In this document: positions 1 to 64,000 of the stretch, in pieces
Layout: each line of letters begins with the position of its first letter
Position numbering within the stretch: position 1 is the stretch's first letter
DNA from: Maribacter algarum (ex Zhang et al. 2020)
GTDB taxonomy: Bacteria > Bacteroidota > Bacteroidia > Flavobacteriales > Flavobacteriaceae
Direction: 5' to 3'
Assembly (NCBI RefSeq): GCF_005885635.1
Contig: NZ_VATY01000001.1
Location: 682,001-746,000, forward strand
Length of the DNA: 64,000 bases
Translations under genes and position numbers: made by a program
The notes under the pieces: model-generated
Databases searched by the model: none
Told to the model about the DNA's origin: nothing
The model's input: only the letters and a program-made list of their open reading frames with translations

Positions 1-599
1 CCTACCTTTCGCAACCCGAGGTTTCGAAGCGTTTGATAGGTTTTATCACCGACCATCGGTATTTTCTTGATAGATAGTGGTGCCAAGAAGGTTTTTTCTA
101 ATCCGTAATCTATTTTCAATTGATTATTGGGCTTGGCTTCGCCTGTCGCCACTTTAGAGACCACTTTATTGACCGATAATCCAAATGAGATAGGGAGTCC
201 GGTTTCCTTTATAATTCTTTGTCGTAGTTCGGAAGCATATTTATAGGATCCGAAAAAACGATCCATTCCTGAGAGATCGGCATAAAACTCATCGATACTC
301 GATTTCTCGAATAGTGGCACGTATTCTTTAATTATTTCGGTAACCTCATCAGAGTGTTTACTATATGTACCTGCATTACCTTTGATTCTTATGGCATTAG
401 GGCATAATTCCTTTGCCATTTTCATAGGCATACCCGAATGAATACCATACCCTCTAGTTTCATAACTACAAGCAGCAACAACGCCACGGTCACTTAGGCC
501 ACCAACAAGTATTGGCTTTCCTTGCAAGCGACTGTCAAGTTTGCGTTCTACGGATACAAAAAATGTATCGAGGTCGAGATGTAGAATATTTTTGGTCAT
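1..599 (-). CDS. dinB: Y-family DNA polymerase IV (DinB-like), N-terminal part only
   Basis: Translesion DNA polymerase, truncated by the left window edge, so only about the first 199 residues are visible. The reverse-strand translation begins MTKNILHLDLDTFFVSVERK, the Y-family palm start with its metal-binding Asp and adjacent Phe gate. It continues with GKPILVGG, YETRGYGIHSGM and SIDEFYADLSG, where the Asp-Glu pair is the second catalytic site. The start is the ATG at 599-597. A palindromic operator lies about 30 bp upstream (630-661), the layout expected of a damage-inducible polymerase. Family assignment is firm. SOS-type regulation is inferred from the operator, because no LexA-like gene is in the window. 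Confidence 0.93.
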   Translation of the reverse strand, partial: MTKNILHLDLDTFFVSVERKLDSRLQGKPILVGGLSDRGVVAACSYETRGYGIHSGMPMKMAKELCPNAIRIKGNAGTYSKHSDEVTEIIKEYVPLFEKSSIDEFYADLSGMDRFFGSYKYASELRQRIIKETGLPISFGLSVNKVVSKVATGEAKPNNQLKIDYGLEKTFLAPLSIKKIPMVGDKTYQTLRNLGLRKV

Positions 600-629
600 T
601 GCTATCCTAAAAAATGGATAGCTAATTTA

Positions 630-661
630 TGGAATTATTCCATTTGTTTGGATATATTCCA
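630..661. promoter_or_regulatory. Tandem palindromic operator upstream of dinB
   Basis: TGGAATTATTCCA (630-642) has perfect 6-bp arms around one base. A second copy, TGGATATATTCCA (649-661), matches at 5 of 6 arm positions. The two starts are 19 bp apart, roughly two helical turns. The same element, TGGATTTATTCCA, recurs at 49057-49069 in front of the SRAP gene, so a shared repressor of the LexA/S24 type is likely. The palindromes are seen directly; the repressor is inferred. Confidence 0.6.
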
Positions 662-954
662 TTTTATATTTACAAATATTCTTTTAGATTAGTGAACAAT
701 AAGATAAAATCAATAAAAATAATATTTAGAATAACCCTAATAAGAATGGTGGCAAGTGTTATCTTTTTAGCACATCACCTAAAAAAGATGTATTTCAACG
801 AAAAAAATTAATTTTTTCAATATAATATTCATCGATTATCTTCGTTTTTCTATTTTTGACTCGTCTTTTTTAAAGACAACGTAGACCACACCTTCTTTAC
901 CTAAGAAAATCATTATACAGGACGAATATTATTAGACTTAAAATTCGCGTGGCT
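662..954. other. Intergenic leader of the beta-helix lipoprotein gene
   Basis: No convincing gene is seen here. TATTTTTG at 851-858 matches the Bacteroidota -7 box TAnnTTTG, which would place a transcription start near 863 and a leader of about 90 nt. A small GTCTTT/AAAGAC inverted repeat (863-877) lies at the predicted start. No clear -33 element is visible, so the promoter is tentative. Confidence 0.35.
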
Positions 955-3048
955 ATGTTCCCTATTATCAATACAAAAAATTCCTTTTTATATTATCCCT
1001 GCTTGTTTCTACTTCTTTTATCGTGCAACCAAGATGCAGACTTATTATTAGAACAAGCATTAGAAAATGAAGAGGTATCTATTGTAGATGATAATTTCAA
1101 AATTCCCTTAGATAAGATAAGTATACTAGATGTACTATCTAACGACAACTTCGCATCCAATAATGTCAGAATCATTGAAACTTCTTCACCATTATATGGA
1201 AGCATCACGATTAACGAAGACAACACAATAACTTACATACCTAGAGAAACAAATTCCAACAGCTCTTCCGAAGAACATGGTACCGAAGGAACAGGCTCCG
1301 AAGAAACAGGTTCAGAAGAAGAGACAAACGAAGAAACCGGTTCGCAAGAAACCAATAACCAAGAGGACACTTCTTCTGAAGAAACCACAAGCGAACAAAA
1401 CACAGCAGAAGATACAACAGAAGAAAACAACGATGTAGAGACATCTAATGAAGAAGACGGGCAAGATAACCTGACAACTGAAGAATCGTCTGAAGAAAGT
1501 ACGGAACAAAGCGAGGAAGATACATTCACTTATACAATCGAAGTTGAGAACGAAGATGGCGCTACTATTACCGAAACTGGTACAGTAACTGTAGACATCG
1601 AGCCAGATCCCGAGTCTACACCAGAACAGGAATCAGAAGCCGAGCCTGATTCTGATTCCGAATATGACTATTGGCGCGAACCTGTGATAGAAGGAACACG
1701 CCTTGTAGATGAAAAATACTATAATCTTGATACAGAAGAAGTATCCTCTAAAAATGTAAATTTACAACGTGGCCAAGTAGAAAATTACGTCGAGCATGAA
1801 AATTGTCCACAGCGAATTAAAAATAAATGGGCAAACCGGATTGAGATTACTCCTAATCAAGTCAATGGCAAACAAAATGGTCTCCAAGAAATTTTTGATG
1901 CACACCCAAAAGGCAGCTTATTCTATCTTAGAGCTGGCACTTACAAAGACCAGAAAAATGCAGTGCTTAAAAACGACCAAGATATTGTTGGCGAATACAA
2001 AGCCATTCTGGACGGATCAGGCATTCAGGGAAATAGTGAAGAGTCTACACGTGCAATACGGTCCATGGAACGTGGTTTTATCTGTAATCTTAAGGTACAA
2101 AACTATCCGACATGGAATGATCCTAAAGATTCCAGAGCACCAAGAGGAGCAGCATTAGAGGTCATACAAAATGGTGCGATTCTTAATTGTGAAGTACATT
2201 CCGAAAATAGAGCCATTGCCTTAATCTACGGTTCAAAAGCAATGTGGAACAAGGTTACTGCTGGTCGTCTAGGTATTTATGGCTATGGGTCACACGACCC
2301 CAACAGTCCAAACCGTCGTGGCGCAATGGTTAAATATAACGAGATATATAACTGTAACTTTAATGACTACGATGGTGAACACGAAGCGGGTGCTGCAAAA
2401 TTTGTACAGGTAGACGGTGTATTATGGTCTCACAATTACATACATAATATTCCTTCTGGTGGTGGTATATGGCAAGACGGAGATAACAGAGAATCTGAAG
2501 TTTATAACAATGTTATTATCAAAACCCACAGGAGCATATTTTCTGAACTTGCCCATACATCAGATGTTCATCACAATACCATTGAGTACGGCACTGGATT
2601 TGGTGCGGTATACATGTCAAACAGTCAAGACGAAAAGGTACATCACAATTTCATTCGATGGTGTAGAAATGGCATAACCATAAGAGATAAAGAAAGGGGT
2701 ACAAGTAAAATTTATGCAGGAAAAGCTTGGAGGGGTATTAATAATGTTATTTATAATAACCATATATGGCAGCGACCGGATCCATCAACTTGGACACATG
2801 GTGTAGCTACTCTTTTCGACGGTCATATTGACCCAAACAATACCACAAATAAATGGTACGACAATCACTATTATGTGGACGACAATGCTGAAGGAGCCGT
2901 TCTTTTCTCACAAGATGAGCCATTCAAACTTGTATTTATGTATAGCAAGCTAGCACCTGATAGTGATCACAAAACCATAACATGGGAAGAATGGAAAAAT
3001 AAATCAGGAGACACGAATTCCGTATTAGAGTATAGAAAGTATTTTTAG
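955..3048 (+). CDS. Secreted beta-helix lipoprotein with Ig-like domain and acidic Ser/Glu/Thr-rich insert
   Basis: Probable surface or periplasmic lipoprotein of 697 residues. The ATG at 955 is preferred to a GTG six bases upstream because it gives a clean signal peptide ending in the lipobox LLLLSC. Residues about 35-90 start a cadherin/Ig-like domain (ISILDVLSNDN, ITINEDNTITYIP). A highly acidic low-complexity stretch of roughly 100 residues follows (TGSEE, EETNEETGSQE and similar), and then the closing strands of the same domain (EEDTFTYTIEVENEDG). From about residue 285 the protein resembles right-handed parallel beta-helix proteins (SLFYLRAGTY, GFICNLKVQNY, GGGIWQDG, VHHNTIEYG), a fold shared by polysaccharide lyases and some hydrolases. 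No catalytic residues can be assigned. Glycan binding or cleavage is plausible but not shown. Confidence 0.75.
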   Translation: MFPIINTKNSFLYYPCLFLLLLSCNQDADLLLEQALENEEVSIVDDNFKIPLDKISILDVLSNDNFASNNVRIIETSSPLYGSITINEDNTITYIPRETNSNSSSEEHGTEGTGSEETGSEEETNEETGSQETNNQEDTSSEETTSEQNTAEDTTEENNDVETSNEEDGQDNLTTEESSEESTEQSEEDTFTYTIEVENEDGATITETGTVTVDIEPDPESTPEQESEAEPDSDSEYDYWREPVIEGTRLVDEKYYNLDTEEVSSKNVNLQRGQVENYVEHENCPQRIKNKWANRIEITPNQVNGKQNGLQEIFDAHPKGSLFYLRAGTYKDQKNAVLKNDQDIVGEYKAILDGSGIQGNSEESTRAIRSMERGFICNLKVQNYPTWNDPKDSRAPRGAALEVIQNGAILNCEVHSENRAIALIYGSKAMWNKVTAGRLGIYGYGSHDPNSPNRRGAMVKYNEIYNCNFNDYDGEHEAGAAKFVQVDGVLWSHNYIHNIPSGGGIWQDGDNRESEVYNNVIIKTHRSIFSELAHTSDVHHNTIEYGTGFGAVYMSNSQDEKVHHNFIRWCRNGITIRDKERGTSKIYAGKAWRGINNVIYNNHIWQRPDPSTWTHGVATLFDGHIDPNNTTNKWYDNHYYVDDNAEGAVLFSQDEPFKLVFMYSKLAPDSDHKTITWEEWKNKSGDTNSVLEYRKYF

Positions 3049-3098
3049 TTTTTGGAAGCTATCGAATCAACGTTAATGTCGAATCCTATAAAATTAAA

Positions 3099-3126
3099 AA
3101 GCCCATAACTTGTTTAGCATGGGCTT
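3099..3126 (+). terminator. Rho-independent terminator after the beta-helix gene
   Basis: AAGCCCAT (3099-3106) pairs perfectly with ATGGGCTT (3119-3126) across a 12-nt loop and is followed by a short pyrimidine/T stretch. A-runs precede the stem, so it could also act for the minus-strand gene at 3171. Confidence 0.7.
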
Positions 3127-3170
3127 CTTTAATGGTTTGATTTTGTATTCATCACATTCATTTTAGCTAA

Positions 3171-3341
3171 TTAGTTAAAGGAAAAACCTGTGAAAATTCT
3201 AAAAAGCAACGCGTAGAATCCCATAAAAATGAGGGCAAAACAAAACCATGAAAAAAATTTAAAATAATTCTTCAGTATAAAACTTCCGATGTTTTTAAAT
3301 CCTTCCAAATAAATCTCCTTAATAAGCAATGTCGTCTTCAT
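3171..3341 (-). CDS. Small membrane protein, DUF6747-like
   Basis: A 56-residue reading frame from the ATG at 3341-3339 to a TAA at 3173-3171. It begins MKTTLLIKEIYLEGFKNIG and contains an aromatic, hydrophobic membrane segment (FFSWFCFALIFMGFYALLF, about residues 29-47). The pattern of a short amphipathic N-terminus, then KNYFKFFSW, then one membrane helix, resembles a small protein family common in Flavobacteriaceae that I recall as DUF6747; the function is unknown. Protein-like composition and that resemblance support a real gene, although it stands alone between convergent terminators. Confidence 0.7.
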   Translation of the reverse strand: MKTTLLIKEIYLEGFKNIGSFILKNYFKFFSWFCFALIFMGFYALLFRIFTGFSFN

Positions 3342-3471
3342 AATCTTTCTTTTTAATAGTTATACTACTTAAGATGACAAATGCCGTGCTAAGCTTAAGA
3401 TTTCGTTTAAAATTTAGTCTAAAGCAACAAATAATTGGTTGAAATACACCTTTTTGGGGCAAAAATCGAAA

Positions 3472-3503
3472 AACCCTATGTCAAAATACTTCAACATAGG
3501 GTT
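3472..3503 (-). terminator. Terminator of the outer-membrane protein gene at 3564
   Basis: A perfect 10-bp stem, AACCCTATGT (3472-3481) with ACATAGGGTT (3494-3503), and a 12-nt loop. Read on the minus strand it is followed by a T-run and lies about 60 nt beyond the stop of the beta-barrel gene. Confidence 0.75.
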
Positions 3504-3563
3504 CTTCAAATTTTGTTCTATTTTTCAATCTCCTAACAGCGAAATCGAATAGGAATTTTAGAA

Positions 3564-4178
3564 CTACTCTCCAAATTGATAAGTGACCGTTAGCCTAACA
3601 ACACTATTCTTGTTTTTAAGACCATTGGTAACATCGTTCGAAAGGTTAGTTACTCCTATACTTGCTGATAAATCAACATTCAAAGCATCAAAAAATTGAG
3701 CCCCAGCACCAAAATTAATACCAACATCAAGTGGTTTAAGCTCATCATTTCTGTTGCCCCCAACATTCAATTTATCATTATCTCGTTTTGCTGATAATAA
3801 AAATCCAAGCGAACTACCCCCTAAACCATATAATCTAGTACTATCGCCCAAATCGAGAAAGTAATACTTCATTTGTAAAGGCATTTCAAGATAGAGAAAG
3901 TTGAATGTCACCAGCGTATTCAAATCAAAACTAGATTTTCTCTGTGTTAATAATAATGCCGGTTCAAATGACAACTGATCACTAAAATCGATTTCATAAC
4001 CGCCCCCGACATGAATACTAAACCCTGCATTTCCGAAATCAGCAGTTAGGTTATCGTCATTATCTTTAATTAGTAGACTCGAAAAGCCTAGTCCACCTTT
4101 AGCTCCAAACTGTGCTGCAGCAGTAATACTTATCAGGCCAATAGCCATAAAAACGAATACTCTCATAGTTTTTTTCAT
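3564..4178 (-). CDS. Outer-membrane beta-barrel protein (porin family)
   Basis: A 204-residue protein with an N-terminal signal peptide (MKKTMRVFVFMAIGLISITAAAQ). The mature part starts FGAKGGLGFSS and has alternating amphipathic strands: INFGAGAQF, VDLSASIGVTNL, and a C-terminal VVRLTVTYQFGE. This is the layout of the small 8-10-stranded barrels of the OMP_b-brl family in Bacteroidetes. It is transcribed away from the histidine kinase at 4352, and the 173-bp gap between them holds the palindrome at 4275. It is a distant paralogue of the protein at 7072 (shared motifs GGLGFSSL/GGLGISNL, DVG, D-F-G-GAG/GVG). Likely a target or output of the adjacent two-component system; the ligand is unknown. 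Confidence 0.85.
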   Translation of the reverse strand: MKKTMRVFVFMAIGLISITAAAQFGAKGGLGFSSLLIKDNDDNLTADFGNAGFSIHVGGGYEIDFSDQLSFEPALLLTQRKSSFDLNTLVTFNFLYLEMPLQMKYYFLDLGDSTRLYGLGGSSLGFLLSAKRDNDKLNVGGNRNDELKPLDVGINFGAGAQFFDALNVDLSASIGVTNLSNDVTNGLKNKNSVVRLTVTYQFGE

Positions 4179-4274
4179 AATAGTTTATTTAAAATATTTA
4201 TATGTTTAATTTGATGATTGCAAGGTATTTTGAAAAGCATTTTTATGAAATCGCAGCATGGGCGTATTTTTTTC

Positions 4275-4290
4275 TACTAGTTTACAGGTA
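4275..4290. promoter_or_regulatory. 16-bp palindromic site between the OMP gene and kinase 1
   Basis: TACTAGTTTACAGGTA is preceded by a T-run and C (GTATTTTTTTC, 4264-4274). It is the first of three copies of the pattern TTTTTTC-TACTGG-N4-CMRGTA; the others are at 7773 and 13087. It lies 97 bp before the beta-barrel gene and 61 bp before the kinase gene. It is probably a binding site for the NarL-type response regulators. Confidence 0.6.
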
Positions 4291-4351
4291 TTTTTTAGTG
4301 CTTTGGGTTTGGTTTTATTCTTATTAAATATCTTGTGGTAAAATCATAAAA

Positions 4352-6352
4352 ATGTTTTCGAAATTCCATTTCTTAATCCTAATATTCACCTTTGGAATCC
4401 TCAACTCAACTTTTGGGCAAGAAAGTTCACTTGCTAAAATTGATAGTTTGAAAAACGTTTTAAAAAAAACCAGTACGTCATTAGAAAAAGCTGAAATCCT
4501 GTATCATCTTGCAGAGGCAAAATCTAATTCAGATTCAACCGAAGCTTTTAAATACAGTAGGGCTGCACTTGAACTTTTCGAAAAGAATCAAGATTCATTA
4601 GGTATTGCGCGAGCAAGAAACGTTCTTGGACTTTCATACTTTAATTTCGGAGACCCAGAAGACGCAGAAAAAAATCACAGACAAGCCTTGGAGATTGCCG
4701 AAAAATTAATACGCAAAGATTCCTCATATAAACACATGAAACTCTGGACGCATTCAAACTTCAGCATGGGAGTCAGTATGAGTATACAGGGTAAAAAAAG
4801 TGAAGAATTAGAATACTACCTTGCGGCCGCCCCCATAGCAAGAAAAATAAAAGATTATCGCATGCTGGCGATAATGAATACTAATTTCGCCATCATGTAT
4901 GTCAATAACAAAGAGTTTGAAAATGCTTATCCTTACTTCGAAGAAAACACTTCTCTCTTCAAGAATATTGAATTGCAATCAACCGAAATTCATGATAGAC
5001 TAATATTCGCTTACTGCCTAAAAGAGCTTGATTCCTTAGATAGGATGAAGACTATACTTAACAACGTAAAGGACAATTTGGCCGGTTCTTCAAATAATCT
5101 TCAAATACAATTGTATCATAATATTTTAGGCGAATACTATTCCAAAGTTGGAAATTATAATCTAGCACTTGATAATTACGCGAAGTCAAAAAAAATAATT
5201 GAAGACAATAATCTCAAATGGTATCTCGAAGGTGTTTTGGAAAATTACTCTAAAACATACTTGAAAATGGGAAATAGAGCAATGGCAAAAAAATACCTTT
5301 ATGAACTCCTCGCTCTTAGTGAAACTCTTTTACAGACCAAAATAAACGCCTCGGAGAAGCTTGCAATACTCGAAGAAGAGGATGGTGAATATAAAAAAGC
5401 ACTTAAATTCTTGAATTTAAGAAATAGTTTGAAAGATAGTTTAGATTCAAGAAATATCAAAAACGATATCGCCCAACTAGAAATTCAATACCAAACAGAA
5501 AAAAAAGAAAACAAAATCTTAGAGCTTCAAAATGAAAACAGTTTAACTGACTTGAATCTGGAAAAAAAGAAGTCTCAAAACTATCTGCTTTTAATATTAT
5601 TGGGTTCACTCTCGTTCATTTTGGTATCTGGTTATTTAACCTATAATAACCGTCGTAAAAAGGCCTTACTTAAGGAGCAGGTACAATCTCAAGAAATTCA
5701 ACAGTTAAAAGTGGAACAAGAACGCAAACTTTTTGGCGTAATGATGGAAGGGGTGGAACAAGAGCGTAAACGTCTTGCTGCTGATTTACATGATGGCCTT
5801 GGGGGAAGGTTATCAGGCATCAGTATTAAACTTTCACGATTAGCGGAAAATAAAAAAGCGGAAACCTTACTGCCCCATTTAGATGACATTTTAGGGAATC
5901 TCGATGATTCATTACAAGAACTTCGAGGTGTAGCTCGAAACTTAATGCCAGAGACCTTACTCAAATATGGACTTAAAGCTGCTGTTGAAGATTATTGCAG
6001 TACCCTTGGTGACAAAGAAACAAATATCACACTCCAATTTTACAACACTGAAAACGTTACTGATAAAAATGAATTGCTCACGCTTTATCGTATTATTCAA
6101 GAATTAATAAACAATGCCATAAAACACGCTAAGGCAACTGAAATATTAGTTCAATGTATCGTCAGTGATGATAAAATCGACATTACAATTGAAGACGACG
6201 GTAGAGGGTTTGAAGTAGACAATGTCACAAAAAAAATGGGAGTCGGACTTACTAGTCTAAAAAACAGAGTTGATTATTTGAATGGAACAATGGACATTCG
6301 TTCAGAAATCAATGAAGGTACTTCCATAAATATCCAAATTGAAAAAGCATGA
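4352..6352 (+). CDS. TPR-containing sensor histidine kinase (HisKA_3/NarX type)
   Basis: Membrane sensor kinase of 666 residues. It has a signal peptide (ending near TFGQ), an extracytoplasmic block of tetratricopeptide repeats (about residues 35-345), a coiled coil, and one membrane helix at about 410-431 (YLLLILLGSLSFILVSGYL). The HisKA_3 dimerization box is QERKRLAADLHDGLGGRLSG, with the phospho-acceptor His480. A HATPase_c domain follows, with the N box ELINNAIKHAKATE and the G box EDDGRGFEV. It overlaps the response regulator by ATGA, so the two are translationally coupled. The TPR block probably senses a periplasmic protein or peptide. A paralogue with His at the same position lies at 13181. 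Confidence 0.93.
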   Translation: MFSKFHFLILIFTFGILNSTFGQESSLAKIDSLKNVLKKTSTSLEKAEILYHLAEAKSNSDSTEAFKYSRAALELFEKNQDSLGIARARNVLGLSYFNFGDPEDAEKNHRQALEIAEKLIRKDSSYKHMKLWTHSNFSMGVSMSIQGKKSEELEYYLAAAPIARKIKDYRMLAIMNTNFAIMYVNNKEFENAYPYFEENTSLFKNIELQSTEIHDRLIFAYCLKELDSLDRMKTILNNVKDNLAGSSNNLQIQLYHNILGEYYSKVGNYNLALDNYAKSKKIIEDNNLKWYLEGVLENYSKTYLKMGNRAMAKKYLYELLALSETLLQTKINASEKLAILEEEDGEYKKALKFLNLRNSLKDSLDSRNIKNDIAQLEIQYQTEKKENKILELQNENSLTDLNLEKKKSQNYLLLILLGSLSFILVSGYLTYNNRRKKALLKEQVQSQEIQQLKVEQERKLFGVMMEGVEQERKRLAADLHDGLGGRLSGISIKLSRLAENKKAETLLPHLDDILGNLDDSLQELRGVARNLMPETLLKYGLKAAVEDYCSTLGDKETNITLQFYNTENVTDKNELLTLYRIIQELINNAIKHAKATEILVQCIVSDDKIDITIEDDGRGFEVDNVTKKMGVGLTSLKNRVDYLNGTMDIRSEINEGTSINIQIEKA

Positions 6353-6981
6353 GAAAAGAAATTGTAAAAGTTGTGGTTGTCGATGACCATCCGCTGGTCA
6401 TTGAAGGACTTAAGTCATCTATTGGTATGGATGAAACGATTGAAGTGACTGCTTGTTTTGAAAATGCCGAAGATCTCTTTGCCCATCTTAAAAGAAAAGT
6501 GGCCCATGTGGTAGTACTTGACGTCAATTTGCCGGACATCAATGGGGTTGAAGTATGTGAAAAAATAAATTCAAAATACCCCCATGTAAAGGTATTGGGA
6601 TTAAGTACCTACAATGACCCAAGTATTATCAAACAAATGGTAAAGAACGGAGCTAAAGGGTATCTACTTAAAAATGTAAGTTCTAAAGAACTGGGTATTG
6701 CCATTCATCAAATACATGACGGCTTATCTTATTTTAGCGCCGAGATTCAAAAGATTTTAGCAGATTCTATTTTTGATAATAACCGAATACCCAAATTAAC
6801 CCGAAGGGAAAAAGAGATTTTAGCACTCGTGGCCGAAGGAATTACTACACCTCAAATTGCAGAAAAACTTATTATTAGTCCGTTGACCGTCGAGACGCAT
6901 CGTAGAAATCTAATTCAAAAAATGGGAGTCACCAATGCGGCACAATTAGTCAAAATGGCCATTGAGCAAAAGTTGATTTAA
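6349..6981 (+). CDS. NarL/LuxR-family response regulator
   Basis: Cytoplasmic transcription factor of 210 residues, partner of the kinase it overlaps. The receiver domain (1-120) has the acidic pair in VVVDDHP, phospho-acceptor Asp58 in VVLDVNLPD, the Ser/Thr in LGLSTY and Lys in KGYLLKN. The C-terminal LuxR-type helix-turn-helix is LTRREKEILALVAEGITTPQ followed by SPLTVETHRRN. It is closely similar to the regulator at 15183, including the recognition helix, so both may bind the same palindrome. Confidence 0.95.
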   Translation: MRKEIVKVVVVDDHPLVIEGLKSSIGMDETIEVTACFENAEDLFAHLKRKVAHVVVLDVNLPDINGVEVCEKINSKYPHVKVLGLSTYNDPSIIKQMVKNGAKGYLLKNVSSKELGIAIHQIHDGLSYFSAEIQKILADSIFDNNRIPKLTRREKEILALVAEGITTPQIAEKLIISPLTVETHRRNLIQKMGVTNAAQLVKMAIEQKLI

Positions 6982-7071
6982 TGACAGAGAACTTTGGGAA
7001 AATCGAAAAACCCCATACCAAAATATTTCGATACAGGGTCCTTCAACTAAACTAACTCAAACTAATTATTT

Positions 7072-7665
7072 CTATAAGCCAAAACGATAGTTTGCCGATA
7101 ACATAATAGCGCCATTCGTAATTGACACTAAACTTTGTTCTGCATCAGTATTTAACAAACCGAATTCAAACACCAAGCCTATATCAATACTTTCATTAAA
7201 CCCGTAACCGACACCTGTAATCAATCCAAAGTCAAAGAATTTGAAGTCATCACCAGGTCTACTGCCCACATCTAATTTTGTGCCACTAAAATTTGCGGCC
7301 ATCAAAAGCCCTGAATACATACCAGCTCTTGCGTAAAGAATTCCCTCCGCTCCCACTTCGAGAAAATCAAAACGTGCGGTTACGGGTACTTCTAAATAAT
7401 AGAGGTTAAAATTTCCGGATAGGTTGGCTCCTCCTTTTTTGAAAAAAGACATACCCGATTGTAACCAGAACTGGTCTGAAAGTTCGAAATCTATCGTACC
7501 TCCTAAATGTGCCGAAAACACCCTTCCAAAAGTCGTATTTGAATTGGTTGATGTAATTAAATTAGAAATACCGAGGCCTCCTCTCACCCCAAAATATTGT
7601 GCCGATACCGACATACTACTCAAACTGAATACTACTACCGTTACTAGTGTTGCTAAACTTTTCAT
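7072..7665 (-). CDS. Outer-membrane beta-barrel protein, second paralogue
   Basis: A 197-residue barrel with a signal peptide (MKSLATLVTVVVFSLSSMSVSAQ) and a mature start YFGVRGGLGISNL. Typical amphipathic strands follow, ending in ANYRFGL, with the aromatic near the C-terminus expected for BAM-dependent insertion. It is convergent with the response regulator at 6349 and related to the barrel at 3564. Two copies of the TACTGG-type site lie 85-124 bp upstream, which places it in the proposed two-component regulon. No ligand or enzymatic function is visible. Confidence 0.85.
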   Translation of the reverse strand: MKSLATLVTVVVFSLSSMSVSAQYFGVRGGLGISNLITSTNSNTTFGRVFSAHLGGTIDFELSDQFWLQSGMSFFKKGGANLSGNFNLYYLEVPVTARFDFLEVGAEGILYARAGMYSGLLMAANFSGTKLDVGSRPGDDFKFFDFGLITGVGYGFNESIDIGLVFEFGLLNTDAEQSLVSITNGAIMLSANYRFGL

Positions 7666-7749
7666 AATGTTATTTTTAGTTGAATATTATAGGCCCAAAG
7701 TATAGCATATGTACATGCAAGTAAATCGCGTGAAATCTGTATTTTTCGC

Positions 7750-7788
7750 TACGGGATTTCTGTGATTTTTTCTACTGGATTTCAGGTA
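7750..7788. promoter_or_regulatory. Tandem palindromic sites upstream of the second OMP gene
   Basis: TACTGGATTTCAGGTA (7773-7788), preceded by ATTTTTTC, matches the sites at 4275 and 13087. A degenerate copy, TACGGGATTTCTGTGA (7750-7765), also follows a T-run and lies 23 bp away, about two helical turns. Both lie upstream of the minus-strand gene starting at 7665. Confidence 0.6.
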
Positions 7789-7810
7789 GAGGCTAAATCA
7801 TAGCCAATAA

Positions 7811-7842
7811 AAAAGCCCTGCCTTATTAAAGACAGGACTCTT
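7811..7842 (-). terminator. Probable terminator of the M4 peptidase operon
   Basis: AGCCCTGCCTT and AAGACAGGACT pair at 9 of 11 positions around a 4-nt loop (ATTA). The stem lies just past the last gene of the operon (stop at 7890), and an A-run on the + strand gives a U-run on the minus transcript. Confidence 0.55.
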
Positions 7843-7889
7843 TCTACAAACTAAACTCTGACCTACTTTTCTTTATATATTTTAGATGT

Positions 7890-8594
7890 TTACTGTACTT
7901 TAAAATCAAATATTTCAGATTGCGAAGTATTACCAGTCGCATCTTTCGAAATTACACGCCAGTAATAGGTTTGTCCTGAATTTGTAGAAGCGCCAATGCT
8001 GCTTTGAGCAGTAACTCCCAAGCTCGTTGTTGGATTATTACTTGTACCAAATAAAACCTCAAATTCTACCAAATCATTATCCACATCATTACCTTGCCAC
8101 TCTAAATTTACGTTTCCGGAAGAACTAAGCGTTTGCCCCCTGGTAGGACTAACTACACTTGCCGGAAAAGGGGCATAATTACTTACACCTTCGCCTTGAT
8201 TATAAAAACGCCAGGAATCACTATTTGCAGTAGCATTCGTACCATCAGATTTTGATACAACAAACCATGAGTACGGTGTATTTCTTTCAACTGTAATACT
8301 TACTTCATTAGTATTCGTATTCACAGTGGAAGAAGAATTCGTATTTAAATTGGTAATATTTACCTCATAACTATTCGCATTTGCTGCCGCTTCCCACTGA
8401 AACAAAATTGTACTCTGAGAATCACTTACAACAGTACCCTCTGTACACTCCATATTATTATCAGGAAACACCAACGTTGCCGCGGAGGGAGCACCTGATG
8501 GATCAATGTCATCAGGATTATCCTTCCCTCCGGGACAAGACGTAAGCGTGCCTATAGTTAAAACGGCGGTCAGTATTTTTACAATTCTGTTCAT
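7890..8594 (-). CDS. Lipoprotein with two fibronectin-III-like domains
   Basis: A 234-residue lipoprotein with signal peptide and lipobox near residue 20 (LTSC). Two FN3/Ig-like modules follow, at about 38-130 and 140-234. They have the marks of such domains: ILFQWEAAANANSYEVNI and LEWQGNDVDNDLVEFEVLFG, each followed by YSWFVVSKSDG or YYWRVISKDATG. Its start overlaps the stop of the M4 peptidase by ATGA, so the two are co-translated. A surface-anchored partner of the protease (substrate binding or tethering) is plausible, but there is no direct evidence of role. Confidence 0.8.
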   Translation of the reverse strand: MNRIVKILTAVLTIGTLTSCPGGKDNPDDIDPSGAPSAATLVFPDNNMECTEGTVVSDSQSTILFQWEAAANANSYEVNITNLNTNSSSTVNTNTNEVSITVERNTPYSWFVVSKSDGTNATANSDSWRFYNQGEGVSNYAPFPASVVSPTRGQTLSSSGNVNLEWQGNDVDNDLVEFEVLFGTSNNPTTSLGVTAQSSIGASTNSGQTYYWRVISKDATGNTSQSEIFDFKVQ

Positions 8595-11500
8595 TGCTTT
8601 ATAATTTTATAAGTTTCTACTTTTCCATTTATAGTAATGTACAAGAGGTACATTCCGGTTTGTAAATCATCGGCATTTAGGGTAATGGTTGTTTCTCCTG
8701 ACTCAACCATTTTCTGCATTACTGTCCTACCTTCAAAAGTGTTCAATTGCACCCCTATTTTTCTTTCGGATGCCCTACTGAGTTGAACCGTAATCTCTCC
8801 CGTGCTAACCGGATTTGGATAAACTACTACACTCGCACCTAAATCGATAGTTTCCTTGTAAACACCCTGACATTCCTTTTCTGTTTTTACGGTGAGTTTA
8901 GTACGTTCCGATTTAATAGGAAGTGTAATCTCTGCATCAGAAGTAGTAAATACTTCATCGTTCAGATTAATAATGTAGGAATCACTCCCTGATAAATTAA
9001 GAGTAACTGTTCGAGCCGTTAAATTTGTTTTCGATGAAACTCCCAAAGCTTCCGGTTCTGCAACCACAACATCAAAACAGTTTTCATATCCGGCTTGGCC
9101 TTGTACAGTTATACAGACTTTATAAGTGCCACCCTGCAAATCTGGAATCTGAACACCAGTATTCGTAAAATCTCCAGAAGCATCCACGCCATTACCTGTA
9201 ATTATTGCCGTATAACTATAGTTTGCAATGGCGGTGATTTCAATGCTTCCGTTATTACTATTTCTACAAGATTCTCCTTTTGATCGTATTCTAAAATTAT
9301 CCGCTGGCAAAGAGAAAATCTCACAACCTGTGGCATCGACCGTTGTGTTTGGTGGTGTATTCGGACACTGGTCTTCTCCATCCAATACACCATCGCCATC
9401 AGCGTCATTAGGGTTCGTTGGCCCAGCTGTTCCGATGGTCACTGTAAAATCTTTTGTTGAACCATCTTCGGCTGTAACACGATATACCACAGCATTAGTA
9501 AAATCATTTATGTTTACGCCACTTTGCTGTGTCGTACCCGCAATCGAGACCGCTGCCTTAGCAGAATTAGCAAAAGTCGCCACCAAATTTTGTCTGTTGA
9601 TATTTGCGGGAAGGTCTACGGATATTTGATTGCCATTGATGACACCTACCGCTGCAGGATTGACTACATTAAATCTAAAGTCAGTAATTTCTTTTTCACT
9701 ACTCAAAGTGCTACGCTGACCCACCGTATACCATATACCCCATTTTCCATTGGGAATAAGTTCTGAAGGATTTCCTGTCGGACTAATTTTATCCGCAGCC
9801 AGATTAATTGCCAAGATATCTTCATCACCATTATTAAAAGAGTCGAAAATCAGCTTGTCATCGGTTTTGGAATAATTCGGGAAGCCTAATTTATTATTTT
9901 GATATACCGTTCGAATATCCCCTGTTTCAATGTTTACAGCAATTACTTCATAGGTATCATCATTCTCATCAAAAACATCAAAAGCCAATACGTTTCCTGA
10001 AGTTTTTGAAAAAGAGGGGTTACCAATACTAACACCTTCCGGAAGGTTTGTAAATAGTTTTTGAATGCTTCCATCTCCGAAAGAGCTACTTTGATTATCC
10101 CAAACTTTTAGGGCCCCAACATCCCAGTAATCAATATCATTTCCGTTGCCATTATCGATACGATTTAAGGCATCGTAAATAAGATATTCTCCCGAATAAT
10201 CCCATTCTATAGCATCAGGGTATAAAACCTCTCCCGTAGTAATACCCGTATCTGAAGTAGTCGGGTTAAAGAGCTCAAAAGCCTGTGATTCACTACTAAT
10301 TAAATCCGATATATAGATAATATTACTTTGGTCATTTCGAATTGCTGCAAGTTTGGTTCCATCTTTTGAAAGAGATACCTGTGACCAGATTTGTTCATTA
10401 GAAAGCACCGTTTCCTCAGAACCGCTAGTTCTTAAGGTGACCGCATTAACCGTATTACTCTCAGTAACAAAAATTGCAAGACTACCATCATCGGCTACAC
10501 TTGGTTTGCGAAAAACCCGAGTGGTAGTCAAGGGAACAAAATTCTCTCCGTTCGTATCGGATATGTAAAGTGTATTTTGGTCAGAATCACGAATATCAAG
10601 GCTTAAGATAAAATCATCTCCACTAGCTGTTGGAATATCATTATCAGTGTCAGTACCTGTTCCGTCAGTAATACCTACAGTGTCAAAAGCAGTTTCTGCT
10701 GCTTGCACCTCAGCAGAACCTGCACCATGTAAATCAGTGGCCGACCGTAGTATGGAAAGCCGCAAATCAATGAACTGCGAAGATTTGGTAAGGTAATTAT
10801 CCAAAGCCCTATAATAGACTTGCTCCGCTTTATCCTTGCCTATTGCAGTAGCAAAGAGATAGTAGGCACGATTGAGTATACCGCTATTGATATGAACACC
10901 CCCGTTATCTTGCTCACCGGTGTAGAACTCGGACATATCCTTTGGTTGCCATCCATTTTCACCTAAGCCATTTCTACCATTATTTGGGTTTTGCATATCG
11001 CGCATAGCACCCGATGGGAAGTATTCTGTATTCACGATATCTTCGGCAAGTTTCCAGTCGTCTCGATCAATCATGGCACCAAAAATATCCGCAAAGGATT
11101 CATTGATTGCCCCTGATTGATTGCGGTATTCTAATTTGGCCGTATTTCCGATGACGCCGTGTGACATTTCATGTCCACCAACATCAAGCGCACCCGCAAA
11201 AGGTTTAAATGCCACACGACCATTTCCGTAGAACATAGCTTTACCGTTCCAGAAGGCATTTTCTAAAGCTCCTCCTTCTTCGTCACCAACATTGATAAAT
11301 GAAATAACACTGCCCCCCTGCCCATTAATCGAATTTCTATTAAAAGTCGTTCTAAAATATTCATAAGAGATATCAGCATTATAATGTGCTGAAACCCCAT
11401 TTGCATTATTCCAGGTGTTACCACTGGAGGTTACATGAAAAATCTGCACTCCAGGTTGAGAAGCTTCACCTCTAAGGTCGAGGGTCATTATTCCGCCAAC

Positions 11501-12544
11501 AGGATTATCAGGCAGTTCCGATTGCCCTGCATTGAACATTGGTTTCGAAGTATCGATTAAATAGTTTTGGGTACCATTGCTCCACGTATTTAACTGGCGG
11601 TTAACACCATTCAAATCTGCGCCACTCGTATTAGTCGGAGGCAAAGGACGTGGATTTTTCTTTTCTTTATGCTCCTCATTAAAATCATAGTGAAACGTAC
11701 AAGTATGGTAGTACTTATCAATGACCTTGCCCGTATTTGCGTCGATAAAATATTCCCATCTGTCCATAACACTAGGAAAAACGGTGATATGCCTTGTCAA
11801 AATATCTTGCCCATTTAAAGAATAGATAATCAATTCTTCCTCAGGCGAAGAAGGGGTCAGTAAATCACTTAATCTTGATTTAGCAGTTATCGTTTTCGGT
11901 AAGGCTTTACCCAAATCAATTTCAATATTTGAAAGTGCTTTATGAAATGAAATTTTAGGCGTCACGCTTTCCAACTTGGGCGTCGGTTTACTTCTGCCGT
12001 TGAACGCTTGTACCTGTCTTTTTTTGTTTAGGTGCAGCACTACTTCGCTACCGTAGACTTTAACACCTTTGTAGACCTGTTGCATTTTAATGTGTATCTG
12101 TCCTAAATCATCTACTTTTTTCGAAATATTTTGAAATTCTTCAGAAGGATTAGCAACACGAAGAATTTCTTTAATATCTTCTAAATAATTTGCGCCCACA
12201 TTTTCAGCAGACTGGCTTTTAGCCGATATCTTGGCGGGTTCTGTCGCCTTACTTTCAATGAAAACGGGAAGTCCTTCCTCAGAAGATTTCAAAACCCTAT
12301 GCTCATATAAAGATGGAGCGCCCTTCAAACTAAAAACCGAAGGCATTTGATAATTTGTTCTTCCTTTCGTAATTACGCTTTGCTTTGCTTTTACGTTTAG
12401 CTTCGAAAAATCGAAGCTTATGTTTTGAGCAGTTTTGGCTGTCGCAGTCGATTCACGTTTCTTATCATCAAAAGTGGACTGGGCATTAGTTAATAACCCA
12501 ACAAACAGAAATCCGAAGAGAAATAATAGTAGTTGTTTTTTCAT
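8591..12544 (-). CDS. Secreted M4 (thermolysin-type) metallopeptidase with type IX sorting domain
   Basis: Extracellular zinc endopeptidase of 1317 residues, starting at the ATG at 12544 rather than the GTG one codon earlier. Modules in order: signal peptide; FTP/PepSY-like propeptide (about 80-270); M4 catalytic domain with His458-Glu459-x-x-His462 (HEMSHGVIG), third ligand Glu482 (NESFADIFG) and the catalytic-His motif DNGGVHINSG; WD40/PD40-like propeller repeats (about 640-930); a DUF5018-like segment; a calcium-binding thrombospondin type-3 repeat (DADGDGVLDGEDQCP); a SprB-like repeat; and a C-terminal T9SS signal (VVYPNPVSTGEITVQL to KIIKQ). M4 enzymes are usually 500-600 residues, so the C-terminal extension is large. 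It is middle gene of an operon with lipoproteins on both sides. Confidence 0.93.
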   Translation of the reverse strand: MKKQLLLFLFGFLFVGLLTNAQSTFDDKKRESTATAKTAQNISFDFSKLNVKAKQSVITKGRTNYQMPSVFSLKGAPSLYEHRVLKSSEEGLPVFIESKATEPAKISAKSQSAENVGANYLEDIKEILRVANPSEEFQNISKKVDDLGQIHIKMQQVYKGVKVYGSEVVLHLNKKRQVQAFNGRSKPTPKLESVTPKISFHKALSNIEIDLGKALPKTITAKSRLSDLLTPSSPEEELIIYSLNGQDILTRHITVFPSVMDRWEYFIDANTGKVIDKYYHTCTFHYDFNEEHKEKKNPRPLPPTNTSGADLNGVNRQLNTWSNGTQNYLIDTSKPMFNAGQSELPDNPVGGIMTLDLRGEASQPGVQIFHVTSSGNTWNNANGVSAHYNADISYEYFRTTFNRNSINGQGGSVISFINVGDEEGGALENAFWNGKAMFYGNGRVAFKPFAGALDVGGHEMSHGVIGNTAKLEYRNQSGAINESFADIFGAMIDRDDWKLAEDIVNTEYFPSGAMRDMQNPNNGRNGLGENGWQPKDMSEFYTGEQDNGGVHINSGILNRAYYLFATAIGKDKAEQVYYRALDNYLTKSSQFIDLRLSILRSATDLHGAGSAEVQAAETAFDTVGITDGTGTDTDNDIPTASGDDFILSLDIRDSDQNTLYISDTNGENFVPLTTTRVFRKPSVADDGSLAIFVTESNTVNAVTLRTSGSEETVLSNEQIWSQVSLSKDGTKLAAIRNDQSNIIYISDLISSESQAFELFNPTTSDTGITTGEVLYPDAIEWDYSGEYLIYDALNRIDNGNGNDIDYWDVGALKVWDNQSSSFGDGSIQKLFTNLPEGVSIGNPSFSKTSGNVLAFDVFDENDDTYEVIAVNIETGDIRTVYQNNKLGFPNYSKTDDKLIFDSFNNGDEDILAINLAADKISPTGNPSELIPNGKWGIWYTVGQRSTLSSEKEITDFRFNVVNPAAVGVINGNQISVDLPANINRQNLVATFANSAKAAVSIAGTTQQSGVNINDFTNAVVYRVTAEDGSTKDFTVTIGTAGPTNPNDADGDGVLDGEDQCPNTPPNTTVDATGCEIFSLPADNFRIRSKGESCRNSNNGSIEITAIANYSYTAIITGNGVDASGDFTNTGVQIPDLQGGTYKVCITVQGQAGYENCFDVVVAEPEALGVSSKTNLTARTVTLNLSGSDSYIINLNDEVFTTSDAEITLPIKSERTKLTVKTEKECQGVYKETIDLGASVVVYPNPVSTGEITVQLSRASERKIGVQLNTFEGRTVMQKMVESGETTITLNADDLQTGMYLLYITINGKVETYKIIKQ

Positions 12545-12549
12545 CACAA

Positions 12550-12969
12550 TTATTTTATAGCTGTTCTAAGTTCTTTGTAAAAATCTTTGCACTCACTTGA
12601 AATCTCATGGTCATTTGAACCCCAAGTCACCCGATACCGTTCTTCGCCTTTTACCTCTTCCAAGAAATAATACATATTTCCCGGATGGTTAAAACTCATT
12701 TCGGAGAGTTTTAATGAATCCATCTTTTGAAAACAAGAAGTAGCTTCCTTCTTGCTAAGACTTTTGATTTCGGAATTCTCTTTTGTCAAAGAATTGTTGT
12801 AGAATACTTGTCCATTTTCCAACAAGGTATAGGTAGTTACTTCCCCAGAAATTCCTCCACCTCTGCCAAAAATCAATTGCTTGCCTGGTAATGTGTCAAG
12901 TGTATATTGTTGTGATTTACAACTAAGAAGCATTATTGAAAAAAGGCTAAAAAGGAATATAAGTCGCAT
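12550..12969 (-). CDS. Small lipoprotein, possibly an emfourin-like M4 peptidase inhibitor
   Basis: A 139-residue lipoprotein (signal peptide with lipobox MLLSC at about 17). Its stop lies 5 bp before the ATG of the M4 peptidase, so it is the first gene of that operon. The mature part has FGRGGGISGEVTTYTLLENG, a helix (SLSKKEATSCFQKMDSL), then FNHPGNMYYFLE, ERYRVTWGSND and a C-terminal helix. That order, a Gly-rich GGxxG start, a helix, a beta hairpin and a helix, resembles emfourin (M4in), a protein inhibitor encoded beside some M4 peptidases. The resemblance is of layout only; the lipoprotein and the operon are seen directly. Confidence 0.7.
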   Translation of the reverse strand: MRLIFLFSLFSIMLLSCKSQQYTLDTLPGKQLIFGRGGGISGEVTTYTLLENGQVFYNNSLTKENSEIKSLSKKEATSCFQKMDSLKLSEMSFNHPGNMYYFLEEVKGEERYRVTWGSNDHEISSECKDFYKELRTAIK

Positions 12970-13086
12970 CGGTCGTTATTTTAAAAATCGTTGATTTCGG
13001 AATAATTGAAAGCACCAATTTTATGATAGGACCAAAGTAGATAAAACCTATCCTCGAAGAAATACCCTATTGATTGTATTTTTTTC

Positions 13087-13102
13087 TACTGGTTTTCCAG
13101 TA
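13087..13102. promoter_or_regulatory. Perfect 16-bp palindrome between the M4 operon and kinase 2
   Basis: TACTGGTTTTCCAGTA is a perfect inverted repeat with 6-bp arms and a 4-bp spacer, preceded by GTATTTTTTTC as at 4264. It lies 118 bp before the lipoprotein/M4 operon and 78 bp before the kinase. TATACTTG (13131-13138) downstream resembles a -7 box for the kinase gene. Confidence 0.65.
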
Positions 13103-13180
13103 TATTGAATGTAAGGTATTTATAGTACCATATACTTGTGTTATATTGGACTTAACAAAATCAATAAACCACCATATTAA

Positions 13181-15193
13181 ATGCGTCTTTCATTACTATT
13201 TAGTGTAATTCTTCTACCCTTCTTGGTTTTTAGCCAGACGGAAAAGGAGCAATATATAGATAGCCTGCAGCAAGTACTTGAAGACCTAAGATATCTTGAA
13301 AAAGAACAACAAGATGCAGATATTTTAAATCATAAGGTCGAATTACTCTGCATCCTCGCTAGAGAATTCGACGGCATTGATTCTACCAAAACTTTTGACT
13401 TTGCCCATGAGGCCCTAAAAATAAGTAAACAGAATAAATATGGTAAAGGCATAGTCGATGCAAATTTCACCTTAGGCAGGGCATTCATGTATATTGACCA
13501 ACAAAAAGCTGAATACCACTTAGAGAAGGGCTATAAATTGGCCAATCAGCTCATTAAAAGTGATTCTTCTATTCCGTTATTAAAATTATGGGCGAATGGA
13601 ACTTATAACCTCGGACTCACATATGGTACTCTCGGGAAACACAAGAAAGAAATTGAATTTACTGATAAGATAATACCCGTTGTGAAAAAACTGGGGGATA
13701 GCCTTTTTTTAGCTAATATTTATACCAATTTAGGAGTCAAATATATAAATCTTGCAAATTACAATAAGGGTTATCAAAGCATCTACAAGGGAAGAGAAAT
13801 CTATAAATTACTTAATGATCCTCAAGAAACCACATTTAATGTTATTCAACTAGCGCAGGCTTATGAAGGTTTAGACTCTCTCGGGCAAATGAAAAAAACA
13901 TTGGCCGAGGCAAAGGTGCTCCTAGAAAAGCACCCTAATGTTTTTGATAGTTTCAATTATAACCTACAAGAAAGCCAATATTACATACGCACCAAAAAGC
14001 CTGAAGATGCCGTGAAATCCCTTGATGAGATTTTAGGTTTAGTAGAAAACGATAAGAATTCAACACTATACGGAATAGTAATGCAACGTTATTCGAGAGC
14101 ATACGAGGCGATGAAAGATTTTAAAAGCGCTACTTCCTTCACTGGAAAATATATTGAAAATTCGAAAGCTACAGACAGAGGTATGAGTTGGTTTCAAGGA
14201 CTTTATCAACGCTCTAGACAATATGCGGCAATGGCCAACTATGAGAATGCCTATAAAGACCTCTTAAATGCGGTCGATATTTATGACAGTTTAGAAACCA
14301 TAAAAACCGTTGCAAAACTTGAAGAGTTAAATTTAAAGTATGAAACTGCCCAACGTGAAAAGGAAATCCTTGGATTAAAAGTTAAAAACGAAGAGAAAAA
14401 ATCTCAAGCCTACCTACTCGGAGGTATCGCAAGCATACTTTGCCTTTTGCTTTTCGGAGGATACTACGTTTATAGCCAAAGAATGCGTAAAGCAAGAAAA
14501 AAAGAAAGAGAACGCGAAGCTGAAGTGGAGCTACTTAAACAAGAGCAGCAGAATAAAATTTTCTCTGCTATGATAGAAGGTCAGGAGAAAGAACGAAAAC
14601 GACTTGCTATTGACTTACATGATGGACTTGGAGGACGCCTTTCAGGAATCAGCATGAATCTATCCAAATTGGATAAAGATGAGCCGAAGCAATACCCGAA
14701 AAAACAATTGCAAAAGGTCATGAAAGATTTAAATGATTCCTTGACCGAATTGCGCAGTATAGCTCGCAATATGATGCCAGAAACTTTGGTTAAATTCGGA
14801 CTTCAAGCAGCGCTAAAAGATTATTGTAGCAGTATGACCGGTAGTGAAACCAAAGTCACCTTACAATTCTACGGCACTGATAAAGGAATAAATATTAACC
14901 AACAAGTGACCATGTATCGCGTGATACAAGAATTGATAAACAATGCCATAAAACATGCCAAGGCAACAGAGGTTTTAGTGCAATTTATGAGAGAAGACAA
15001 TCAGGTAGACATTACCGTTGAAGATAATGGGGTTGGTTTTGATAAAAGTAAAAGCTTAAAGCAGAAAGATTCGGGTATGGGGTTATCGAATCTACAAACC
15101 AGAGTAGCTTACCTAAAAGGAAATATTGATTTTGAAAGCGAAGAAAATGAAGGCACAACAGTCAACGTACACATTAACATCGATGCAGCATAA
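13181..15193 (+). CDS. TPR-containing sensor histidine kinase, second paralogue
   Basis: A 670-residue kinase with the same layout as the one at 4352. It has a signal peptide (FLVFSQ), periplasmic tetratricopeptide repeats, a membrane helix at about 412-432 (GGIASILCLLLFGGYYVY), a charged coiled coil, and HisKA_3 with QEKERKRLAIDLHDGLGGRL (His480). The HATPase_c domain has ELINNAIKHAKATE and VEDNGVGFD. The response regulator begins inside its last codons. It is divergent from the M4 operon with the palindrome at 13087 between them, so the kinase probably controls the protease. Confidence 0.93.
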   Translation: MRLSLLFSVILLPFLVFSQTEKEQYIDSLQQVLEDLRYLEKEQQDADILNHKVELLCILAREFDGIDSTKTFDFAHEALKISKQNKYGKGIVDANFTLGRAFMYIDQQKAEYHLEKGYKLANQLIKSDSSIPLLKLWANGTYNLGLTYGTLGKHKKEIEFTDKIIPVVKKLGDSLFLANIYTNLGVKYINLANYNKGYQSIYKGREIYKLLNDPQETTFNVIQLAQAYEGLDSLGQMKKTLAEAKVLLEKHPNVFDSFNYNLQESQYYIRTKKPEDAVKSLDEILGLVENDKNSTLYGIVMQRYSRAYEAMKDFKSATSFTGKYIENSKATDRGMSWFQGLYQRSRQYAAMANYENAYKDLLNAVDIYDSLETIKTVAKLEELNLKYETAQREKEILGLKVKNEEKKSQAYLLGGIASILCLLLFGGYYVYSQRMRKARKKEREREAEVELLKQEQQNKIFSAMIEGQEKERKRLAIDLHDGLGGRLSGISMNLSKLDKDEPKQYPKKQLQKVMKDLNDSLTELRSIARNMMPETLVKFGLQAALKDYCSSMTGSETKVTLQFYGTDKGININQQVTMYRVIQELINNAIKHAKATEVLVQFMREDNQVDITVEDNGVGFDKSKSLKQKDSGMGLSNLQTRVAYLKGNIDFESEENEGTTVNVHINIDAA

Positions 15194-15818
15194 ACCAATT
15201 AGTGTTCTTATTGTAGATGATCACCCTATGGTGATTGAGGGACTTAAGATGCTCTTAAACGATAATGATTCGGTAGAAGTGAGGACCCACTTCACTAATG
15301 GAAAAGACACCCTTGATTTCCTTGAAAAAGAAATTGTTGATGTTATTCTATTGGATGTGAACTTGCCCGATATCAATGGAGTTGAAATGGTCAAATTTAT
15401 TCTTGACAAACGAGCTACTATTAAAATTCTAGGTTTAAGTACCTATAGTGAACCCAGCATCATAAATCAGATGATAAAAAACGGTGTAAAAGGATATCTT
15501 CTAAAAAATGCAACCTCTGATGAGTTGGCAAATGCTATAACTCAGGTAAATGATGGCAATTTTTACTTCGGAAGTGAAGTACAGAAAATACTCGCAGATT
15601 CAGTGACTCAAGAGAGTAAAGACCTTCCAAAACTAACCAGAAGAGAAACACATATTCTCCGTTTGATTGCTGATGGAAAAACCACGAACATTATTGCCGA
15701 AGAGCTTTTTATAAGTCCATTGACCGTTGAAACCCATCGCAGAAACCTCATGCAAAAAATGGAGGTTTCAAATGCGGCCTCCTTAATTAAGATTGCTGTT
15801 GAGCGGAAGTTGATTTAA
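15183..15818 (+). CDS. NarL/LuxR-family response regulator, second paralogue
   Basis: A 211-residue regulator. The ATG at 15183 (MQHKPISVLIVDDHP) is chosen over one at 15126 because it gives the same N-terminus and length as the paralogue and places the phospho-acceptor at Asp58 (ILLDVNLPD). The C-terminal helix-turn-helix is LTRRETHILRLIADGKTTN followed by ISPLTVETHRRNL, almost the same recognition helix as in the protein at 6349. It overlaps the kinase gene by 11 bp. A perfect terminator lies about 105 nt after the stop. Confidence 0.94.
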   Translation: MQHKPISVLIVDDHPMVIEGLKMLLNDNDSVEVRTHFTNGKDTLDFLEKEIVDVILLDVNLPDINGVEMVKFILDKRATIKILGLSTYSEPSIINQMIKNGVKGYLLKNATSDELANAITQVNDGNFYFGSEVQKILADSVTQESKDLPKLTRRETHILRLIADGKTTNIIAEELFISPLTVETHRRNLMQKMEVSNAASLIKIAVERKLI

Positions 15819-15922
15819 TTATTTCCGTTTTAATATTTAAGTTCTGGCGCTGGAAAGTAAGAACGTATGATTACCTCTAGCTTAAGAAGAAAATTAATTC
15901 ATCTAGACAAAAGTATAATTTG

Positions 15923-15954
15923 AAAAACCTACTCATAGCTATGAGTAGGTTTTT
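15923..15954 (+). terminator. Strong terminator after the second two-component system
   Basis: A 32-nt perfect palindrome: AAAAACCTACTCATAG pairs with its complement, ending in GGTTTTT. Because it is symmetrical it can act on both strands. Confidence 0.85.
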
Positions 15955-16281
15955 GTTTACTATGCATTTAACAACTGATTTTATCTAACTCTGTTTACCA
16001 TGAAATCTTTAACTTTTTAACACAAAAACTAGATAATCTATTTTTTATAATCAAATCTATTCTTATATTCGTTAACGTTAACGTTTTTATTGTGTACGTT
16101 AACGAATTATGTTTTAATCAAATAGTTTACAAAACAACCTTCAAAATTCTTACTTATTTATTGTCACAATCAAAACCATTATGCTGCACACAAATAAAAG
16201 TCCTTGACATATTGATTTCCTAAGCAAGTACTCCTCCCCCAGCTTACAACTACTCAATTAACAATCTAACACTAATATGAT
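15955..16281. other. Regulatory region of the first SusC/SusD operon
   Basis: There is no gene in this stretch. It holds the LacI-type operators at 16070-16104 and a leader of about 180 nt before SusC. One 18-codon frame near 15865, just before the terminator, was judged spurious. Confidence 0.6.
16070..16104. promoter_or_regulatory. LacI-type operators upstream of SusC/SusD pair 1
   Basis: CGTTAACGTTAACG (16070-16083) is two overlapping CGTTAACG palindromes. A third CGTTAACG lies at 16097-16104, 21 bp (two helical turns) from the second. The same 14-mer occurs at 26713-26726 in the divergent promoter of the DUF1080 operon and uxaC. The central CG/GTTAAC symmetry suits LacI-family repressors, and one is encoded at 21144. 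Sites are seen; the match to this repressor is inferred. Confidence 0.75.
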
Positions 16282-19200
16282 ATGGAAAAACTACACTTAA
16301 AAAAACTAAAGCCAAAAGCGAGGGCCTTTCTACTAGCGCTATTATTGAGCATTTTGGGAGTGTCACCCGTTCTTGCTGAGCCAAATACCGAAATCGATAT
16401 TTCTAGTAGCGAAACATTTCAAACAACCGTTACGGGTACCATTACCGATGAAAACGGTGTGCCTCTATCAGGTGCCAGCATAGTAATAAAAGGTACTACT
16501 ACCGGCGCTGTTGCCGATTTTGACGGAAATTATTCTATTAGTGTTGCCTCAGATGGCGTTTTGGTATTTAGCTATGTAGGCTATGCTCCTAAAGAAATAT
16601 CAGTCAATGGAAGGTCAACGGTAAATGCCACTTTAGCACCAGATGCCTCCGCGTTGGACGAGGTTGTACTGGTTGGTTATGGTACTCAAAAGAAGGGTGA
16701 GGTAACTGGTGCGATTGAAACCGTTACAGCAGAACAACTAAGTATTGTACAAGTATCAAGTACTATTGAGGCTATCAAGGGACAAGTTGCCGGTGTCGAT
16801 GTACAAGCAACAGGTGGACGACCTGGCCAAAATCCAACTGTAAGAATTCGGGGTAGACGCTCTATTAGTGCCTCGAATGACCCCTTATATGTCGTGGATG
16901 GAATACCATTAATTGATGGCCCTGCATCAATGGCTGATATTAACCCAGACGATATTGCTTCCATGCAGGTACTTAAAGATGCAGCGGCTACAGCAGTCTA
17001 TGGTTCAAGAGGGGCAAACGGGGTAATCCTAGTTTCGACCAATCGCGGTCGAGTGGGAAAAACTAAAATTACCTATAGTGCGCGTTATGGGGTTACATCC
17101 GCAACGAGATTGGTGGATATGATGAACGGGGCGGAGTTCGCAGAACTAAAAAGAGAATCAAGACGTATCGGATGGAATGGTGCAATTCCTGCAGATACCG
17201 AAGTTTTCTTAGATCCCATTGAGTTAGAGTCCATCGCTCAGGGCAGATCTACAGACTATCAAGATTTGGTATTAGATAATGGTTGGCAGACCAATCACCA
17301 AATTGGAATAAGTGGTGGATCTGAAAACACAACTTTCAGCACCTCCATCGGCTACTTTAAAGAACAAGGTATTATTAGCAACCAAGATTTTGAAAGAATT
17401 TCAGGAAGAGTTAATGTAGATCATAAAATCAATGATATTTTCAAAGTTGGTGCCTCCTTTTTGGTTGCAAAAACTGAACAAAATTGGGGTTCCAATGCCA
17501 CCATGCAAGAAGCATTGGCAAATAACCCTCTGGGAGTACCACGGGATGCAGAAGGAGAATTGTTGTTCTTACCGACAAATGACGGAATTCGTACCAATCC
17601 ACTTAGTGAGTTGGTAGATGGTGCCTTTATTGATGAAAGACAACAAACTAGAATTTTCACACCTATTTATTTGGACATTAATATTTTGGAAGGGTTGAAA
17701 TGGACAACAACTTTTGGTCCTGATATTCGAATAGGTCGAAGGGGTACTTTTGCTGGCAGTTTGACCAACACCAACCGTGGTGGACCAGGTAGAGCTGGAA
17801 TAATCAATGTAAATGATTTCGGATATACCCTGGAGAACCTGCTAACTTATAATAAGGCCTTAACGGACAGACAAAATCTCAAGGTTACTTTACTTCAAAG
17901 TATTCAAAAGTCTCGATTAGAAGTTAATACCGGAAACGTCACAGGTATTCCTTACGAGTCGCAGTCTTTTTATAATTTGGGTTCAGCTACCGCCGGAGGT
18001 GTACTCGCATCCAGTTTAACAGAATGGGCCTTGGCCTCTTTCATGGGAAGAGTTAATTACGATTTCGATGGAAAATATTTATTCCAGGCTTCGTTAAGGG
18101 CAGATGGCTCTTCAAGATTAGCCCCTGGAAATCAATGGAAATATTTCCCTGGAATTTCTGCAGGATGGAGAATTGATCAAGAAGATTTCTTAGCCGACAC
18201 CTCGGTATCCGAGTTGAAATTGCGAGCATCTTACGGTCAAGTAGGTAACACTTCCGTTTTGCCATATCAAACTGCCGGTAGATTGGGTAGTACCGTTTAT
18301 GCTTTTGGAGAAGAGCCAGCCCTAGGTTTCGGATTGAATGAAATACCTAATGAAGATTTGACTTGGGAGGTTTCCAAAACATTTGACATTGGTCTTGACT
18401 ATGGATTTTTGAACAATCGAATTGTAGGATCAATCGATTATTTCAGAACCAATACTGATGATTTATTATTAGAGCGAGCCTTGCCTAGTACTTCTGGATA
18501 CTCCACGGTACTTCAAAATATCGGGTCGACCCAAACCAATGGTGTTGAATTTACAATTAGTGGTGGAATCATTGATAATGTTGGTGATGGTTTCAATTGG
18601 GATATTGACCTAAATATTTCAACTTATAAAGAAGAAATTACCGAACTGGCTTTGAAGGATGAAAATGGAAATCCCATAGATGATACTGGTAATAACTGGT
18701 TTATCGGTTCACCTATCAATGTATTCTTTGATTATGAAAAAATTGGAATTTGGCAGGCGAATGAGGAAGCAGCAGCACTTGCAGCAGAAAATAAGGTGCC
18801 AGGCGAAATTAAGCTGAAGGACCAGAATGGCGATGGAGTCATTACTCCAGATGATAGAATAATTCTAGGCTCAGACGTTCCAGATATTTATGGTGGATTC
18901 AATAATAAGTTTTCCTACAAAGGAATTGATCTAGGAATTTTCTTCACCTATAGATTAGGGCACATGCTACAGTCAAACTTTCATGCAGGTAACAATTCGC
19001 TTTTCGGTAGATATAACAATTTGGATGTTGATTATTGGACTATAGACAATCCCACGAATGCGTTCCCAAGACCTAATGAAAATCAAGAGCGTCCTAGGGA
19101 TGGTTCTACGCTAACCTATTTCGGTGGAGGTTTTCTTAAGCTAAGAAATATTTCATTGGGTTATACACTACCTGAATCGGTAACGGAAAAACTTGGAATG

Positions 19201-19356
19201 GATCGACTTCGCTTTTCGATATCTGGTCAGAATCTATTTTTCATTACGGATTTTGAAACCTTTGACCCTGAAGTTGGGGAAGATGAAGGAGCGTTGGACA
19301 GTGGTATTGTGCCCAGTAACAAAATGTGGTCATTTTCACTTAATGCCACCTTCTAA
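16282..19356 (+). CDS. SusC/RagA-type TonB-dependent outer-membrane transporter 1
   Basis: Imports oligosaccharides across the outer membrane with its SusD partner. The protein has 1024 residues: a signal peptide, an N-terminal carboxypeptidase-like DUF4480-type domain (TGTITDENGVPLSGASIVIKG, DFDGNYSI), a TonB box region (DEVVLVGYGTQKKGEVTGAI), a plug domain (VRIRGRRSISASNDPLYVVDG, AAATAVYGSRGANGVILV) and a 22-stranded barrel ending NKMWSFSLNATF. Its stop touches the frame of the SusD gene. LacI-type operators lie upstream, so import is probably induced by the regulon's own substrate. Confidence 0.95.
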   Translation: MEKLHLKKLKPKARAFLLALLLSILGVSPVLAEPNTEIDISSSETFQTTVTGTITDENGVPLSGASIVIKGTTTGAVADFDGNYSISVASDGVLVFSYVGYAPKEISVNGRSTVNATLAPDASALDEVVLVGYGTQKKGEVTGAIETVTAEQLSIVQVSSTIEAIKGQVAGVDVQATGGRPGQNPTVRIRGRRSISASNDPLYVVDGIPLIDGPASMADINPDDIASMQVLKDAAATAVYGSRGANGVILVSTNRGRVGKTKITYSARYGVTSATRLVDMMNGAEFAELKRESRRIGWNGAIPADTEVFLDPIELESIAQGRSTDYQDLVLDNGWQTNHQIGISGGSENTTFSTSIGYFKEQGIISNQDFERISGRVNVDHKINDIFKVGASFLVAKTEQNWGSNATMQEALANNPLGVPRDAEGELLFLPTNDGIRTNPLSELVDGAFIDERQQTRIFTPIYLDINILEGLKWTTTFGPDIRIGRRGTFAGSLTNTNRGGPGRAGIINVNDFGYTLENLLTYNKALTDRQNLKVTLLQSIQKSRLEVNTGNVTGIPYESQSFYNLGSATAGGVLASSLTEWALASFMGRVNYDFDGKYLFQASLRADGSSRLAPGNQWKYFPGISAGWRIDQEDFLADTSVSELKLRASYGQVGNTSVLPYQTAGRLGSTVYAFGEEPALGFGLNEIPNEDLTWEVSKTFDIGLDYGFLNNRIVGSIDYFRTNTDDLLLERALPSTSGYSTVLQNIGSTQTNGVEFTISGGIIDNVGDGFNWDIDLNISTYKEEITELALKDENGNPIDDTGNNWFIGSPINVFFDYEKIGIWQANEEAAALAAENKVPGEIKLKDQNGDGVITPDDRIILGSDVPDIYGGFNNKFSYKGIDLGIFFTYRLGHMLQSNFHAGNNSLFGRYNNLDVDYWTIDNPTNAFPRPNENQERPRDGSTLTYFGGGFLKLRNISLGYTLPESVTEKLGMDRLRFSISGQNLFFITDFETFDPEVGEDEGALDSGIVPSNKMWSFSLNATF

Positions 19357-19394
19357 TGAAAAAATTGTTGGTTAAATTGGAAAATATAGATATT

Positions 19395-21053
19395 ATGAAC
19401 AAAAAAATATATATCACCCTAGTAATAGCAATAGCTTTACTAACAAAGTCATGTGATAAATTTATAGAAGAGGAGCTAGTTACAGATGTATCAGCCGCTT
19501 CTTACTACACTACTGAAGCAGGGTTTGAGGATGCTGTGAGAGCTACATATGCAACACTAAAGCCTTTTTATGGTCAAGAAATTGGAGCCGCAATGACGAC
19601 CTTCGGAACTGATATTTGGCAAAATGGAGCGGACGGGGGACATAAGGTATTTAATTTTTATGATGGTGGACTAAATGGCTCAGAAAGTTACATTCCCCAA
19701 TCATGGGATAATTGGTATAAAGGAATCAACCAGGCAAATGGTGTAATCAATCGTTCCGCAGACGTAGAAATGGATGAGGCCCAAAAGACTTTGCGCCTTG
19801 CCGAAGTTAGATTCTTAAGGGCTTTTTATTATTTCCATATTGTGACCACTTGGGGAGATGCCCACCTTAGTTTAGAGGAAACTGTAGGTATTGAAGTAGA
19901 GGCAAATAGAACTTCGCAGTCAGAAATTTATACTCAAGCGATAGTGCCTGATTTGGAATTTGCTATCTCCAATTTACCCGACGAACAGTCTGACTATGGT
20001 CGTGCTACTAAAGCAGCGGCCGAATTTCTATTGGGTAAGGTATTACTAACACGTAGCTACAAGTCTTTTGCTGATGGTACAGATGCTTCAAGGGCGGAAA
20101 CACTTTTTGGTAATGTTATCAATAATTATGGCTTTTCACTTCTGGATAACTTTGCCGATTTATGGGATATTACCAATCAAGAAAATAGTGAAATGGTATT
20201 TGTAGTACCAAACTCCAAATCTCAGGTGGATAGCGGCGTGGACCCTTTCGGTCATAGATGGCATCTTTATTTCTTACAAGAATATGATGTGCGCAGAGGA
20301 ATGACCAGAGATATTGCCAATGGAAGACCATGGAAAAGACACCGCCCGACCGATTTTATGCTCACTCTTTGGGATAGGGATGTTGATTCTCGTTATGATG
20401 ATTCTTTCAAACATGTTTGGTTCGCTAATAAAGACGAACCTGCCACTGATGCCGTTGGTGATGAGCCAGCTAGGGCTGCATTGGCTATTGGAGATTCCGC
20501 GATTTTCATTCCTGGTCCGGGAAAAAATGTGGACTGGCCACAATCGCGTCAAGATGGGGTTCCTTATTTGGTCATAACCAACGATGAATATACTGAAAGA
20601 CTATTCCCTTCTATGAATAAATGGATTGACCCTACTAGACCTGATCGGCAAAAGACACAAGGCCAGCGCGATTTCATTTTAATGCGATTAGGAGATGCAT
20701 ATTTGTTGAGAGCTGAAGCTAGACTTGCCCAAAACAACACTACAGGGGCTTCTGAAGATATCAATGTGATTCGTATGAGATCTGCAGTACCTGGTCAAGA
20801 AGCAGCAAGTCAAATCACTCCAGCAGATGTTACTCTCGATTTTCTGCTTGATGAAAGAGCACGGGAATTAGTTGGAGAAGGTCATCGCTGGTGGGATTTG
20901 GTACGAACTGGGAAATTGGTAGAACGAACCCGACTTCACAATACAGGTGCAGCTCCAAATATACAAGACTATCATACGGTAAGGCCTATTCCGCAGAATC
21001 AAATAGATAGAACATTAGGTGGATACCCTCAAAACCCGGGTTATCCTCAGTAA
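19395..21053 (+). CDS. SusD/RagB-type surface glycan-binding lipoprotein 1
   Basis: Lid and glycan-binding subunit of the SusCD pair. The ATG at 19395 is preferred to one 39 bp upstream because it gives a proper lipoprotein signal (MNKKIYITLVIAIALLTKSC). The 552-residue product has the SusD TPR scaffold (RLAEVRFLRAFYYFHIV, AEFLLGKVLLTRSY) and the usual C-terminal RagB/SusD half (YLLRAEARLAQNNT, DERARELVGEGHRWWDLVR, HTVRPIPQNQIDR). It is co-transcribed with SusC and closed by a terminator at 21085. Confidence 0.94.
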   Translation: MNKKIYITLVIAIALLTKSCDKFIEEELVTDVSAASYYTTEAGFEDAVRATYATLKPFYGQEIGAAMTTFGTDIWQNGADGGHKVFNFYDGGLNGSESYIPQSWDNWYKGINQANGVINRSADVEMDEAQKTLRLAEVRFLRAFYYFHIVTTWGDAHLSLEETVGIEVEANRTSQSEIYTQAIVPDLEFAISNLPDEQSDYGRATKAAAEFLLGKVLLTRSYKSFADGTDASRAETLFGNVINNYGFSLLDNFADLWDITNQENSEMVFVVPNSKSQVDSGVDPFGHRWHLYFLQEYDVRRGMTRDIANGRPWKRHRPTDFMLTLWDRDVDSRYDDSFKHVWFANKDEPATDAVGDEPARAALAIGDSAIFIPGPGKNVDWPQSRQDGVPYLVITNDEYTERLFPSMNKWIDPTRPDRQKTQGQRDFILMRLGDAYLLRAEARLAQNNTTGASEDINVIRMRSAVPGQEAASQITPADVTLDFLLDERARELVGEGHRWWDLVRTGKLVERTRLHNTGAAPNIQDYHTVRPIPQNQIDRTLGGYPQNPGYPQ

Positions 21054-21084
21054 AAATTTTGAGTTTGAGTTAGTTTTAGTTTTG

Positions 21085-21121
21085 ACCCTCCTGTAATTGT
21101 AAAATAATGGGAGGGTTTTTT
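21085..21121 (+). terminator. Terminator of SusC/SusD operon 1
   Basis: ACCCTCC (21085-21091) pairs with GGAGGGT (21110-21116) across an 18-nt loop and is followed by a run of T. It lies between convergent genes, about 30 nt after the SusD stop. Confidence 0.75.
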
Positions 21122-21143
21122 ATAAAGCAACCTAATATTGAAA

Positions 21144-22178
21144 TTACAATGAAGCCAGATGCTCCTTAACTATAATTTCTACCGGAATATCGAGATGTAA
21201 TTCTGAATCATCTTGCTTTGTCAAAAAGTTGAATAAGCTTTTGATAGCGATATATCCTTGGTATTTCGGTTGCTGATTGATTAGAAAGTGAATTTGGTCA
21301 TTCCTTAGGTATTCCAAATTCTTTTTGTTCAAATCAAAACCCATTAAAAAAGAATTGCTAACATCGTTTGCTTCAAGAATTTCAGGAATAAGATGGGCTC
21401 TTGAATTGGTTACAAAAATTCCTTTTGGGTCGTCACCTTTAAACCAAGATTCCATTTCTATAGTGACCTTAAAAGTATCATTCAATGGGTGATTTATGGT
21501 ATTAATATCTACTTCTTGCCCGATAGATTCGAAAAAGGCTCGAAAACCGTCCTCCCTTTGTTTGTTATTGACTTGAATGCCCCTATCGTTAATAATATTG
21601 ACAATAAAATACTTCCCTTCATTCCCTACTAGACCATGAAGTAATCTTCCTGCCACCATTCCGGCAATATGGGAGTTTTGATTAATGAAATGTGCTTGGT
21701 TGTTCAATTCTATCTCGGTGTCTAAGAAGACTACCTGGATGTTCTTTGATTTCGCTATTTTTAATAAGGTGTTACACTCTTTTTCAAAAAATGGCACAGT
21801 AATGATTGCATCATAATTTTTGAGAAAAATCTGCTGACTTGCCTCCTTAAAAGAAGATGAAGAACCTGCAAATTGGTAATAGTCTACCTTTACCCCAAGC
21901 TCTTTTAATTCATCTACGGCTTTTGAGATACCTTTTTTGGGAAGTTTCCAATAGTCATATTTATTTTTAGTTTCCGGAAATAAAACTGCAAATTTTATTT
22001 TTTTAACGGCAGCAAGCTTTAGTCTGCTCGCCATCATATTTTTCTGATACCCAGTTTCCTTGATTATCTTAAGGATTTTCTTTTCAGTCTCTTTAGATAC
22101 ACCACCTCTTTTATGCAATACCCTATCAATGGTACCAATTGAAACGTTTGCTAATTTGGCGATTTGTTTTATTCCCAT
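21144..22178 (-). CDS. LacI-family transcriptional regulator
   Basis: A 344-residue regulator. The N-terminal LacI helix-turn-helix and hinge are GIKQIAKLANVSIGTIDRVL and GGVSKETEKKILKIIKETGY. A periplasmic-binding-protein-like effector domain (about 65-330) follows, with ITVPFFEKE, NQNSHIAGMVAGRLLHG, DGFRAFFESIG and FLMGFDLNKKN. It is the last gene of the minus-strand run from 26638 and convergent with SusD. It is the natural candidate to bind CGTTAACGTTAACG at 16070 and 26713. The effector is probably a sugar or uronate from the imported glycan. Confidence 0.92.
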   Translation of the reverse strand: MGIKQIAKLANVSIGTIDRVLHKRGGVSKETEKKILKIIKETGYQKNMMASRLKLAAVKKIKFAVLFPETKNKYDYWKLPKKGISKAVDELKELGVKVDYYQFAGSSSSFKEASQQIFLKNYDAIITVPFFEKECNTLLKIAKSKNIQVVFLDTEIELNNQAHFINQNSHIAGMVAGRLLHGLVGNEGKYFIVNIINDRGIQVNNKQREDGFRAFFESIGQEVDINTINHPLNDTFKVTIEMESWFKGDDPKGIFVTNSRAHLIPEILEANDVSNSFLMGFDLNKKNLEYLRNDQIHFLINQQPKYQGYIAIKSLFNFLTKQDDSELHLDIPVEIIVKEHLASL

Positions 22179-22263
22179 AGCCTAAAGTGGTGCTAGTTTT
22201 TAAAGCGCCATAAGGTAATATGTTTGAAATGAAATTTAAAAATTTATCGGTCAATAAATTTCT

Positions 22264-23883
22264 TTATAGTTCAGCGACCGAAATATCCTTAAATTGTATT
22301 GACATTTCCCGATTAGGGTGAAGTTGAATTCCTATTGGGCCTTCTAAATTTGCGCCCTCAAGGGTGTAGTTCATTACTTCGCTTCCGTTTAACCATGCTT
22401 TGTAAGTATTGCCAATGGTCATGGCTTTTATGGTATTCCAATCATTTATTTTTAACAATTCTTTTACTCCCTCAGCCTCCACTGGGTAACCCTGTTTAGG
22501 AACATAGGGTGATGCGGTCATATCTCGTTTTAAAGATCCGGATTCACCGATTTGTATTTGCGCATTTTTTTCGTCATCACCACGCATGAAAATACCGGAG
22601 TCAACGGTGCCTTCTCCAAATTTGAAATCCATTTGCACAACGAAGTCCCTATAATTTTTCTTTGTCCATAAAATAGATCCTTTTTTATCGGGGTCACTTT
22701 TCGCCCAAAGAGTTCCTTCGTTCATTGCCCACCATACATTATTCTCAGGGACTTCCCAATAGTCCAAATCATCACCATCAAAAATAGTCGTCATTTGAGG
22801 TGCTACAACTTGATTAAAATCATTAAAAGATTGGTCAATTTCTTCCTTGGAAAGGTTGGAACCACTATGTATAAGAATACGATATTTAAACGTCGTGGAC
22901 TCCCCTTGGTTCAACTTGAAATCCAATGTTTCCTTACCATCGGAAAACACAGATTGCCCTAAAGGATTGGCGGCAAAAAGCCCGTAACCCCGAGCATGCC
23001 AATAGGTAGGATAACCCACATTCTCTTCGTTATCTATTATAGTTACTGAAACCGTTTCAGAATCCATATTTCCTTCTAATTTTACCCATTTATTTCTAGT
23101 TCCCCAGACATCTCCTCCGGTCAATCCTTCACTACCCAAATAGTCCCCGTTCACACCTTTATTATTTAAAACCTTCACCTCAGTGACGTTTCCTTCAGCA
23201 TCCGTGTACTCTGCTGGTTTGTCTGAAGGTAGTTCGAGTTCACGGGTCATTCGCATGCCTAACATGCCTTCTTTATTGTCCTTTAAAGAAACCCCTTGAA
23301 GGGCTTTTAATGTTGTTGTTCTATCAATAGCCCTAGTATTTCCTTTCTCTGAAAAAATGAATTGTGTAGTTTCTTCCAAGAGATCAATGTCATCTGGAGA
23401 ACGCCAAGTGGCTTTGATAGTAAGCTTTCCCTCTTTTTCATCCATCCCAGTTATTTCCTGATGGTAAATTGTTCCATATTTGGCTTTTTCTTCCTCCGGA
23501 ATAGCATACGAATTATTCCAAAAATCCAAGCCGTTAACATCCCCATAGTTTAACCAAAGTCCGGCATGATGCGGGTGATCTGTACGCTCATGCGCCCTTG
23601 GAGCAAAGGGAAAACCTCTCGTCACAGTCTTTCCGCTTTTGGTTACTATGGGATAAAGAATAGGTTTCGGGGTCTCTCCATCATAGACATAACTTGTAAA
23701 ATGTTGACCATCTATTCTGACCTCAACTTTTTCGTTAATGGTATCATCGGTGAAAGTGACCTTCGGACCTAAGGTGATTTCGCTCTCATTGGTATTTTCA
23801 CTTTCAGCAGTCTCTTTCTGCTCTTTGCAAGACATAGAAAGTAAGGTTAAAATCAAACAACAATTCGTGATTACTTTAAACAT
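22264..23883 (-). CDS. DUF6807 (PmoA-like) - DUF1080 fusion lipoprotein
   Basis: A 539-residue lipoprotein (lipobox LLSMSC) joining two domains usually found separately. Residues about 40-350 match DUF6807/PmoA-like proteins (GETPKPILYPIV, RTDHPHHAGLWLNYGDVNG, YPTYWHARGYGLFAANPLG). Residues about 365-539 are a DUF1080 domain (TTIFDGDDLDYWEV, GSILWTKKNYRDFVVQMDFK, VDSGIFMRGD, GPIGIQLHPNREMSIQFKDI), the beta-sandwich 3-keto-disaccharide hydrolase/lyase family. It is 12 bp downstream of the Gfo/Idh oxidoreductase. Probably acts in the periplasm on 3-keto-glycosides made by that enzyme; the role of the DUF6807 part is unknown. Confidence 0.85.
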   Translation of the reverse strand: MFKVITNCCLILTLLSMSCKEQKETAESENTNESEITLGPKVTFTDDTINEKVEVRIDGQHFTSYVYDGETPKPILYPIVTKSGKTVTRGFPFAPRAHERTDHPHHAGLWLNYGDVNGLDFWNNSYAIPEEEKAKYGTIYHQEITGMDEKEGKLTIKATWRSPDDIDLLEETTQFIFSEKGNTRAIDRTTTLKALQGVSLKDNKEGMLGMRMTRELELPSDKPAEYTDAEGNVTEVKVLNNKGVNGDYLGSEGLTGGDVWGTRNKWVKLEGNMDSETVSVTIIDNEENVGYPTYWHARGYGLFAANPLGQSVFSDGKETLDFKLNQGESTTFKYRILIHSGSNLSKEEIDQSFNDFNQVVAPQMTTIFDGDDLDYWEVPENNVWWAMNEGTLWAKSDPDKKGSILWTKKNYRDFVVQMDFKFGEGTVDSGIFMRGDDEKNAQIQIGESGSLKRDMTASPYVPKQGYPVEAEGVKELLKINDWNTIKAMTIGNTYKAWLNGSEVMNYTLEGANLEGPIGIQLHPNREMSIQFKDISVAEL

Positions 23884-23895
23884 ATGTAAAATGTC

Positions 23896-25254
23896 TTAAT
23901 ATTGAAATACTTTGCCGCCAGCTAAAACATCTTGGGTTGCTTCATCAAAGGTAGCTTTGAGTCCTGTTCTCAAGGCAGCAGTGGTCATGATATTAGCTAT
24001 GGAATGGTTATAACCCGCTTCAACCGGACCGTTAGTGGTTTCTCTACTACGAACACATTCCATCCAATTTAGCATGTGCGTTGTAGTCATATTATCAGCA
24101 CCTGTATTTGCAGAAGTAACTACTTTTGGCGCGTTCTCCGCAAGGTCAAAACTTTCCAATTTATTGGGTTTCATATCCATGGCAGATGCAAACCGTTCAT
24201 TCAATCCACCATTATCACTTACTTTGTTCGTATCAAGGTTTAGCTCTCCGGCATTTGAATAATAAATCTCTTTTGTTCCCCCAGCAGAGTTGGTAAATCT
24301 CGATGAATAGGTCACTTGAAAACCAGAACTCATATCATCAACAGGACCATAGTCAAAAACTGCGGACATGGTATCAAAGTTCTTCCGACCATCTTTCCAC
24401 AAGTAAATGCCTCCATTCGCCGCAACACTTCTGGGATGATTCAAACCGGAGAACCAATGTACTGTATCAATTTGATGCGACATCCATTGTCCAGGAATAC
24501 CCGAAGAATAGGGCCAAAATAAGCGATACTCCAAATATTTTCTTGGATCCCATGCTGCTTCTGGGCGATTCATTTGATAACGCTTCCAATCAACGTCAGA
24601 CTCTCTAATCTCACTGGTTAATTTTGGCAAGCGCCATCTACCTGGTTGGTTGACATTCCAGGTCATTTCAACCATTACAATGTCGCCAAATTTGCCAGAT
24701 TTTATGTAATTGTTCGCAGCGTGATAGTTCGCTCCACTTCTTCTTTGCGAACCAATTTGAAATACAATCCCAGCATCTTTCACTGCTTTCATCCCGACCC
24801 TAGCATCAGCCATGGTTTCCGCAAATGGTTTTTCGCAATACACGTCTTTCTTGGCATTTGCGGCCTGAACTGTATGAAGTGCATGTTGAAAATCAGCAGT
24901 GGAAATGATTACCGCATCGATTTCATTCTTATCATACATTTCTTCATTATTTCGCCATGAAGTAATTTTGTTTCCGGTTACCTCCTTCACTTTGGCCATT
25001 CCTTCATCACGACGTCTGTTCCAGATATCAGAAACACCGACAAGTTCGAAATTTTGTGCTTTGCTCAAACTATTGAAGGCCGGAAGCAAGGCTCCTTTAA
25101 ATCGATTTGAAAAACCAGCGATACCGACTCGTACACGGTCATTTGCGCCAATTATTTTTTTATAGCTACTTGCACTAATTGCATTTGCTCCTAAAACAAT
25201 TCCGCCAGAGGCCAAAGCTGTTTTCTTTATAAAATCGCGTCTATTTTTTTTCAT
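23896..25254 (-). CDS. Tat-exported Gfo/Idh/MocA-family oxidoreductase
   Basis: Periplasmic NAD(P)-type oxidoreductase of 452 residues. The start at 25254 is chosen over one 57 bp upstream because it gives a twin-arginine-like signal (MKKNRRDFIKKTALASGG). It then has the Rossmann dinucleotide fold (VRVGIAGFSNRF), the family motif YCEKPFAETMADA with catalytic Lys, and the substrate domain with WMSHQIDTVHWFSG. Members with a Tat signal next to DUF1080 proteins oxidize the sugar C3 hydroxyl to 3-keto derivatives. It lies between DUF1080 genes in a tight operon (10-12 bp gaps), which supports that role. Confidence 0.9.
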   Translation of the reverse strand: MKKNRRDFIKKTALASGGIVLGANAISASSYKKIIGANDRVRVGIAGFSNRFKGALLPAFNSLSKAQNFELVGVSDIWNRRRDEGMAKVKEVTGNKITSWRNNEEMYDKNEIDAVIISTADFQHALHTVQAANAKKDVYCEKPFAETMADARVGMKAVKDAGIVFQIGSQRRSGANYHAANNYIKSGKFGDIVMVEMTWNVNQPGRWRLPKLTSEIRESDVDWKRYQMNRPEAAWDPRKYLEYRLFWPYSSGIPGQWMSHQIDTVHWFSGLNHPRSVAANGGIYLWKDGRKNFDTMSAVFDYGPVDDMSSGFQVTYSSRFTNSAGGTKEIYYSNAGELNLDTNKVSDNGGLNERFASAMDMKPNKLESFDLAENAPKVVTSANTGADNMTTTHMLNWMECVRSRETTNGPVEAGYNHSIANIMTTAALRTGLKATFDEATQDVLAGGKVFQY

Positions 25255-25264
25255 TATGTAATTT

Positions 25265-26638
25265 TTAGAATTCTCGTATTTTGATGCTTTTGAATGAAAC
25301 TTTATCTCCATGGTCTTGTAATAAAATTAGTCCCTCGGGAATACGACCAAAATTTTCCCATTTTTCATATTTACTTTTCTCTACCAAGGCGCCAAAAATC
25401 TGACTGAACCTATCAAACTCCACCACTTTTATTTGATTGAGCCAGTGTTCAACATGACCATCTTTGACTACAATGCGCGCATTGTTCCATTTGCCTACGC
25501 CTTTGAAATTTTTACCTCTTGAACTTCCATTGTTTTCTGCTCGGATCAGATCATATAAAGAACCTACCGTTCGATTCCCATTTTTACCTTGAGCAGCATC
25601 AGGATGTTTCTTATCGTCCAGCACTTGAAACTCCAAACCAATTGCGGAACCTTCTCCTTTATTTAATTCAGAATCCACAAAATATTTGATACCGCTATTG
25701 GCTCCTTCGGTGATTTTAAAATCAACGCTAAGTTCAAAATTGCTATAAGAATCGGTAGTTACAATATCACCCCCATTTCTAGATTCAGCTCCTCCGGAAG
25801 ATAATACGGTAAGTATTCCATCTTTCATTTCCCATCCTTTGTCCGGGAATTTATCCAACTTTGCCCCTCTCCATCCATTGGTAGTTTTTCCATCCCATAG
25901 TAGACGCCATCCCTTTCTAGATTCATCGTTAGTTAGACTATTGGTGAGATAACTTATTTCAGGGACATCACTGTCAACCGTTTTTCTGGAATTCTCCAAA
26001 TCAGTTGTCTTTATCCTAATATTTTTCCATCGTACCGTTTTTCCCTCCAAGCTTTCATCATGAATACTATGCACTTGAAAAGCCACAAATCCGCTTGCTG
26101 TTGTATCATCAACTAGATTGGCACACTGCACATCATTAATCCAAGTACGAATACTCTGGCCGATAGCTTCAATTCTATAGTGATTCCATTGGCCTGGCAC
26201 AAAAGCGTTTTGGCCTTTCGGGTTTCTTGACAAGGGGTATAACCATCCATTACGGGCCTCATCATAAACCCCACCCGCCCATTTTCTTGAACTGGTTTCG
26301 ATTTCACATTGATAACCATGTACCCGCCCATCCATATAATCAGGAGTACTTAAACTTCTGAATTGTACTCCGGAATTCAATCCGTTTTCTACAAAGACAT
26401 CAAACTCTAAGATAAAGTCTCCATAGGTGTTTTTAGTAACCATGAAACTGTTCGGAGTTCCGATTTTCGAAGTTCCTATCAACTCCTTGTTTCTAACCTC
26501 ATATTTGGCATCTCCATTTAGTTGCGTGAAATTCTTTAGGTCTTTCCCATTGAACAATACCTCCCAATCTCCTTGGGCTGAAAGTGTAGCAATTGATAGT
26601 ATTGCCGTAATAAAAAGAAGTGTTTTGGTTTTTTTCAT
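25265..26638 (-). CDS. Double DUF1080 protein (3-keto-glycoside hydrolase/lyase family)
   Basis: A secreted 457-residue protein with a signal peptide (start at the 26638 ATG; cleavage near LSAQ) and two DUF1080 domains. The first is at about 20-215 ([54 protein letters not shown]). The second is at about 240-457 ([55 protein letters not shown]). The family is a concanavalin-like sandwich; characterized members cleave 3-keto-glucosides. It is first gene of the minus operon, with the LacI-type operator 75 bp upstream. Confidence 0.88.
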
Positions 26639-26712
26639 TTGAAAATAGGTTCTGATGTTAATTGGTTTTCTCTCCACAATATAGTAAGATAAAAAATATG
26701 AAAAATATTTTA

Positions 26713-26726
26713 CGTTAACGTTAACG
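26713..26726. promoter_or_regulatory. LacI-type operator between the DUF1080 operon and uxaC
   Basis: CGTTAACGTTAACG, the same 14-mer as at 16070. It sits in the 192-bp divergent promoter between the gene starting at 26638 (minus) and uxaC (plus, 26831), so one repressor can control both. Confidence 0.75.
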
Positions 26727-26830
26727 AATATAAATAATATATTTAACTTACCGCTGAAAACAGGCAGTTTGTTGTGGGTATTACGTAGAAATTGCGTTTA
26801 TTGTCAATTGCGACCAAAAAGAGGATTTAA

Positions 26831-28237
26831 ATGCACCGACCATCCAAATTCATTCATGATAATTTTCTTCTTGAAAATACTTTTGCAGAGGAGCTCTACC
26901 ATGAGTATGCATGTAAAATGCCGATTATCGATTACCATAATCATTTACCACCAAATGAAATTGCCGAAAACAAGATTTTTGAGAATATTAGTCAAATATG
27001 GATCAGTGGTGACCATTATAAGTGGCGGGCCATGCGAACTCTTGGCATTAATGAAAAATATATTACAGGCTCGGCTTCGGATCAAGAAAAGTTTCAAAGA
27101 TGGGGGCATACGGTTCCGTATACCATGCGAAATCCATTATACCATTGGACTCATATGGAGTTGGACCGATACTTCGGAATATCTGACTTATTAGACTCCG
27201 AAAATGCGGACCAGATTTACAATGAAACTGCCCAAAAATTAAGCACAGAAGCTTTCAGCGTTCAAAGTTTATTGACAAAAATGAACGTTGAATCCTTATG
27301 TACTACAGATGACCCAACAGATTCCTTAGAACATCATCAAAAGCTTTCGAAGAGCGATTTCAAGACGAAAGTAAGTATGGCCTTCCGGCCAGATAAAGCC
27401 ATATTTATTGGATCCGACTCATATAAAGAGTATCTAAATAAATTAGCTCAAGCCTCAGAAATAACTATTGATTCCTATGATAGCCTTTGTGATGCGCTTC
27501 GCAATCGAGTAGTATATTTTCATGCCAATGGATGCCGCCTATGCGACCATGGTTTTGAGCATATGTATGCTGAAGCTTTTACGGAAACCGAGGTTAAGAC
27601 TATATTTAAAAAGAAACACGAAGGATTGTACCTCTCAAAAGAGGAAGTTCTTAAATATCAGAGTGCACTCCTCCTATTTCTATCTGAATTGTATCATGAA
27701 TTCGGTTGGGTGCAGCAATTTCATTTAGGAGCCTTGCGCAATAACAACAGTAGAATGCTTGAAAAGCTTGGCCCAGACACTGGCTGGGATTCTATAGGTG
27801 ACTTTCAACAAGCCAGTAGTCTCTCAAAGTTTCTGAATACCATGGATAGTAAGAACAAATTGGCTAAGACTGTTATCTATAATAATAATCCGACAGATAA
27901 TAATATGATGGCGGCTATGATTGGAAATTTCAATGATGGCAGTATCAAAGGCAAGGTTCAATTCGGGTCAGGCTGGTGGTTTATGGATCAAAAGGAAGGT
28001 ATGATTGACCAAATGAACGCTCTTTCAAATATTGGACTTCTTAGCTGCTTTATAGGGATGCTAACTGATTCAAGAAGCTTTCTGTCTTTCCCCAGACATG
28101 AATACTTTAGACGTATTCTTTGTAACCTTTTCGGAAAAGATATCCAAAATGGTGAACTACCAATTGACATGAAATGGATTGGAAAGATGGTGCAAGATAT
28201 TTGCTACAATAATGCTAAAGGGTATTTTGAGTTTTAA
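26831..28237 (+). CDS. uxaC: Uronate (glucuronate/galacturonate) isomerase
   Basis: Cytoplasmic enzyme that converts D-glucuronate to D-fructuronate or D-galacturonate to D-tagaturonate, the first step of uronate catabolism. At 468 residues it has the usual family length. The metal-binding start IDYHNHLPPNEIAENKIF, the block WISGDHYKWRAMRTLGI, and later YFHANGCRLCDHGFE and WWFMDQKEGM are typical of the family. No signal peptide. It shares the operator at 26713 with the 3-keto-glycoside operon, which implies that the regulon's glycan contains a uronic acid. Downstream KDG kinase and KDPG aldolase continue the pathway, while the uronate reductases (uxaB/uxuB) and dehydratases are not in the window. 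Confidence 0.94.
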   Translation: MHRPSKFIHDNFLLENTFAEELYHEYACKMPIIDYHNHLPPNEIAENKIFENISQIWISGDHYKWRAMRTLGINEKYITGSASDQEKFQRWGHTVPYTMRNPLYHWTHMELDRYFGISDLLDSENADQIYNETAQKLSTEAFSVQSLLTKMNVESLCTTDDPTDSLEHHQKLSKSDFKTKVSMAFRPDKAIFIGSDSYKEYLNKLAQASEITIDSYDSLCDALRNRVVYFHANGCRLCDHGFEHMYAEAFTETEVKTIFKKKHEGLYLSKEEVLKYQSALLLFLSELYHEFGWVQQFHLGALRNNNSRMLEKLGPDTGWDSIGDFQQASSLSKFLNTMDSKNKLAKTVIYNNNPTDNNMMAAMIGNFNDGSIKGKVQFGSGWWFMDQKEGMIDQMNALSNIGLLSCFIGMLTDSRSFLSFPRHEYFRRILCNLFGKDIQNGELPIDMKWIGKMVQDICYNNAKGYFEF

Positions 28238-28250
28238 CTACATATTATTG

Positions 28251-31115
28251 TTATTTGGGAATGTAATTCTCATCCCTTGTCATTATCCACTTGTCTAATT
28301 CGAATCCATCTTCACGCATTGCAAAAGTGATGATATGTTCCCCAGCAGTTTTAATATCTAGATATATTGCATTAGGAATACCGCAATGGTTCTGAGGAAC
28401 CCGCTGTGCAGAAGACCATGTCCATTTATTCTTTCCTTCACACCATTGCATGCGGGCACCACTTTCTGGCCACTTTCCATCCAAACCAACGTGTACTCCG
28501 TTATCCTCGGAACCAGATGAAAAAGCTCGTGCCCATATATAATATTTCCCTGGCTCAGAAATGTTTACCTTATAGGCTACCAATCCTCCTGTACCCTGTT
28601 TTGGAAAAAAGTTTACTCCATCCATTAAATTATCATCATGCGTTACTCTAGTATCTGGCAAAGCCTCAATATACTTGCCACCACTTGCATTCTCAACATG
28701 GTTTTCTAAATCACCCATATTCATAACATCCGCAGGGCGTATATACCAATTTCTGGGCGTTCCATTATCAGAGCGGTATTGATAATCTTCTGCCTCCACA
28801 ACTATGATTCCATCTTTTTCTGTAAAAGGAACGGCACTCTCCATTTCTTCTTCCATAGATAAATTCGAGGGGGCGAAAATTAGCCTATTCCACCTACCGC
28901 GAGACCAGGCCGTTTCATCATTTTCAGGTATTTTACCATTGGTCACTGCCATGGACTCAACCTGAATAATATCATTTGTCGCCACAAAGTATTCCCCAAA
29001 ATTATGGTTTACTTCATCATACGTATCATTTGTAGGCGGATTCACCAAAGTATCCAGAACTGATCCGTTTACCTTTACTACATAAGAAGATTCTCCATCA
29101 TTCTCTGTCATGGTAGCCAAAGACAATCTGTACATTCCGCGCTCTCCATTAAACACCGTTTTGGCCTGTGCAAATTTGTTTCTCAAGGATTTATTTGCGG
29201 CATCAATAGCCAAAGCTTTATTTTTTTCATCTTTATAATAAGTAGATGTTGCGGATGACGGATTGATTTGAAAATCGCTGAGAGAATGAAGTGACATGCC
29301 CTTTTTAATACTTTTGATAGCAGATGTTGTTACAGGTCGCTTGGCCTTTAGCAAGGCCACCCAATCTTTATCTTTACTTGGAGGGTAACCAATGTTTACT
29401 TTAGCTCCGCCTTTCACCGAACGAACCGAACCTTTTTGAAGTGGTCCTCCTAACCTTGGGTTATACCATTTTATAGGGAATGTCGTCTTAGCACCCGTTA
29501 AATCAATCTCCGTTGCTTCAACCTTTGGCATATAAATAGCATATACATTTCCATTTTCAGCAAATACAAAATCATGAACATTATCGGTAAGTCCGTTGGC
29601 TGCCTTCATTTTATTGAATGGTAAATTGACTCTGAAAAATTCAAGGGCATGCCTAGTTTGATCCCAAAGTAGATCTCTTGAACGCAAATCCTCACAATTG
29701 AGGTCCATATGAGCAAACTTATACCCAAAATACCATTCAACACCAAAACCACCAGCCATAAGGTTACCCCAAAGTACTTGGGAACGCATCTCGTCATGAT
29801 TCGGGTCATCAACATCGGGCTTTGCACCCACATTTGCAGGCCCGATTTCATCTAATGGCACTACCCATTGGTGCCCCGCCTTTTGTGATTCACGAATCCA
29901 TTTCTGAGTAGTCGTATTCACCTCATGCGGGTGATGCAACTGGATAGAAGGTCCTGTTAAGTGTTCATAACCCAATAAGGGTTTCAAAATTGGATCATGC
30001 TCATGAGTTTGCGCATGAGTATGTACAGCAATATGATTTTTATATGGATCGTTTGTTCTTATATATTCCGCACTTTTTTTACGATCATTATCATCTTGAG
30101 CTTTAGGAGACCATCTTACATATCCATTTTCTTCTCCTAAATTCCAAGTCACACCCAAATGATTTGCAAATCGGGCAATTAATTCACGATAGTATAATTT
30201 ACGCTGTGTTTTGGTTTGACCAATATCTAATAACAACTCATTCTCTGTCTCTTGGGTAAAAATGTGTAGCATGATTCCTAAAGAATCCATATGGTCGAAG
30301 AGTATTTCCCACTGGTCTAATTTACTGCAATCAAATCGGTAACGTTCGTTTATATTGTTCCATGGCCAAACATCATTCCCATCACCTTGCACGTTCATGG
30401 TTAAAAAGTACATAGAATTCATCCCTTTTGATGCCAAGTAATTCATGACTCCTATAATACTCTTACCTTTTCCGTTTTGCCATGTAGGGTCTCCATCTCT
30501 CCAGTCCTTAGCATGCGATTGGTATTTATGAGAGGCGGGGGTTTGATCAAATTCATAATAGCCCAATAAGTTTTCGGGACTACCCGCACCACCTTTTATA
30601 AAATACTCTTTTGTTCCCTCAAATTGCAAGTACCTTTCGCCTACATATTTTAGTCGTCCTTTAGCTCGAAAATCTATGCCCTTTTTATTTGAAGGATCAA
30701 TATTAAAACTACCCTTCAATCCATCAAAGGCAACGGCTTCACCAGCGTCAAACTTATCACTTACGGCTATTTCCTTTCCTTTTCTAAAAGAAACTTTATA
30801 ATCCCATTGACCAACCATGTTTGGCCTAAATCTTACTTTCCAAACATTTCCTTTATTCGAGCTGGTTTCAGAGGCATTTCCATCTGCAGAGTAAAACCCT
30901 GGTACTACAAAGTTTTGCCTTCCATTGGTGAAGGTTACATTTAGTCTGTAACTTAAAAACGGGTTTTCTTCTGCATTTTCAGAAGTTTCAGGACCCTCAA
31001 ATACCAAAGTAACTTTGTGCCATTTCTTCAATTCACCTAGAACTTTTTGTGCTTGAATCCTATGATTTTGTAGGAAAATAAGGAAAATACCAAATAATAT
31101 AACTGTTTTTTTCAT
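28251..31115 (-). CDS. DUF5060-type secreted glycoside-hydrolase-like protein
   Basis: A 954-residue secreted protein (signal peptide ending IQAQ). The N-terminal DUF5060 beta-sandwich (about 25-125) has WHKVTLVFEGPE, VPGFYSADG and WKVRFRPNMVGQWDYKVSF. A (beta/alpha)8-like catalytic core follows (about 160-560), with WNLGEENG (Glu328/329, position expected of an acid/base) and VVPLDEIGPAN (Glu423, position expected of a nucleophile). The C-terminus (about 770-954) is carbohydrate-binding-like (VEAEDYQYRSD, YYIWARAFSSG). Likely a retaining endo- or exo-glycosidase of the GH-A type, but I cannot name the family or substrate. It is the last gene of the SusC/SusD 2 block. Confidence 0.8.
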   Translation of the reverse strand: MKKTVILFGIFLIFLQNHRIQAQKVLGELKKWHKVTLVFEGPETSENAEENPFLSYRLNVTFTNGRQNFVVPGFYSADGNASETSSNKGNVWKVRFRPNMVGQWDYKVSFRKGKEIAVSDKFDAGEAVAFDGLKGSFNIDPSNKKGIDFRAKGRLKYVGERYLQFEGTKEYFIKGGAGSPENLLGYYEFDQTPASHKYQSHAKDWRDGDPTWQNGKGKSIIGVMNYLASKGMNSMYFLTMNVQGDGNDVWPWNNINERYRFDCSKLDQWEILFDHMDSLGIMLHIFTQETENELLLDIGQTKTQRKLYYRELIARFANHLGVTWNLGEENGYVRWSPKAQDDNDRKKSAEYIRTNDPYKNHIAVHTHAQTHEHDPILKPLLGYEHLTGPSIQLHHPHEVNTTTQKWIRESQKAGHQWVVPLDEIGPANVGAKPDVDDPNHDEMRSQVLWGNLMAGGFGVEWYFGYKFAHMDLNCEDLRSRDLLWDQTRHALEFFRVNLPFNKMKAANGLTDNVHDFVFAENGNVYAIYMPKVEATEIDLTGAKTTFPIKWYNPRLGGPLQKGSVRSVKGGAKVNIGYPPSKDKDWVALLKAKRPVTTSAIKSIKKGMSLHSLSDFQINPSSATSTYYKDEKNKALAIDAANKSLRNKFAQAKTVFNGERGMYRLSLATMTENDGESSYVVKVNGSVLDTLVNPPTNDTYDEVNHNFGEYFVATNDIIQVESMAVTNGKIPENDETAWSRGRWNRLIFAPSNLSMEEEMESAVPFTEKDGIIVVEAEDYQYRSDNGTPRNWYIRPADVMNMGDLENHVENASGGKYIEALPDTRVTHDDNLMDGVNFFPKQGTGGLVAYKVNISEPGKYYIWARAFSSGSEDNGVHVGLDGKWPESGARMQWCEGKNKWTWSSAQRVPQNHCGIPNAIYLDIKTAGEHIITFAMREDGFELDKWIMTRDENYIPK

Positions 31116-31205
31116 CCCTTTTTATTGATGCTAGATTAATTTAGATAACTTTTAGTCTGGTCATAGACCAACCTTTAGCTTTGTATTTTATTCCAATAAA
31201 TAATA

Positions 31206-34200
31206 TTACCTAAGTTTAAGAAGTCTCAACTGATTATTGTTCAAGGCTATCAAAAAACCAACCTTGTTACTAGTACCTAAGCGAATAGTTGTTATATCCT
31301 TAACCTCTCCATTAATAAAAAGATTACTTTTTTTTGGTTTTACAACATTCCAACCTGTTGCACTGCCTGAAAGAACAAGGCCTACTCCAGCATCATTTCT
31401 CGGGGTCTCCACTTCGGATTGCAGAAGGTTTCCGCCCGAAATGACATCTGGGTATTGATCTCCATTATAATCGAATATTTCGAATGCACTTATTGATGAA
31501 AATTGAGTATGATTGGGTAACTCATGCATTTCGAAAGAACCGTTGCCTTTATTTTCTATCCAATGATGGGCAAAAGTATCAACCCTATATTTTAACGACT
31601 TTTCTAAGATGCTCTTTCCATAGATATCGTTCAAATCAGCATTAGCGAAAGATTCAAATGTTTCAAAACGTTTTTTAATTGCGGGTACCTGTTGAGACGA
31701 GCATTCCCGACCTCGCAACGGAAGCTTAACACCCTGTTTTTCATAACTCAAAACGATGTCTGAAGTACCGTTCTCATCAAAATCGTTTGCATAGATTTCA
31801 AAAGGCGAACTTTTACTTGTCTTATACTTATAATTCAACCCTAGATTCCCTGCTAGGTAGTCAAGATCGCCATCTGCGTCTATATCCACTTTCTGGAGAT
31901 CATACCACCAACCACGACTTTCTTCAAATCCCATTTTTTCTGTTACCTCTTCAAAAGCATTTCCTGTATTTTTGAAGAATCTTATGGGCATCCATTCACC
32001 GGACACGATAAGGTCTATATTTCCATCAGCATCAAAATCATCCCAAAGGGCCGAAGTTATCAAGCCAGCATTACTAAGTTCCGGTGCCAATTCTTGTGTT
32101 ACATCGGTAAAATGTACCTCTAAATCCTTTCCTCCATCATTTCTAAGAATATAACTTTGCGGCGGGTACGGATAATTGCCGGGGACGATTCTACCACCAA
32201 CAAAAAGATCCAAATCCCCATCTTTGTCATAATCCGCAGAAACAACTTTCAAGCCACTTGATGTAATTTCTGGAAGGGATTTTTCAGACTTTATGAAGCC
32301 CTCATTTGTATTTATGTATAATCGATCTTGATAATGGGTTTGGTGAGCACGCTTATTATTTCCTCCATTGACTATATATAAATCCAAATCGCCATCAGTA
32401 TCGGCATCGAAAAACAAAGCCCCGGTATCTTCAAATTGCGAGTCCGTTTCCCATGGGCCTTTCATGATCGTAAAACCCCCTGTCAAGTCTTGAATATAAA
32501 GCCGTGCTGCACTTTTCGCGGCATTTCCTATAAAAAAATCATCAAGACCATCTTGATTCACATCACCTACAGCAAGACCTGGGCCCAATTGTGAGTTTTT
32601 ATGAGGGAGTAGGGGTTCAATTCGGTAGTCGTCATAATAATCTTCTTTATGGATAAAGTTTATACCTGATAATTGGGATATATCGGTAAACCTTGATTCT
32701 GCCTTTGAGAACTCATTCTTAGTGAACTCAGTTGAATCTATTTTTATTACTATTTTTTGATTGGACGAAATGTCCTTTAGCGTCTGACTCTTGCCATTGG
32801 GCCAAACTATCGTAATTTCTTCAATGGTAGTTGAACTACCCAAGCCAAAATGTAGAATAGGCTCGGTACTCGATTGATACCCTCTTGTTAAGGTCAATTC
32901 TTGAGTTTGTTTTCCAACATCTGTATTAAGTGTTACTTTGGCACCTAATCCGAATGGATTTTTAGGCCCCGCATCTAGTTTAACTTTTAAATAACCAGCA
33001 TTAACCGTATTTGTAGAATTGGCATAAATGGAAGCTTCAGAATCCAAGTTATTGATTACTAAATCAAGATCTCCGTCATTATCCAAATCTGCCGCTGCAA
33101 ATCCATTTGAAAATCCTTTTGCATCTAAACCCCATTCTTTTGTTGTTTTAGAAAAGGTATTATCTCCGTTATTACGGAATGAATAATTCGAAATAGGCGT
33201 ACTTGGCATAAGCCGGTAATCTCTTTTTTCTTGTTTCCCAAATGGACTTCTAGAATCGTACTTTACGAGTACATCATTGTTGTTTACATCTCTTTTGACA
33301 CCATTGGACACAAAAACATCACTAAAACCATCATTATCAAAATCAGCAAATACGGTACCCCAACTCCAGTCCGTTGTGGCCATACCTGCAAAGCGAGAGA
33401 TATCACTAAAAACAGGAACCCCCTCTGAGTTGACCCCATTGTTCATTTGTAATGAATTCTGCATATATTGGTAATTAAACCCCAAATCAACCGCCTCGTA
33501 AAAGGTTTCAGGCCGCATACTCGCCATATTGGTTTTAGAACGTTTATGGTCTTCAGCAGTCATGTCAACTTGCATAATATCCATTAATCCGTCATTGTTG
33601 AAATCCCTTGAATCAATTCCCATTCCGAACATTGAGGTATGGCTCAGGGCCTCCTCGGCAATCTCGGTAAAGGTACCATCCCCATTATTTTGGTATAAGT
33701 AATCTGGTACATTAAAATCATTGGATAGGTATAGGTCTTTGAAATTGTCATTGTTGAAATCTTGCGCAATCAATCCCAAGGTCATACCAAAATTTCGAAG
33801 ACCTGCTGAATCGGTAACGTTGGTGAAGGTTTCATTTCCATTATTTCGGTATAAATGACCAGAATCTTCCATGGTATTTATATCCATCTTATCATAATAA
33901 TATGCATTACCCATGCTGACCTCTACGATGGGGTAGTTAGCCACGAAAAGGTCGAGGTATCCATCGTTGTCGTAGTCAAAGAAAGTTGATTGAATCGAAG
34001 TGCTGTTATCGTTTATGCCATAAGCTGAGGCCTTTTCTGTGAATGTATTGTCCCCATTATTAATAAAGAGTTGATTTTCTCCGTTAGATGCGAATTGAGA
34101 TACGTTCACATAGATGTCAAGGAACCCATCATTGTTAACATCGGCCATCGTAGAACCGGTATACCATCTCGTATCCCCTGAAACACCAGCTTTTTGGCTA

Positions 34201-34505
34201 ATATCTTCAAACTGCAAGTTACCTTTATTCAGATATAATTTATTGGGAACAAGATTTCCGGTGAAGTAGATATCAGGTAGACCATCGTTATTGATATCTC
34301 CAATTGAAACTCCTCCTCCGAGATATAGATATGGAAAATTGAAATAATTTAAAGTATCGTTTTCGACAATATTATTCGAAAATAAAATTCCGGAAGTCTT
34401 GGAAGGTACTTTTTGAAAGTTTGTTGCGGAGGAGTCATTTTGTTCATCATCACAACTGGCCATAAGTATGGCCAGAGCAATGAAAAAAAATAGATTTCTT
34501 CGCAT
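31206..34505 (-). CDS. FG-GAP/VCBS-repeat lipoprotein with ASPIC/UnbV domain (CRTAC1 type)
   Basis: A 1099-residue surface lipoprotein (lipobox LMASC). It carries more than ten FG-GAP/VCBS repeats with Ca-binding loops (for example GDINNDGLPDIYFTG, DVNNDGFLDIYVN, DLDNDGDLDLVINN, GDVNQDGLDDFFIGN), which form a beta-propeller. In the middle, at about 520-590, is the ASPIC/UnbV region (ITIVWPNGKSQTLKD). Proteins of this type often sit beside SusCD pairs in Bacteroidota and are thought to bind glycans or other proteins at the cell surface. It lies between SusD 2 and the DUF5060 protein in one run of minus-strand genes. Confidence 0.88.
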   Translation of the reverse strand: MRRNLFFFIALAILMASCDDEQNDSSATNFQKVPSKTSGILFSNNIVENDTLNYFNFPYLYLGGGVSIGDINNDGLPDIYFTGNLVPNKLYLNKGNLQFEDISQKAGVSGDTRWYTGSTMADVNNDGFLDIYVNVSQFASNGENQLFINNGDNTFTEKASAYGINDNSTSIQSTFFDYDNDGYLDLFVANYPIVEVSMGNAYYYDKMDINTMEDSGHLYRNNGNETFTNVTDSAGLRNFGMTLGLIAQDFNNDNFKDLYLSNDFNVPDYLYQNNGDGTFTEIAEEALSHTSMFGMGIDSRDFNNDGLMDIMQVDMTAEDHKRSKTNMASMRPETFYEAVDLGFNYQYMQNSLQMNNGVNSEGVPVFSDISRFAGMATTDWSWGTVFADFDNDGFSDVFVSNGVKRDVNNNDVLVKYDSRSPFGKQEKRDYRLMPSTPISNYSFRNNGDNTFSKTTKEWGLDAKGFSNGFAAADLDNDGDLDLVINNLDSEASIYANSTNTVNAGYLKVKLDAGPKNPFGLGAKVTLNTDVGKQTQELTLTRGYQSSTEPILHFGLGSSTTIEEITIVWPNGKSQTLKDISSNQKIVIKIDSTEFTKNEFSKAESRFTDISQLSGINFIHKEDYYDDYRIEPLLPHKNSQLGPGLAVGDVNQDGLDDFFIGNAAKSAARLYIQDLTGGFTIMKGPWETDSQFEDTGALFFDADTDGDLDLYIVNGGNNKRAHQTHYQDRLYINTNEGFIKSEKSLPEITSSGLKVVSADYDKDGDLDLFVGGRIVPGNYPYPPQSYILRNDGGKDLEVHFTDVTQELAPELSNAGLITSALWDDFDADGNIDLIVSGEWMPIRFFKNTGNAFEEVTEKMGFEESRGWWYDLQKVDIDADGDLDYLAGNLGLNYKYKTSKSSPFEIYANDFDENGTSDIVLSYEKQGVKLPLRGRECSSQQVPAIKKRFETFESFANADLNDIYGKSILEKSLKYRVDTFAHHWIENKGNGSFEMHELPNHTQFSSISAFEIFDYNGDQYPDVISGGNLLQSEVETPRNDAGVGLVLSGSATGWNVVKPKKSNLFINGEVKDITTIRLGTSNKVGFLIALNNNQLRLLKLR

Positions 34506-34572
34506 AATTAAATATAAAGAAAAAAGGAACCACCAAAAATGGCAGTCCCAATTAACTACTAACTCAACAATA

Positions 34573-36147
34573 TTAATATCCCGGATTCTGTACTAAATTC
34601 GGATTTTGGTCCAATTCATTCTGTGGAATGGCCATATACTCCCTACCCGGTTTGAAAGCACTTGTACCAGCACTTCTAGATTTTACATCGGCAGGATTGT
34701 TAACAATCTGATCAACCACTTTACCCCATCTAAGCAGGTCAAAGTACCTCGTACGTTCAAACGTTAATTCCTTGACACGTTCATCTTCGATATCTTGCAT
34801 AGTTATTGCTGTAAAGGCAGGCATGTCAGCTCTTGCTCTTACTTGGTTGATAGCATCTAATGCGGCAGCCGTAGACCCACTAGACATGAATTCAGCCTCA
34901 GCGAACATCAACAAGACGTCAGCATAGCGCATCATTCTTAAATTATTGCCTGCACCATGCCAACCCTCAGCTAAGGACTGTGAGAGTCCGTTAAATTTCC
35001 AATCGAGCCATTTATTGCCATAGACATCCGTAGCTGCTGCATCGTAAACATCTGTATATGCCTGATCCGTATAGGTCTTAGATTCAAGCACTTCTCCTTC
35101 GTATGTTGTTGTTTCCGTAGTATTCCAAAACAATGTAACGAATGCTCTTGGGTCAATTTCATCATTTATGGTCCTTTCATCAAGAAATAAATCCAGTGCC
35201 CATTGGTTAACCGTCATACCATCTTGATTTGTAAAACCTGCTGGTGCGAAATCAGGTTGGTAACCAGATCCTTTTCCCCTATTTGGAGCGTCACCACCCC
35301 AACCACCATTGCCATCGGCAATAAGTTGAATTTCAAATAGTGATTCAGCATTGTTTTCGAACTCTTCAGTGAAGTTATGTGCATAGTTATCTACCAATTG
35401 GTACGTGCCGCTGCTCATTATCTGTTGAAATGCTGTTTTGGCTTCGGCATACTTGCCTTGGTATAACAGCGCTTTACCCAAATAGGCAGTCGCTGCACCA
35501 GAGGTAGCCCTTCCTGTCTGGTCCGAAGGCCATGATGCGGGCAATAATGATTGGGCAGCTTGCAAATCAGCTTCTATTAGTGCCCATACTTCTGTAGGAT
35601 CCGCTTGTACTATAGACAGTGGGTCTTCAATTTCAGTAAAAGGAATTGTAAGTAATGGGATATTTCTCCAATTATTTAACAAGTTAAAATAGTTGAACGC
35701 CCTAAGGAAGTGTGCTTCACCAAGAATATTATTTTTAGTGGCTTCATCCATTTCAATATTGGGTACTCTAAAAAGAACTTCATTAGATCTTGTTACACCT
35801 TGATACATAGCTTGCCATACCCATCTAATTGGATTGCCCGCAGGATCTGTGTTAAAATAACCTGCTTGTGTTCTATCAGATGTACCAAAACCGTTAACGA
35901 CATCATCTCGGTAATCGGATAGGAAAACCTCAAACCTAGAATAATATAAAATGTTGGTCAATGGGCTGTAAGCACCGATGATACCTTTTTGCGCATCTTC
36001 AGCTGTTTGCCAAAACGATGTTGGGGTCAATGCATTTGGGTTCGGTTGATCTAAAATGTCATCAGAGCAATTTAAACTTACGAGACTAGCCGTAAGCAAA
36101 GCGAACCCTGTTTTAATTGAACGATGTAGTTTTTTAAAATTTTTCAT
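34573..36147 (-). CDS. SusD/RagB-type surface glycan-binding lipoprotein 2
   Basis: A 524-residue SusD homologue. The start at 36147 is preferred to one 39 bp upstream because it gives a lipoprotein signal (lipobox SLNC after KTGFALLTASLV). It has the SusD TPR scaffold (ILGEAHFLRAFNYFNLLNNW, AATAYLGKALLYQGKYAEA) and RagB C-terminal motifs (MRYADVLLMFAEAEFM, ERTRYFDLLRWGKV, REYMAIPQNELDQNPNL). It lies 16 bp after SusC 2. Its repertoire differs from SusD 1, so the two pairs probably bind different fragments of the same glycan. Confidence 0.94.
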   Translation of the reverse strand: MKNFKKLHRSIKTGFALLTASLVSLNCSDDILDQPNPNALTPTSFWQTAEDAQKGIIGAYSPLTNILYYSRFEVFLSDYRDDVVNGFGTSDRTQAGYFNTDPAGNPIRWVWQAMYQGVTRSNEVLFRVPNIEMDEATKNNILGEAHFLRAFNYFNLLNNWRNIPLLTIPFTEIEDPLSIVQADPTEVWALIEADLQAAQSLLPASWPSDQTGRATSGAATAYLGKALLYQGKYAEAKTAFQQIMSSGTYQLVDNYAHNFTEEFENNAESLFEIQLIADGNGGWGGDAPNRGKGSGYQPDFAPAGFTNQDGMTVNQWALDLFLDERTINDEIDPRAFVTLFWNTTETTTYEGEVLESKTYTDQAYTDVYDAAATDVYGNKWLDWKFNGLSQSLAEGWHGAGNNLRMMRYADVLLMFAEAEFMSSGSTAAALDAINQVRARADMPAFTAITMQDIEDERVKELTFERTRYFDLLRWGKVVDQIVNNPADVKSRSAGTSAFKPGREYMAIPQNELDQNPNLVQNPGY

Positions 36148-36163
36148 ATGTAATTTTTTTGAG

Positions 36164-39100
36164 TTAAAAAGAAACTTGTAGTCCAAGTTGAAAGGTTCTA
36201 CCTGTAGGTGTGGTTCCTTCGTCTATCCCAAGATTAAATTGACTCGAACCGCCTCTTCCGTTTCTACCAATTTCTGGATAATATCCTGTATAGTCAGTAA
36301 TGGTAAATAAGTTTATCGCCGAAACATATAGTCTCAGTTTACTTAATTTAATCTTATCCAAGAAACTATCTGAAAGACTGTACCCTATTTGCGCATTTCT
36401 TAGTCTAAAGTAAGCACCATTTTCAAGATAGAAATCTGACATTCTTCTGTTGAAGCCATTGTCAGCCTGCGTGTTTCTAGGTATTGTAGTATTTGTATTC
36501 GAAGGCGTCCAAGCATTTAATGCTTCGGCCAAATAATTACCATCCGTATCAAAGAAACCTCTATATCTATTACTATTCAGAAGGGTATTTCCTGAAACAC
36601 CATTAAAGAAAAGGTTTAAATCCCATTGTTTGTAATTGGCGCCAAAGTTAAAACCATACTCAAAGTTTGGAATGGCGCTACCGATAAAGGTTTGGTCGTC
36701 TACATCAATATCACCGTCACCATCCAAATCTTTAAACCTTAAGTCTCCAGCTACAGGGTTTCCAGAAGCGTCGTTAGCTGCAGCTGCTTCAGCATCACTT
36801 TGATAAATACCATCTACTACATATCCAAAGAAGGACCCTATTGGCTGACCAATATCAGTTCTCTTACTATTTAAGCTATTGGAAGTGAAACTACCTGTAT
36901 TTATAGGGGTAGAACCACCTAGACTGGTAACTTCATTGTTTAAAGTAGAGAAATTAATCGAGGCATTAAAAGAAAAGTCCTCGCTCAATTGATCTACGTA
37001 GTTTGCGGAAAATTCAAATCCCTTGTTTTCAACACTAGCCGTATTAAATGGAATGTTATTGTTAAATCCAGTATAGATCGGGAGTCGAATACCTATTAAA
37101 ATATCCTCAGACTGTTTAACGAAATAATCCATAGTTACATTCAGCCTGTTATTCATCGCTCCAAAATCCAAACCTATATCAGTAGTTTTTGTAGTTTCCC
37201 AAAAGATATTCGGGTTAACTCCTCGAGTAATTGAATACCCAGTAACTCTACCAGGAGAATCTCCTAAAACGTATTCACTAAATAAGTTCAGCGTTGGATC
37301 AATCGAATATACCCCAACATTATTAGAGCCGATTTCACCGTAACTCGCTCTAAATTTCAAGTTTGTAATTGATGAAACATTTTCCATAAATTTTTCATTG
37401 CTAATGTTCCAAGCAAAAGCAGCTGATGGGAATGTACCCCATCTTAGGTCCGGAACAAATAATGAAGACCCATCTCGCCTTAGCGTCGCTGTAATCAAAT
37501 AGCGATCGTCGAAAGAATAGTTAAGTCTACCGAAATAAGACTGTATAGCAGATGTGTTATCAAATGAAGGTGTATTTGAAACCTCTTCAGCTGCAGATGG
37601 TACACGAAGACTATTAGAAGGAAACCTTCTTGCGTCAACACCGAGCCTTCTTGTATTATTTTCTTGTTGGGTAAAACCACCTATGATATCTACACCATGC
37701 TTTCCAAATGACTTTTTATAATTTAATGTATGTTCAATCAAGGTAGACAAAAAGGTGTCATTTCGTTCGCTTAGTTCAGCAAAATTACCCAGGTTGCCAT
37801 CTATGAAAACTTGATCTAATGGTCTAAACCTAAAATTATTATTCAGGTTGAATTCTAAACCTAAGTTTAACTTATAAGTTAACCCGTTAAATACTTCATA
37901 AGAAGCTGCCAAGTTACCCAGTATATTGGTATTAGTAACTGTTCTATCTTCTAGAGCAGCGACACCTAGTTCGTTGATTATAGTACCAGGACCATAAAAA
38001 GTTGCTAAAGCAGATCCTGGTTCTAAATCCGAGGAGTTCCAATTACCGTCGTTATCTTTCAGACTAATTGTCGGTAGTAAATTACGTTCCTTGTTAAAGT
38101 ATGGATTAGGATTATTAATTGATCTTGTTAGACCAATTGTGTTTTCTAGTCTGAACTTTCCTTTTGTAAAAGAACCATTTGCTCTTATGGTATATCTTTC
38201 GAAATCATCATATTTTACAACACTCTCACCATCGAAATGACTTAGTGAAAGGCTGTAAAGTGTATTTTCGCCACCACCGGCCAATCTAAGGTTTGTATTG
38301 GTGAGTGAGGCCGTCCGTATAGATTCGTCGTAAAGATTACTAGAATTACCTGGACTAAACGCGGTATCGTTTGCAGGTGACCTATCAGTACCATCGTTAT
38401 CGTCGGCTCTATTTACAATATCAGCATATTGTCTCGCATCAGCCCAATCTACTTCGTTGACCAAATTGGTAATCCCATAATTGGTGTCAAAGTCTATTGT
38501 TAATCTTCCTTTAGTTCCTTTTTTTGTTGTAATAATAACCACCCCATTGGCTGCTCGAGAACCATAAATAGCTGTCGAAGAGGCATCTTTTAAAACCGAG
38601 ATAGTATCAATATCTTGAGGGTTCACCGAGTTCATGTTATTGGTAATTACACCATCAATCACGAATAATGGGCCAGCGGCCGAGAGAGTACCCGTACCCC
38701 TAATAGTTATAAGAGCCGTTGATCCAGGAGACCCTCCTTGGGACTGAATATTAACTCCTGCCATTCTACCTTGAAGAGCCTGTGCAGGATCACTAAAGGT
38801 TATATTTTCGATATCATCCCCCCCAACTGTGGCTACAGCACCCGTTAAGTCAGATTTCTTCTGAGACCCATAACCTATTACCACTACTTCTTCAAGTTGA
38901 CTGGCGTCTTCTGTAAGTGAAGCATTAACTGTTGATCTACCAGCAACAGCTTCTTCTTGGGTTGTATATCCCAAGTAGCTGATTACTAAAGTAGCATTCG
39001 AATCTGCCTCAATTGTATAATTACCATCAAAATCAGTTTGAGTACCATTTGTCGTACCTTTCACAAGTACATTTGCTCCGGCCAGGGACTGTCCAGCTGT

Positions 39101-39229
39101 ATCAGTAACTACACCACTTATAGATGTTTGCGCGTGGCCCACGGCGAAAGCAGCAAGCCAAAAAAACGCAAAAAGCAGAATACGAAATTGGCCTTTTTTT
39201 TGAATTGATTTAAACATTTTCATAAGCAT
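36164..39229 (-). CDS. SusC/RagA-type TonB-dependent outer-membrane transporter 2
   Basis: A 1021-residue transporter with a signal peptide (cleavage near GHAQ), a carboxypeptidase-like N-terminal domain (ISGVVTDTAGQSLAGANVLV), TonB box region (LEEVVVIGYGSQKKSDLTGAV), plug (ALITIRGTGTLSAAGPLFVI, ASSTAIYGSRAANGVVIIT) and barrel ending FQLGLQVSF. Two further in-frame ATGs (39223, 39217) could also be used. No CGTTAACG operator lies upstream, so its control may differ from pair 1. Confidence 0.94.
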   Translation of the reverse strand: MLMKMFKSIQKKGQFRILLFAFFWLAAFAVGHAQTSISGVVTDTAGQSLAGANVLVKGTTNGTQTDFDGNYTIEADSNATLVISYLGYTTQEEAVAGRSTVNASLTEDASQLEEVVVIGYGSQKKSDLTGAVATVGGDDIENITFSDPAQALQGRMAGVNIQSQGGSPGSTALITIRGTGTLSAAGPLFVIDGVITNNMNSVNPQDIDTISVLKDASSTAIYGSRAANGVVIITTKKGTKGRLTIDFDTNYGITNLVNEVDWADARQYADIVNRADDNDGTDRSPANDTAFSPGNSSNLYDESIRTASLTNTNLRLAGGGENTLYSLSLSHFDGESVVKYDDFERYTIRANGSFTKGKFRLENTIGLTRSINNPNPYFNKERNLLPTISLKDNDGNWNSSDLEPGSALATFYGPGTIINELGVAALEDRTVTNTNILGNLAASYEVFNGLTYKLNLGLEFNLNNNFRFRPLDQVFIDGNLGNFAELSERNDTFLSTLIEHTLNYKKSFGKHGVDIIGGFTQQENNTRRLGVDARRFPSNSLRVPSAAEEVSNTPSFDNTSAIQSYFGRLNYSFDDRYLITATLRRDGSSLFVPDLRWGTFPSAAFAWNISNEKFMENVSSITNLKFRASYGEIGSNNVGVYSIDPTLNLFSEYVLGDSPGRVTGYSITRGVNPNIFWETTKTTDIGLDFGAMNNRLNVTMDYFVKQSEDILIGIRLPIYTGFNNNIPFNTASVENKGFEFSANYVDQLSEDFSFNASINFSTLNNEVTSLGGSTPINTGSFTSNSLNSKRTDIGQPIGSFFGYVVDGIYQSDAEAAAANDASGNPVAGDLRFKDLDGDGDIDVDDQTFIGSAIPNFEYGFNFGANYKQWDLNLFFNGVSGNTLLNSNRYRGFFDTDGNYLAEALNAWTPSNTNTTIPRNTQADNGFNRRMSDFYLENGAYFRLRNAQIGYSLSDSFLDKIKLSKLRLYVSAINLFTITDYTGYYPEIGRNGRGGSSQFNLGIDEGTTPTGRTFQLGLQVSF

Positions 39230-39276
39230 TTGGTTCTAAGAGTTGTTAGTTTATTTATTTCGGGATAAAAGTAATT

Positions 39277-39450
39277 ATGAAGAAAAACCAGAAGCGCAAC
39301 AAACTACCCGAATGGTGCAACAAATGGTTTAAATCACAAAACCCTTATGGAAACCTTTACTTCCATCGTCTAGGTGGTAATGATTTTAAGGAAAACAATC
39401 ACAGGCTAGCCGGTAATTGGCAAATCATTCAGAGACTCTTAAAGGAGTGA
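39277..39450 (+). CDS. Possible 57-residue small protein, unrecognised
   Basis: The frame starts MKKNQKRNKLPEWCNKWFKS and ends NWQIIQRLLKE before TGA. It is basic, rich in Asn, Lys and Trp, with no signal peptide or membrane helix. No family is recognised. It runs opposite to the genes on both sides and may be chance. Confidence 0.25.
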   Translation: MKKNQKRNKLPEWCNKWFKSQNPYGNLYFHRLGGNDFKENNHRLAGNWQIIQRLLKE

Positions 39451-39671
39451 ACCATTACTTGATGCTGGAGATGTATTTAAAAACCGAGATAAATTCAATT
39501 TTAGAACTTTTCGGTTTATGGAATATTAAGAGTCCTTGTGCTTTATTGAGATTAATACCCCTTTTACATATAATTTTAGAAAAGGCCACGAATTGTCTTC
39601 ACTGACAAGCCAACATCATTGGGTTTCTCGAGATTGTTCTTTACTTCTTGATTTCCATTGCAAGAAATCAA

Positions 39672-39709
39672 AAAGGGCTATGATCTATAAAAAACACAAA
39701 TGGCTCTTT
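39672..39709 (-). terminator. Probable terminator of the eda-kdgK operon
   Basis: AAAGGGCTAT and ATGGCTCTTT pair with two G-T wobbles around a long loop. On the minus strand the stem is followed by a run of T. It lies just past the kinase stop at 39722. Confidence 0.5.
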
Positions 39710-39721
39710 CATAACAATAGT

Positions 39722-40810
39722 TTAACGAACCACCCGCCCTGAAGCATTACCGCCCATTAATCGTTCTACCTCTGCACGAGTGGAATAATTGAAATCCCCT
39801 TTTATGGAATGCTTCAAGCATGAAGCGGCAACTGCATAATCAACAGCCCTCTGAGTTTCACTCAATTCAGGAGTTATGGAAGCGAATATTAATCCGGCAG
39901 CAAAGGAATCCCCACCACCAACACGGTCAACTATGTTCTTTATTTGATAAGGCCTATAGTTTCCGTTTTCATCCAAAGGTGCAAAAGACGGAGTATCGGT
40001 TGCGGCATCAAAAAGCATTGCTCCCCAGTTGTTATGGCTTGCGGAAAGACTTTCCCTTAAAGTAATGGCTACTTTGCTCACATTGGGGAACTGTTGCACA
40101 ACCTGCCGCGCCACATCGGGATACCTAGAAATATCCAATGCGCCCGAATGCACATCGGTATCGCCAGCTTGAATGCCCAAAACATCATGACAATCCTCTT
40201 CATTGCCCACGATTACATCTACAAACGGTAAAATGCCGCGCATTGTTCTTTGTGCTAAATCACGCTGCGAATAATTGGAATCCCACTTCCATAGCTTTCC
40301 CCTAAAATTTAAATCAATGGAAACAAAACATCCTGCTTCTTTTGCTTTCTGTGCCGCAACCAAGGTCGCTTCTGCCGCATTTTTCGAGAGGGCAGGGGTG
40401 ATTCCACTTAAATGCAACCATTGTGCATCCTTAAAAATCCCTTCCCAATCATATTGGTCGGCCTTAGCTATCGATACGGCAGAACCGGCTCGGTCATAAA
40501 TGACATTACTGGGCCTTTGATTTGCTCCTGTTTCGAGAAAATAAAGTCCCAATCTGCCTTGATCCGTGCGTAGAATAAAATCGGTATCAATACCGACGGC
40601 ACGGACTGAGTCCATGGTCGCTTCGGCCAAAGCATGTTTCGGCAAGGCGGTAACATAACGCGCTTTTCCACCAAAATTACAGATTGAAGCCGCCACACTT
40701 GCCTCTGCTCCGGCGTAGGTTACATCGATATTTCTCGTTTGTCTTAATCGTAAATTCGCCGGGGCCGCCAATCGGCCCATTATTTCTCCAAAGGTTACTA
40801 CTTTCTTCAT
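39722..40810 (-). CDS. kdgK: 2-keto-3-deoxygluconate kinase (PfkB family)
   Basis: Phosphorylates KDG to KDPG in uronate catabolism; cytoplasmic. The start is the ATG at 40810, not the TTG before it (KKVVTFGEIMGRLAAPANLR). The 362-residue product has the PfkB N-terminal features (TYAGAEASVAASICNFGG) and the C-terminal signature with anion hole and catalytic Asp (DRVGGGDSFAAGLIFA). It lies 12 bp downstream of KDPG aldolase, the next enzyme. Other PfkB sugar kinases are possible on sequence alone, but the pairing with eda makes KDG kinase the best call. Confidence 0.88.
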   Translation of the reverse strand: MKKVVTFGEIMGRLAAPANLRLRQTRNIDVTYAGAEASVAASICNFGGKARYVTALPKHALAEATMDSVRAVGIDTDFILRTDQGRLGLYFLETGANQRPSNVIYDRAGSAVSIAKADQYDWEGIFKDAQWLHLSGITPALSKNAAEATLVAAQKAKEAGCFVSIDLNFRGKLWKWDSNYSQRDLAQRTMRGILPFVDVIVGNEEDCHDVLGIQAGDTDVHSGALDISRYPDVARQVVQQFPNVSKVAITLRESLSASHNNWGAMLFDAATDTPSFAPLDENGNYRPYQIKNIVDRVGGGDSFAAGLIFASITPELSETQRAVDYAVAASCLKHSIKGDFNYSTRAEVERLMGGNASGRVVR

Positions 40811-40822
40811 CAAGGTATTTGA

Positions 40823-41494
40823 TTATGACCGAATTTCGGTAATTAGGTTTCTTATCTCTTTCGCGTTGTTGGTAATCGTTTCCCAATCCTCGGATTGAAT
40901 CAAGTTTCTTTTGGCAATCCATGTGCCTCCGATTGCGGTAATCAAATCGGATTTAACATAGCTTGGAGCATTCTCTATATTGCACCCGCCCAAGGGAATG
41001 AATTTCAATCCTAGGTAATTGTATGGTGCGGACATGCTCTCCAAATGTTTCATACCCCCTGAGGTCGCGGCCGGGAAAAACTTAAGGATGCGGCAGCCTT
41101 CTTGAATGGCTATCTCAATATCCGAGGGCGTCATAATACCCGGAGCAAATGAAAGGCCTTGTTTATGGGCCTCCGCAATTATTTTCGGATTACAGCCCGG
41201 GGAAACGGCAAAGTCCGCACCAACATCAACAACCGCTTTTACTTGGTCAACGGTCAAAACGGTTCCGAATCCTAAGGTTATTTCTGGCACTTCTTTTTTG
41301 ATTGCCTTCGCAGCTTCTAAAGCTGCAGGCGTGCGGAGCGTCAGTTCAATGGTGTCTACACCGCCTTCGAGAAGTGCGTTTGCCAATGGAACAGCATGCT
41401 TGACCTCATCAACAATAAGGACCGCAATGATTCCGGCATCATCTATCTTTTGAATTAATTCTAGGGACATTGCCCTTTGCGCTAATGGTTGCAT
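40823..41494 (-). CDS. eda: KDPG aldolase (bifunctional 4-hydroxy-2-oxoglutarate aldolase)
   Basis: Splits KDPG to pyruvate and glyceraldehyde-3-phosphate, the last step of uronate breakdown. The protein has 223 residues, the family length. It shows LTLRTPAALEAAKAI, LGFGTVLTVDQ, FAVSPGCNP and the Schiff-base Lys in GCRILKFFPAAT. It forms an operon with kdgK. A 189-bp gap separates it from the esterase upstream, so it may have its own promoter. Confidence 0.93.
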   Translation of the reverse strand: MQPLAQRAMSLELIQKIDDAGIIAVLIVDEVKHAVPLANALLEGGVDTIELTLRTPAALEAAKAIKKEVPEITLGFGTVLTVDQVKAVVDVGADFAVSPGCNPKIIAEAHKQGLSFAPGIMTPSDIEIAIQEGCRILKFFPAATSGGMKHLESMSAPYNYLGLKFIPLGGCNIENAPSYVKSDLITAIGGTWIAKRNLIQSEDWETITNNAKEIRNLITEIRS

Positions 41495-41683
41495 TTTATA
41501 AGTCTTTTACAAGGTGTAAATTCAATTTTCGAAGATAAAATGGCTACAAAAAAACAAGTAGCACTTTGGGCTAAAAATTAGGTTCGAATGGTTTTATTAT
41601 ATCCTCCTGTCGTCGAAATAAGTTTTGTTCAAATCATTCAAGTTAAAAAGAGAAAAAGAGTACTGCAAGTAGTAATTGTCACA

Positions 41684-42487
41684 TCAACTTCTTAAAGAAT
41701 TGAAATAAAGCAGCGTCTTCTTTATGTGCTTTTGCCAATATGACCATTCATGTCCCCCCGAAAATTCCTCATATGTATGTTCAATATAGGATGTATTTAA
41801 CCGAGAATGCAATTCACGATTGTAAGAAATCAATTCATCGTCAGAACCACAATCAAAACGGATTTTAGGAAGATTGTCACCATACTTTTCTATGACGCCC
41901 AAAACAGAATTCTCCCGTTCATCTTCCTGTACATAATTCTCTTTGAATTCTTCAACGAATAATGGCATCTGCTCAATTTCGGTAATAGCAGAGTGTGCAC
42001 TGATCGCCTTGAATTTTTCTGAGTATTTAATACCTAATCGAAGTGCTCCAAAACCACCCATTGATAAACCAGAAATAAACAAGTTTGATTTTTCACTTAC
42101 ATGAGGAATATTCTCAATTACGGCTTGTGGAACGTCGTCAACAATCCATTTCTCAAAATTTTTTTGATTGTGTTGAACATACCCAGAACCATCTCCCCAC
42201 AAACCGTCAGAAGGCATAGCAATGACCATGGGCTCAATTTTACCTTGTTGAATCATCGCTAAAGCGGTAAAATGCACCCCAGCTTTTTGAGTCCATGCCC
42301 AAGCACTACCATAGACTCCGTGAAGCAAAATCATTAGTGGAAGATTTTTTGCGTTTTCAACCGGAGGTACAAAAACACATATATCACCACGACCTTTTAA
42401 ATTATTGCTTTTAACAGTAATAAACCTAAGGTTTTCACTTTCAAACTGAGGGTCTGATATTTCAGTTGTTCTAAAGGCTTCTTTCAT
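41684..42487 (-). CDS. Alpha/beta-hydrolase esterase (FrmB/esterase-D-like)
   Basis: A 267-residue cytoplasmic esterase of the PF00756 type. It has the oxyanion-hole region LMILLHGVYGSAWAW, nucleophile elbow GLSMGGFG, an acid Asp in FDCGSDDE and the catalytic His in GGHEWSYW. No signal peptide. It overlaps the preceding alcohol dehydrogenase by 1 bp. The pair resembles the S-hydroxymethyl-thiol dehydrogenase and S-formyl-thiol hydrolase of formaldehyde oxidation, but a carbohydrate acetyl or feruloyl esterase is also possible. Confidence 0.75.
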   Translation of the reverse strand: MKEAFRTTEISDPQFESENLRFITVKSNNLKGRGDICVFVPPVENAKNLPLMILLHGVYGSAWAWTQKAGVHFTALAMIQQGKIEPMVIAMPSDGLWGDGSGYVQHNQKNFEKWIVDDVPQAVIENIPHVSEKSNLFISGLSMGGFGALRLGIKYSEKFKAISAHSAITEIEQMPLFVEEFKENYVQEDERENSVLGVIEKYGDNLPKIRFDCGSDDELISYNRELHSRLNTSYIEHTYEEFSGGHEWSYWQKHIKKTLLYFNSLRS

Positions 42488-43605
42488 TATTCAAATACAA
42501 TTACTCCTTTGGCATTTTTACCTGATAACATATCTTCAAAGGCTAGGTTTAATTCATCTAAAGAATAGGTTCGGGTTATCATTTCTTCAAGCTTTAACTC
42601 TCCTGATTGAAAATGTTTTACAATTTTAGGAAAATCGTTTTCAGGATTGCATCCCCCGTATAAAGGATTGATATAAATCTTATCCCATTCGAAGAGATTC
42701 ATATCAATTGTGATTTCTTGCTCTATACCACTAACTTGGCAAGCTGTTCCTGCGTTTCGAATCATTGCAAGCGGAGCAGCCCCTAATTCTGGCACAGCCG
42801 TGCATTCAAAGGCGTAATCGGCGCCGCGACCATCAGTCATTTTTTTTACTTCTTCAGCGGCTTTCAACAAACCTTTATCTTTTTTATCCGCCAAAATCGT
42901 GTGGTTGGCGCCAAAATTTTCAGCCATTTTCAAACGACCTGGATTGATGTCTACAGCAATAATCTTAGAGGCTTTACTAACTTTTGCTCCCTGAATCACA
43001 CTTAGTCCAACACCACCCGTACCTAAAACCACAACAGAACTATGAGCCTCTACCTTAGCAGAATTAACCACCGAACCATAACCAGTCATTACACCGCAAC
43101 TGATAATACTTGCTGCAGCAAAAGACATCTTAGTAGAGGGGTTTTTTACCACCGCAGAAGCTTTGACCAAGGTGTACTCAGATAAAGTGCCAATATTAAA
43201 GGACCGTTCGATAGGTTCCCCATTATAGGTTGTACCTTTCAGATGTGCATGTCCTTCAGTAAACCCATTGCTTCCCGCAACCACAGGAGAGTTGTTTTCG
43301 CAAATATGTTCATTCCCCCGAACACATTGAAAGCATTTTCTACAAGGAGTTGCCCAGTTCAAAATCACTGCATCTCCAACAGCAACATTCTTTACATCAC
43401 TTCCAATAACTTCAACAATTCCTGAACCTTCGTGACCCAAAATTATTGGTTTTCCCCAAGTAAGTGAGTCATGGTCTGTATGACAAAGGCCGGCCGCTTT
43501 TAACCGAATCAACACTTCATCAGATTTTGGATTCGAAACCATTACGGTATCAATGACAAATGTTCCATCTCCTTTCGATATAGCGCTTTTTGAATGTGTG
43601 GCCAT
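42487..43605 (-). CDS. Zinc-dependent alcohol dehydrogenase (class III/FrmA-like)
   Basis: A 372-residue NAD-dependent medium-chain dehydrogenase. Catalytic-zinc ligands appear in LKAAGLCHTDHDS and ILGHEGSGIVE, the structural-zinc Cys cluster in CRKCFQCVRGNEHIC, and the Rossmann loop in VVLGTGGVGLSVIQGA followed by an Asp (VDIN) for NAD. The class III layout suggests S-(hydroxymethyl)-thiol or alcohol oxidation. It is adjacent to an FrmB-like esterase and a sulfatase, in a glycan locus. Possible roles are formaldehyde removal after sugar O-demethylation or oxidation of a sugar alcohol. Confidence 0.85.
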   Translation of the reverse strand: MATHSKSAISKGDGTFVIDTVMVSNPKSDEVLIRLKAAGLCHTDHDSLTWGKPIILGHEGSGIVEVIGSDVKNVAVGDAVILNWATPCRKCFQCVRGNEHICENNSPVVAGSNGFTEGHAHLKGTTYNGEPIERSFNIGTLSEYTLVKASAVVKNPSTKMSFAAASIISCGVMTGYGSVVNSAKVEAHSSVVVLGTGGVGLSVIQGAKVSKASKIIAVDINPGRLKMAENFGANHTILADKKDKGLLKAAEEVKKMTDGRGADYAFECTAVPELGAAPLAMIRNAGTACQVSGIEQEITIDMNLFEWDKIYINPLYGGCNPENDFPKIVKHFQSGELKLEEMITRTYSLDELNLAFEDMLSGKNAKGVIVFE

Positions 43606-43655
43606 TAAATTATTTTCAGTTGTTAAGTAATCACTATTTTGAGATTGGCAAGTCT

Positions 43656-45347
43656 TTAATCATTCCAATGTTCATCGATTACTTGTTGAATGTGTGGATA
43701 TTTAGCATCCGTTTCATTTAGATCTTCACGCATTTGGGTCAATTGCTTTTTTAAATCCGCTATTACTTCTTTATACTCAGGGTTGGAATACTCATTATTC
43801 ATCTCCTTAGGATCTTTGGTCAAATCATAAAACTCCCAAGCTGGAGGAGTGTGATGGGTAAAATCATTTCCCCAACTCTTTTTGTTCCACTCGGCATTCG
43901 GATCATCGGTATCAACCCAATATTTTCCATAGTAAAAAATCAATTTGTATTCTTTAGTACGGATTCCAAAATGCGCGGGATTTTGATGCCGGTGTGCCAA
44001 ATGCATCCAATATCTGTAGTAGGTGGCTTTTTGCCAATCTGCGGGTTCGATTCCTGTTTCGAGAATCGATTTAAAACTTTTGCCCTGCATATATTCAGGA
44101 GCTGTACCTCCAGCCAATTCAATCATGGTGGGTGCAAAATCAGTATTGTTGATAATGGCATCCGTGCGGCTACCTGCGTTTATTTTTTCGGGATAGCGAA
44201 CAAAAAATGGCATGCGCATAGACTCATCGTACATCCAACGTTTATCAATATAATCATGCTCGCCAAGCATAAAACCTTGATCTCCTGTATAAACTATAAT
44301 GGTATTTTCAAGTAATCCTTCGGCTTCCAGATAATCTAACAAACGCTTGATGTTATCATCGACACCTTTTACACAGCGTAAATATTTTTTCAGGTAATCT
44401 TGGTAAACTTTACTGGTATATTCTTTTTCTGCTGCGTCCATTTCCCATTTCACATATTCTTCTGATTTTATGTCCCGAGCATTTCTATATTGTTTGTAAA
44501 TGGTACTGTCGTTCCAATAGATATTCATCGCCTGATTTCGAATAACGTTTCTGTGCGAGACCGAAGACCCGATGATTCTCGTCAAAGAATCATTTTTTCC
44601 TCGAATTGCTTCCGAACCGTGATTTTTAATTTCGTACAAACTTTCTGGTTCAGGAATAAAGGTATCTACCAAATAATTCTCATAACGTGGCGCATATTCA
44701 AAATCATCGTGAGGTGCCTTGAAATGATGCATTAAGAAAAAGGGTTTGCTAGGGTCTCTCTTATTCTTCAGATAATCCAAAGTTGCATCCGTAATTATAT
44801 CTGAAGAGTGCCCTTTCGTTTTTATAACATTTTCAGGCCAAGGCTTTTCTCCTTGAATTCGAAAATCAGGATCGAAGTATTTACCCTGAACGGGCAGAAC
44901 CTGATAGTAATCAAAAGCTGCAGGCTCATGATGCAAATGCCATTTACCTACAATGGCAGTCTGATACCCCAATTTGCTCATTTCCTTTGGGAGAAATTGG
45001 TTTTCTGGTGCAATTGCCCCTTCCAAATCAACAACTCCATTCGTTTGTGCACGTTGACCAGTAATGATCGCTGCCCTACTTGGGACACAGATAGCATTGT
45101 TCACGAAGGCATTGTCGAAAATCATCCCTTCATTGGCCAACTTATCTAGATTGGGTGTTGGGTTTAAGCTCGCTAAACGGCTTCCATAGACTCCAAAACC
45201 TTGGGTGGTGTGATCATCTGACATGATGTAGATGATGTTGGGTTTTTGTGTTATTTGTTTCGTCTGTTTTTCACCACAGGAAAGAAACTGAACAAAAGAA
45301 AAAATAGCTAGTAACCTAAAGTGAATTGTCAGTTGTATGTTTTTCAT
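43656..45347 (-). CDS. Formylglycine-dependent sulfatase lipoprotein
   Basis: Removes sulfate esters from the glycan outside the cytoplasm. The ATG at 45347 is preferred to the TTG at 45353. The 563-residue product has a lipobox (VQFLSC), the metal-binding MSDDHTTQGFGVYG, and the modification site Cys87 in CVPSRAAIITGQ (C-x-P-S-R), so it needs the anaerobic maturase, which is not in the window. GDQGFMLGEHDYIDKRWMYD adds further metal ligands. It is an S1-type sulfatase; the subfamily cannot be given. It begins the minus-strand run that continues to the dehydrogenase and esterase. Confidence 0.92.
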   Translation of the reverse strand: MKNIQLTIHFRLLAIFSFVQFLSCGEKQTKQITQKPNIIYIMSDDHTTQGFGVYGSRLASLNPTPNLDKLANEGMIFDNAFVNNAICVPSRAAIITGQRAQTNGVVDLEGAIAPENQFLPKEMSKLGYQTAIVGKWHLHHEPAAFDYYQVLPVQGKYFDPDFRIQGEKPWPENVIKTKGHSSDIITDATLDYLKNKRDPSKPFFLMHHFKAPHDDFEYAPRYENYLVDTFIPEPESLYEIKNHGSEAIRGKNDSLTRIIGSSVSHRNVIRNQAMNIYWNDSTIYKQYRNARDIKSEEYVKWEMDAAEKEYTSKVYQDYLKKYLRCVKGVDDNIKRLLDYLEAEGLLENTIIVYTGDQGFMLGEHDYIDKRWMYDESMRMPFFVRYPEKINAGSRTDAIINNTDFAPTMIELAGGTAPEYMQGKSFKSILETGIEPADWQKATYYRYWMHLAHRHQNPAHFGIRTKEYKLIFYYGKYWVDTDDPNAEWNKKSWGNDFTHHTPPAWEFYDLTKDPKEMNNEYSNPEYKEVIADLKKQLTQMREDLNETDAKYPHIQQVIDEHWND

Positions 45348-45577
45348 ATTCAAAGATTTCTTGAACTTTTCCTTATTGAGAATCCTATCAAGAAAAGCTT
45401 CCTAAATATAAAGAAAGTATCATTCGGATATAGCCATCTACCCTAGACAAAAGCACAACAATGTTTTAAAAACTATAACATATGGGTAACTTCTTTGAAG
45501 AATGCGTGTCGAAGGGAATTCAAACCATATGATTGAAAAGGTCTAGTCGGTTTGTATCTCAGTGTTTTGCTAATACT

Positions 45578-45604
45578 AAAAAGCCGACTGCATAAGTCGG
45601 CTTT
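45578..45604. terminator. Bidirectional terminator beside the tRNA fragment
   Basis: GCCGACT (45583-45589) and AGTCGGC (45595-45601) pair around the loop GCATA, flanked by A-run and T-run. It probably terminated the original tRNA transcript (minus strand). Confidence 0.8.
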
Positions 45605-45612
45605 CTATTTAA

Positions 45613-45635
45613 GTACTCGAGGTGGGAATCGAACC
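45613..45635 (-). other. Attachment site: 3' fragment of a tRNA gene
   Basis: On the minus strand this reads GGTTCGATTCCCACCTCGAG plus TAC. It is a tRNA T-loop (TTCGATT), 3' T-stem strand (CCCAC) and acceptor strand. The 5' T-stem does not pair (CTAGG) and no D- or anticodon arm follows, so only the 3' end is present. The integrase lies 129 bp away. This is the usual scar of integration at a tRNA 3' end. Confidence 0.8.
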
Positions 45636-45763
45636 TAGTCAAAAAAAGGCAATCAAAAGAATATAACTTATTGATTTTTAATTTTTTAACATTCATATAT
45701 TCACCTCTATTTTTCTTTAATTTCTCTTGTTTTACGTATTTTTGTTACTATACTGTTACTAAT

Positions 45764-46822
45764 ATGTCTGTAAAATTAAGAACAAAAACCTTAGCAAAAG
45801 GAATAAAAAGATACTACCTAGATATTTATCACAATAAAGAACGTTCTTATGAATTTCTTGATATAAAAATTACGCCTAGAGATATTAAAAGTAAAGAAAA
45901 AAAGAGATTAGCTGAAAATATAAGAGCAAACAAGGAGTTAGAACTTATTAGCCTCGGGACGTCATACCAACCTGAACATCTTAAGGACCTAAATTTCAAT
46001 GTATTTGCTGACAATTTTATTTCAAATTATAAATTTAAGGATGTTAGAATAGTTGCGAACGCAATTACCAAATTCAATGAGGCGACCGAAAATAGAAAAC
46101 TAAAACTGTCGCAAATTACCCCATCAGTCATGGAAGCCTATAAAACATATCTTATTCATGATGCTGGATTATCTGGAGAAACTGCTCATAATTACTTCAC
46201 TAGATTCAAAAAGGTGCTTCGTAGTGCTAAAATTAAAGGATATATCAAATCAATGCCTACTGATGAAATTCGATTTAGTAATCCTAACAAAGAAGATTCT
46301 CTTAAAAAGGAAGTTTTGACAGCGGAAGAATTGCAGCTTCTAGCGAATGCTCATTGTGGCAACAATGATGTAAAAAGAGCTTTCTTATTCTGCTGTTATA
46401 CCTCTCTTGGAATGGCTGAAATTAGGAGCCTACGATGGAAACATATTAAAAGCAATAGGCTTGAGACCAACAGGGCTAAAACAGGACAATTGATTAACAA
46501 TAGATTGAATTCAGTAGCGGTTTCCTTACTTGGAGAAAGGAAAGGTAAAGAAGATTACATTTTCAACTTACAATTTATTAGTGATAATGCAGTGAACAAA
46601 AACTTAAGGTATTGGGTTAAAAGAGCTAATATCGATAAACATCTTACTTTCTATTGCGCCAGACATACCTTTGCTTGTCTGTTACTTATGAATGGCGCTA
46701 ACTTAAAAACCGTTGCAGATGCAATGGGTCATAGTTCTACAAAAAGTACTTTGAAGTACTTAAATCATGTCCAAAAATTACAGGATAGTGCAATTGATAA
46801 TCTACCTAATATAGTTCTTTAA
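45764..46822 (+). CDS. Tyrosine recombinase / site-specific integrase
   Basis: Catalyses excision and integration of the element at the tRNA site. The ATG at 45764 (MSVKLRTKTLAKG) is chosen over an in-frame one 93 bp upstream because the upstream part is a low-complexity, AT-rich leader. The 352-residue product has an N-terminal Arm-like domain (GIKRYYLDIYHN), a SAM-like core-binding domain (about 105-200), and the catalytic domain with Arg in LGMAEIRSLRWKH, HxxR as HLTFYCARHTFA, a second His in GHSSTKSTLKYL and the Tyr in that last segment. The layout matches Bacteroidota phage_int_SAM_5 integrases. Confidence 0.93.
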   Translation: MSVKLRTKTLAKGIKRYYLDIYHNKERSYEFLDIKITPRDIKSKEKKRLAENIRANKELELISLGTSYQPEHLKDLNFNVFADNFISNYKFKDVRIVANAITKFNEATENRKLKLSQITPSVMEAYKTYLIHDAGLSGETAHNYFTRFKKVLRSAKIKGYIKSMPTDEIRFSNPNKEDSLKKEVLTAEELQLLANAHCGNNDVKRAFLFCCYTSLGMAEIRSLRWKHIKSNRLETNRAKTGQLINNRLNSVAVSLLGERKGKEDYIFNLQFISDNAVNKNLRYWVKRANIDKHLTFYCARHTFACLLLMNGANLKTVADAMGHSSTKSTLKYLNHVQKLQDSAIDNLPNIVL

Positions 46823-47080
46823 CCTACTATAATTAAATGTAATTGCATAATTATGAATGACGATTTGAGAAAAGGTTATACAAGACGCTCCGCCCTAAGA
46901 GTCTAAGCAAAAGTTGGTTTTAAACTCCAAATATATCGAAGTCATAAAAAAAATTGAAACGTATGGTTTCTTGAAACCTACAATTTAAGTTAAGCACAGT
47001 TTCTCTTCAATTTGTATTGAAATTCTTTGACTTTCAGGTAACTACATTTTTTCTTAATTTTATTTATATTTCAAATTGTG

Positions 47081-48634
47081 ATGAAAAAACTTACTTTACT
47101 TTTTATTCTATTCTGCTTCTTTAATAATCTTTTTGGTCAAGTTCAAAGTTGTCAAGATAAATTTATCGCTCAGGAGTTTGATAAAAATAGAGAGAACGGC
47201 GTATTTGATTATAATGATAAATGGATAAATGGTTCAACAATTAAAGTGAAGTTTCTCGGGGGTAGTGATTTTGTGAAATCTAAGATAGTTAAGTATTCAA
47301 GATATTGGGAAAAATATGCAAATATTACTTTTAAATTTATAGACTTTGGTTCGGCTGATATTTTAATTTCATTTTTAGATGACGGTTCTTGGAGTTATGT
47401 CGGCAAAGCTTCTAAAAAAATAGCAAGTGAGAATAGGGCTTCAATGAATTTTGGGTGGTTTACTGATACTACCAAGGAGATAGTTTTTAAAAGGACCATA
47501 CTGCATGAATTCGGACATGCATTGGGTTTACATCATGAACATACAAATCCTAAAAACAATATCAAATGGAACAAACCAGTAGTTTATAATTATTACTCAA
47601 ATAAGGGCTGGACACCCGAAAAGGTGAGAAGTAATCTTTTCCCTAAATATGGCGAGACCCTTTCAAATAGTAAATACGATAAATATTCCATTATGCATTA
47701 TCACATTCCCAAAGAACATACCTTAGATGGTTATTCTGTAGGATGGAATTCAGAACTATCCAATGGAGACAGAAATATTATCTCTGAAATGTACCCTAAA
47801 CCAACTACTAAAAAAGTTACCTCTACTGAAATCTCAAACACTAAACCGGCTACGGGACAAATCTTAGATGTTCAAATGGAACATGGTGTTTATCGACTAG
47901 ATAAAAACAATACTAATACCCTTGGTACGGAATTATCAATAAGTTTTAACATTAACAATGCAAAATCAAAAAAGTCTAGTATAGTTGCTTATTTCTATCA
48001 TGCAAATGGTCGAAAACTAATTAATAATGAAGCAATAAATTATAGAACAGATATTGGTCAAGTAGGTGCTTTAAAAGAGTTTTCACCTACGTATGAAGAA
48101 TCTACTTATGATGGTTTAAAAATATTTATTCCTTATTGGACTTTTGATCTTGGAAATGGAGAATTTCCCCTAAAGTTCATGTTTAACTTACGCTCAGAAG
48201 ATAAAACATTAGTAACTAGTGGTTATTACCAAATAACATACCTGAAGGGAAAAATAGTAAATGAGCTAAAATCAAATGCTATAATGACAGGTGTAAATAT
48301 TGGAGTCTTGCCCATTTTTGTTATAAAAAATGCAGAGGAGGAGGAATGCACCACATGTTTACTTTTTGTTAATTCTAAATACCAACCTATTTTAACTCAA
48401 GAAAATCAACACTTCAAAATTTGCCAAAACTTCACCCCAAAAAACTTTACCGAAATTTATGGAGTTCACCCTGATGACAATAAGATTAGTTTAAGTCTCG
48501 ATATTAATGATATACCAATGAATAAAAGCGAGTTGAATAGTGGCAAAATATATTATGCCGTAGCTTTATATAGCGAGGGCACAGAAATAATTAGAGAGGC
48601 CACTTGGACTCCTATTGAATTTCAATTTGAATAA
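47081..48634 (+). CDS. Secreted astacin/metzincin-type (M12A) metalloprotease
   Basis: A secreted protease of 518 residues (ATG at 47081 chosen over the GTG before it) with a signal peptide ending LFGQ. The zinc site is His142-Glu143-x-x-His146-x-x-Gly149-x-x-His152-Glu153 (HEFGHALGLHHEH), and the Met-turn is YSIMHYHIP. The N-terminal part matches metzincin catalytic domains (ANITFKFIDFGSADILISF). Residues about 265-518 form one or more unrecognised beta-rich domains. It is cargo of the mobile element, next to the integrase but with its own gap of about 250 bp. Confidence 0.85.
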   Translation: MKKLTLLFILFCFFNNLFGQVQSCQDKFIAQEFDKNRENGVFDYNDKWINGSTIKVKFLGGSDFVKSKIVKYSRYWEKYANITFKFIDFGSADILISFLDDGSWSYVGKASKKIASENRASMNFGWFTDTTKEIVFKRTILHEFGHALGLHHEHTNPKNNIKWNKPVVYNYYSNKGWTPEKVRSNLFPKYGETLSNSKYDKYSIMHYHIPKEHTLDGYSVGWNSELSNGDRNIISEMYPKPTTKKVTSTEISNTKPATGQILDVQMEHGVYRLDKNNTNTLGTELSISFNINNAKSKKSSIVAYFYHANGRKLINNEAINYRTDIGQVGALKEFSPTYEESTYDGLKIFIPYWTFDLGNGEFPLKFMFNLRSEDKTLVTSGYYQITYLKGKIVNELKSNAIMTGVNIGVLPIFVIKNAEEEECTTCLLFVNSKYQPILTQENQHFKICQNFTPKNFTEIYGVHPDDNKISLSLDINDIPMNKSELNSGKIYYAVALYSEGTEIIREATWTPIEFQFE

Positions 48635-48753
48635 AGCAATGTTAGATATTAACTCATTAACGACATCAATTACTTATTGTGGCTAGTATACTAAATGTTT
48701 AATTTTCGAGCTATTAAACCCTGATTAAGTAGCGGATTCAAAAAGGAAAAGAG

Positions 48754-49044
48754 TTACTCCTTTTTCTGGAAACGTCGCCACTCACCTCTGGAGAAATAAT
48801 ACATATAACCGTTATGCTCAAAATTTTGATATCTAGTCACTAATCTCTTAAGTATGTTTTCTAATTTTTCTGGAGATTTAATGTATCTTTTTACATGTCC
48901 ATGCTGACATAATAATGGTTTTCCTTTATTTACCAAAAGGTAGCTGTTTCCACTATTCGATACTTTAAAATTTCCATCGAAGTAAACCGCTTGTCTTATC
49001 CAAAGAGAGATTATTTCATCGTGTATATTATAAATTTCGGACAT
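48754..49044 (-). CDS. Small hypothetical protein divergent from the SRAP gene
   Basis: A 96-residue soluble protein beginning MSEIYNIHDEIISLWIRQAV, with basic, aromatic-rich stretches (KRYIKSPEKLENILKRLVTR, YMYYFSRGEWRRFQKKE). No family or motif is recognised. The ATG is 12 bp from the operator at 49057 and it is divergent from the SRAP gene, so the two may be co-regulated, possibly by a DNA-damage repressor. Confidence 0.55.
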   Translation of the reverse strand: MSEIYNIHDEIISLWIRQAVYFDGNFKVSNSGNSYLLVNKGKPLLCQHGHVKRYIKSPEKLENILKRLVTRYQNFEHNGYMYYFSRGEWRRFQKKE

Positions 49045-49056
49045 AATCCAAATTTA

Positions 49057-49069
49057 TGGATTTATTCCA
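49057..49069. promoter_or_regulatory. dinB-type palindromic operator in front of the SRAP gene
   Basis: TGGATTTATTCCA has the same arms and spacing as the dinB sites at 630 and 649 (TGGAWT-N-ATTCCA). It lies in the 65-bp divergent gap between the small minus-strand gene and the SRAP gene. Confidence 0.6.
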
Positions 49070-49109
49070 TTTTATTTAATTTTAATTATATTTATATAAA
49101 TTGTGAATC

Positions 49110-49913
49110 ATGTGCTACTCGACATCAAATAAAGAAAAATCAATAGCCCAAATGGAGCGAGAGCTAGAGGCGCAAAAAAAAGCTAGTTTAAATTATAAGC
49201 CCCATTATTGGATGACAGGCTTCGCACATGAAACCATCTATGCAGTAACCCAAGAAAACCCTAGTATTATTGACGAAATGACTTGGGGCATTGTTGAACC
49301 CTGGACCAATGATGTGAGTGAAAGGTGGAAAAAGCTAGCGGGTAAATCCTTAAATACTCAAGCGGAATATGTGTTTGAAAACAATCGAAGTGAGGAAGCC
49401 ATTTTAAAGCGTAGATGCATTATTCCCGTTACGGGTTATTTTGAACCCTATAAAATAAAGTCTGCTTCGTATCCGCATCTAGTGCAACCCGTACATGAAA
49501 CGTATTTAGGGTTGTTGGGAGTCTACAATACTATCAATGGAATTAATTACACTAGTATCTTGACTGCCCCCGCCAACTCGTTCATGGAAATGGTTCATAA
49601 TGGAAAGAAACGTCAACCGATTATGCTAGACCCTAACTATTGGAAAGAATGGGTGTCCAATGACTTGAACGATGGACAAATACGTCACTTGATGTTTCAA
49701 TGTGATACAGAACAGGAATTAGAAGCGTTCACAGTCCTCAGAACTGCAACCAATGCCAGGGCTGATAACAATGTTCCTGAAATTTTAGATAAGCAATATT
49801 TCCCAGAGGTAGTCGAGCAACAAAAATATGATATTCGTCAAGCTGATGTTTATAATGAAAATTGGGATAATCTCAATAGCGGAAATCAAAACCCAACCAA
49901 CCTATTTGGATAA
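49110..49913 (+). CDS. SRAP (HMCES/YedK) family abasic-site-binding protein
   Basis: A 267-residue protein of the SOS-response-associated peptidase family, which shields abasic sites in single-stranded DNA by a covalent link to its N-terminal Cys. After Met removal, Cys2 (MCYSTSNKE) is in place. Also visible are WGIVEPW, LNTQAEYVFE (the position of the usual Asn-Ala-Arg-Ala-Glu), RRCIIPVTGYFEP with the conserved Glu, and MVHNGKKRQPIML with the active-site His. The usual NARAE is degenerate (NTQAE). It sits behind a dinB-type operator and is on a mobile element. Confidence 0.9.
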   Translation: MCYSTSNKEKSIAQMERELEAQKKASLNYKPHYWMTGFAHETIYAVTQENPSIIDEMTWGIVEPWTNDVSERWKKLAGKSLNTQAEYVFENNRSEEAILKRRCIIPVTGYFEPYKIKSASYPHLVQPVHETYLGLLGVYNTINGINYTSILTAPANSFMEMVHNGKKRQPIMLDPNYWKEWVSNDLNDGQIRHLMFQCDTEQELEAFTVLRTATNARADNNVPEILDKQYFPEVVEQQKYDIRQADVYNENWDNLNSGNQNPTNLFG

Positions 49914-50064
49914 GGTAATATAACTAAACAATGATATTGATAAGTACATAAAGAACTAAGAAAAACGCCAGTATTAACTGAAAGAATGGACATTGAAAGT
50001 AATGAATTCAAAAAAATTCAAAAGTAGAATAGTATTTACTAAAACATATTAAAATTATATGGTC

Positions 50065-50217
50065 ATGAGTAAGAAAGAAAATGACGACCTAGAGAATTGG
50101 AAAACTTTGATCGATTCAAGAGTGCTTTCACCTCAGGAAAGGATTAAGGAAAAAGAAGCACTTCATAAAGCGAGAGAGACTAGACGAAATAATAGTTCAA
50201 ATAAAAAATCACTATGA
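50065..50217 (+). CDS. 50-residue charged protein coupled to the next gene
   Basis: The frame MSKKENDDLENWKTLIDSRV to NNSSNKKSL, 50 residues and highly charged, helical in character (LSPQERIKEKEALHKARETR). Its stop overlaps the start of the gene at 50214 as ATGA, the mark of a translationally coupled pair. An upstream in-frame ATG at 50059 is possible. No family is recognised. An antitoxin or small regulator is possible. Confidence 0.5.
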   Translation: MSKKENDDLENWKTLIDSRVLSPQERIKEKEALHKARETRRNNSSNKKSL

Positions 50218-50483
50218 CTATAGATGATTTCAACCATAAATGGAAAAGGTATCTTGGTGATGGTCATTATGGGATGGATATTAACATCCCTGAAGTTATC
50301 TTATATCTTGATAGTGAATTCGATAAAGAAGTAAAAATTAACCCAGATTTCCAATATTTTCAAATAAAACTAAAATATGAAATGTGTGTGATTTATGCCG
50401 AGAGTGATAAAACCACATTTTGGCAAAATGAAACAAATACTATGTTAGGGAATACTGAACCTAAACTTTGGGAGCCAAAGTAA
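50214..50483 (+). CDS. 89-residue hypothetical protein, second of a coupled pair
   Basis: Soluble protein starting MTIDDFNHKWKRYLGDGHYG, with acidic patches (EVILYLDSEFDKEV) and aromatic strands (FQYFQIKLKYEMCVIYAES). No recognised domain. Overlaps the 50-residue gene upstream by 4 bp. The size and coupling recall toxin-antitoxin pairs, but there is no sequence signature for this. Confidence 0.5.
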   Translation: MTIDDFNHKWKRYLGDGHYGMDINIPEVILYLDSEFDKEVKINPDFQYFQIKLKYEMCVIYAESDKTTFWQNETNTMLGNTEPKLWEPK

Positions 50484-50556
50484 TGGTTTCCTGAAGATTA
50501 ATATTATAAATCGAAAACTCAGATAAACACCTTCAAGCTCTTCAATATTCTCCATA

Positions 50557-51060
50557 ATGAAAAGTAAAACTCAAATAGAGCGTAAATTGAAATTCTTAAA
50601 TGAAGTTAAAAGAACAACTTCAATTAATTCTAACAATAATAAAAAGTTTGAGATAAGAACGTCAAACAATATCTATGCATGGTCAACAAGTATTGAAAAA
50701 ATCGAACTTATAAGAAAAGGACTATCCTATGCTGCGATAGAATCCTTAAATGAACAAACTAAGGTACCACTAAACCATTTTTTAAACTCTTTAGAAATAA
50801 CTCAAAACACCTACGCTAAAAAGAAAAGAACCAAAGCAGTATTAAGCCAGCGAAAAAGCGAGTTTGTTATGGAGTTGGTGGAACTTTTCGATTATGGACT
50901 GAGGGTATTCAATTACGAAGAGAAAAAATTTCAAAGATGGCTACAAAAACCTAATATCACTTTAAACGATTTATCTCCCCACAGCTTTTTTGATACTACC
51001 GCAGGTATTTCTGAAGTGAGAAAGGTGTTGAACAGAATTGAAAATGGGAATATGGCCTAA
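50557..51060 (+). CDS. Xre/MbcA/ParS-family antitoxin without a RES toxin
   Basis: A 167-residue protein. The N-terminal half has the Xre-like helix-turn-helix (ELIRKGLSYAAIESLNEQTK, LEITQNTYAKKKRTKAVLSQ). The C-terminal half matches the toxin-binding DUF2384 domain (ELFDYGLRVFNYEEKKFQRW, then DLSPHSFFDTTAGISEVRKV and LNRIENG). Such antitoxins normally precede a RES-domain toxin that depletes NAD. The next gene, 168 bp away, is not a RES protein, so this antitoxin appears to be orphaned or has a new partner. Confidence 0.85.
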   Translation: MKSKTQIERKLKFLNEVKRTTSINSNNNKKFEIRTSNNIYAWSTSIEKIELIRKGLSYAAIESLNEQTKVPLNHFLNSLEITQNTYAKKKRTKAVLSQRKSEFVMELVELFDYGLRVFNYEEKKFQRWLQKPNITLNDLSPHSFFDTTAGISEVRKVLNRIENGNMA

Positions 51061-51227
51061 TTTATACCAATTCAGAATTTTATAAGTTAATTATAGTATA
51101 CTGTTTGAAATTGGTTCAAAATTTGCTTTGATTATAGTAAGATAAATTTTAATCGAACAGTTAATCGAATCTTTTTGTTCTTTGAATATTAATTTTCTAG
51201 ATTAAGGAATAATAGATACATTTGAGT

Positions 51228-51557
51228 ATGTCAGCAGCGGTAAAAAAATATGATTTTGGTAACCTCTTCGAAGAAGCGGGTGCAACAACTAACAAGTTGC
51301 ATGTTGTCTTTAGAGATAACTTGTGGTTTTTAATTAGGGAGGACAGAACAAGGTCCGTTTTTAGACATGATGATATGGTTAAGGTATTGAACAAGGCTTA
51401 CCTTTATATGCTTGAAACTCAAGATTTCGATAGACTGGCTATACATAATCGTGATGGTTCTGTAAATCAAATAATACCTTTCGAATATATTAGAAATACA
51501 TTCTCTAATATTTCAGCTAGAAAGAAATTAAATAAATCTAGTTTAAAAAAGATTTAG
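51228..51557 (+). CDS. DUF2188-like small protein, partner of the next gene
   Basis: A 109-residue protein. The ATG at 51228 is preferred to the TTG at 51222. It shows the DUF2188 layout: KLHVVFRDNLWFLIREDRTR (the strand pair with a conserved Trp), a helix with a His (FRHDDMVKVLNKAYLY), and FDRLAIHNRDGSVNQIIPFE, where IHxRDG is the family signature. DUF2188 proteins are small, of unknown function. It ends 2 bp before the deoxyribosyltransferase/TIR-like gene, so the two form an operon. Confidence 0.65.
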   Translation: MSAAVKKYDFGNLFEEAGATTNKLHVVFRDNLWFLIREDRTRSVFRHDDMVKVLNKAYLYMLETQDFDRLAIHNRDGSVNQIIPFEYIRNTFSNISARKKLNKSSLKKI

Positions 51558-51559
51558 AG

Positions 51560-52171
51560 ATGACGTTTGAAAAAAACGTTTTTATCAATTGTCCTTTTGA
51601 TTCCGAATATCGGCCTATTTTAAAGGCCGTTTTTTTTTGTCTGGTCTCTCTAGATTACAATCCTTTACTTTCTGAAACGGTTAGTTCTTCTAAGCCGAGA
51701 CTTGAGGGAATTCTTGACTTGATTGAAAAATCAAAATATAGCATTCATGATTTGTCTAGAATGAAAGCCGCAAAAAAAGGCGACCTTTCAAGGTCAAATA
51801 TGCCTTTTGAACTAGGTTTGGATGTCGGTTGCATAAGGTATGGGAGAAAAAAGCACAAGGAAAAATGCATGTTGATTTTTGACGAAGAGCAATACCGATA
51901 CCAAAAATCAATTTCGGATATAGCGGGAAGCGACATTGAGTCTCATGGAGGACAACCTCTAGTTGCTATTAGAAAAACAAGAAACTGGATATATAGACTT
52001 GAAAAAATATCCCTAAAAAGCGGGAATGCTTTGTGGGATTTATATAATATTTTTTTGACTGATTTTGAAATAATAGCTAAATCCAGAAATCTTAGTCAGG
52101 AAGATATTGAAGAGATGCCCTGGGGTGAATTCAAACAAGCAATTCAAGATTGGTTAAAAGGCAGAAAGTAA
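51560..52171 (+). CDS. Nucleoside deoxyribosyltransferase/TIR-like protein
   Basis: A 203-residue soluble protein starting FEKNVFINCPFDSEY. It belongs to a family with the hallmarks VFINCPFD, a central YSIHDLSRM and NMPFELGLDVG, which is the NDT/TIR-like Rossmann arrangement with a Glu in ELG at the catalytic position. The end has WIYRLE and a helix EMPWGEFKQAIQDWL. No signal or membrane segment. It probably handles nucleotides or NAD, as defence effectors with this fold do. The neighbouring DUF2188-like protein may be its regulator. Function is inferred, not known. Confidence 0.6.
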   Translation: MTFEKNVFINCPFDSEYRPILKAVFFCLVSLDYNPLLSETVSSSKPRLEGILDLIEKSKYSIHDLSRMKAAKKGDLSRSNMPFELGLDVGCIRYGRKKHKEKCMLIFDEEQYRYQKSISDIAGSDIESHGGQPLVAIRKTRNWIYRLEKISLKSGNALWDLYNIFLTDFEIIAKSRNLSQEDIEEMPWGEFKQAIQDWLKGRK

Positions 52172-52221
52172 TTAAAAACCATCGGTGTTTCTACTAAAAA
52201 ACTAGTCAAAATTTTTAACGC

Positions 52222-52668
52222 TCATATTAATCCATTATCAGCAAAACTGAAATACTCATTGTTTGGACAAATTATTAGGTGATCTAAAACCTTAATATCA
52301 AGCAAGTCCCCTGCTTTACTAATCTTTTGGGTTAACCTTATATCTGAATCACTAGGTTTTAATTTTCCACTTGGGTGATTATGTGCCAAAATGATACCCG
52401 TTGACAAGGTCTTTAATGCGATACTGAACAATATTCTTATATCTACCAATGTTCCTGTCAATCCACCAGTTGATAAGGTTGAAATTCCCTTTACTACATT
52501 GTCATTACTTAGTAAGACTATCTTAAAAGTTTCAAATAGTTCAATATTTTCATGATCCCAAGAATTGAATAATATTCTGTTGGCATCATAAGATGAACTT
52601 ATCTTTAAAACATCATCTTCTTTTCTGTTTTGCTTGTAACTGATACTGATTTCGTTTGCTCTTTCCAT
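52222..52668 (-). CDS. radC: RadC/JAB-domain protein (DUF2466)
   Basis: A 148-residue RadC-like protein, mostly the JAB/MPN domain. The JAMM metal site is HNHPSGKLKPSDSD (two His and Asp, with upstream Glu in the start region). STGGLTGTLVDIRILFSIAL is the usual preceding block. N-terminal HhH repeats of full-length RadC are missing, as in most copies on mobile elements. Role in recombination or DNA processing is unproven. Confidence 0.9.
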   Translation of the reverse strand: MERANEISISYKQNRKEDDVLKISSSYDANRILFNSWDHENIELFETFKIVLLSNDNVVKGISTLSTGGLTGTLVDIRILFSIALKTLSTGIILAHNHPSGKLKPSDSDIRLTQKISKAGDLLDIKVLDHLIICPNNEYFSFADNGLI

Positions 52669-52694
52669 TTTTTAAATTTTGATGGCGAGCCTGT

Positions 52695-52747
52695 CCAGAT
52701 TTTGAATGAATTAGCCAAACTTTCTTGGTGTTTCATTCAAAATCTGG
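52695..52747. repeat. Long perfect inverted repeat between radC and the coupling protein gene
   Basis: CCAGATTTTGAATGAA (52695-52710) is fully complementary to TTCATTCAAAATCTGG (52732-52747). The 21-nt loop contains a further CCAA/TTGG stem. Read on either strand there is no T-run after it, so a simple terminator is unlikely. It is in the only real gap between the mobilization genes and radC. Confidence 0.65.
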
Positions 52748-52825
52748 AGCTTGCAAAGCAAAATTTCCAAAATGTAAAGGGCATTCACGTATCAATCAAA
52801 CAACCTGAACAGATATTATAAATAC

Positions 52826-54529
52826 CTAATCCAAATCTAGATCGAGTAATGTTTTTCTCAATTTCTTGCGCTTTGTTACATTGGACTTTTCTTGGTTTGT
52901 AGAGGGTAGAAGGTTCCGAGTTTCTTCAACAATTTTAGTATAGTTGTAATATATCTCATCCTCTGAAACAGGTCTTAAATTAGTATCAACTGGTATAGTG
53001 CTTTCTCTAAATGGCTTGAATTGAACGCCTAAAAACTCCCTTGGTTCACCATCAGCTAATATTCCAAAAAACTGACCCGCATTTAAGTTTAGGATTTCAG
53101 AGGCTCTCACTCTTTCTCGTTCTTGAACACTTTCACTTTGACCTTGGTTCTTGCCGCTTGCCGAGTATCCTAAAAGACGGAAAGACTTGCTCTTACTTTT
53201 ACTTTTGGTCCAATAGCGTCTTTCATGAGTACCGAAAATCTCCTTAATCATCTTAGCAGTCATTGGGTTCGTTGTTCTACCATAAAACTGATTTCCCAAA
53301 TTAGAAACTATTACTTGGGCTTTTTGAGGTCCGTATTTATCATTGATTTGACTGATGTCTTGAGCTCCAAAAACTGTAGCTATCTTATTGCTTCGTCCGG
53401 TAGCTGGAATTTGTTCAAAATTTGGAATATAGATAGTAGGTGCTTCATCAAGTAATATCAAACTATGATGCTTATCTGGTTTGTTCATTAGCTTCGTGCA
53501 CACAGAAATGATCAATGAAATAACTGGTGCATAAGTTTCAGACAAAGAACTTTCATTACCAACACACAAAAATTTGGGATTTTCTTTATCATTAAGATTT
53601 AGGTCTAAATCATTACCCGAAAGTACCCAAAAAATAGTAGCAGAATTCAATGTTGAAAGGGCGTTCTGTAAGGTCGATAAAACACCTGCCACTTGCTTTT
53701 CAGCTCCTCTATCAATAGCCTGTTTTAAACTAGCAATCATACCACCTGCAACAGGGTCTTTTACAATTTCTGAAAGTAAAGATTCGATATTTGAATGAAG
53801 TAGTAAACTAATGACATGCGGTAATGTGCAATATCTAGGATGTTGGTTTCTCATAAACCATATCAATCCTGCTAAAATGTTTTGTGCATTTCTTCCCCAA
53901 AAATCTTGTTTCAAAACGGTTTCAGGAAGCAAATTATTAATCAAAGATTTACTAAACTCCAAGGCGTATGCCGTATTGCTTAAATATTTTGGGTTTAGAG
54001 GATTAATACGATGACTTTGGGTTGCATCCTTAAAATCCACAAAATAAAATTTCACGTTTGAAGGATATCTATTGGAAGCTGAAAAGACATGTTTAGTTAA
54101 TTCCGGACTCTTAAAATCATACAGGATTCCCGAATATTCTTTTTTAATCGCTTGGTCAATAATTGGTTCAAACAAGCTATTACTTTTACCACTCCCCGCC
54201 CCACCTTGAATAAAAATTCCTCTAAAAGGATTATCCAAATAGATTTTACCGCTCTTGGTTAAAAACTTGAATCCCAGCGCATTTCTATTCAACAAGCGAA
54301 GGTTAAAACGTAAACCTAACATTGGTCTTAGAACCCTAAAAAAGAAATAAATGAAAGGATAGATAATGTAGATTAAGGCTGGTAATCCAAAACAAAGCGA
54401 TATCAACATCCAAAATATCGGGATATCAGTTTTTTTATGAATCAAATAGATTCCAATAAAAATTAGTATTATCGATAAGGTCAGTTGTCCGTCTGACAAC
54501 TCATTCCTTGAAATTAAATTTGTTTCCAT
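52826..54529 (-). CDS. VirD4/TraG-type coupling protein
   Basis: Couples the relaxosome to a type IV secretion system, here supplied in trans. The protein has 567 residues. N-terminal membrane helices (LSIILIFIGIYLI, WMLISLCFGLPALIYIIYPF) are followed by Walker A GGAGSGKSN (about 109-117) and Walker B ILLDEAPT. TraG/TraD motifs include LNPLNPKYLS, WGRNAQNILAGLIWFMRN and VFGAQDISQIN. It lies 9 bp downstream of the relaxase gene. Confidence 0.92.
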   Translation of the reverse strand: METNLISRNELSDGQLTLSIILIFIGIYLIHKKTDIPIFWMLISLCFGLPALIYIIYPFIYFFFRVLRPMLGLRFNLRLLNRNALGFKFLTKSGKIYLDNPFRGIFIQGGAGSGKSNSLFEPIIDQAIKKEYSGILYDFKSPELTKHVFSASNRYPSNVKFYFVDFKDATQSHRINPLNPKYLSNTAYALEFSKSLINNLLPETVLKQDFWGRNAQNILAGLIWFMRNQHPRYCTLPHVISLLLHSNIESLLSEIVKDPVAGGMIASLKQAIDRGAEKQVAGVLSTLQNALSTLNSATIFWVLSGNDLDLNLNDKENPKFLCVGNESSLSETYAPVISLIISVCTKLMNKPDKHHSLILLDEAPTIYIPNFEQIPATGRSNKIATVFGAQDISQINDKYGPQKAQVIVSNLGNQFYGRTTNPMTAKMIKEIFGTHERRYWTKSKSKSKSFRLLGYSASGKNQGQSESVQERERVRASEILNLNAGQFFGILADGEPREFLGVQFKPFRESTIPVDTNLRPVSEDEIYYNYTKIVEETRNLLPSTNQEKSNVTKRKKLRKTLLDLDLD

Positions 54530-54538
54530 TTTTATGTT

Positions 54539-55450
54539 TTAACGTTCTAAGCTTTGTTCCTTTGTTTTTTGATATGATGGTTCATTTCTTATTTCTAATT
54601 CTTTTTCTTTTTTAATACTTTGAAGCGCTAGGCCCTTTTCTTCAGCTGTGCCATTTCTTAAAGTGTTCTGTATCTCAAATTTTTCAATCTCCTGTCGCTT
54701 ATAATCAAACATTTTGTCAAAGCTTTTCTCATTTTCGTTTATCCAACTTTTCCTATCAAAACCGACTTGATACGTATTGCCTCCAATCCTTCGCACTTTC
54801 GATTTTTCATTTGCCATAGGGCTAATCTTCATTTTTTGCGTTTTATCTTTTCTACTTACAATAAGATGCACATGCGATTGAAGACCAGGTTTTAATTCTC
54901 CTGATTTCGCTTGACCATTTAGCACTTCTTTATCAGTTCCTTTGAAATGTCTTTGATGTTCTATTTTGGCGAAATACACTAAATCTTTTCCCCCTTTTAA
55001 ACCTCTATCTTCTCTATTAAAGTTTTTAGCATAATTATCCATAGCTGACCTTGTATAGTCCTTTAAAAGCTGGTTATACTTTTCAAACTCATCTTTTTTT
55101 AATTCATCTACTGACTTCACTTTTCTGCCATCCGTGGATTGTTTCACTAAATAATTTAATTCCTTAGAACTAAAGCTTAAAGTGGGAGCAAAAAACTTTG
55201 TGTCATTCTTTCCTAATTTCGAAATATTAGCATCAATTTTTTCCTGAGCTTTTGTCTGAGAAACGGCATCCGATGTATGATTAAAAAAGTTTTGTTGTCG
55301 ACTTCTAAATTCAATTTCAGCTTCGCGACTTGGAGCATTCATCGCCTTGTTTTCTAAATCAATATTCTCCTTATCCAAATAATTAATTAATGCTGATGAG
55401 CTTCCAAGATTACCTCCATTAGAACTGCTATGTGTTTTAGATATCGGCAT
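54539..55450 (-). CDS. Relaxase / mobilization nickase
   Basis: A 303-residue relaxase of the Bacteroidota MobB/DUF5712-like group. The ATG at 55450 (MPISKTHSSSNGGNLGSSSA) is preferred to a TTG 15 bp upstream. SHVHLIVSRKD is the His-x-His metal motif of relaxases. The flanks (YFAKIEHQRHFKGTD, RRIGGNTYQVGFDRKSW) are typical. Its start overlaps the BfmA/BtgA gene by 14 bp. It is expected to nick at the hairpin region at 55998. Confidence 0.85.
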   Translation of the reverse strand: MPISKTHSSSNGGNLGSSSALINYLDKENIDLENKAMNAPSREAEIEFRSRQQNFFNHTSDAVSQTKAQEKIDANISKLGKNDTKFFAPTLSFSSKELNYLVKQSTDGRKVKSVDELKKDEFEKYNQLLKDYTRSAMDNYAKNFNREDRGLKGGKDLVYFAKIEHQRHFKGTDKEVLNGQAKSGELKPGLQSHVHLIVSRKDKTQKMKISPMANEKSKVRRIGGNTYQVGFDRKSWINENEKSFDKMFDYKRQEIEKFEIQNTLRNGTAEEKGLALQSIKKEKELEIRNEPSYQKTKEQSLER

Positions 55451-55913
55451 TATTAAAAACTTCAATTAGACTATTTACTAACCCTGAGGAACCTCGTGAA
55501 TCAATTGTCGATGCTATCTCAACTAAGCCTTGCTGCATTTTTCTTATTTCACTATGTACCAAACTGGTTCTATTTTGATCTGCATTATTCATTCGAGATA
55601 GTAGGTTTTGCAAATTTTCGGTCAACTCTTCTAGAGAAGTAGATTGGTTTTTACTTGCCAAAAAGACTTCATCTCTCATAGGTTTTAAAATGTCTCTTTC
55701 TTGAACTCGTAGAAAAGAGACTATGCGTTTATCTAAAACTTTAATCATTGAAGAAGGGTTTTCTTTAATACCCTCTAAAGGGTTAATTCCTGTTCGTTTG
55801 AAGTATAGAATCATTGCTTCAATAAGCCCCCCTAAAGGACTATTAAAACTATTGGCCAATACCTTTAAGTCTTTATGACTATGTTGACTGATAATGATGC
55901 TCTTTTTTGACAT
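55437..55913 (-). CDS. BfmA/BtgA-type mobilization accessory protein
   Basis: A 158-residue DNA-binding accessory protein of the relaxosome. The N-terminal ribbon-helix-helix-like part (SIIISQHSHKDLKVLANSF) is followed by FLRVQERDILKPMRDEV, a mark of the BfmA/BtgA family, and coiled-coil C-terminal helices. It immediately precedes and overlaps the relaxase gene. The candidate oriT lies 85 bp upstream. Confidence 0.82.
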   Translation of the reverse strand: MSKKSIIISQHSHKDLKVLANSFNSPLGGLIEAMILYFKRTGINPLEGIKENPSSMIKVLDKRIVSFLRVQERDILKPMRDEVFLASKNQSTSLEELTENLQNLLSRMNNADQNRTSLVHSEIRKMQQGLVEIASTIDSRGSSGLVNSLIEVFNNADI

Positions 55914-55997
55914 ATTATATTATTAACAGCTGTAAATCAATTGCTTATAGTCCTTTCTATAATTATATTATAACCTGTTATAAACCTTAAACAGTAG

Positions 55998-56073
55998 ACA
56001 AAGCCCTTCAATGAAGGGCTTTGTAGGCCCCGCAGGGCGAGTTGGAAAGGGGCTCTGCCCCTGTCCGACTCGC
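55998..56073. other. Candidate origin of transfer: GC-rich double hairpin
   Basis: Hairpin 1 (55998-56024) is ACAAAGCCCTTCA/TGAAGGGCTTTGT with one central base. Hairpin 2 (56037-56073) is GCGAGTTGGA with TCCGACTCGC (one G-T wobble), a 1x1 mismatch, then AGGGGC/GCCCCT on a 3-nt loop. This GC-rich stretch stands out from the AT-rich surroundings and lies upstream of the mobilization genes. It is unlikely to be a terminator, as no T-run follows on the minus strand. Confidence 0.6.
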
Positions 56074-56091
56074 TCTTTTAAAAAAGACCTT

Positions 56092-56844
56092 TTAAAACCT
56101 CCGGCTCTTTCCTCCCAATTCAATGAAATTGAACATTTCGAAAATTCGGTCGTAGACCTGAATGCCATAAATCTTTTTAAAATCTTGAATAGAATGATTG
56201 GTTGTAACGAAGGTTTTTGTGCCTCGCTCTTTGAAATTGTTATAGCGTATTTGAAGTAATCTGGTAAACAGATTTTCCTTAACACCCCAGAGTTGAACCA
56301 TCTTTTCAGTTCCTAAATCATCAAAATGAACCGTACCTCTACTATACTTATCGACTACGGTTTCGCCATGTTTATTGAACTCTGTTATCACATCATGCAC
56401 AGATACATTTGAAAACCAAAACTGCATCAAATTATATTCAAGACATATTTTTCTGATGATATCGAAAACTGAACTTTTACCAGTTCCACAGGGACCATAA
56501 ATCATTAACCCTTTTCGTAATTCACCTTTGGTTTCAGTTTCAAAGGCTCGATCACCGGTAAAATATTTGGCGATTAAATCCAAAAAATTTTTGTTCTCGT
56601 TATCTACGACGAAAGAGCGATTTAGCGTTTTAAAGTAGTCTTTACCAACTTTCCAGAGTAAGGTTTTAAACTGATTTGTTGAAATGTTATGCACCCTTTT
56701 GATTTCTGGTTTTGACCAAATGGCATCAAAATATTCGGTGGTTTTCTGATTGGCTTTTTTATTTTCTTCTATTCGAATTTTCTTTTCCGAATCAGTTTCT
56801 AAACCAAGATTTCTTTTGGTTCTTTTTCCCAATGAATTTTTCAT
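56092..56844 (-). CDS. DnaC/IstB-like AAA+ ATPase
   Basis: A 250-residue P-loop ATPase, probably a replicative helicase loader for the element. Walker A is MIYGPCGTGKSS (Lys123), Walker B is VHFDDLGTEK, and ETKTFVTTNHS-like sensor I appears as TKTFVTTNHSIQDF. It ends in DRIFEMFNFIELGGKSRRF, with an arginine-finger-like basic tail. Its start overlaps the winged-helix gene upstream by ATGA, so the two are coupled. Confidence 0.85.
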   Translation of the reverse strand: MKNSLGKRTKRNLGLETDSEKKIRIEENKKANQKTTEYFDAIWSKPEIKRVHNISTNQFKTLLWKVGKDYFKTLNRSFVVDNENKNFLDLIAKYFTGDRAFETETKGELRKGLMIYGPCGTGKSSVFDIIRKICLEYNLMQFWFSNVSVHDVITEFNKHGETVVDKYSRGTVHFDDLGTEKMVQLWGVKENLFTRLLQIRYNNFKERGTKTFVTTNHSIQDFKKIYGIQVYDRIFEMFNFIELGGKSRRF

Positions 56845-57281
56845 TTTTTTCTCGGATTAACGTTCTTATTTTTTCTATTCGCTTTATTAATAGATGTATT
56901 ACTATTATGTTTTAATCTGTTGTCATTTTTCGCATGTTGCGAATCGTGATTATGCGAAGTGCTTCTCGCCGAATTCTGACAGTGCGCAATAGCAGTTTTT
57001 AGGTATTGCGAAACTTTTATATATCTAATCGAACCAGTTTGAGTTCTAACAACCTTTCTCGTTATCATGCCCTTGTCAACTAAACATTTTATTACATTGG
57101 AAACACGACTTTCTGATATCCCAAAAAACTCAGCGAAATATTTATTGCCCGCATAGCATCCACCTTTACCATTATTTTCAAGGCTATCGATTTCCACAAT
57201 GAATACCTTTTCTTGAATGGTAAGTTCTTTACTTAACCAAATGGTTTTCGGAATCCAAATACCTTTGAAAGCACGATTCAT
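56841..57281 (-). CDS. Winged-helix DNA-binding protein, replication-initiator-like
   Basis: A 146-residue protein. The N-terminal block GIWIPKTIWLSKELTIQEKV, with a winged helix-turn-helix (NKYFAEFFGISESRVSNVIK and LVDKGMITRKV), is common in phage and plasmid replication proteins. The C-terminus is low-complexity and Asn/Lys-rich. Coupled to the DnaC-like ATPase, as initiator-loader pairs often are. Confidence 0.75.
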   Translation of the reverse strand: MNRAFKGIWIPKTIWLSKELTIQEKVFIVEIDSLENNGKGGCYAGNKYFAEFFGISESRVSNVIKCLVDKGMITRKVVRTQTGSIRYIKVSQYLKTAIAHCQNSARSTSHNHDSQHAKNDNRLKHNSNTSINKANRKNKNVNPRKK

Positions 57282-57286
57282 GACAA

Positions 57287-57571
57287 TTAATGTTTCCTAT
57301 TTTGAAACATGTAGTTGGTTGCATCCTCCTCAATTTGCGCAGTCGTTTTTTGCTTATTGAGCAATAGCCAATTGTCTAGCTCTTCCTTATCGAAGAAGAT
57401 GACTTTCCCGTTTGGTTTACTAAAGGGTATTCTTTTTTGAGAGGTTAATTTGTAGAGGTAACTCTTTGATATGCCTGTATAATCACAGACGTCGTCGAAG
57501 TTCAATACTTTCTTTTGTGAGGCTAGTAAACGTTCTATTCTATCTAGCCTTTGAGACAATTCTATATCCAT
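57287..57571 (-). CDS. Excisionase-type helix-turn-helix protein (HTH_17)
   Basis: A 94-residue MerR-like excisionase. FDDVCDYTGISKSYLYKLTS is the DNA-binding helix-turn-helix and IPFSKPNGKVIFFDKEELDN the wing, followed by WLLLN. It is the first gene of the minus-strand replication and mobilization run, 5 bp before the initiator-like gene. It may regulate excision or the operon. Confidence 0.85.
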   Translation of the reverse strand: MDIELSQRLDRIERLLASQKKVLNFDDVCDYTGISKSYLYKLTSQKRIPFSKPNGKVIFFDKEELDNWLLLNKQKTTAQIEEDATNYMFQNRKH

Positions 57572-57742
57572 TGTTCAATAGTTTAAAATGAGTAAATGGA
57601 AAGTGCACTTTCCTTTGTTTTCGAATTCTTGAAACAAAAGAACTATAGAAAAGTAATGGCAGAGTTAACTAGGTTAAGATGTTAACCTTTTAATTTTTTA
57701 AATGAAAATTAGAGATACTTTGTACTCCTAAAATAAATTGCG

Positions 57743-57955
57743 ATGCATAAGAAAGACTACCTAATTCTAGTCATGAATTTTTTCCTTCCTATAAGCCTAA
57801 ATGTGTATACGCTTTATCTTTTACTTTTTGATAAGGAAGACACGCTATTTGACACTTCTTTAAGTATTACCTTGCTTTGCTTACAATTCTCTTTATGGTC
57901 TTTGTCATTATTAATTGACAACGATGCTTTCTCTAAAAAAGGAAAATCTTTATAA
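57743..57955 (+). CDS. Small two-helix membrane protein
   Basis: A 70-residue protein starting MHKKDYLILVMNFFLPISLN, with two membrane helices (about 6-28 and 40-60) joined by FDKEDTLFDTS. The C-terminus is basic (SKKGKSL). No family is recognised. It is oriented opposite to its neighbours, with about 170 bp free on either side. Confidence 0.45.
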   Translation: MHKKDYLILVMNFFLPISLNVYTLYLLLFDKEDTLFDTSLSITLLCLQFSLWSLSLLIDNDAFSKKGKSL

Positions 57956-58130
57956 TACCGGAAGTCTTGATAACTGGAGAAATCTATCAACGGCTTTGAG
58001 ATACTGAAAATAACCTTACTGGATTAAAATTTACTGAAATGAAACAAGAAAAGACTTAAGGTTAGCTCGTTTTTCACGGGCTAAACGTAGTTTTTCGCAG
58101 ATGAATGAGGTAAGATTTTAAAGGATATAA

Positions 58131-59189
58131 TTACGGCTTCTTAAAAAGAGCTACTAAATCTTCTTCCCTTTTTGGACCTAAAAATTTATTTCTACTTGAT
58201 GATGCACTTAGCGACGAGCTATTTATGTAACCGCTTTTATTCGTGATGTTTTTTGCTTTTTCAATATCTGATAGCTTTAATTTAGAGTCAATATGAATTT
58301 TAAATTGGTCTAAAAAATACTTGGTTTGAGGATTGTCCATTTTTAAAACACAAATGGATTCATGACTATACCAATTCTTTAAAAACACTTCAACAAAATT
58401 AGTTTCGGTGGTATGGTCGATATCTACAAAGTCTTCCCTCTTTAATTTGTGATACAAATTCTTAAGGGCTATTTCTGAACATTTCAACCCATAATTCGGC
58501 TGGCTATCGTAAACATATTTTAGATCATTCAATCCACTTTTAAGTTCATCTAGATACCAATTCAGAAAATTGAAATTGGCATTTTTTAGAAGTAATGCAT
58601 GAACCCTGTTTATTTCCAGTTGAATTAATCTTGAAGATATGGCTGTTGGTTGCTCTCGTATTTGAATCAAGATTGAGGTAAGATATTCTTTAATGAATTT
58701 ATTTGAACCACCATTTAACACATAATATGTATCTTTTCCTGTGAAATGTGAGTTCTTAAAAACAAAAAGAAATATACTTTTTGTAAAATCATTTTGTGTA
58801 GCCATAAATGACTTGTAGAACTCCTTATTCCCTTGTTTAAATTCTTTCAAGCTGTTGGCAATATCATTGGCTTTGTCATAAATAAAATTTATATACTCTT
58901 TACGAAGCGCATCGCAAATACTTGGTTCATGAATAGTATTTGAATTCACATAGGTATCAAATAGATTAAAGTTGAAAATGGATTCAAAATAAGGTAGTAA
59001 GTCTTCTTTGAGATATTGAATCACGTCATCATACGAGACCAATTCTTTCTCACCATTCGAGTTGTACTTTTCACGGACCTCTTGAAATAGTTCACGAAAA
59101 TTAGAACCATTTATCAACTTTTCCCTTAATTCATGATAGGCATAACTATATTGCGAATTATCGGGTGTTTTAGAACTGGTAGTTTCCAT
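58131..59189 (-). CDS. Hypothetical protein of 352 residues
   Basis: A mostly helical soluble protein beginning METTSSKTPDNSQYSYAYHE. No motifs of a known family could be seen. An RteC-type regulator, common in such elements, was considered, but the LSWTGS-type motifs of RteC are absent. The C-terminus is Ser-rich (SGYINSSSLSASSSRNKF) and basic. It lies 63 bp downstream of the GNAT gene on the same strand, so the two may form an operon. Confidence 0.6.
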   Translation of the reverse strand: METTSSKTPDNSQYSYAYHELREKLINGSNFRELFQEVREKYNSNGEKELVSYDDVIQYLKEDLLPYFESIFNFNLFDTYVNSNTIHEPSICDALRKEYINFIYDKANDIANSLKEFKQGNKEFYKSFMATQNDFTKSIFLFVFKNSHFTGKDTYYVLNGGSNKFIKEYLTSILIQIREQPTAISSRLIQLEINRVHALLLKNANFNFLNWYLDELKSGLNDLKYVYDSQPNYGLKCSEIALKNLYHKLKREDFVDIDHTTETNFVEVFLKNWYSHESICVLKMDNPQTKYFLDQFKIHIDSKLKLSDIEKAKNITNKSGYINSSSLSASSSRNKFLGPKREEDLVALFKKP

Positions 59190-59252
59190 TTGGTTGATTT
59201 TTGATTTAAGAATTAATCAACAACTATTCCAAACTCTTAAACATTATCTTAC

Positions 59253-59639
59253 CTATTTACTATTTCGCAGGTTAATATTTAAATTTTCGATTGAAATTGA
59301 TAAGGAACCGTTAAACAGCTCAGTAAAACCAATTTTTTGACCGAAAGCCAAAGAGTTCTCGTTGGGATTTTCAATGATGATATACTGTATATTATGGATG
59401 GGTGCAACTTGACAAATAAATTTAAGAAAGCGCGTGCCATGACCTTTTCTTTTTTCTTTAAAAAACATTCGGGCTATAACCAACTCGTCTTTGTTTGATA
59501 GACGATATCTTAAATACAAATCGAATTTAGCTCTCCTAGCATTTATTTTATTACTATAAGCTACCCTAGCTGGCGGAGTTTTATAATTGAATTGCTTTTG
59601 TAAGAATTTATTAAGTTCAAAACATAAATTTTCTACCAT
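59253..59639 (-). CDS. GNAT-family acetyltransferase-like protein
   Basis: A 128-residue protein with the acetyl-CoA-binding motif A (ARMFFKEKRKGHGTRFLKF, the RxxGxG/A loop) and motif B (IIIENPNENSLAFGQKIGF). Shorter than typical GNATs (about 140-170), lacking part of the N-terminal strands, but the core is intact. It is divergent from the methyltransferase gene. Substrate unknown. Confidence 0.75.
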   Translation of the reverse strand: MVENLCFELNKFLQKQFNYKTPPARVAYSNKINARRAKFDLYLRYRLSNKDELVIARMFFKEKRKGHGTRFLKFICQVAPIHNIQYIIIENPNENSLAFGQKIGFTELFNGSLSISIENLNINLRNSK

Positions 59640-59699
59640 GAAATTATTTGAATAGGGAGTATTAAGGTTATTAAAATTCTTTGTAAATCCAAATTGTCA

Positions 59700-59729
59700 A
59701 AAACGATATTGTTATTTATTAATCGTTTT
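59700..59729. repeat. Inverted repeat in the GNAT-mod divergent promoter region
   Basis: AAAACGAT (59700-59707) and ATCGTTTT (59722-59729) form an 8-bp stem or operator half-sites in the 199-bp gap between the GNAT gene and the methyltransferase gene. Possibly regulatory. Confidence 0.35.
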
Positions 59730-59838
59730 ATTAGAGTTTGATTTAAAGGGTAGGAGAAATGTTGTTCTTTTTTATTTTAATTTTCATCAACCCCAAAAAG
59801 ATTGTAGTATTTTTAGGACTAATTTGTAACTATTAGGA

Positions 59839-61428
59839 ATGCCGACACTAAACTGGATAGGAAAAGAAAAGGTGATTAACCACCACCAAGATGTCCCTTT
59901 CCGCATATTAGAACCTCAATATACTTTTAAAAATGGTAAGGAAGAGACTCCTACTAATTCCAAAAATAAAATAATACATGGAGACAATCTAGAGGCCTTA
60001 AAAAGCCTTTTGCCAGAGCATGAAGGTAAGATTGATTGTATTTACATTGACCCTCCTTATAACACGGGTGAAGAAAATTGGATTTATAATGACAATGTAA
60101 GTAACCCAAAAATTAAAAAGTGGCTAGGACAGGTGGTAGGTAAGGAAAGTGAGGATTTAAGCAGGCACGATAAATGGTTGTGCATGATGTACCCTCGTTT
60201 AAAATTACTAAATAAACTATTAAGCAAAAAAGGGGTGATATTCGTTTCAATCGACGATAACGAACTATATTATTTAAAAATATTAATGGATGAAATTTTT
60301 GGAAAAAAGGCCTTCGTTACAAATTTTATTTGGGAAAAAAGAACAAATCGCGAGAATAGAAAAGTAATTTCATCTAGGCATGATTATATCTTATGCTATT
60401 GTAAAAACACTTTGAATTTTGGTGAATCTATACGTCAACTTCCTATGACTGAGGAGGCTCTTTCAAGATATAAGAATCCCGATGATGATAAAAATGGTCC
60501 ATGGAAATCTGACCCGGCTACTGCACAGGCTGGACATGCAACTGAATCTCAATTCTATGAGTTAATTGCACCGAATGGCAAAAAACACTTACCTCCAAGC
60601 GGCAGATGCTGGTTATTTACAAAAGAGGTAATGCAGGAAAAAATTAAAGCAAATGAAATTTGGTTTGGAATTCATGGGAACAATGTTCCTAGGGTCAAAA
60701 CATATCTAAATTCCAAAGAAAGAGGCTTGACCCCTGAAACGATAATATTTGCTGAAAATGCTTCTACAAATGAAGGTGCTAAAAAAGAAATAAAATACTT
60801 TTTTGAAGGCGAAGCTACTTTTGTAACTCCAAAGCCGTCCAAATTAATTCAACACTTACTATCTATAGCTACTACAAAAGATTCTTTTGTCCTTGACTCC
60901 TTTGCTGGTTCTGGCACTACGGCTCACGCAGTTCTAAGTTTAAACAAGGTAGATGGTGGTGACCGAAAATTTATAATGGTTGAGATGGAAGACTACGCAA
61001 ACACCATAACCGCTGAGAGAGTCAAAAAGGCTATTAAAGGTTATGGAGTAGGGACAAAATCTGTTGAAGGCACAGGTGGTGATTTTAACTTTTATGAATT
61101 AGGGCAACCAATGTTTTTGGAAAACAAAGTGCTGAATGAATCTGTTGGTGTTGTCAAAATCAAAGAATACGTATGGTATACAGAGACTGCTACTCCATAT
61201 ATAGCTCAAAATGAAGCTTATCTGCTAGGCACAAAGAATCAAACGGCTTATTATTTCTACTATGAAAAATACCAATTGACCACCTTAAATGAACATTTTT
61301 TAAGAACCTTAAATACTAATGCAGAACAATACATTATCTATGCGGATTTATGTCTGTTAGATAAAACATTGATGGACAAATACCATATTGTCTTTAAAAA
61401 AATCCCTAGAGACATCACAAGATTTTAA
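59839..61428 (+). CDS. mod: Type III restriction-modification DNA methyltransferase (Mod)
   Basis: Adenine-N6 DNA methyltransferase of 529 residues. Catalytic motif IV DPPYNTG (Asp71-Pro-Pro-Tyr74) comes before the AdoMet-binding motif I DSFAGSGTTAHAV (Asp353), the beta-class order of type III Mod and related enzymes. The segment between them (about 110-330) holds the target-recognition region, and is where sequence specificity lies. The Res-like helicase-nuclease follows after 14 bp, so the pair is an operon. Confidence 0.93.
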   Translation: MPTLNWIGKEKVINHHQDVPFRILEPQYTFKNGKEETPTNSKNKIIHGDNLEALKSLLPEHEGKIDCIYIDPPYNTGEENWIYNDNVSNPKIKKWLGQVVGKESEDLSRHDKWLCMMYPRLKLLNKLLSKKGVIFVSIDDNELYYLKILMDEIFGKKAFVTNFIWEKRTNRENRKVISSRHDYILCYCKNTLNFGESIRQLPMTEEALSRYKNPDDDKNGPWKSDPATAQAGHATESQFYELIAPNGKKHLPPSGRCWLFTKEVMQEKIKANEIWFGIHGNNVPRVKTYLNSKERGLTPETIIFAENASTNEGAKKEIKYFFEGEATFVTPKPSKLIQHLLSIATTKDSFVLDSFAGSGTTAHAVLSLNKVDGGDRKFIMVEMEDYANTITAERVKKAIKGYGVGTKSVEGTGGDFNFYELGQPMFLENKVLNESVGVVKIKEYVWYTETATPYIAQNEAYLLGTKNQTAYYFYYEKYQLTTLNEHFLRTLNTNAEQYIIYADLCLLDKTLMDKYHIVFKKIPRDITRF

Positions 61429-61442
61429 GCAATCACATACGA

Positions 61443-64000
61443 ATGGAATTAAAACCATACCAACATAACGTCATTAAAGAACTAGAACACTTCTTAAGTC
61501 ATGTTCAGAAAGAAAAAACCCCTGCAAAGGCATTTAACCAATATTGGGAAGGTAAATTGGGCATGCCTTATACTCCACAATTGGATGGTTCTTTTGAAGG
61601 TATGAAGCCCTATAAAGACAATATACCCAACGCAATACATATCGCCATAAAAGTACCTACTGCTGGGGGGAAAACGTTCATTGCTTGTAATGCTCTGCAT
61701 ATCATAGACAGGCATTTTAATAAAGGAAATGCCAAAGCCGTAGTTTGGTTGGTGCCATGGTCTAACTTATTACAACAGACAGTTAAAAACCTGTCTGACC
61801 CTGACCACCCTTATAGACAAAAACTGAATAGTTTATTTGGAAACCGTATAGAAGTATATGAAAAAGAGCAATTGTTACAAGGAGCAAATTTTAACCCTAC
61901 TTCGGTTACAGAACAACTTAACATTTTCGTGTTCAACTTTAGCAGCTTACGAATTAATTCTAGAAAGAAGGATGATAGAAAAGTTTTTCAAGAAAATGGA
62001 GCTTTAGAATCATTCCGGAATACAATTGTTGAAAAAGAGTTAGTATTGCCTGATACGGATGAAACCGCACTTATAAATGTCATTAGAAGCCTTAATCCTG
62101 TTGTTATTGTTGACGAAAGCCATAATGCCGAAAGTGATTTAAGTGTTGAAATGCTGAACAACCTGAATCCTTCATTAGTCTTGGATTTAACAGCTACACC
62201 AAAAGAAAACAGCAATATCATTTCTTTCGTAAATGCTTTGGCCCTTAAAAAAGAAAATATGGTTAAACTACCCGTTGTAGTTTATAATCATCATAAAAAA
62301 GAAGAAGTCATTACCAGTGCGTTGCACTTACAACGGCAATTAGAGCTTTTAGCTATTGAAGAGGAAAAATTAACAGGTAAGTATATTCGACCCATAATTT
62401 TATTTCAGGCACAGTCAAATATTAAAGGAAAGAATAACACCACCTTCCAAAAAATAAAGGAGCAATTGGTGAAACTACAAATACCCGAAGAGCAGATTAA
62501 AATCAAGACCAGTGGTATAGATGAACTTAAAGGTATTAATCTCAGCGACAAAGAGTGTAAGGTGCGTTACATCATTACCGTTAACGCATTAAAAGAAGGT
62601 TGGGACTGTCCTAATGCGTATATCCTGGCATCCTTGGCGGATAAATCATCAGCAGTTGAAGTAGAACAGATTCTCGGAAGGGTACTGCGACAACCTTATG
62701 TAGTAAAACATCAAAATGCTTTGTTGAACATGTCATTTGTTTTAACGGCATCATCAAAGTTCAATGAAACTTTGGACAATATTGTTAGAGGTTTGCAAGA
62801 TTCAGGTTTTAGTAAAGATGATTACTATGCCGAAGAAAAACCCGAAGAAGAATTGACTCCAAACGAAATTCTAACCACTACACTGTTTGATGAACCAGCA
62901 AATACTGATGAATCACCAAAATCTGATGAAGATTTTGATTTAGAACAGATTAACTATGACCATAATGAAGACGTTTCTTTGGATACCATACATACCAATA
63001 ATCCGCAATTATCAGAACTGACCCAAAAAGCAGAACAACAAGGAGCAGAATTTGAAAGAAAAATCAGGGAAATAGAAGTAGACTATGAAACCTCAATATT
63101 TACAGAAGTAATGAAAACATCTCCGAAACACTACAATATTATTGATGGTTTTAAGTCGATTGCAAAAGGTATTAAGCTCCCCCAGTTCTTTATACAAAAG
63201 AAGGATGATTTAAAAAGTGAACTCTTTCCAGAACTCAATGAAGAATGGTTACAGTTGCATAAAAACAGTTTGTTGGATGGCTTCAAACTGTCAAAATACA
63301 ATACCGAGGTAACATTCAATGAAATATCTAAGGACATTAAGGCAGTTGATTTTGATGAAACTAAAGGCACAGCGACCGTAAGAAACTTTAACCAAAAAGC
63401 TAAAAACATCTTGGTTGATACCATTTTAGCAAATCCAAAGCCATCACAGATAAAACAAGTAAGTAGCATAATTGTTTCCAAACTTGGAGATATGACCCCA
63501 ATTAAAGAACAGGAATTGACTTCTTATGTCGGGCGTGTTTTTGAAGACCTTTCGAATGAACAAATTCGAGACATTGTAGAGAACGATTTTATCTATGTTA
63601 AAAAAATCAGAGATAAAATTAATTCATTATCAAATAAGTACGCTAAAGAAAGGTTCAAGGTACTTATCGATAAAAATCAAATAACCGCTAGAAACAATTT
63701 TGAGTTTCCTGAAAAGATTTCTTTTCTAAGTCCTAGCACGAACATCAATAAGTCGCTTTATGAACTTGAGGCAAAAATGAACAATTTTGAGCAGACAATG
63801 ATTATGGAGGTGGCAGCACTTGAAAACATTGTTTTCTGGCATCGAAACTTAGAACGGGGCAAAGGTTTTGCACTAAATGGATATAGCTCCAATCATTATC
63901 CTGATTTTATTTTATATACCAAAAAAGGGAATATTATCCTTCTTGAAACTAAGGGAGATGATAGAGTCAACGAAGACAGCAAGAATAAAAATATATTAGG
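61443..64000 (+). CDS. res: Type III restriction endonuclease subunit (Res), truncated by the window edge
   Basis: DEAD-box-type translocase and nuclease, at least 852 residues visible. Helicase motifs are Walker A PTAGGKTF (Lys77), DESHN (Asp224-Glu225), LTATPKE and QILGRVLRQP (motif VI). Near the visible C-terminus a PD-ExK nuclease begins: PDFILY (Asp821), then LLETKGD (Glu835, Lys837). The frame is open to the window edge with no stop. Works with Mod; the pair is a defence island within the mobile element. Confidence 0.93.
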   Translation, partial: MELKPYQHNVIKELEHFLSHVQKEKTPAKAFNQYWEGKLGMPYTPQLDGSFEGMKPYKDNIPNAIHIAIKVPTAGGKTFIACNALHIIDRHFNKGNAKAVVWLVPWSNLLQQTVKNLSDPDHPYRQKLNSLFGNRIEVYEKEQLLQGANFNPTSVTEQLNIFVFNFSSLRINSRKKDDRKVFQENGALESFRNTIVEKELVLPDTDETALINVIRSLNPVVIVDESHNAESDLSVEMLNNLNPSLVLDLTATPKENSNIISFVNALALKKENMVKLPVVVYNHHKKEEVITSALHLQRQLELLAIEEEKLTGKYIRPIILFQAQSNIKGKNNTTFQKIKEQLVKLQIPEEQIKIKTSGIDELKGINLSDKECKVRYIITVNALKEGWDCPNAYILASLADKSSAVEVEQILGRVLRQPYVVKHQNALLNMSFVLTASSKFNETLDNIVRGLQDSGFSKDDYYAEEKPEEELTPNEILTTTLFDEPANTDESPKSDEDFDLEQINYDHNEDVSLDTIHTNNPQLSELTQKAEQQGAEFERKIREIEVDYETSIFTEVMKTSPKHYNIIDGFKSIAKGIKLPQFFIQKKDDLKSELFPELNEEWLQLHKNSLLDGFKLSKYNTEVTFNEISKDIKAVDFDETKGTATVRNFNQKAKNILVDTILANPKPSQIKQVSSIIVSKLGDMTPIKEQELTSYVGRVFEDLSNEQIRDIVENDFIYVKKIRDKINSLSNKYAKERFKVLIDKNQITARNNFEFPEKISFLSPSTNINKSLYELEAKMNNFEQTMIMEVAALENIVFWHRNLERGKGFALNGYSSNHYPDFILYTKKGNIILLETKGDDRVNEDSKNKNIL

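Follow-up and report, generated by a model that had tools for sequence, protein, structure and literature searches.

The response regulator NarL of Escherichia coli recognizes 7-2-7 sites and activates transcription from positions −44.5, −67.5, and −77.5 (PMC7419079), and its half-sites read TACYYMT (PMC4886647). In Porphyromonas gingivalis, FimR activates mfa1, a surface gene, through direct binding (PMC1974823), and PorX reportedly does not bind the promoters of type IX secretion genes (PMC5005315). For this group, a literature search on TPR kinases paired with LuxR-type regulators, judged by titles and abstracts, returned no paper on the system described here.

The analysis supports the conclusion that a 16-bp palindrome follows the genes for TPR kinases and LuxR-type regulators across genomes and that its distance is fixed relative to the predicted promoters of both the barrel or protease genes and the kinase genes. 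The window (the whole 64-kb stretch of DNA that was analyzed) encodes two such sensor-regulator pairs, both on the plus strand: kinase 2 (666 amino acids [aa]; 4352..6352) with regulator 2 (210 aa; 6349..6981) and kinase 1 (670 aa; 13181..15193) with regulator 1 (15126..15818 as listed from a TTG codon, the true start probably being the later methionine of MQHKPIS, as homologues are listed from MQHKPI). The kinases combine TPR repeats with HisKA_3 and HATPase_c domains, and the regulators a receiver with a LuxR-type (GerE) domain; both pairs have these domains above the Pfam cut-offs and by this domain content belong to the NarL/FixJ (LuxR-type) two-component systems. The regulators reach 113.2 and 128.6 bits with the NCBIfam NarL model, under its equivalog cut-off of 250 bits, and the kinases match the FimS model weakly (50.1 and 35.7 bits; E values of 1.3e-13 and 3.1e-9), far below its equivalog cut-off of 600 bits. 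As the sequence-only reading had claimed, the two regulators have nearly the same recognition helix, ISPLTVETHRRNL[M/I]QKM, with M/I as the sole difference. For a third TPR kinase of this genome, whose regulator differs in its helix, the 145 bp of upstream sequence examined contain no site (best match, 4 mismatches).

The neighboring minus-strand genes encode surface proteins. Barrel 1 (204 aa; 3564..4178; Pfam OMP_b-brl_2) and barrel 2 (197 aa; 7072..7665; domain search) are small outer-membrane beta-barrels, and the structural model of barrel 1 (pLDDT 77) is eight-stranded and OmpA/NspA/OmpW-like (Foldseek against the PDB). The M4 operon starts with a predicted lipoprotein of 139 aa (12550..12969), continues with an M4 metalloprotease of 1,318 aa carrying a type IX sorting domain (8591..12547; Peptidase_M4, Peptidase_M4_C, FTP, and Por_Secre_tail), and ends with a predicted lipoprotein of 234 aa (7890..8594; from the list of open reading frames [ORFs]). 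Neither lipoprotein matched a family above the cut-off. A role of the 139-aa lipoprotein as an emfourin-like M4 inhibitor is unsupported: six orthologues gave no emfourin family match at E values up to 10, and a literature search found no paper making this link. Its search for solved relatives yielded none below an E value of 0.5, and its model shows moderate likeness to the Mago nashi fold (TM 0.55).

The palindrome had been read as TACTGG-N4-CMRGTA after a T-run at three positions. Two of these are exact and follow a T-run, at 7773..7788 (TACTGGATTTCAGGTA, the distal putative operator of barrel 2) and at 13087..13102 (TACTGGTTTTCCAGTA, a perfect palindrome and the A-type putative operator common to the M4 operon and kinase 1); the third, at 4275..4290 (TACTAGTTTACAGGTA, the B-type putative operator common to barrel 1 and kinase 2), departs from the pattern by one mismatch, reading TACTAG. 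The gaps to the start codons of the minus-strand genes are 96, 107, and 117 bp, within the 85 to 120 bp given earlier, and the gene layout confirms that two of the three sites fall between such a gene and a divergent kinase gene. A further copy at 7750..7765 (TACGGGATTTCTGTGA), 23 bp closer to barrel 2 than the distal site, had been called degenerate and is indeed weak by sequence. It is nevertheless probably real and promoter-proximal, since it aligns with the site before homologous barrel genes of two Maribacter genomes and one Zobellia genome and since this copy, not the one at 7773, occupies the standard promoter position of barrel 2. The 16-bp TAC-N10-GTA architecture is present and conserved; a NarL/FixJ-type regulator would be expected to bind such a putative operator as an inverted repeat of 7-bp halves spaced by 2 bp.

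These promoters have a rigid order: the 16-bp TAC-N10-GTA site, an A-tract, a GGTATTT-like box, 20 nucleotides (nt), and TAnnTT. In 24 of 25 distinct promoters, the last element lies exactly 20 nt past the GGTATTT-like box. On the kinase side, TAnnTTG is found at 38 to 39 nt in 13 of 17 entries, and the other 4 lack the box. In the window, predicted −7 boxes lie 47 nt from the sites at 4275, 7750, and 13087 on the minus strand, for barrel 1 (TACCTTG; 4221..4227), barrel 2 (TACTTTG; 7696..7702), and the M4 operon (TACTTTG; 13033..13039), respectively, and on the plus strand for the operons of kinase 2 (TATCTTG; 4329..4335) and kinase 1 (TATATTG; 13142..13148).

Genomes were searched with patterns allowing mismatches, with the reversed pattern as the control. 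All 13 close kinase-1 homologues (near-duplicates L059 and L060 included) have the site within 200 bp upstream at ≤1 mismatch, compared with 0.15% per sequence in shuffles; here, as in the conservation counts, relatives are non-independent samples. Of 14 congeneric genomes, 5 have kinase 1, and a 27-mer containing the site occurs at ≤2 mismatches in the identical 5. Among 149 genomes of the family, the 27-mer was found at this threshold in 3 of the 4 with a kinase-1-like match versus 1 of the 145 others, where it lies inside an ORF; the family-level signal is confined to a few kinase-carrying genomes. The kinase-positive genome G124 (82% complete) lacks a site even at ≤3 mismatches. That the palindrome tracks the two sensor-regulator pairs across species of marine flavobacteria makes it very probably the site to which they bind.

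The sequence-only reading had itself raised the objection that the motif might be as common in random intergenic DNA, and this applies in part. The bare motif was not clearly enriched: at ≤2 mismatches, the window contains 16 matches versus a mean of 9.2, a number reached in 6 of 100 shuffles, and a 17-mer at ≤1 mismatch gave 19 matches in the whole genome versus 15 for the reversed control, with 11 of the 14 further loci among the matches listed falling within ORFs. The 27-mer at ≤3 mismatches was likewise not enriched across the 149 family genomes (16 versus 24 in the control). Searches extended by context, on the other hand, gave 27 matches versus 8 in controls for the motif with T-run (59 genomes) and 17 versus 0 for the 27-mer (14 congeneric genomes). 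The conservation and geometry of the motif are far beyond chance, though the bare motif lacks genome-wide enrichment at one mismatch.

Upstream of the type IX secretion motor genes gldLM and of a gene for a small lipoprotein, the architecture recurs with a left half-site that is weaker. The gldL promoter of this genome is alike in half-site, A-tract, and spacing, with 1 mismatch in a 33-letter element. The distribution across genomes rules out a strict association of the gldK-gldL element with kinase 1: G000, G006, and G009 retain its CC[A/T]GTAG half-site, as does G007 (84% complete), which has both the gldL and the lipoprotein elements and in which neither kinase was found, whereas in G002, G010, G012, and G013 the half-site is altered or lost. 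The kinase-1 genomes G003 and G005 showed no element, and neither did G001, G004, G008, G011, or those named relatives in which the gap was inspected. We put forward only tentatively that a single promoter architecture, used by two paralogous TPR-sensor systems with near-identical helices and separate operators, governs barrels, a type IX-exported protease, and, within this clade, gldLM; if true, the export machine and its exported cargo would both be set by envelope sensing.

Two other loci were rejected as targets. The exact palindrome at C16:149404 has symmetric T/A flanks and was judged a likely terminator; it stands directly after what reads as an ABC-transporter-like operon, and a similar copy occupies the same place in G014. 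The match at C1:485078, which precedes a gene that by eye we take to be PorP/SprF-like, has no TAnnTT at 47 nt, only TATATTT at 40 nt. Separately, a match with 3 mismatches (L147) lies inside a 550-aa ORF, presumably GldJ-like, and its sequence recurs in the matches in G002, G004, and G190; a further match with 3 mismatches is L155, in G184.

The computations establish conservation, co-occurrence, and fixed spacing; binding, activation, the pairing of regulators with sites, and the stimulus are our inference. We think it probable that the palindromes are paralogue-specific operators from which the two neighboring NarL/LuxR-type regulators activate surface genes and regulate themselves. A regulator dimer would bind the 16-bp TAC-N10-GTA site, which resembles the NarL 7-2-7 site in length and outer bases, with its center some 67 bp before the predicted start of the barrel or protease transcript and some 59 bp before that of the divergent kinase transcript; once bound, it would most likely activate the surface gene and autoregulate the operon that encodes it and its kinase. 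Kinase 1/regulator 1 would act on A-type sites (TACTGGTTTTCC[A/G]GTA and near variants) and kinase 2/regulator 2 on the B-type site, and the tandem pair at barrel 2 may answer to both. Both systems might share targets, and a periplasmic stimulus might control barrels and protease.

That the three promoters share one common motif, as first read, did not hold: the 4275 site is a distinct conserved variant that occurs only where kinase 2 exists. A B-type 20-mer spanning it is present without mismatch in exactly 4 of 27 genomes, those with a kinase-2 orthologue, and it is invariant, spacer included, though their kinases are only 48 to 52% identical to that of the window. At ≤2 mismatches it was found in none of the 23 other genomes searched (22 distinct ones, as G014 and G192 are apparently one genome), 14 of which have a related kinase. 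In G006, where kinase 2 and barrel 1 are separated, each has an exact copy. This restriction to kinase-2 genomes suggests paralogue-specific operators, and the two systems would be a natural example of regulator duplication in which the DNA sites have diverged but the recognition helix has not. Identical recognition helices, however, do not predict two operator types, which counts against paralogue specificity, and the distal barrel 2 site joins an A-like left half to a B-like right half; both regulators might therefore bind all sites alike, the A/B difference being drift. We consider such a common pool doubtful, given that the B-type 20-mer is invariant over diverged kinases and absent elsewhere.

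Activation is favored because the sites lie upstream of the predicted promoters and not across them; for the same reason, repression of the surface genes from identical sites is unlikely, even though NarL can also repress, with an ompW site centered at −18.5 (PMC4886647). The conserved block could also be mainly the core promoter of an alternative sigma factor (SM5-like, TAnnTTGY at −12 to −5), with the palindrome an accessory and not a response-regulator site. Relative to the predicted starts, barrel 1 reads TACCTTGC, a type that fits TAnnTTGY (PMC9723704), and GGTATTT-20 nt-TAnnTT recurs at gldL and the lipoprotein gene and is weakened at gldL in kinase-negative genomes. This reading is nonetheless improbable: the palindrome, 47 nt from the box, tracks the kinases rather than the core promoter, and the box is TACTTTGG rather than TTGY at both the M4 operon and barrel 2. 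It is hardly credible that the palindrome acts in RNA, whether as a terminator or as a leader hairpin. Folding is possible for the A-type 16-mer (−6.5 kcal/mol), which has flanking T-runs, but the B-type, although invariant, and the C-type fold at −0.1 and −1.6 kcal/mol, and the predicted transcript starts lie downstream of the sites in both directions.

The system proposed here, with paralogue-specific operators, resembles NarX-NarL/NarQ-NarP of E. coli in its HisKA_3 kinases and LuxR-type regulators and in the 16-bp inverted repeat with TAC...GTA ends, for which the NarL activation positions include −67.5 (PMC7419079). It differs in its inner bases, TGG/CCA here versus YYMT for NarL (PMC4886647), and in its TPR sensors, its envelope-gene targets, and regulators far below the NarL equivalog cut-off. 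With FimS/FimR it shares a Bacteroidota TPR-type kinase and the weak FimS-model match of both kinases; the curated cut-off is not reached, however, and FimS/FimR targets fimbriae rather than barrels and a protease. PorXY-SigP likewise links a two-component system to type IX secretion genes, whereas the regulators here have a LuxR-type DNA-binding domain; they are concrete candidates for controlling gldLM transcription, a process in which PorX of P. gingivalis reportedly does not act via promoter binding (PMC5005315). The SM5 promoter class of Flavobacterium psychrophilum has similar TAnnTTG −7 boxes at envelope and motility genes, but several boxes here end in GG, and the portion of that source at hand describes no upstream palindrome (PMC9723704). 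Given an operator of defined sequence and a fixed promoter geometry, the regulon would become directly testable. The switch itself is of an ordinary known kind (NarL/LuxR-type); what is newly seen is its set of likely targets.

The segment 3564-15818 of the window, part of a 5.1-Mb genome, encodes two TPR histidine kinases (kinase 1, 13181-15193, and kinase 2, 4352-6352; plus strand), each followed by a LuxR-type regulator (regulators 1 and 2), two small barrels (barrel 1, 3564-4178, and barrel 2, 7072-7665; minus strand), and an M4 protease operon (7890-12969; minus strand). By domain content, both kinase-regulator pairs are NarL/FixJ-type systems, and neither is a NarL or a FimS/FimR equivalog by family-model cut-offs. 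The kinase TPR region lies behind a signal-peptide-like N-terminus and would sample the periplasm. Kinase 1 has its closest named relatives in Maribacter halichondriae (71% identity), Flavobacterium sp. ASW18X, Cellulophaga, Flagellimonas, Zobellia, and two further Maribacter; another Flavobacteriaceae record reaches 86% identity. The M4 protease carries a type IX sorting domain, and barrel 1 is predicted to be 8-stranded and OmpA/NspA/OmpW-like (pLDDT 77). A conserved 139-amino-acid lipoprotein (12550-12969), also found without the protease, heads the M4 operon; its confident model (pLDDT 88) shows some likeness to the Mago nashi fold (TM 0.55). A TonB-dependent receptor gene (16282-19356; Plug, CarbopepD_reg_2) lies downstream of regulator 1. 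Among the papers listed by literature searches on such systems and on gld regulation, none, going by title and abstract, concerns this system.

The sequence-only reading had placed one 16-bp palindrome (TACTGG-N4-CMRGTA) at three promoters; the copies at 7773 and 13087 are exact, whereas that at 4275 departs by one mismatch. The bare motif by itself would not convince: the window holds 16 matches at ≤2 mismatches versus 9.2 in shuffles, a mild excess, and a genome-wide scan with a 17-mer at 1 mismatch gave 19 matches versus 15 in the control. Flanking context raised the contrast, to 27 versus 8 for the motif plus a T-run (59 genomes) and to 17 versus 0 for a 27-mer at ≤3 mismatches (14 congeneric genomes). 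Extended to 149 genomes of the family, the 27-mer search showed no enrichment (16 matches versus 24 in the control); the signal is limited to the few genomes that bear the kinase.

Upstream of kinase 1, the 16-mer occurs at ≤1 mismatch within 200 bp in all 13 close homologues (L052-L064, of which L059 and L060 are near-duplicates), a match that dinucleotide shuffles reach in 0.15% of trials per sequence; a fourteenth locus, L065, a 24% partial match in which the motif is absent, was excluded from this count. Aligned, these regions share three conserved blocks, the 16-mer, an A-tract, and a GGTATTT box. Five of the 14 congeneric genomes carry kinase 1, and these are also the five that have the 27-mer at ≤2 mismatches. 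The sets of loci and genomes overlap: judging by identical GldL coordinates, the genomes behind L056 and L061 are G006 and G005 or twins of them. The gene divergent from kinase 1 is a lipoprotein-M4 operon, a lone lipoprotein, or a barrel, depending on the locus. It is absent from L055 (Flagellimonas) and L057 (Muricauda), where a 1-mismatch site is nevertheless kept upstream of the kinase, which favours autoregulation of the kinase operon as a conserved role of the putative operator. Elsewhere, at G003:C186 (L090), kinase 1 is apparently split into two ORFs, with one stop in the matched frame, and the operator is retained with 1 mismatch; L063 has an extra 1-mismatch copy (11518-11538) between regulator 2 and a 562-amino-acid predicted lipoprotein.

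The putative B-type operator (4275, between barrel 1 and kinase 2) is a variant distinct from the A-type (13087, between the M4 operon and kinase 1). Its 20-mer was found without mismatch in 4 of 27 genomes (G014 and G192, with common coordinates, are apparently one), namely the own genome, G006, G009, and G191, which are the carriers of a kinase-2 orthologue (48-100% identity). The remaining genomes had no copy at ≤2 mismatches; a reversed control gave 2 matches. G006, where kinase 2 is separated from barrel 1, has an exact B-type site at each of the two. As regulators 1 and 2 share the recognition helix, specificity, if real, must have its source in another part of the protein or in the DNA spacer. 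The regulator partnered with the third TPR kinase of the own genome has a different helix, LSKHTIESYRKNL, and the motif was not found in the 145 bp upstream of that kinase.

A 33-letter element (half-site, A-tract, and box) gave 31 matches versus 1 in the control across 24 genomes, and 22 of the 31 have ≤2 mismatches; most were expected, the element having been derived from these same promoters. Two groups of matches were not. One precedes gldL, with 1 mismatch in the own genome and also in G006, G007, and G009; the own gldK-gldL gap (G000:C1:2045912-2045954; L085, L150) has the same promoter architecture, and the element is weakened or lost in G002, G010, G012, and G013. GldK and GldL score above family cut-offs, GldM (partial frame) slightly below. 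The other precedes an 88-amino-acid lipoprotein gene (G000:C1:1461043, L158; 2 mismatches) and related genes in G003 (L136) and G007 (L140), all encoding a small cysteine-containing lipoprotein of no known family. The left half-sites are weak at both (TAAAGG, TAAGGG), and among the genomes compared the gldL element does not strictly track kinase 1. In G007 (assembly 84% complete), neither kinase 1 nor kinase 2 was found; another kinase-regulator pair, with a similar recognition helix, SPKTVETHRMNL, might act in that genome. At G000:C14:371685 (L016), TACTGGAAATCAGGTA overlaps a GGTATTT box, with TACTTTA 20 nt later, 56 bp before a 275-amino-acid ORF of no known family, making it a candidate with its site at the proximal position. 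A symmetric TTTTCTACTGG-N4-CCAGTAGAAAA-like repeat in two genera (G000:C16:149404, L003; G014:C6:729547, L046) was rejected as a target: symmetric and placed after an ABC-type operon, it is probably a terminator.

Followed in the direction of the barrel or protease gene, these promoters have a TAC-N10-GTA site, then an A-tract, a GGTATTT-like box, 20 nt, and TAnnTT. Of the 27 stretches compared, 3 came from the window and 24 from the 30 loci of the 33-letter search; as two rows repeated a listed site, 25 distinct promoters were counted. In 24 of these, TAnnTT follows the box after exactly 20 nt, a distance that the search pattern did not include, and the next base is G or T in 22; the kinase-1 locus of G006 is the sole exception. 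TAnnTT[G/T] has a background of 0.5% per position in the window. On the kinase side, 13 of 17 entries have TAnnTTG at a distance of 38-39 nt from the site, and four have no match. At barrel 2, whose sites at 7750 and 7773 are 23 bp apart, the 7750 copy holds the standard distance and aligns with the site of the barrel homologues in L059, L060, and L064 (the 7773 copy does not), so that 7750 is the proximal and 7773 the distal site.

The Flavobacterium psychrophilum box begins at -12 (PMC9723704); if the predicted box here starts likewise, the site centres would fall near -67 and -59. A-type promoters have a second, poorer TAC-N10-GTA 8 nt nearer the start, centred at about -43, where a second dimer might bind. 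The putative operator equals the NarL 7-2-7 site in length and outer bases, and Escherichia coli NarL activates from -44.5, -67.5, and -77.5 (PMC7419079).
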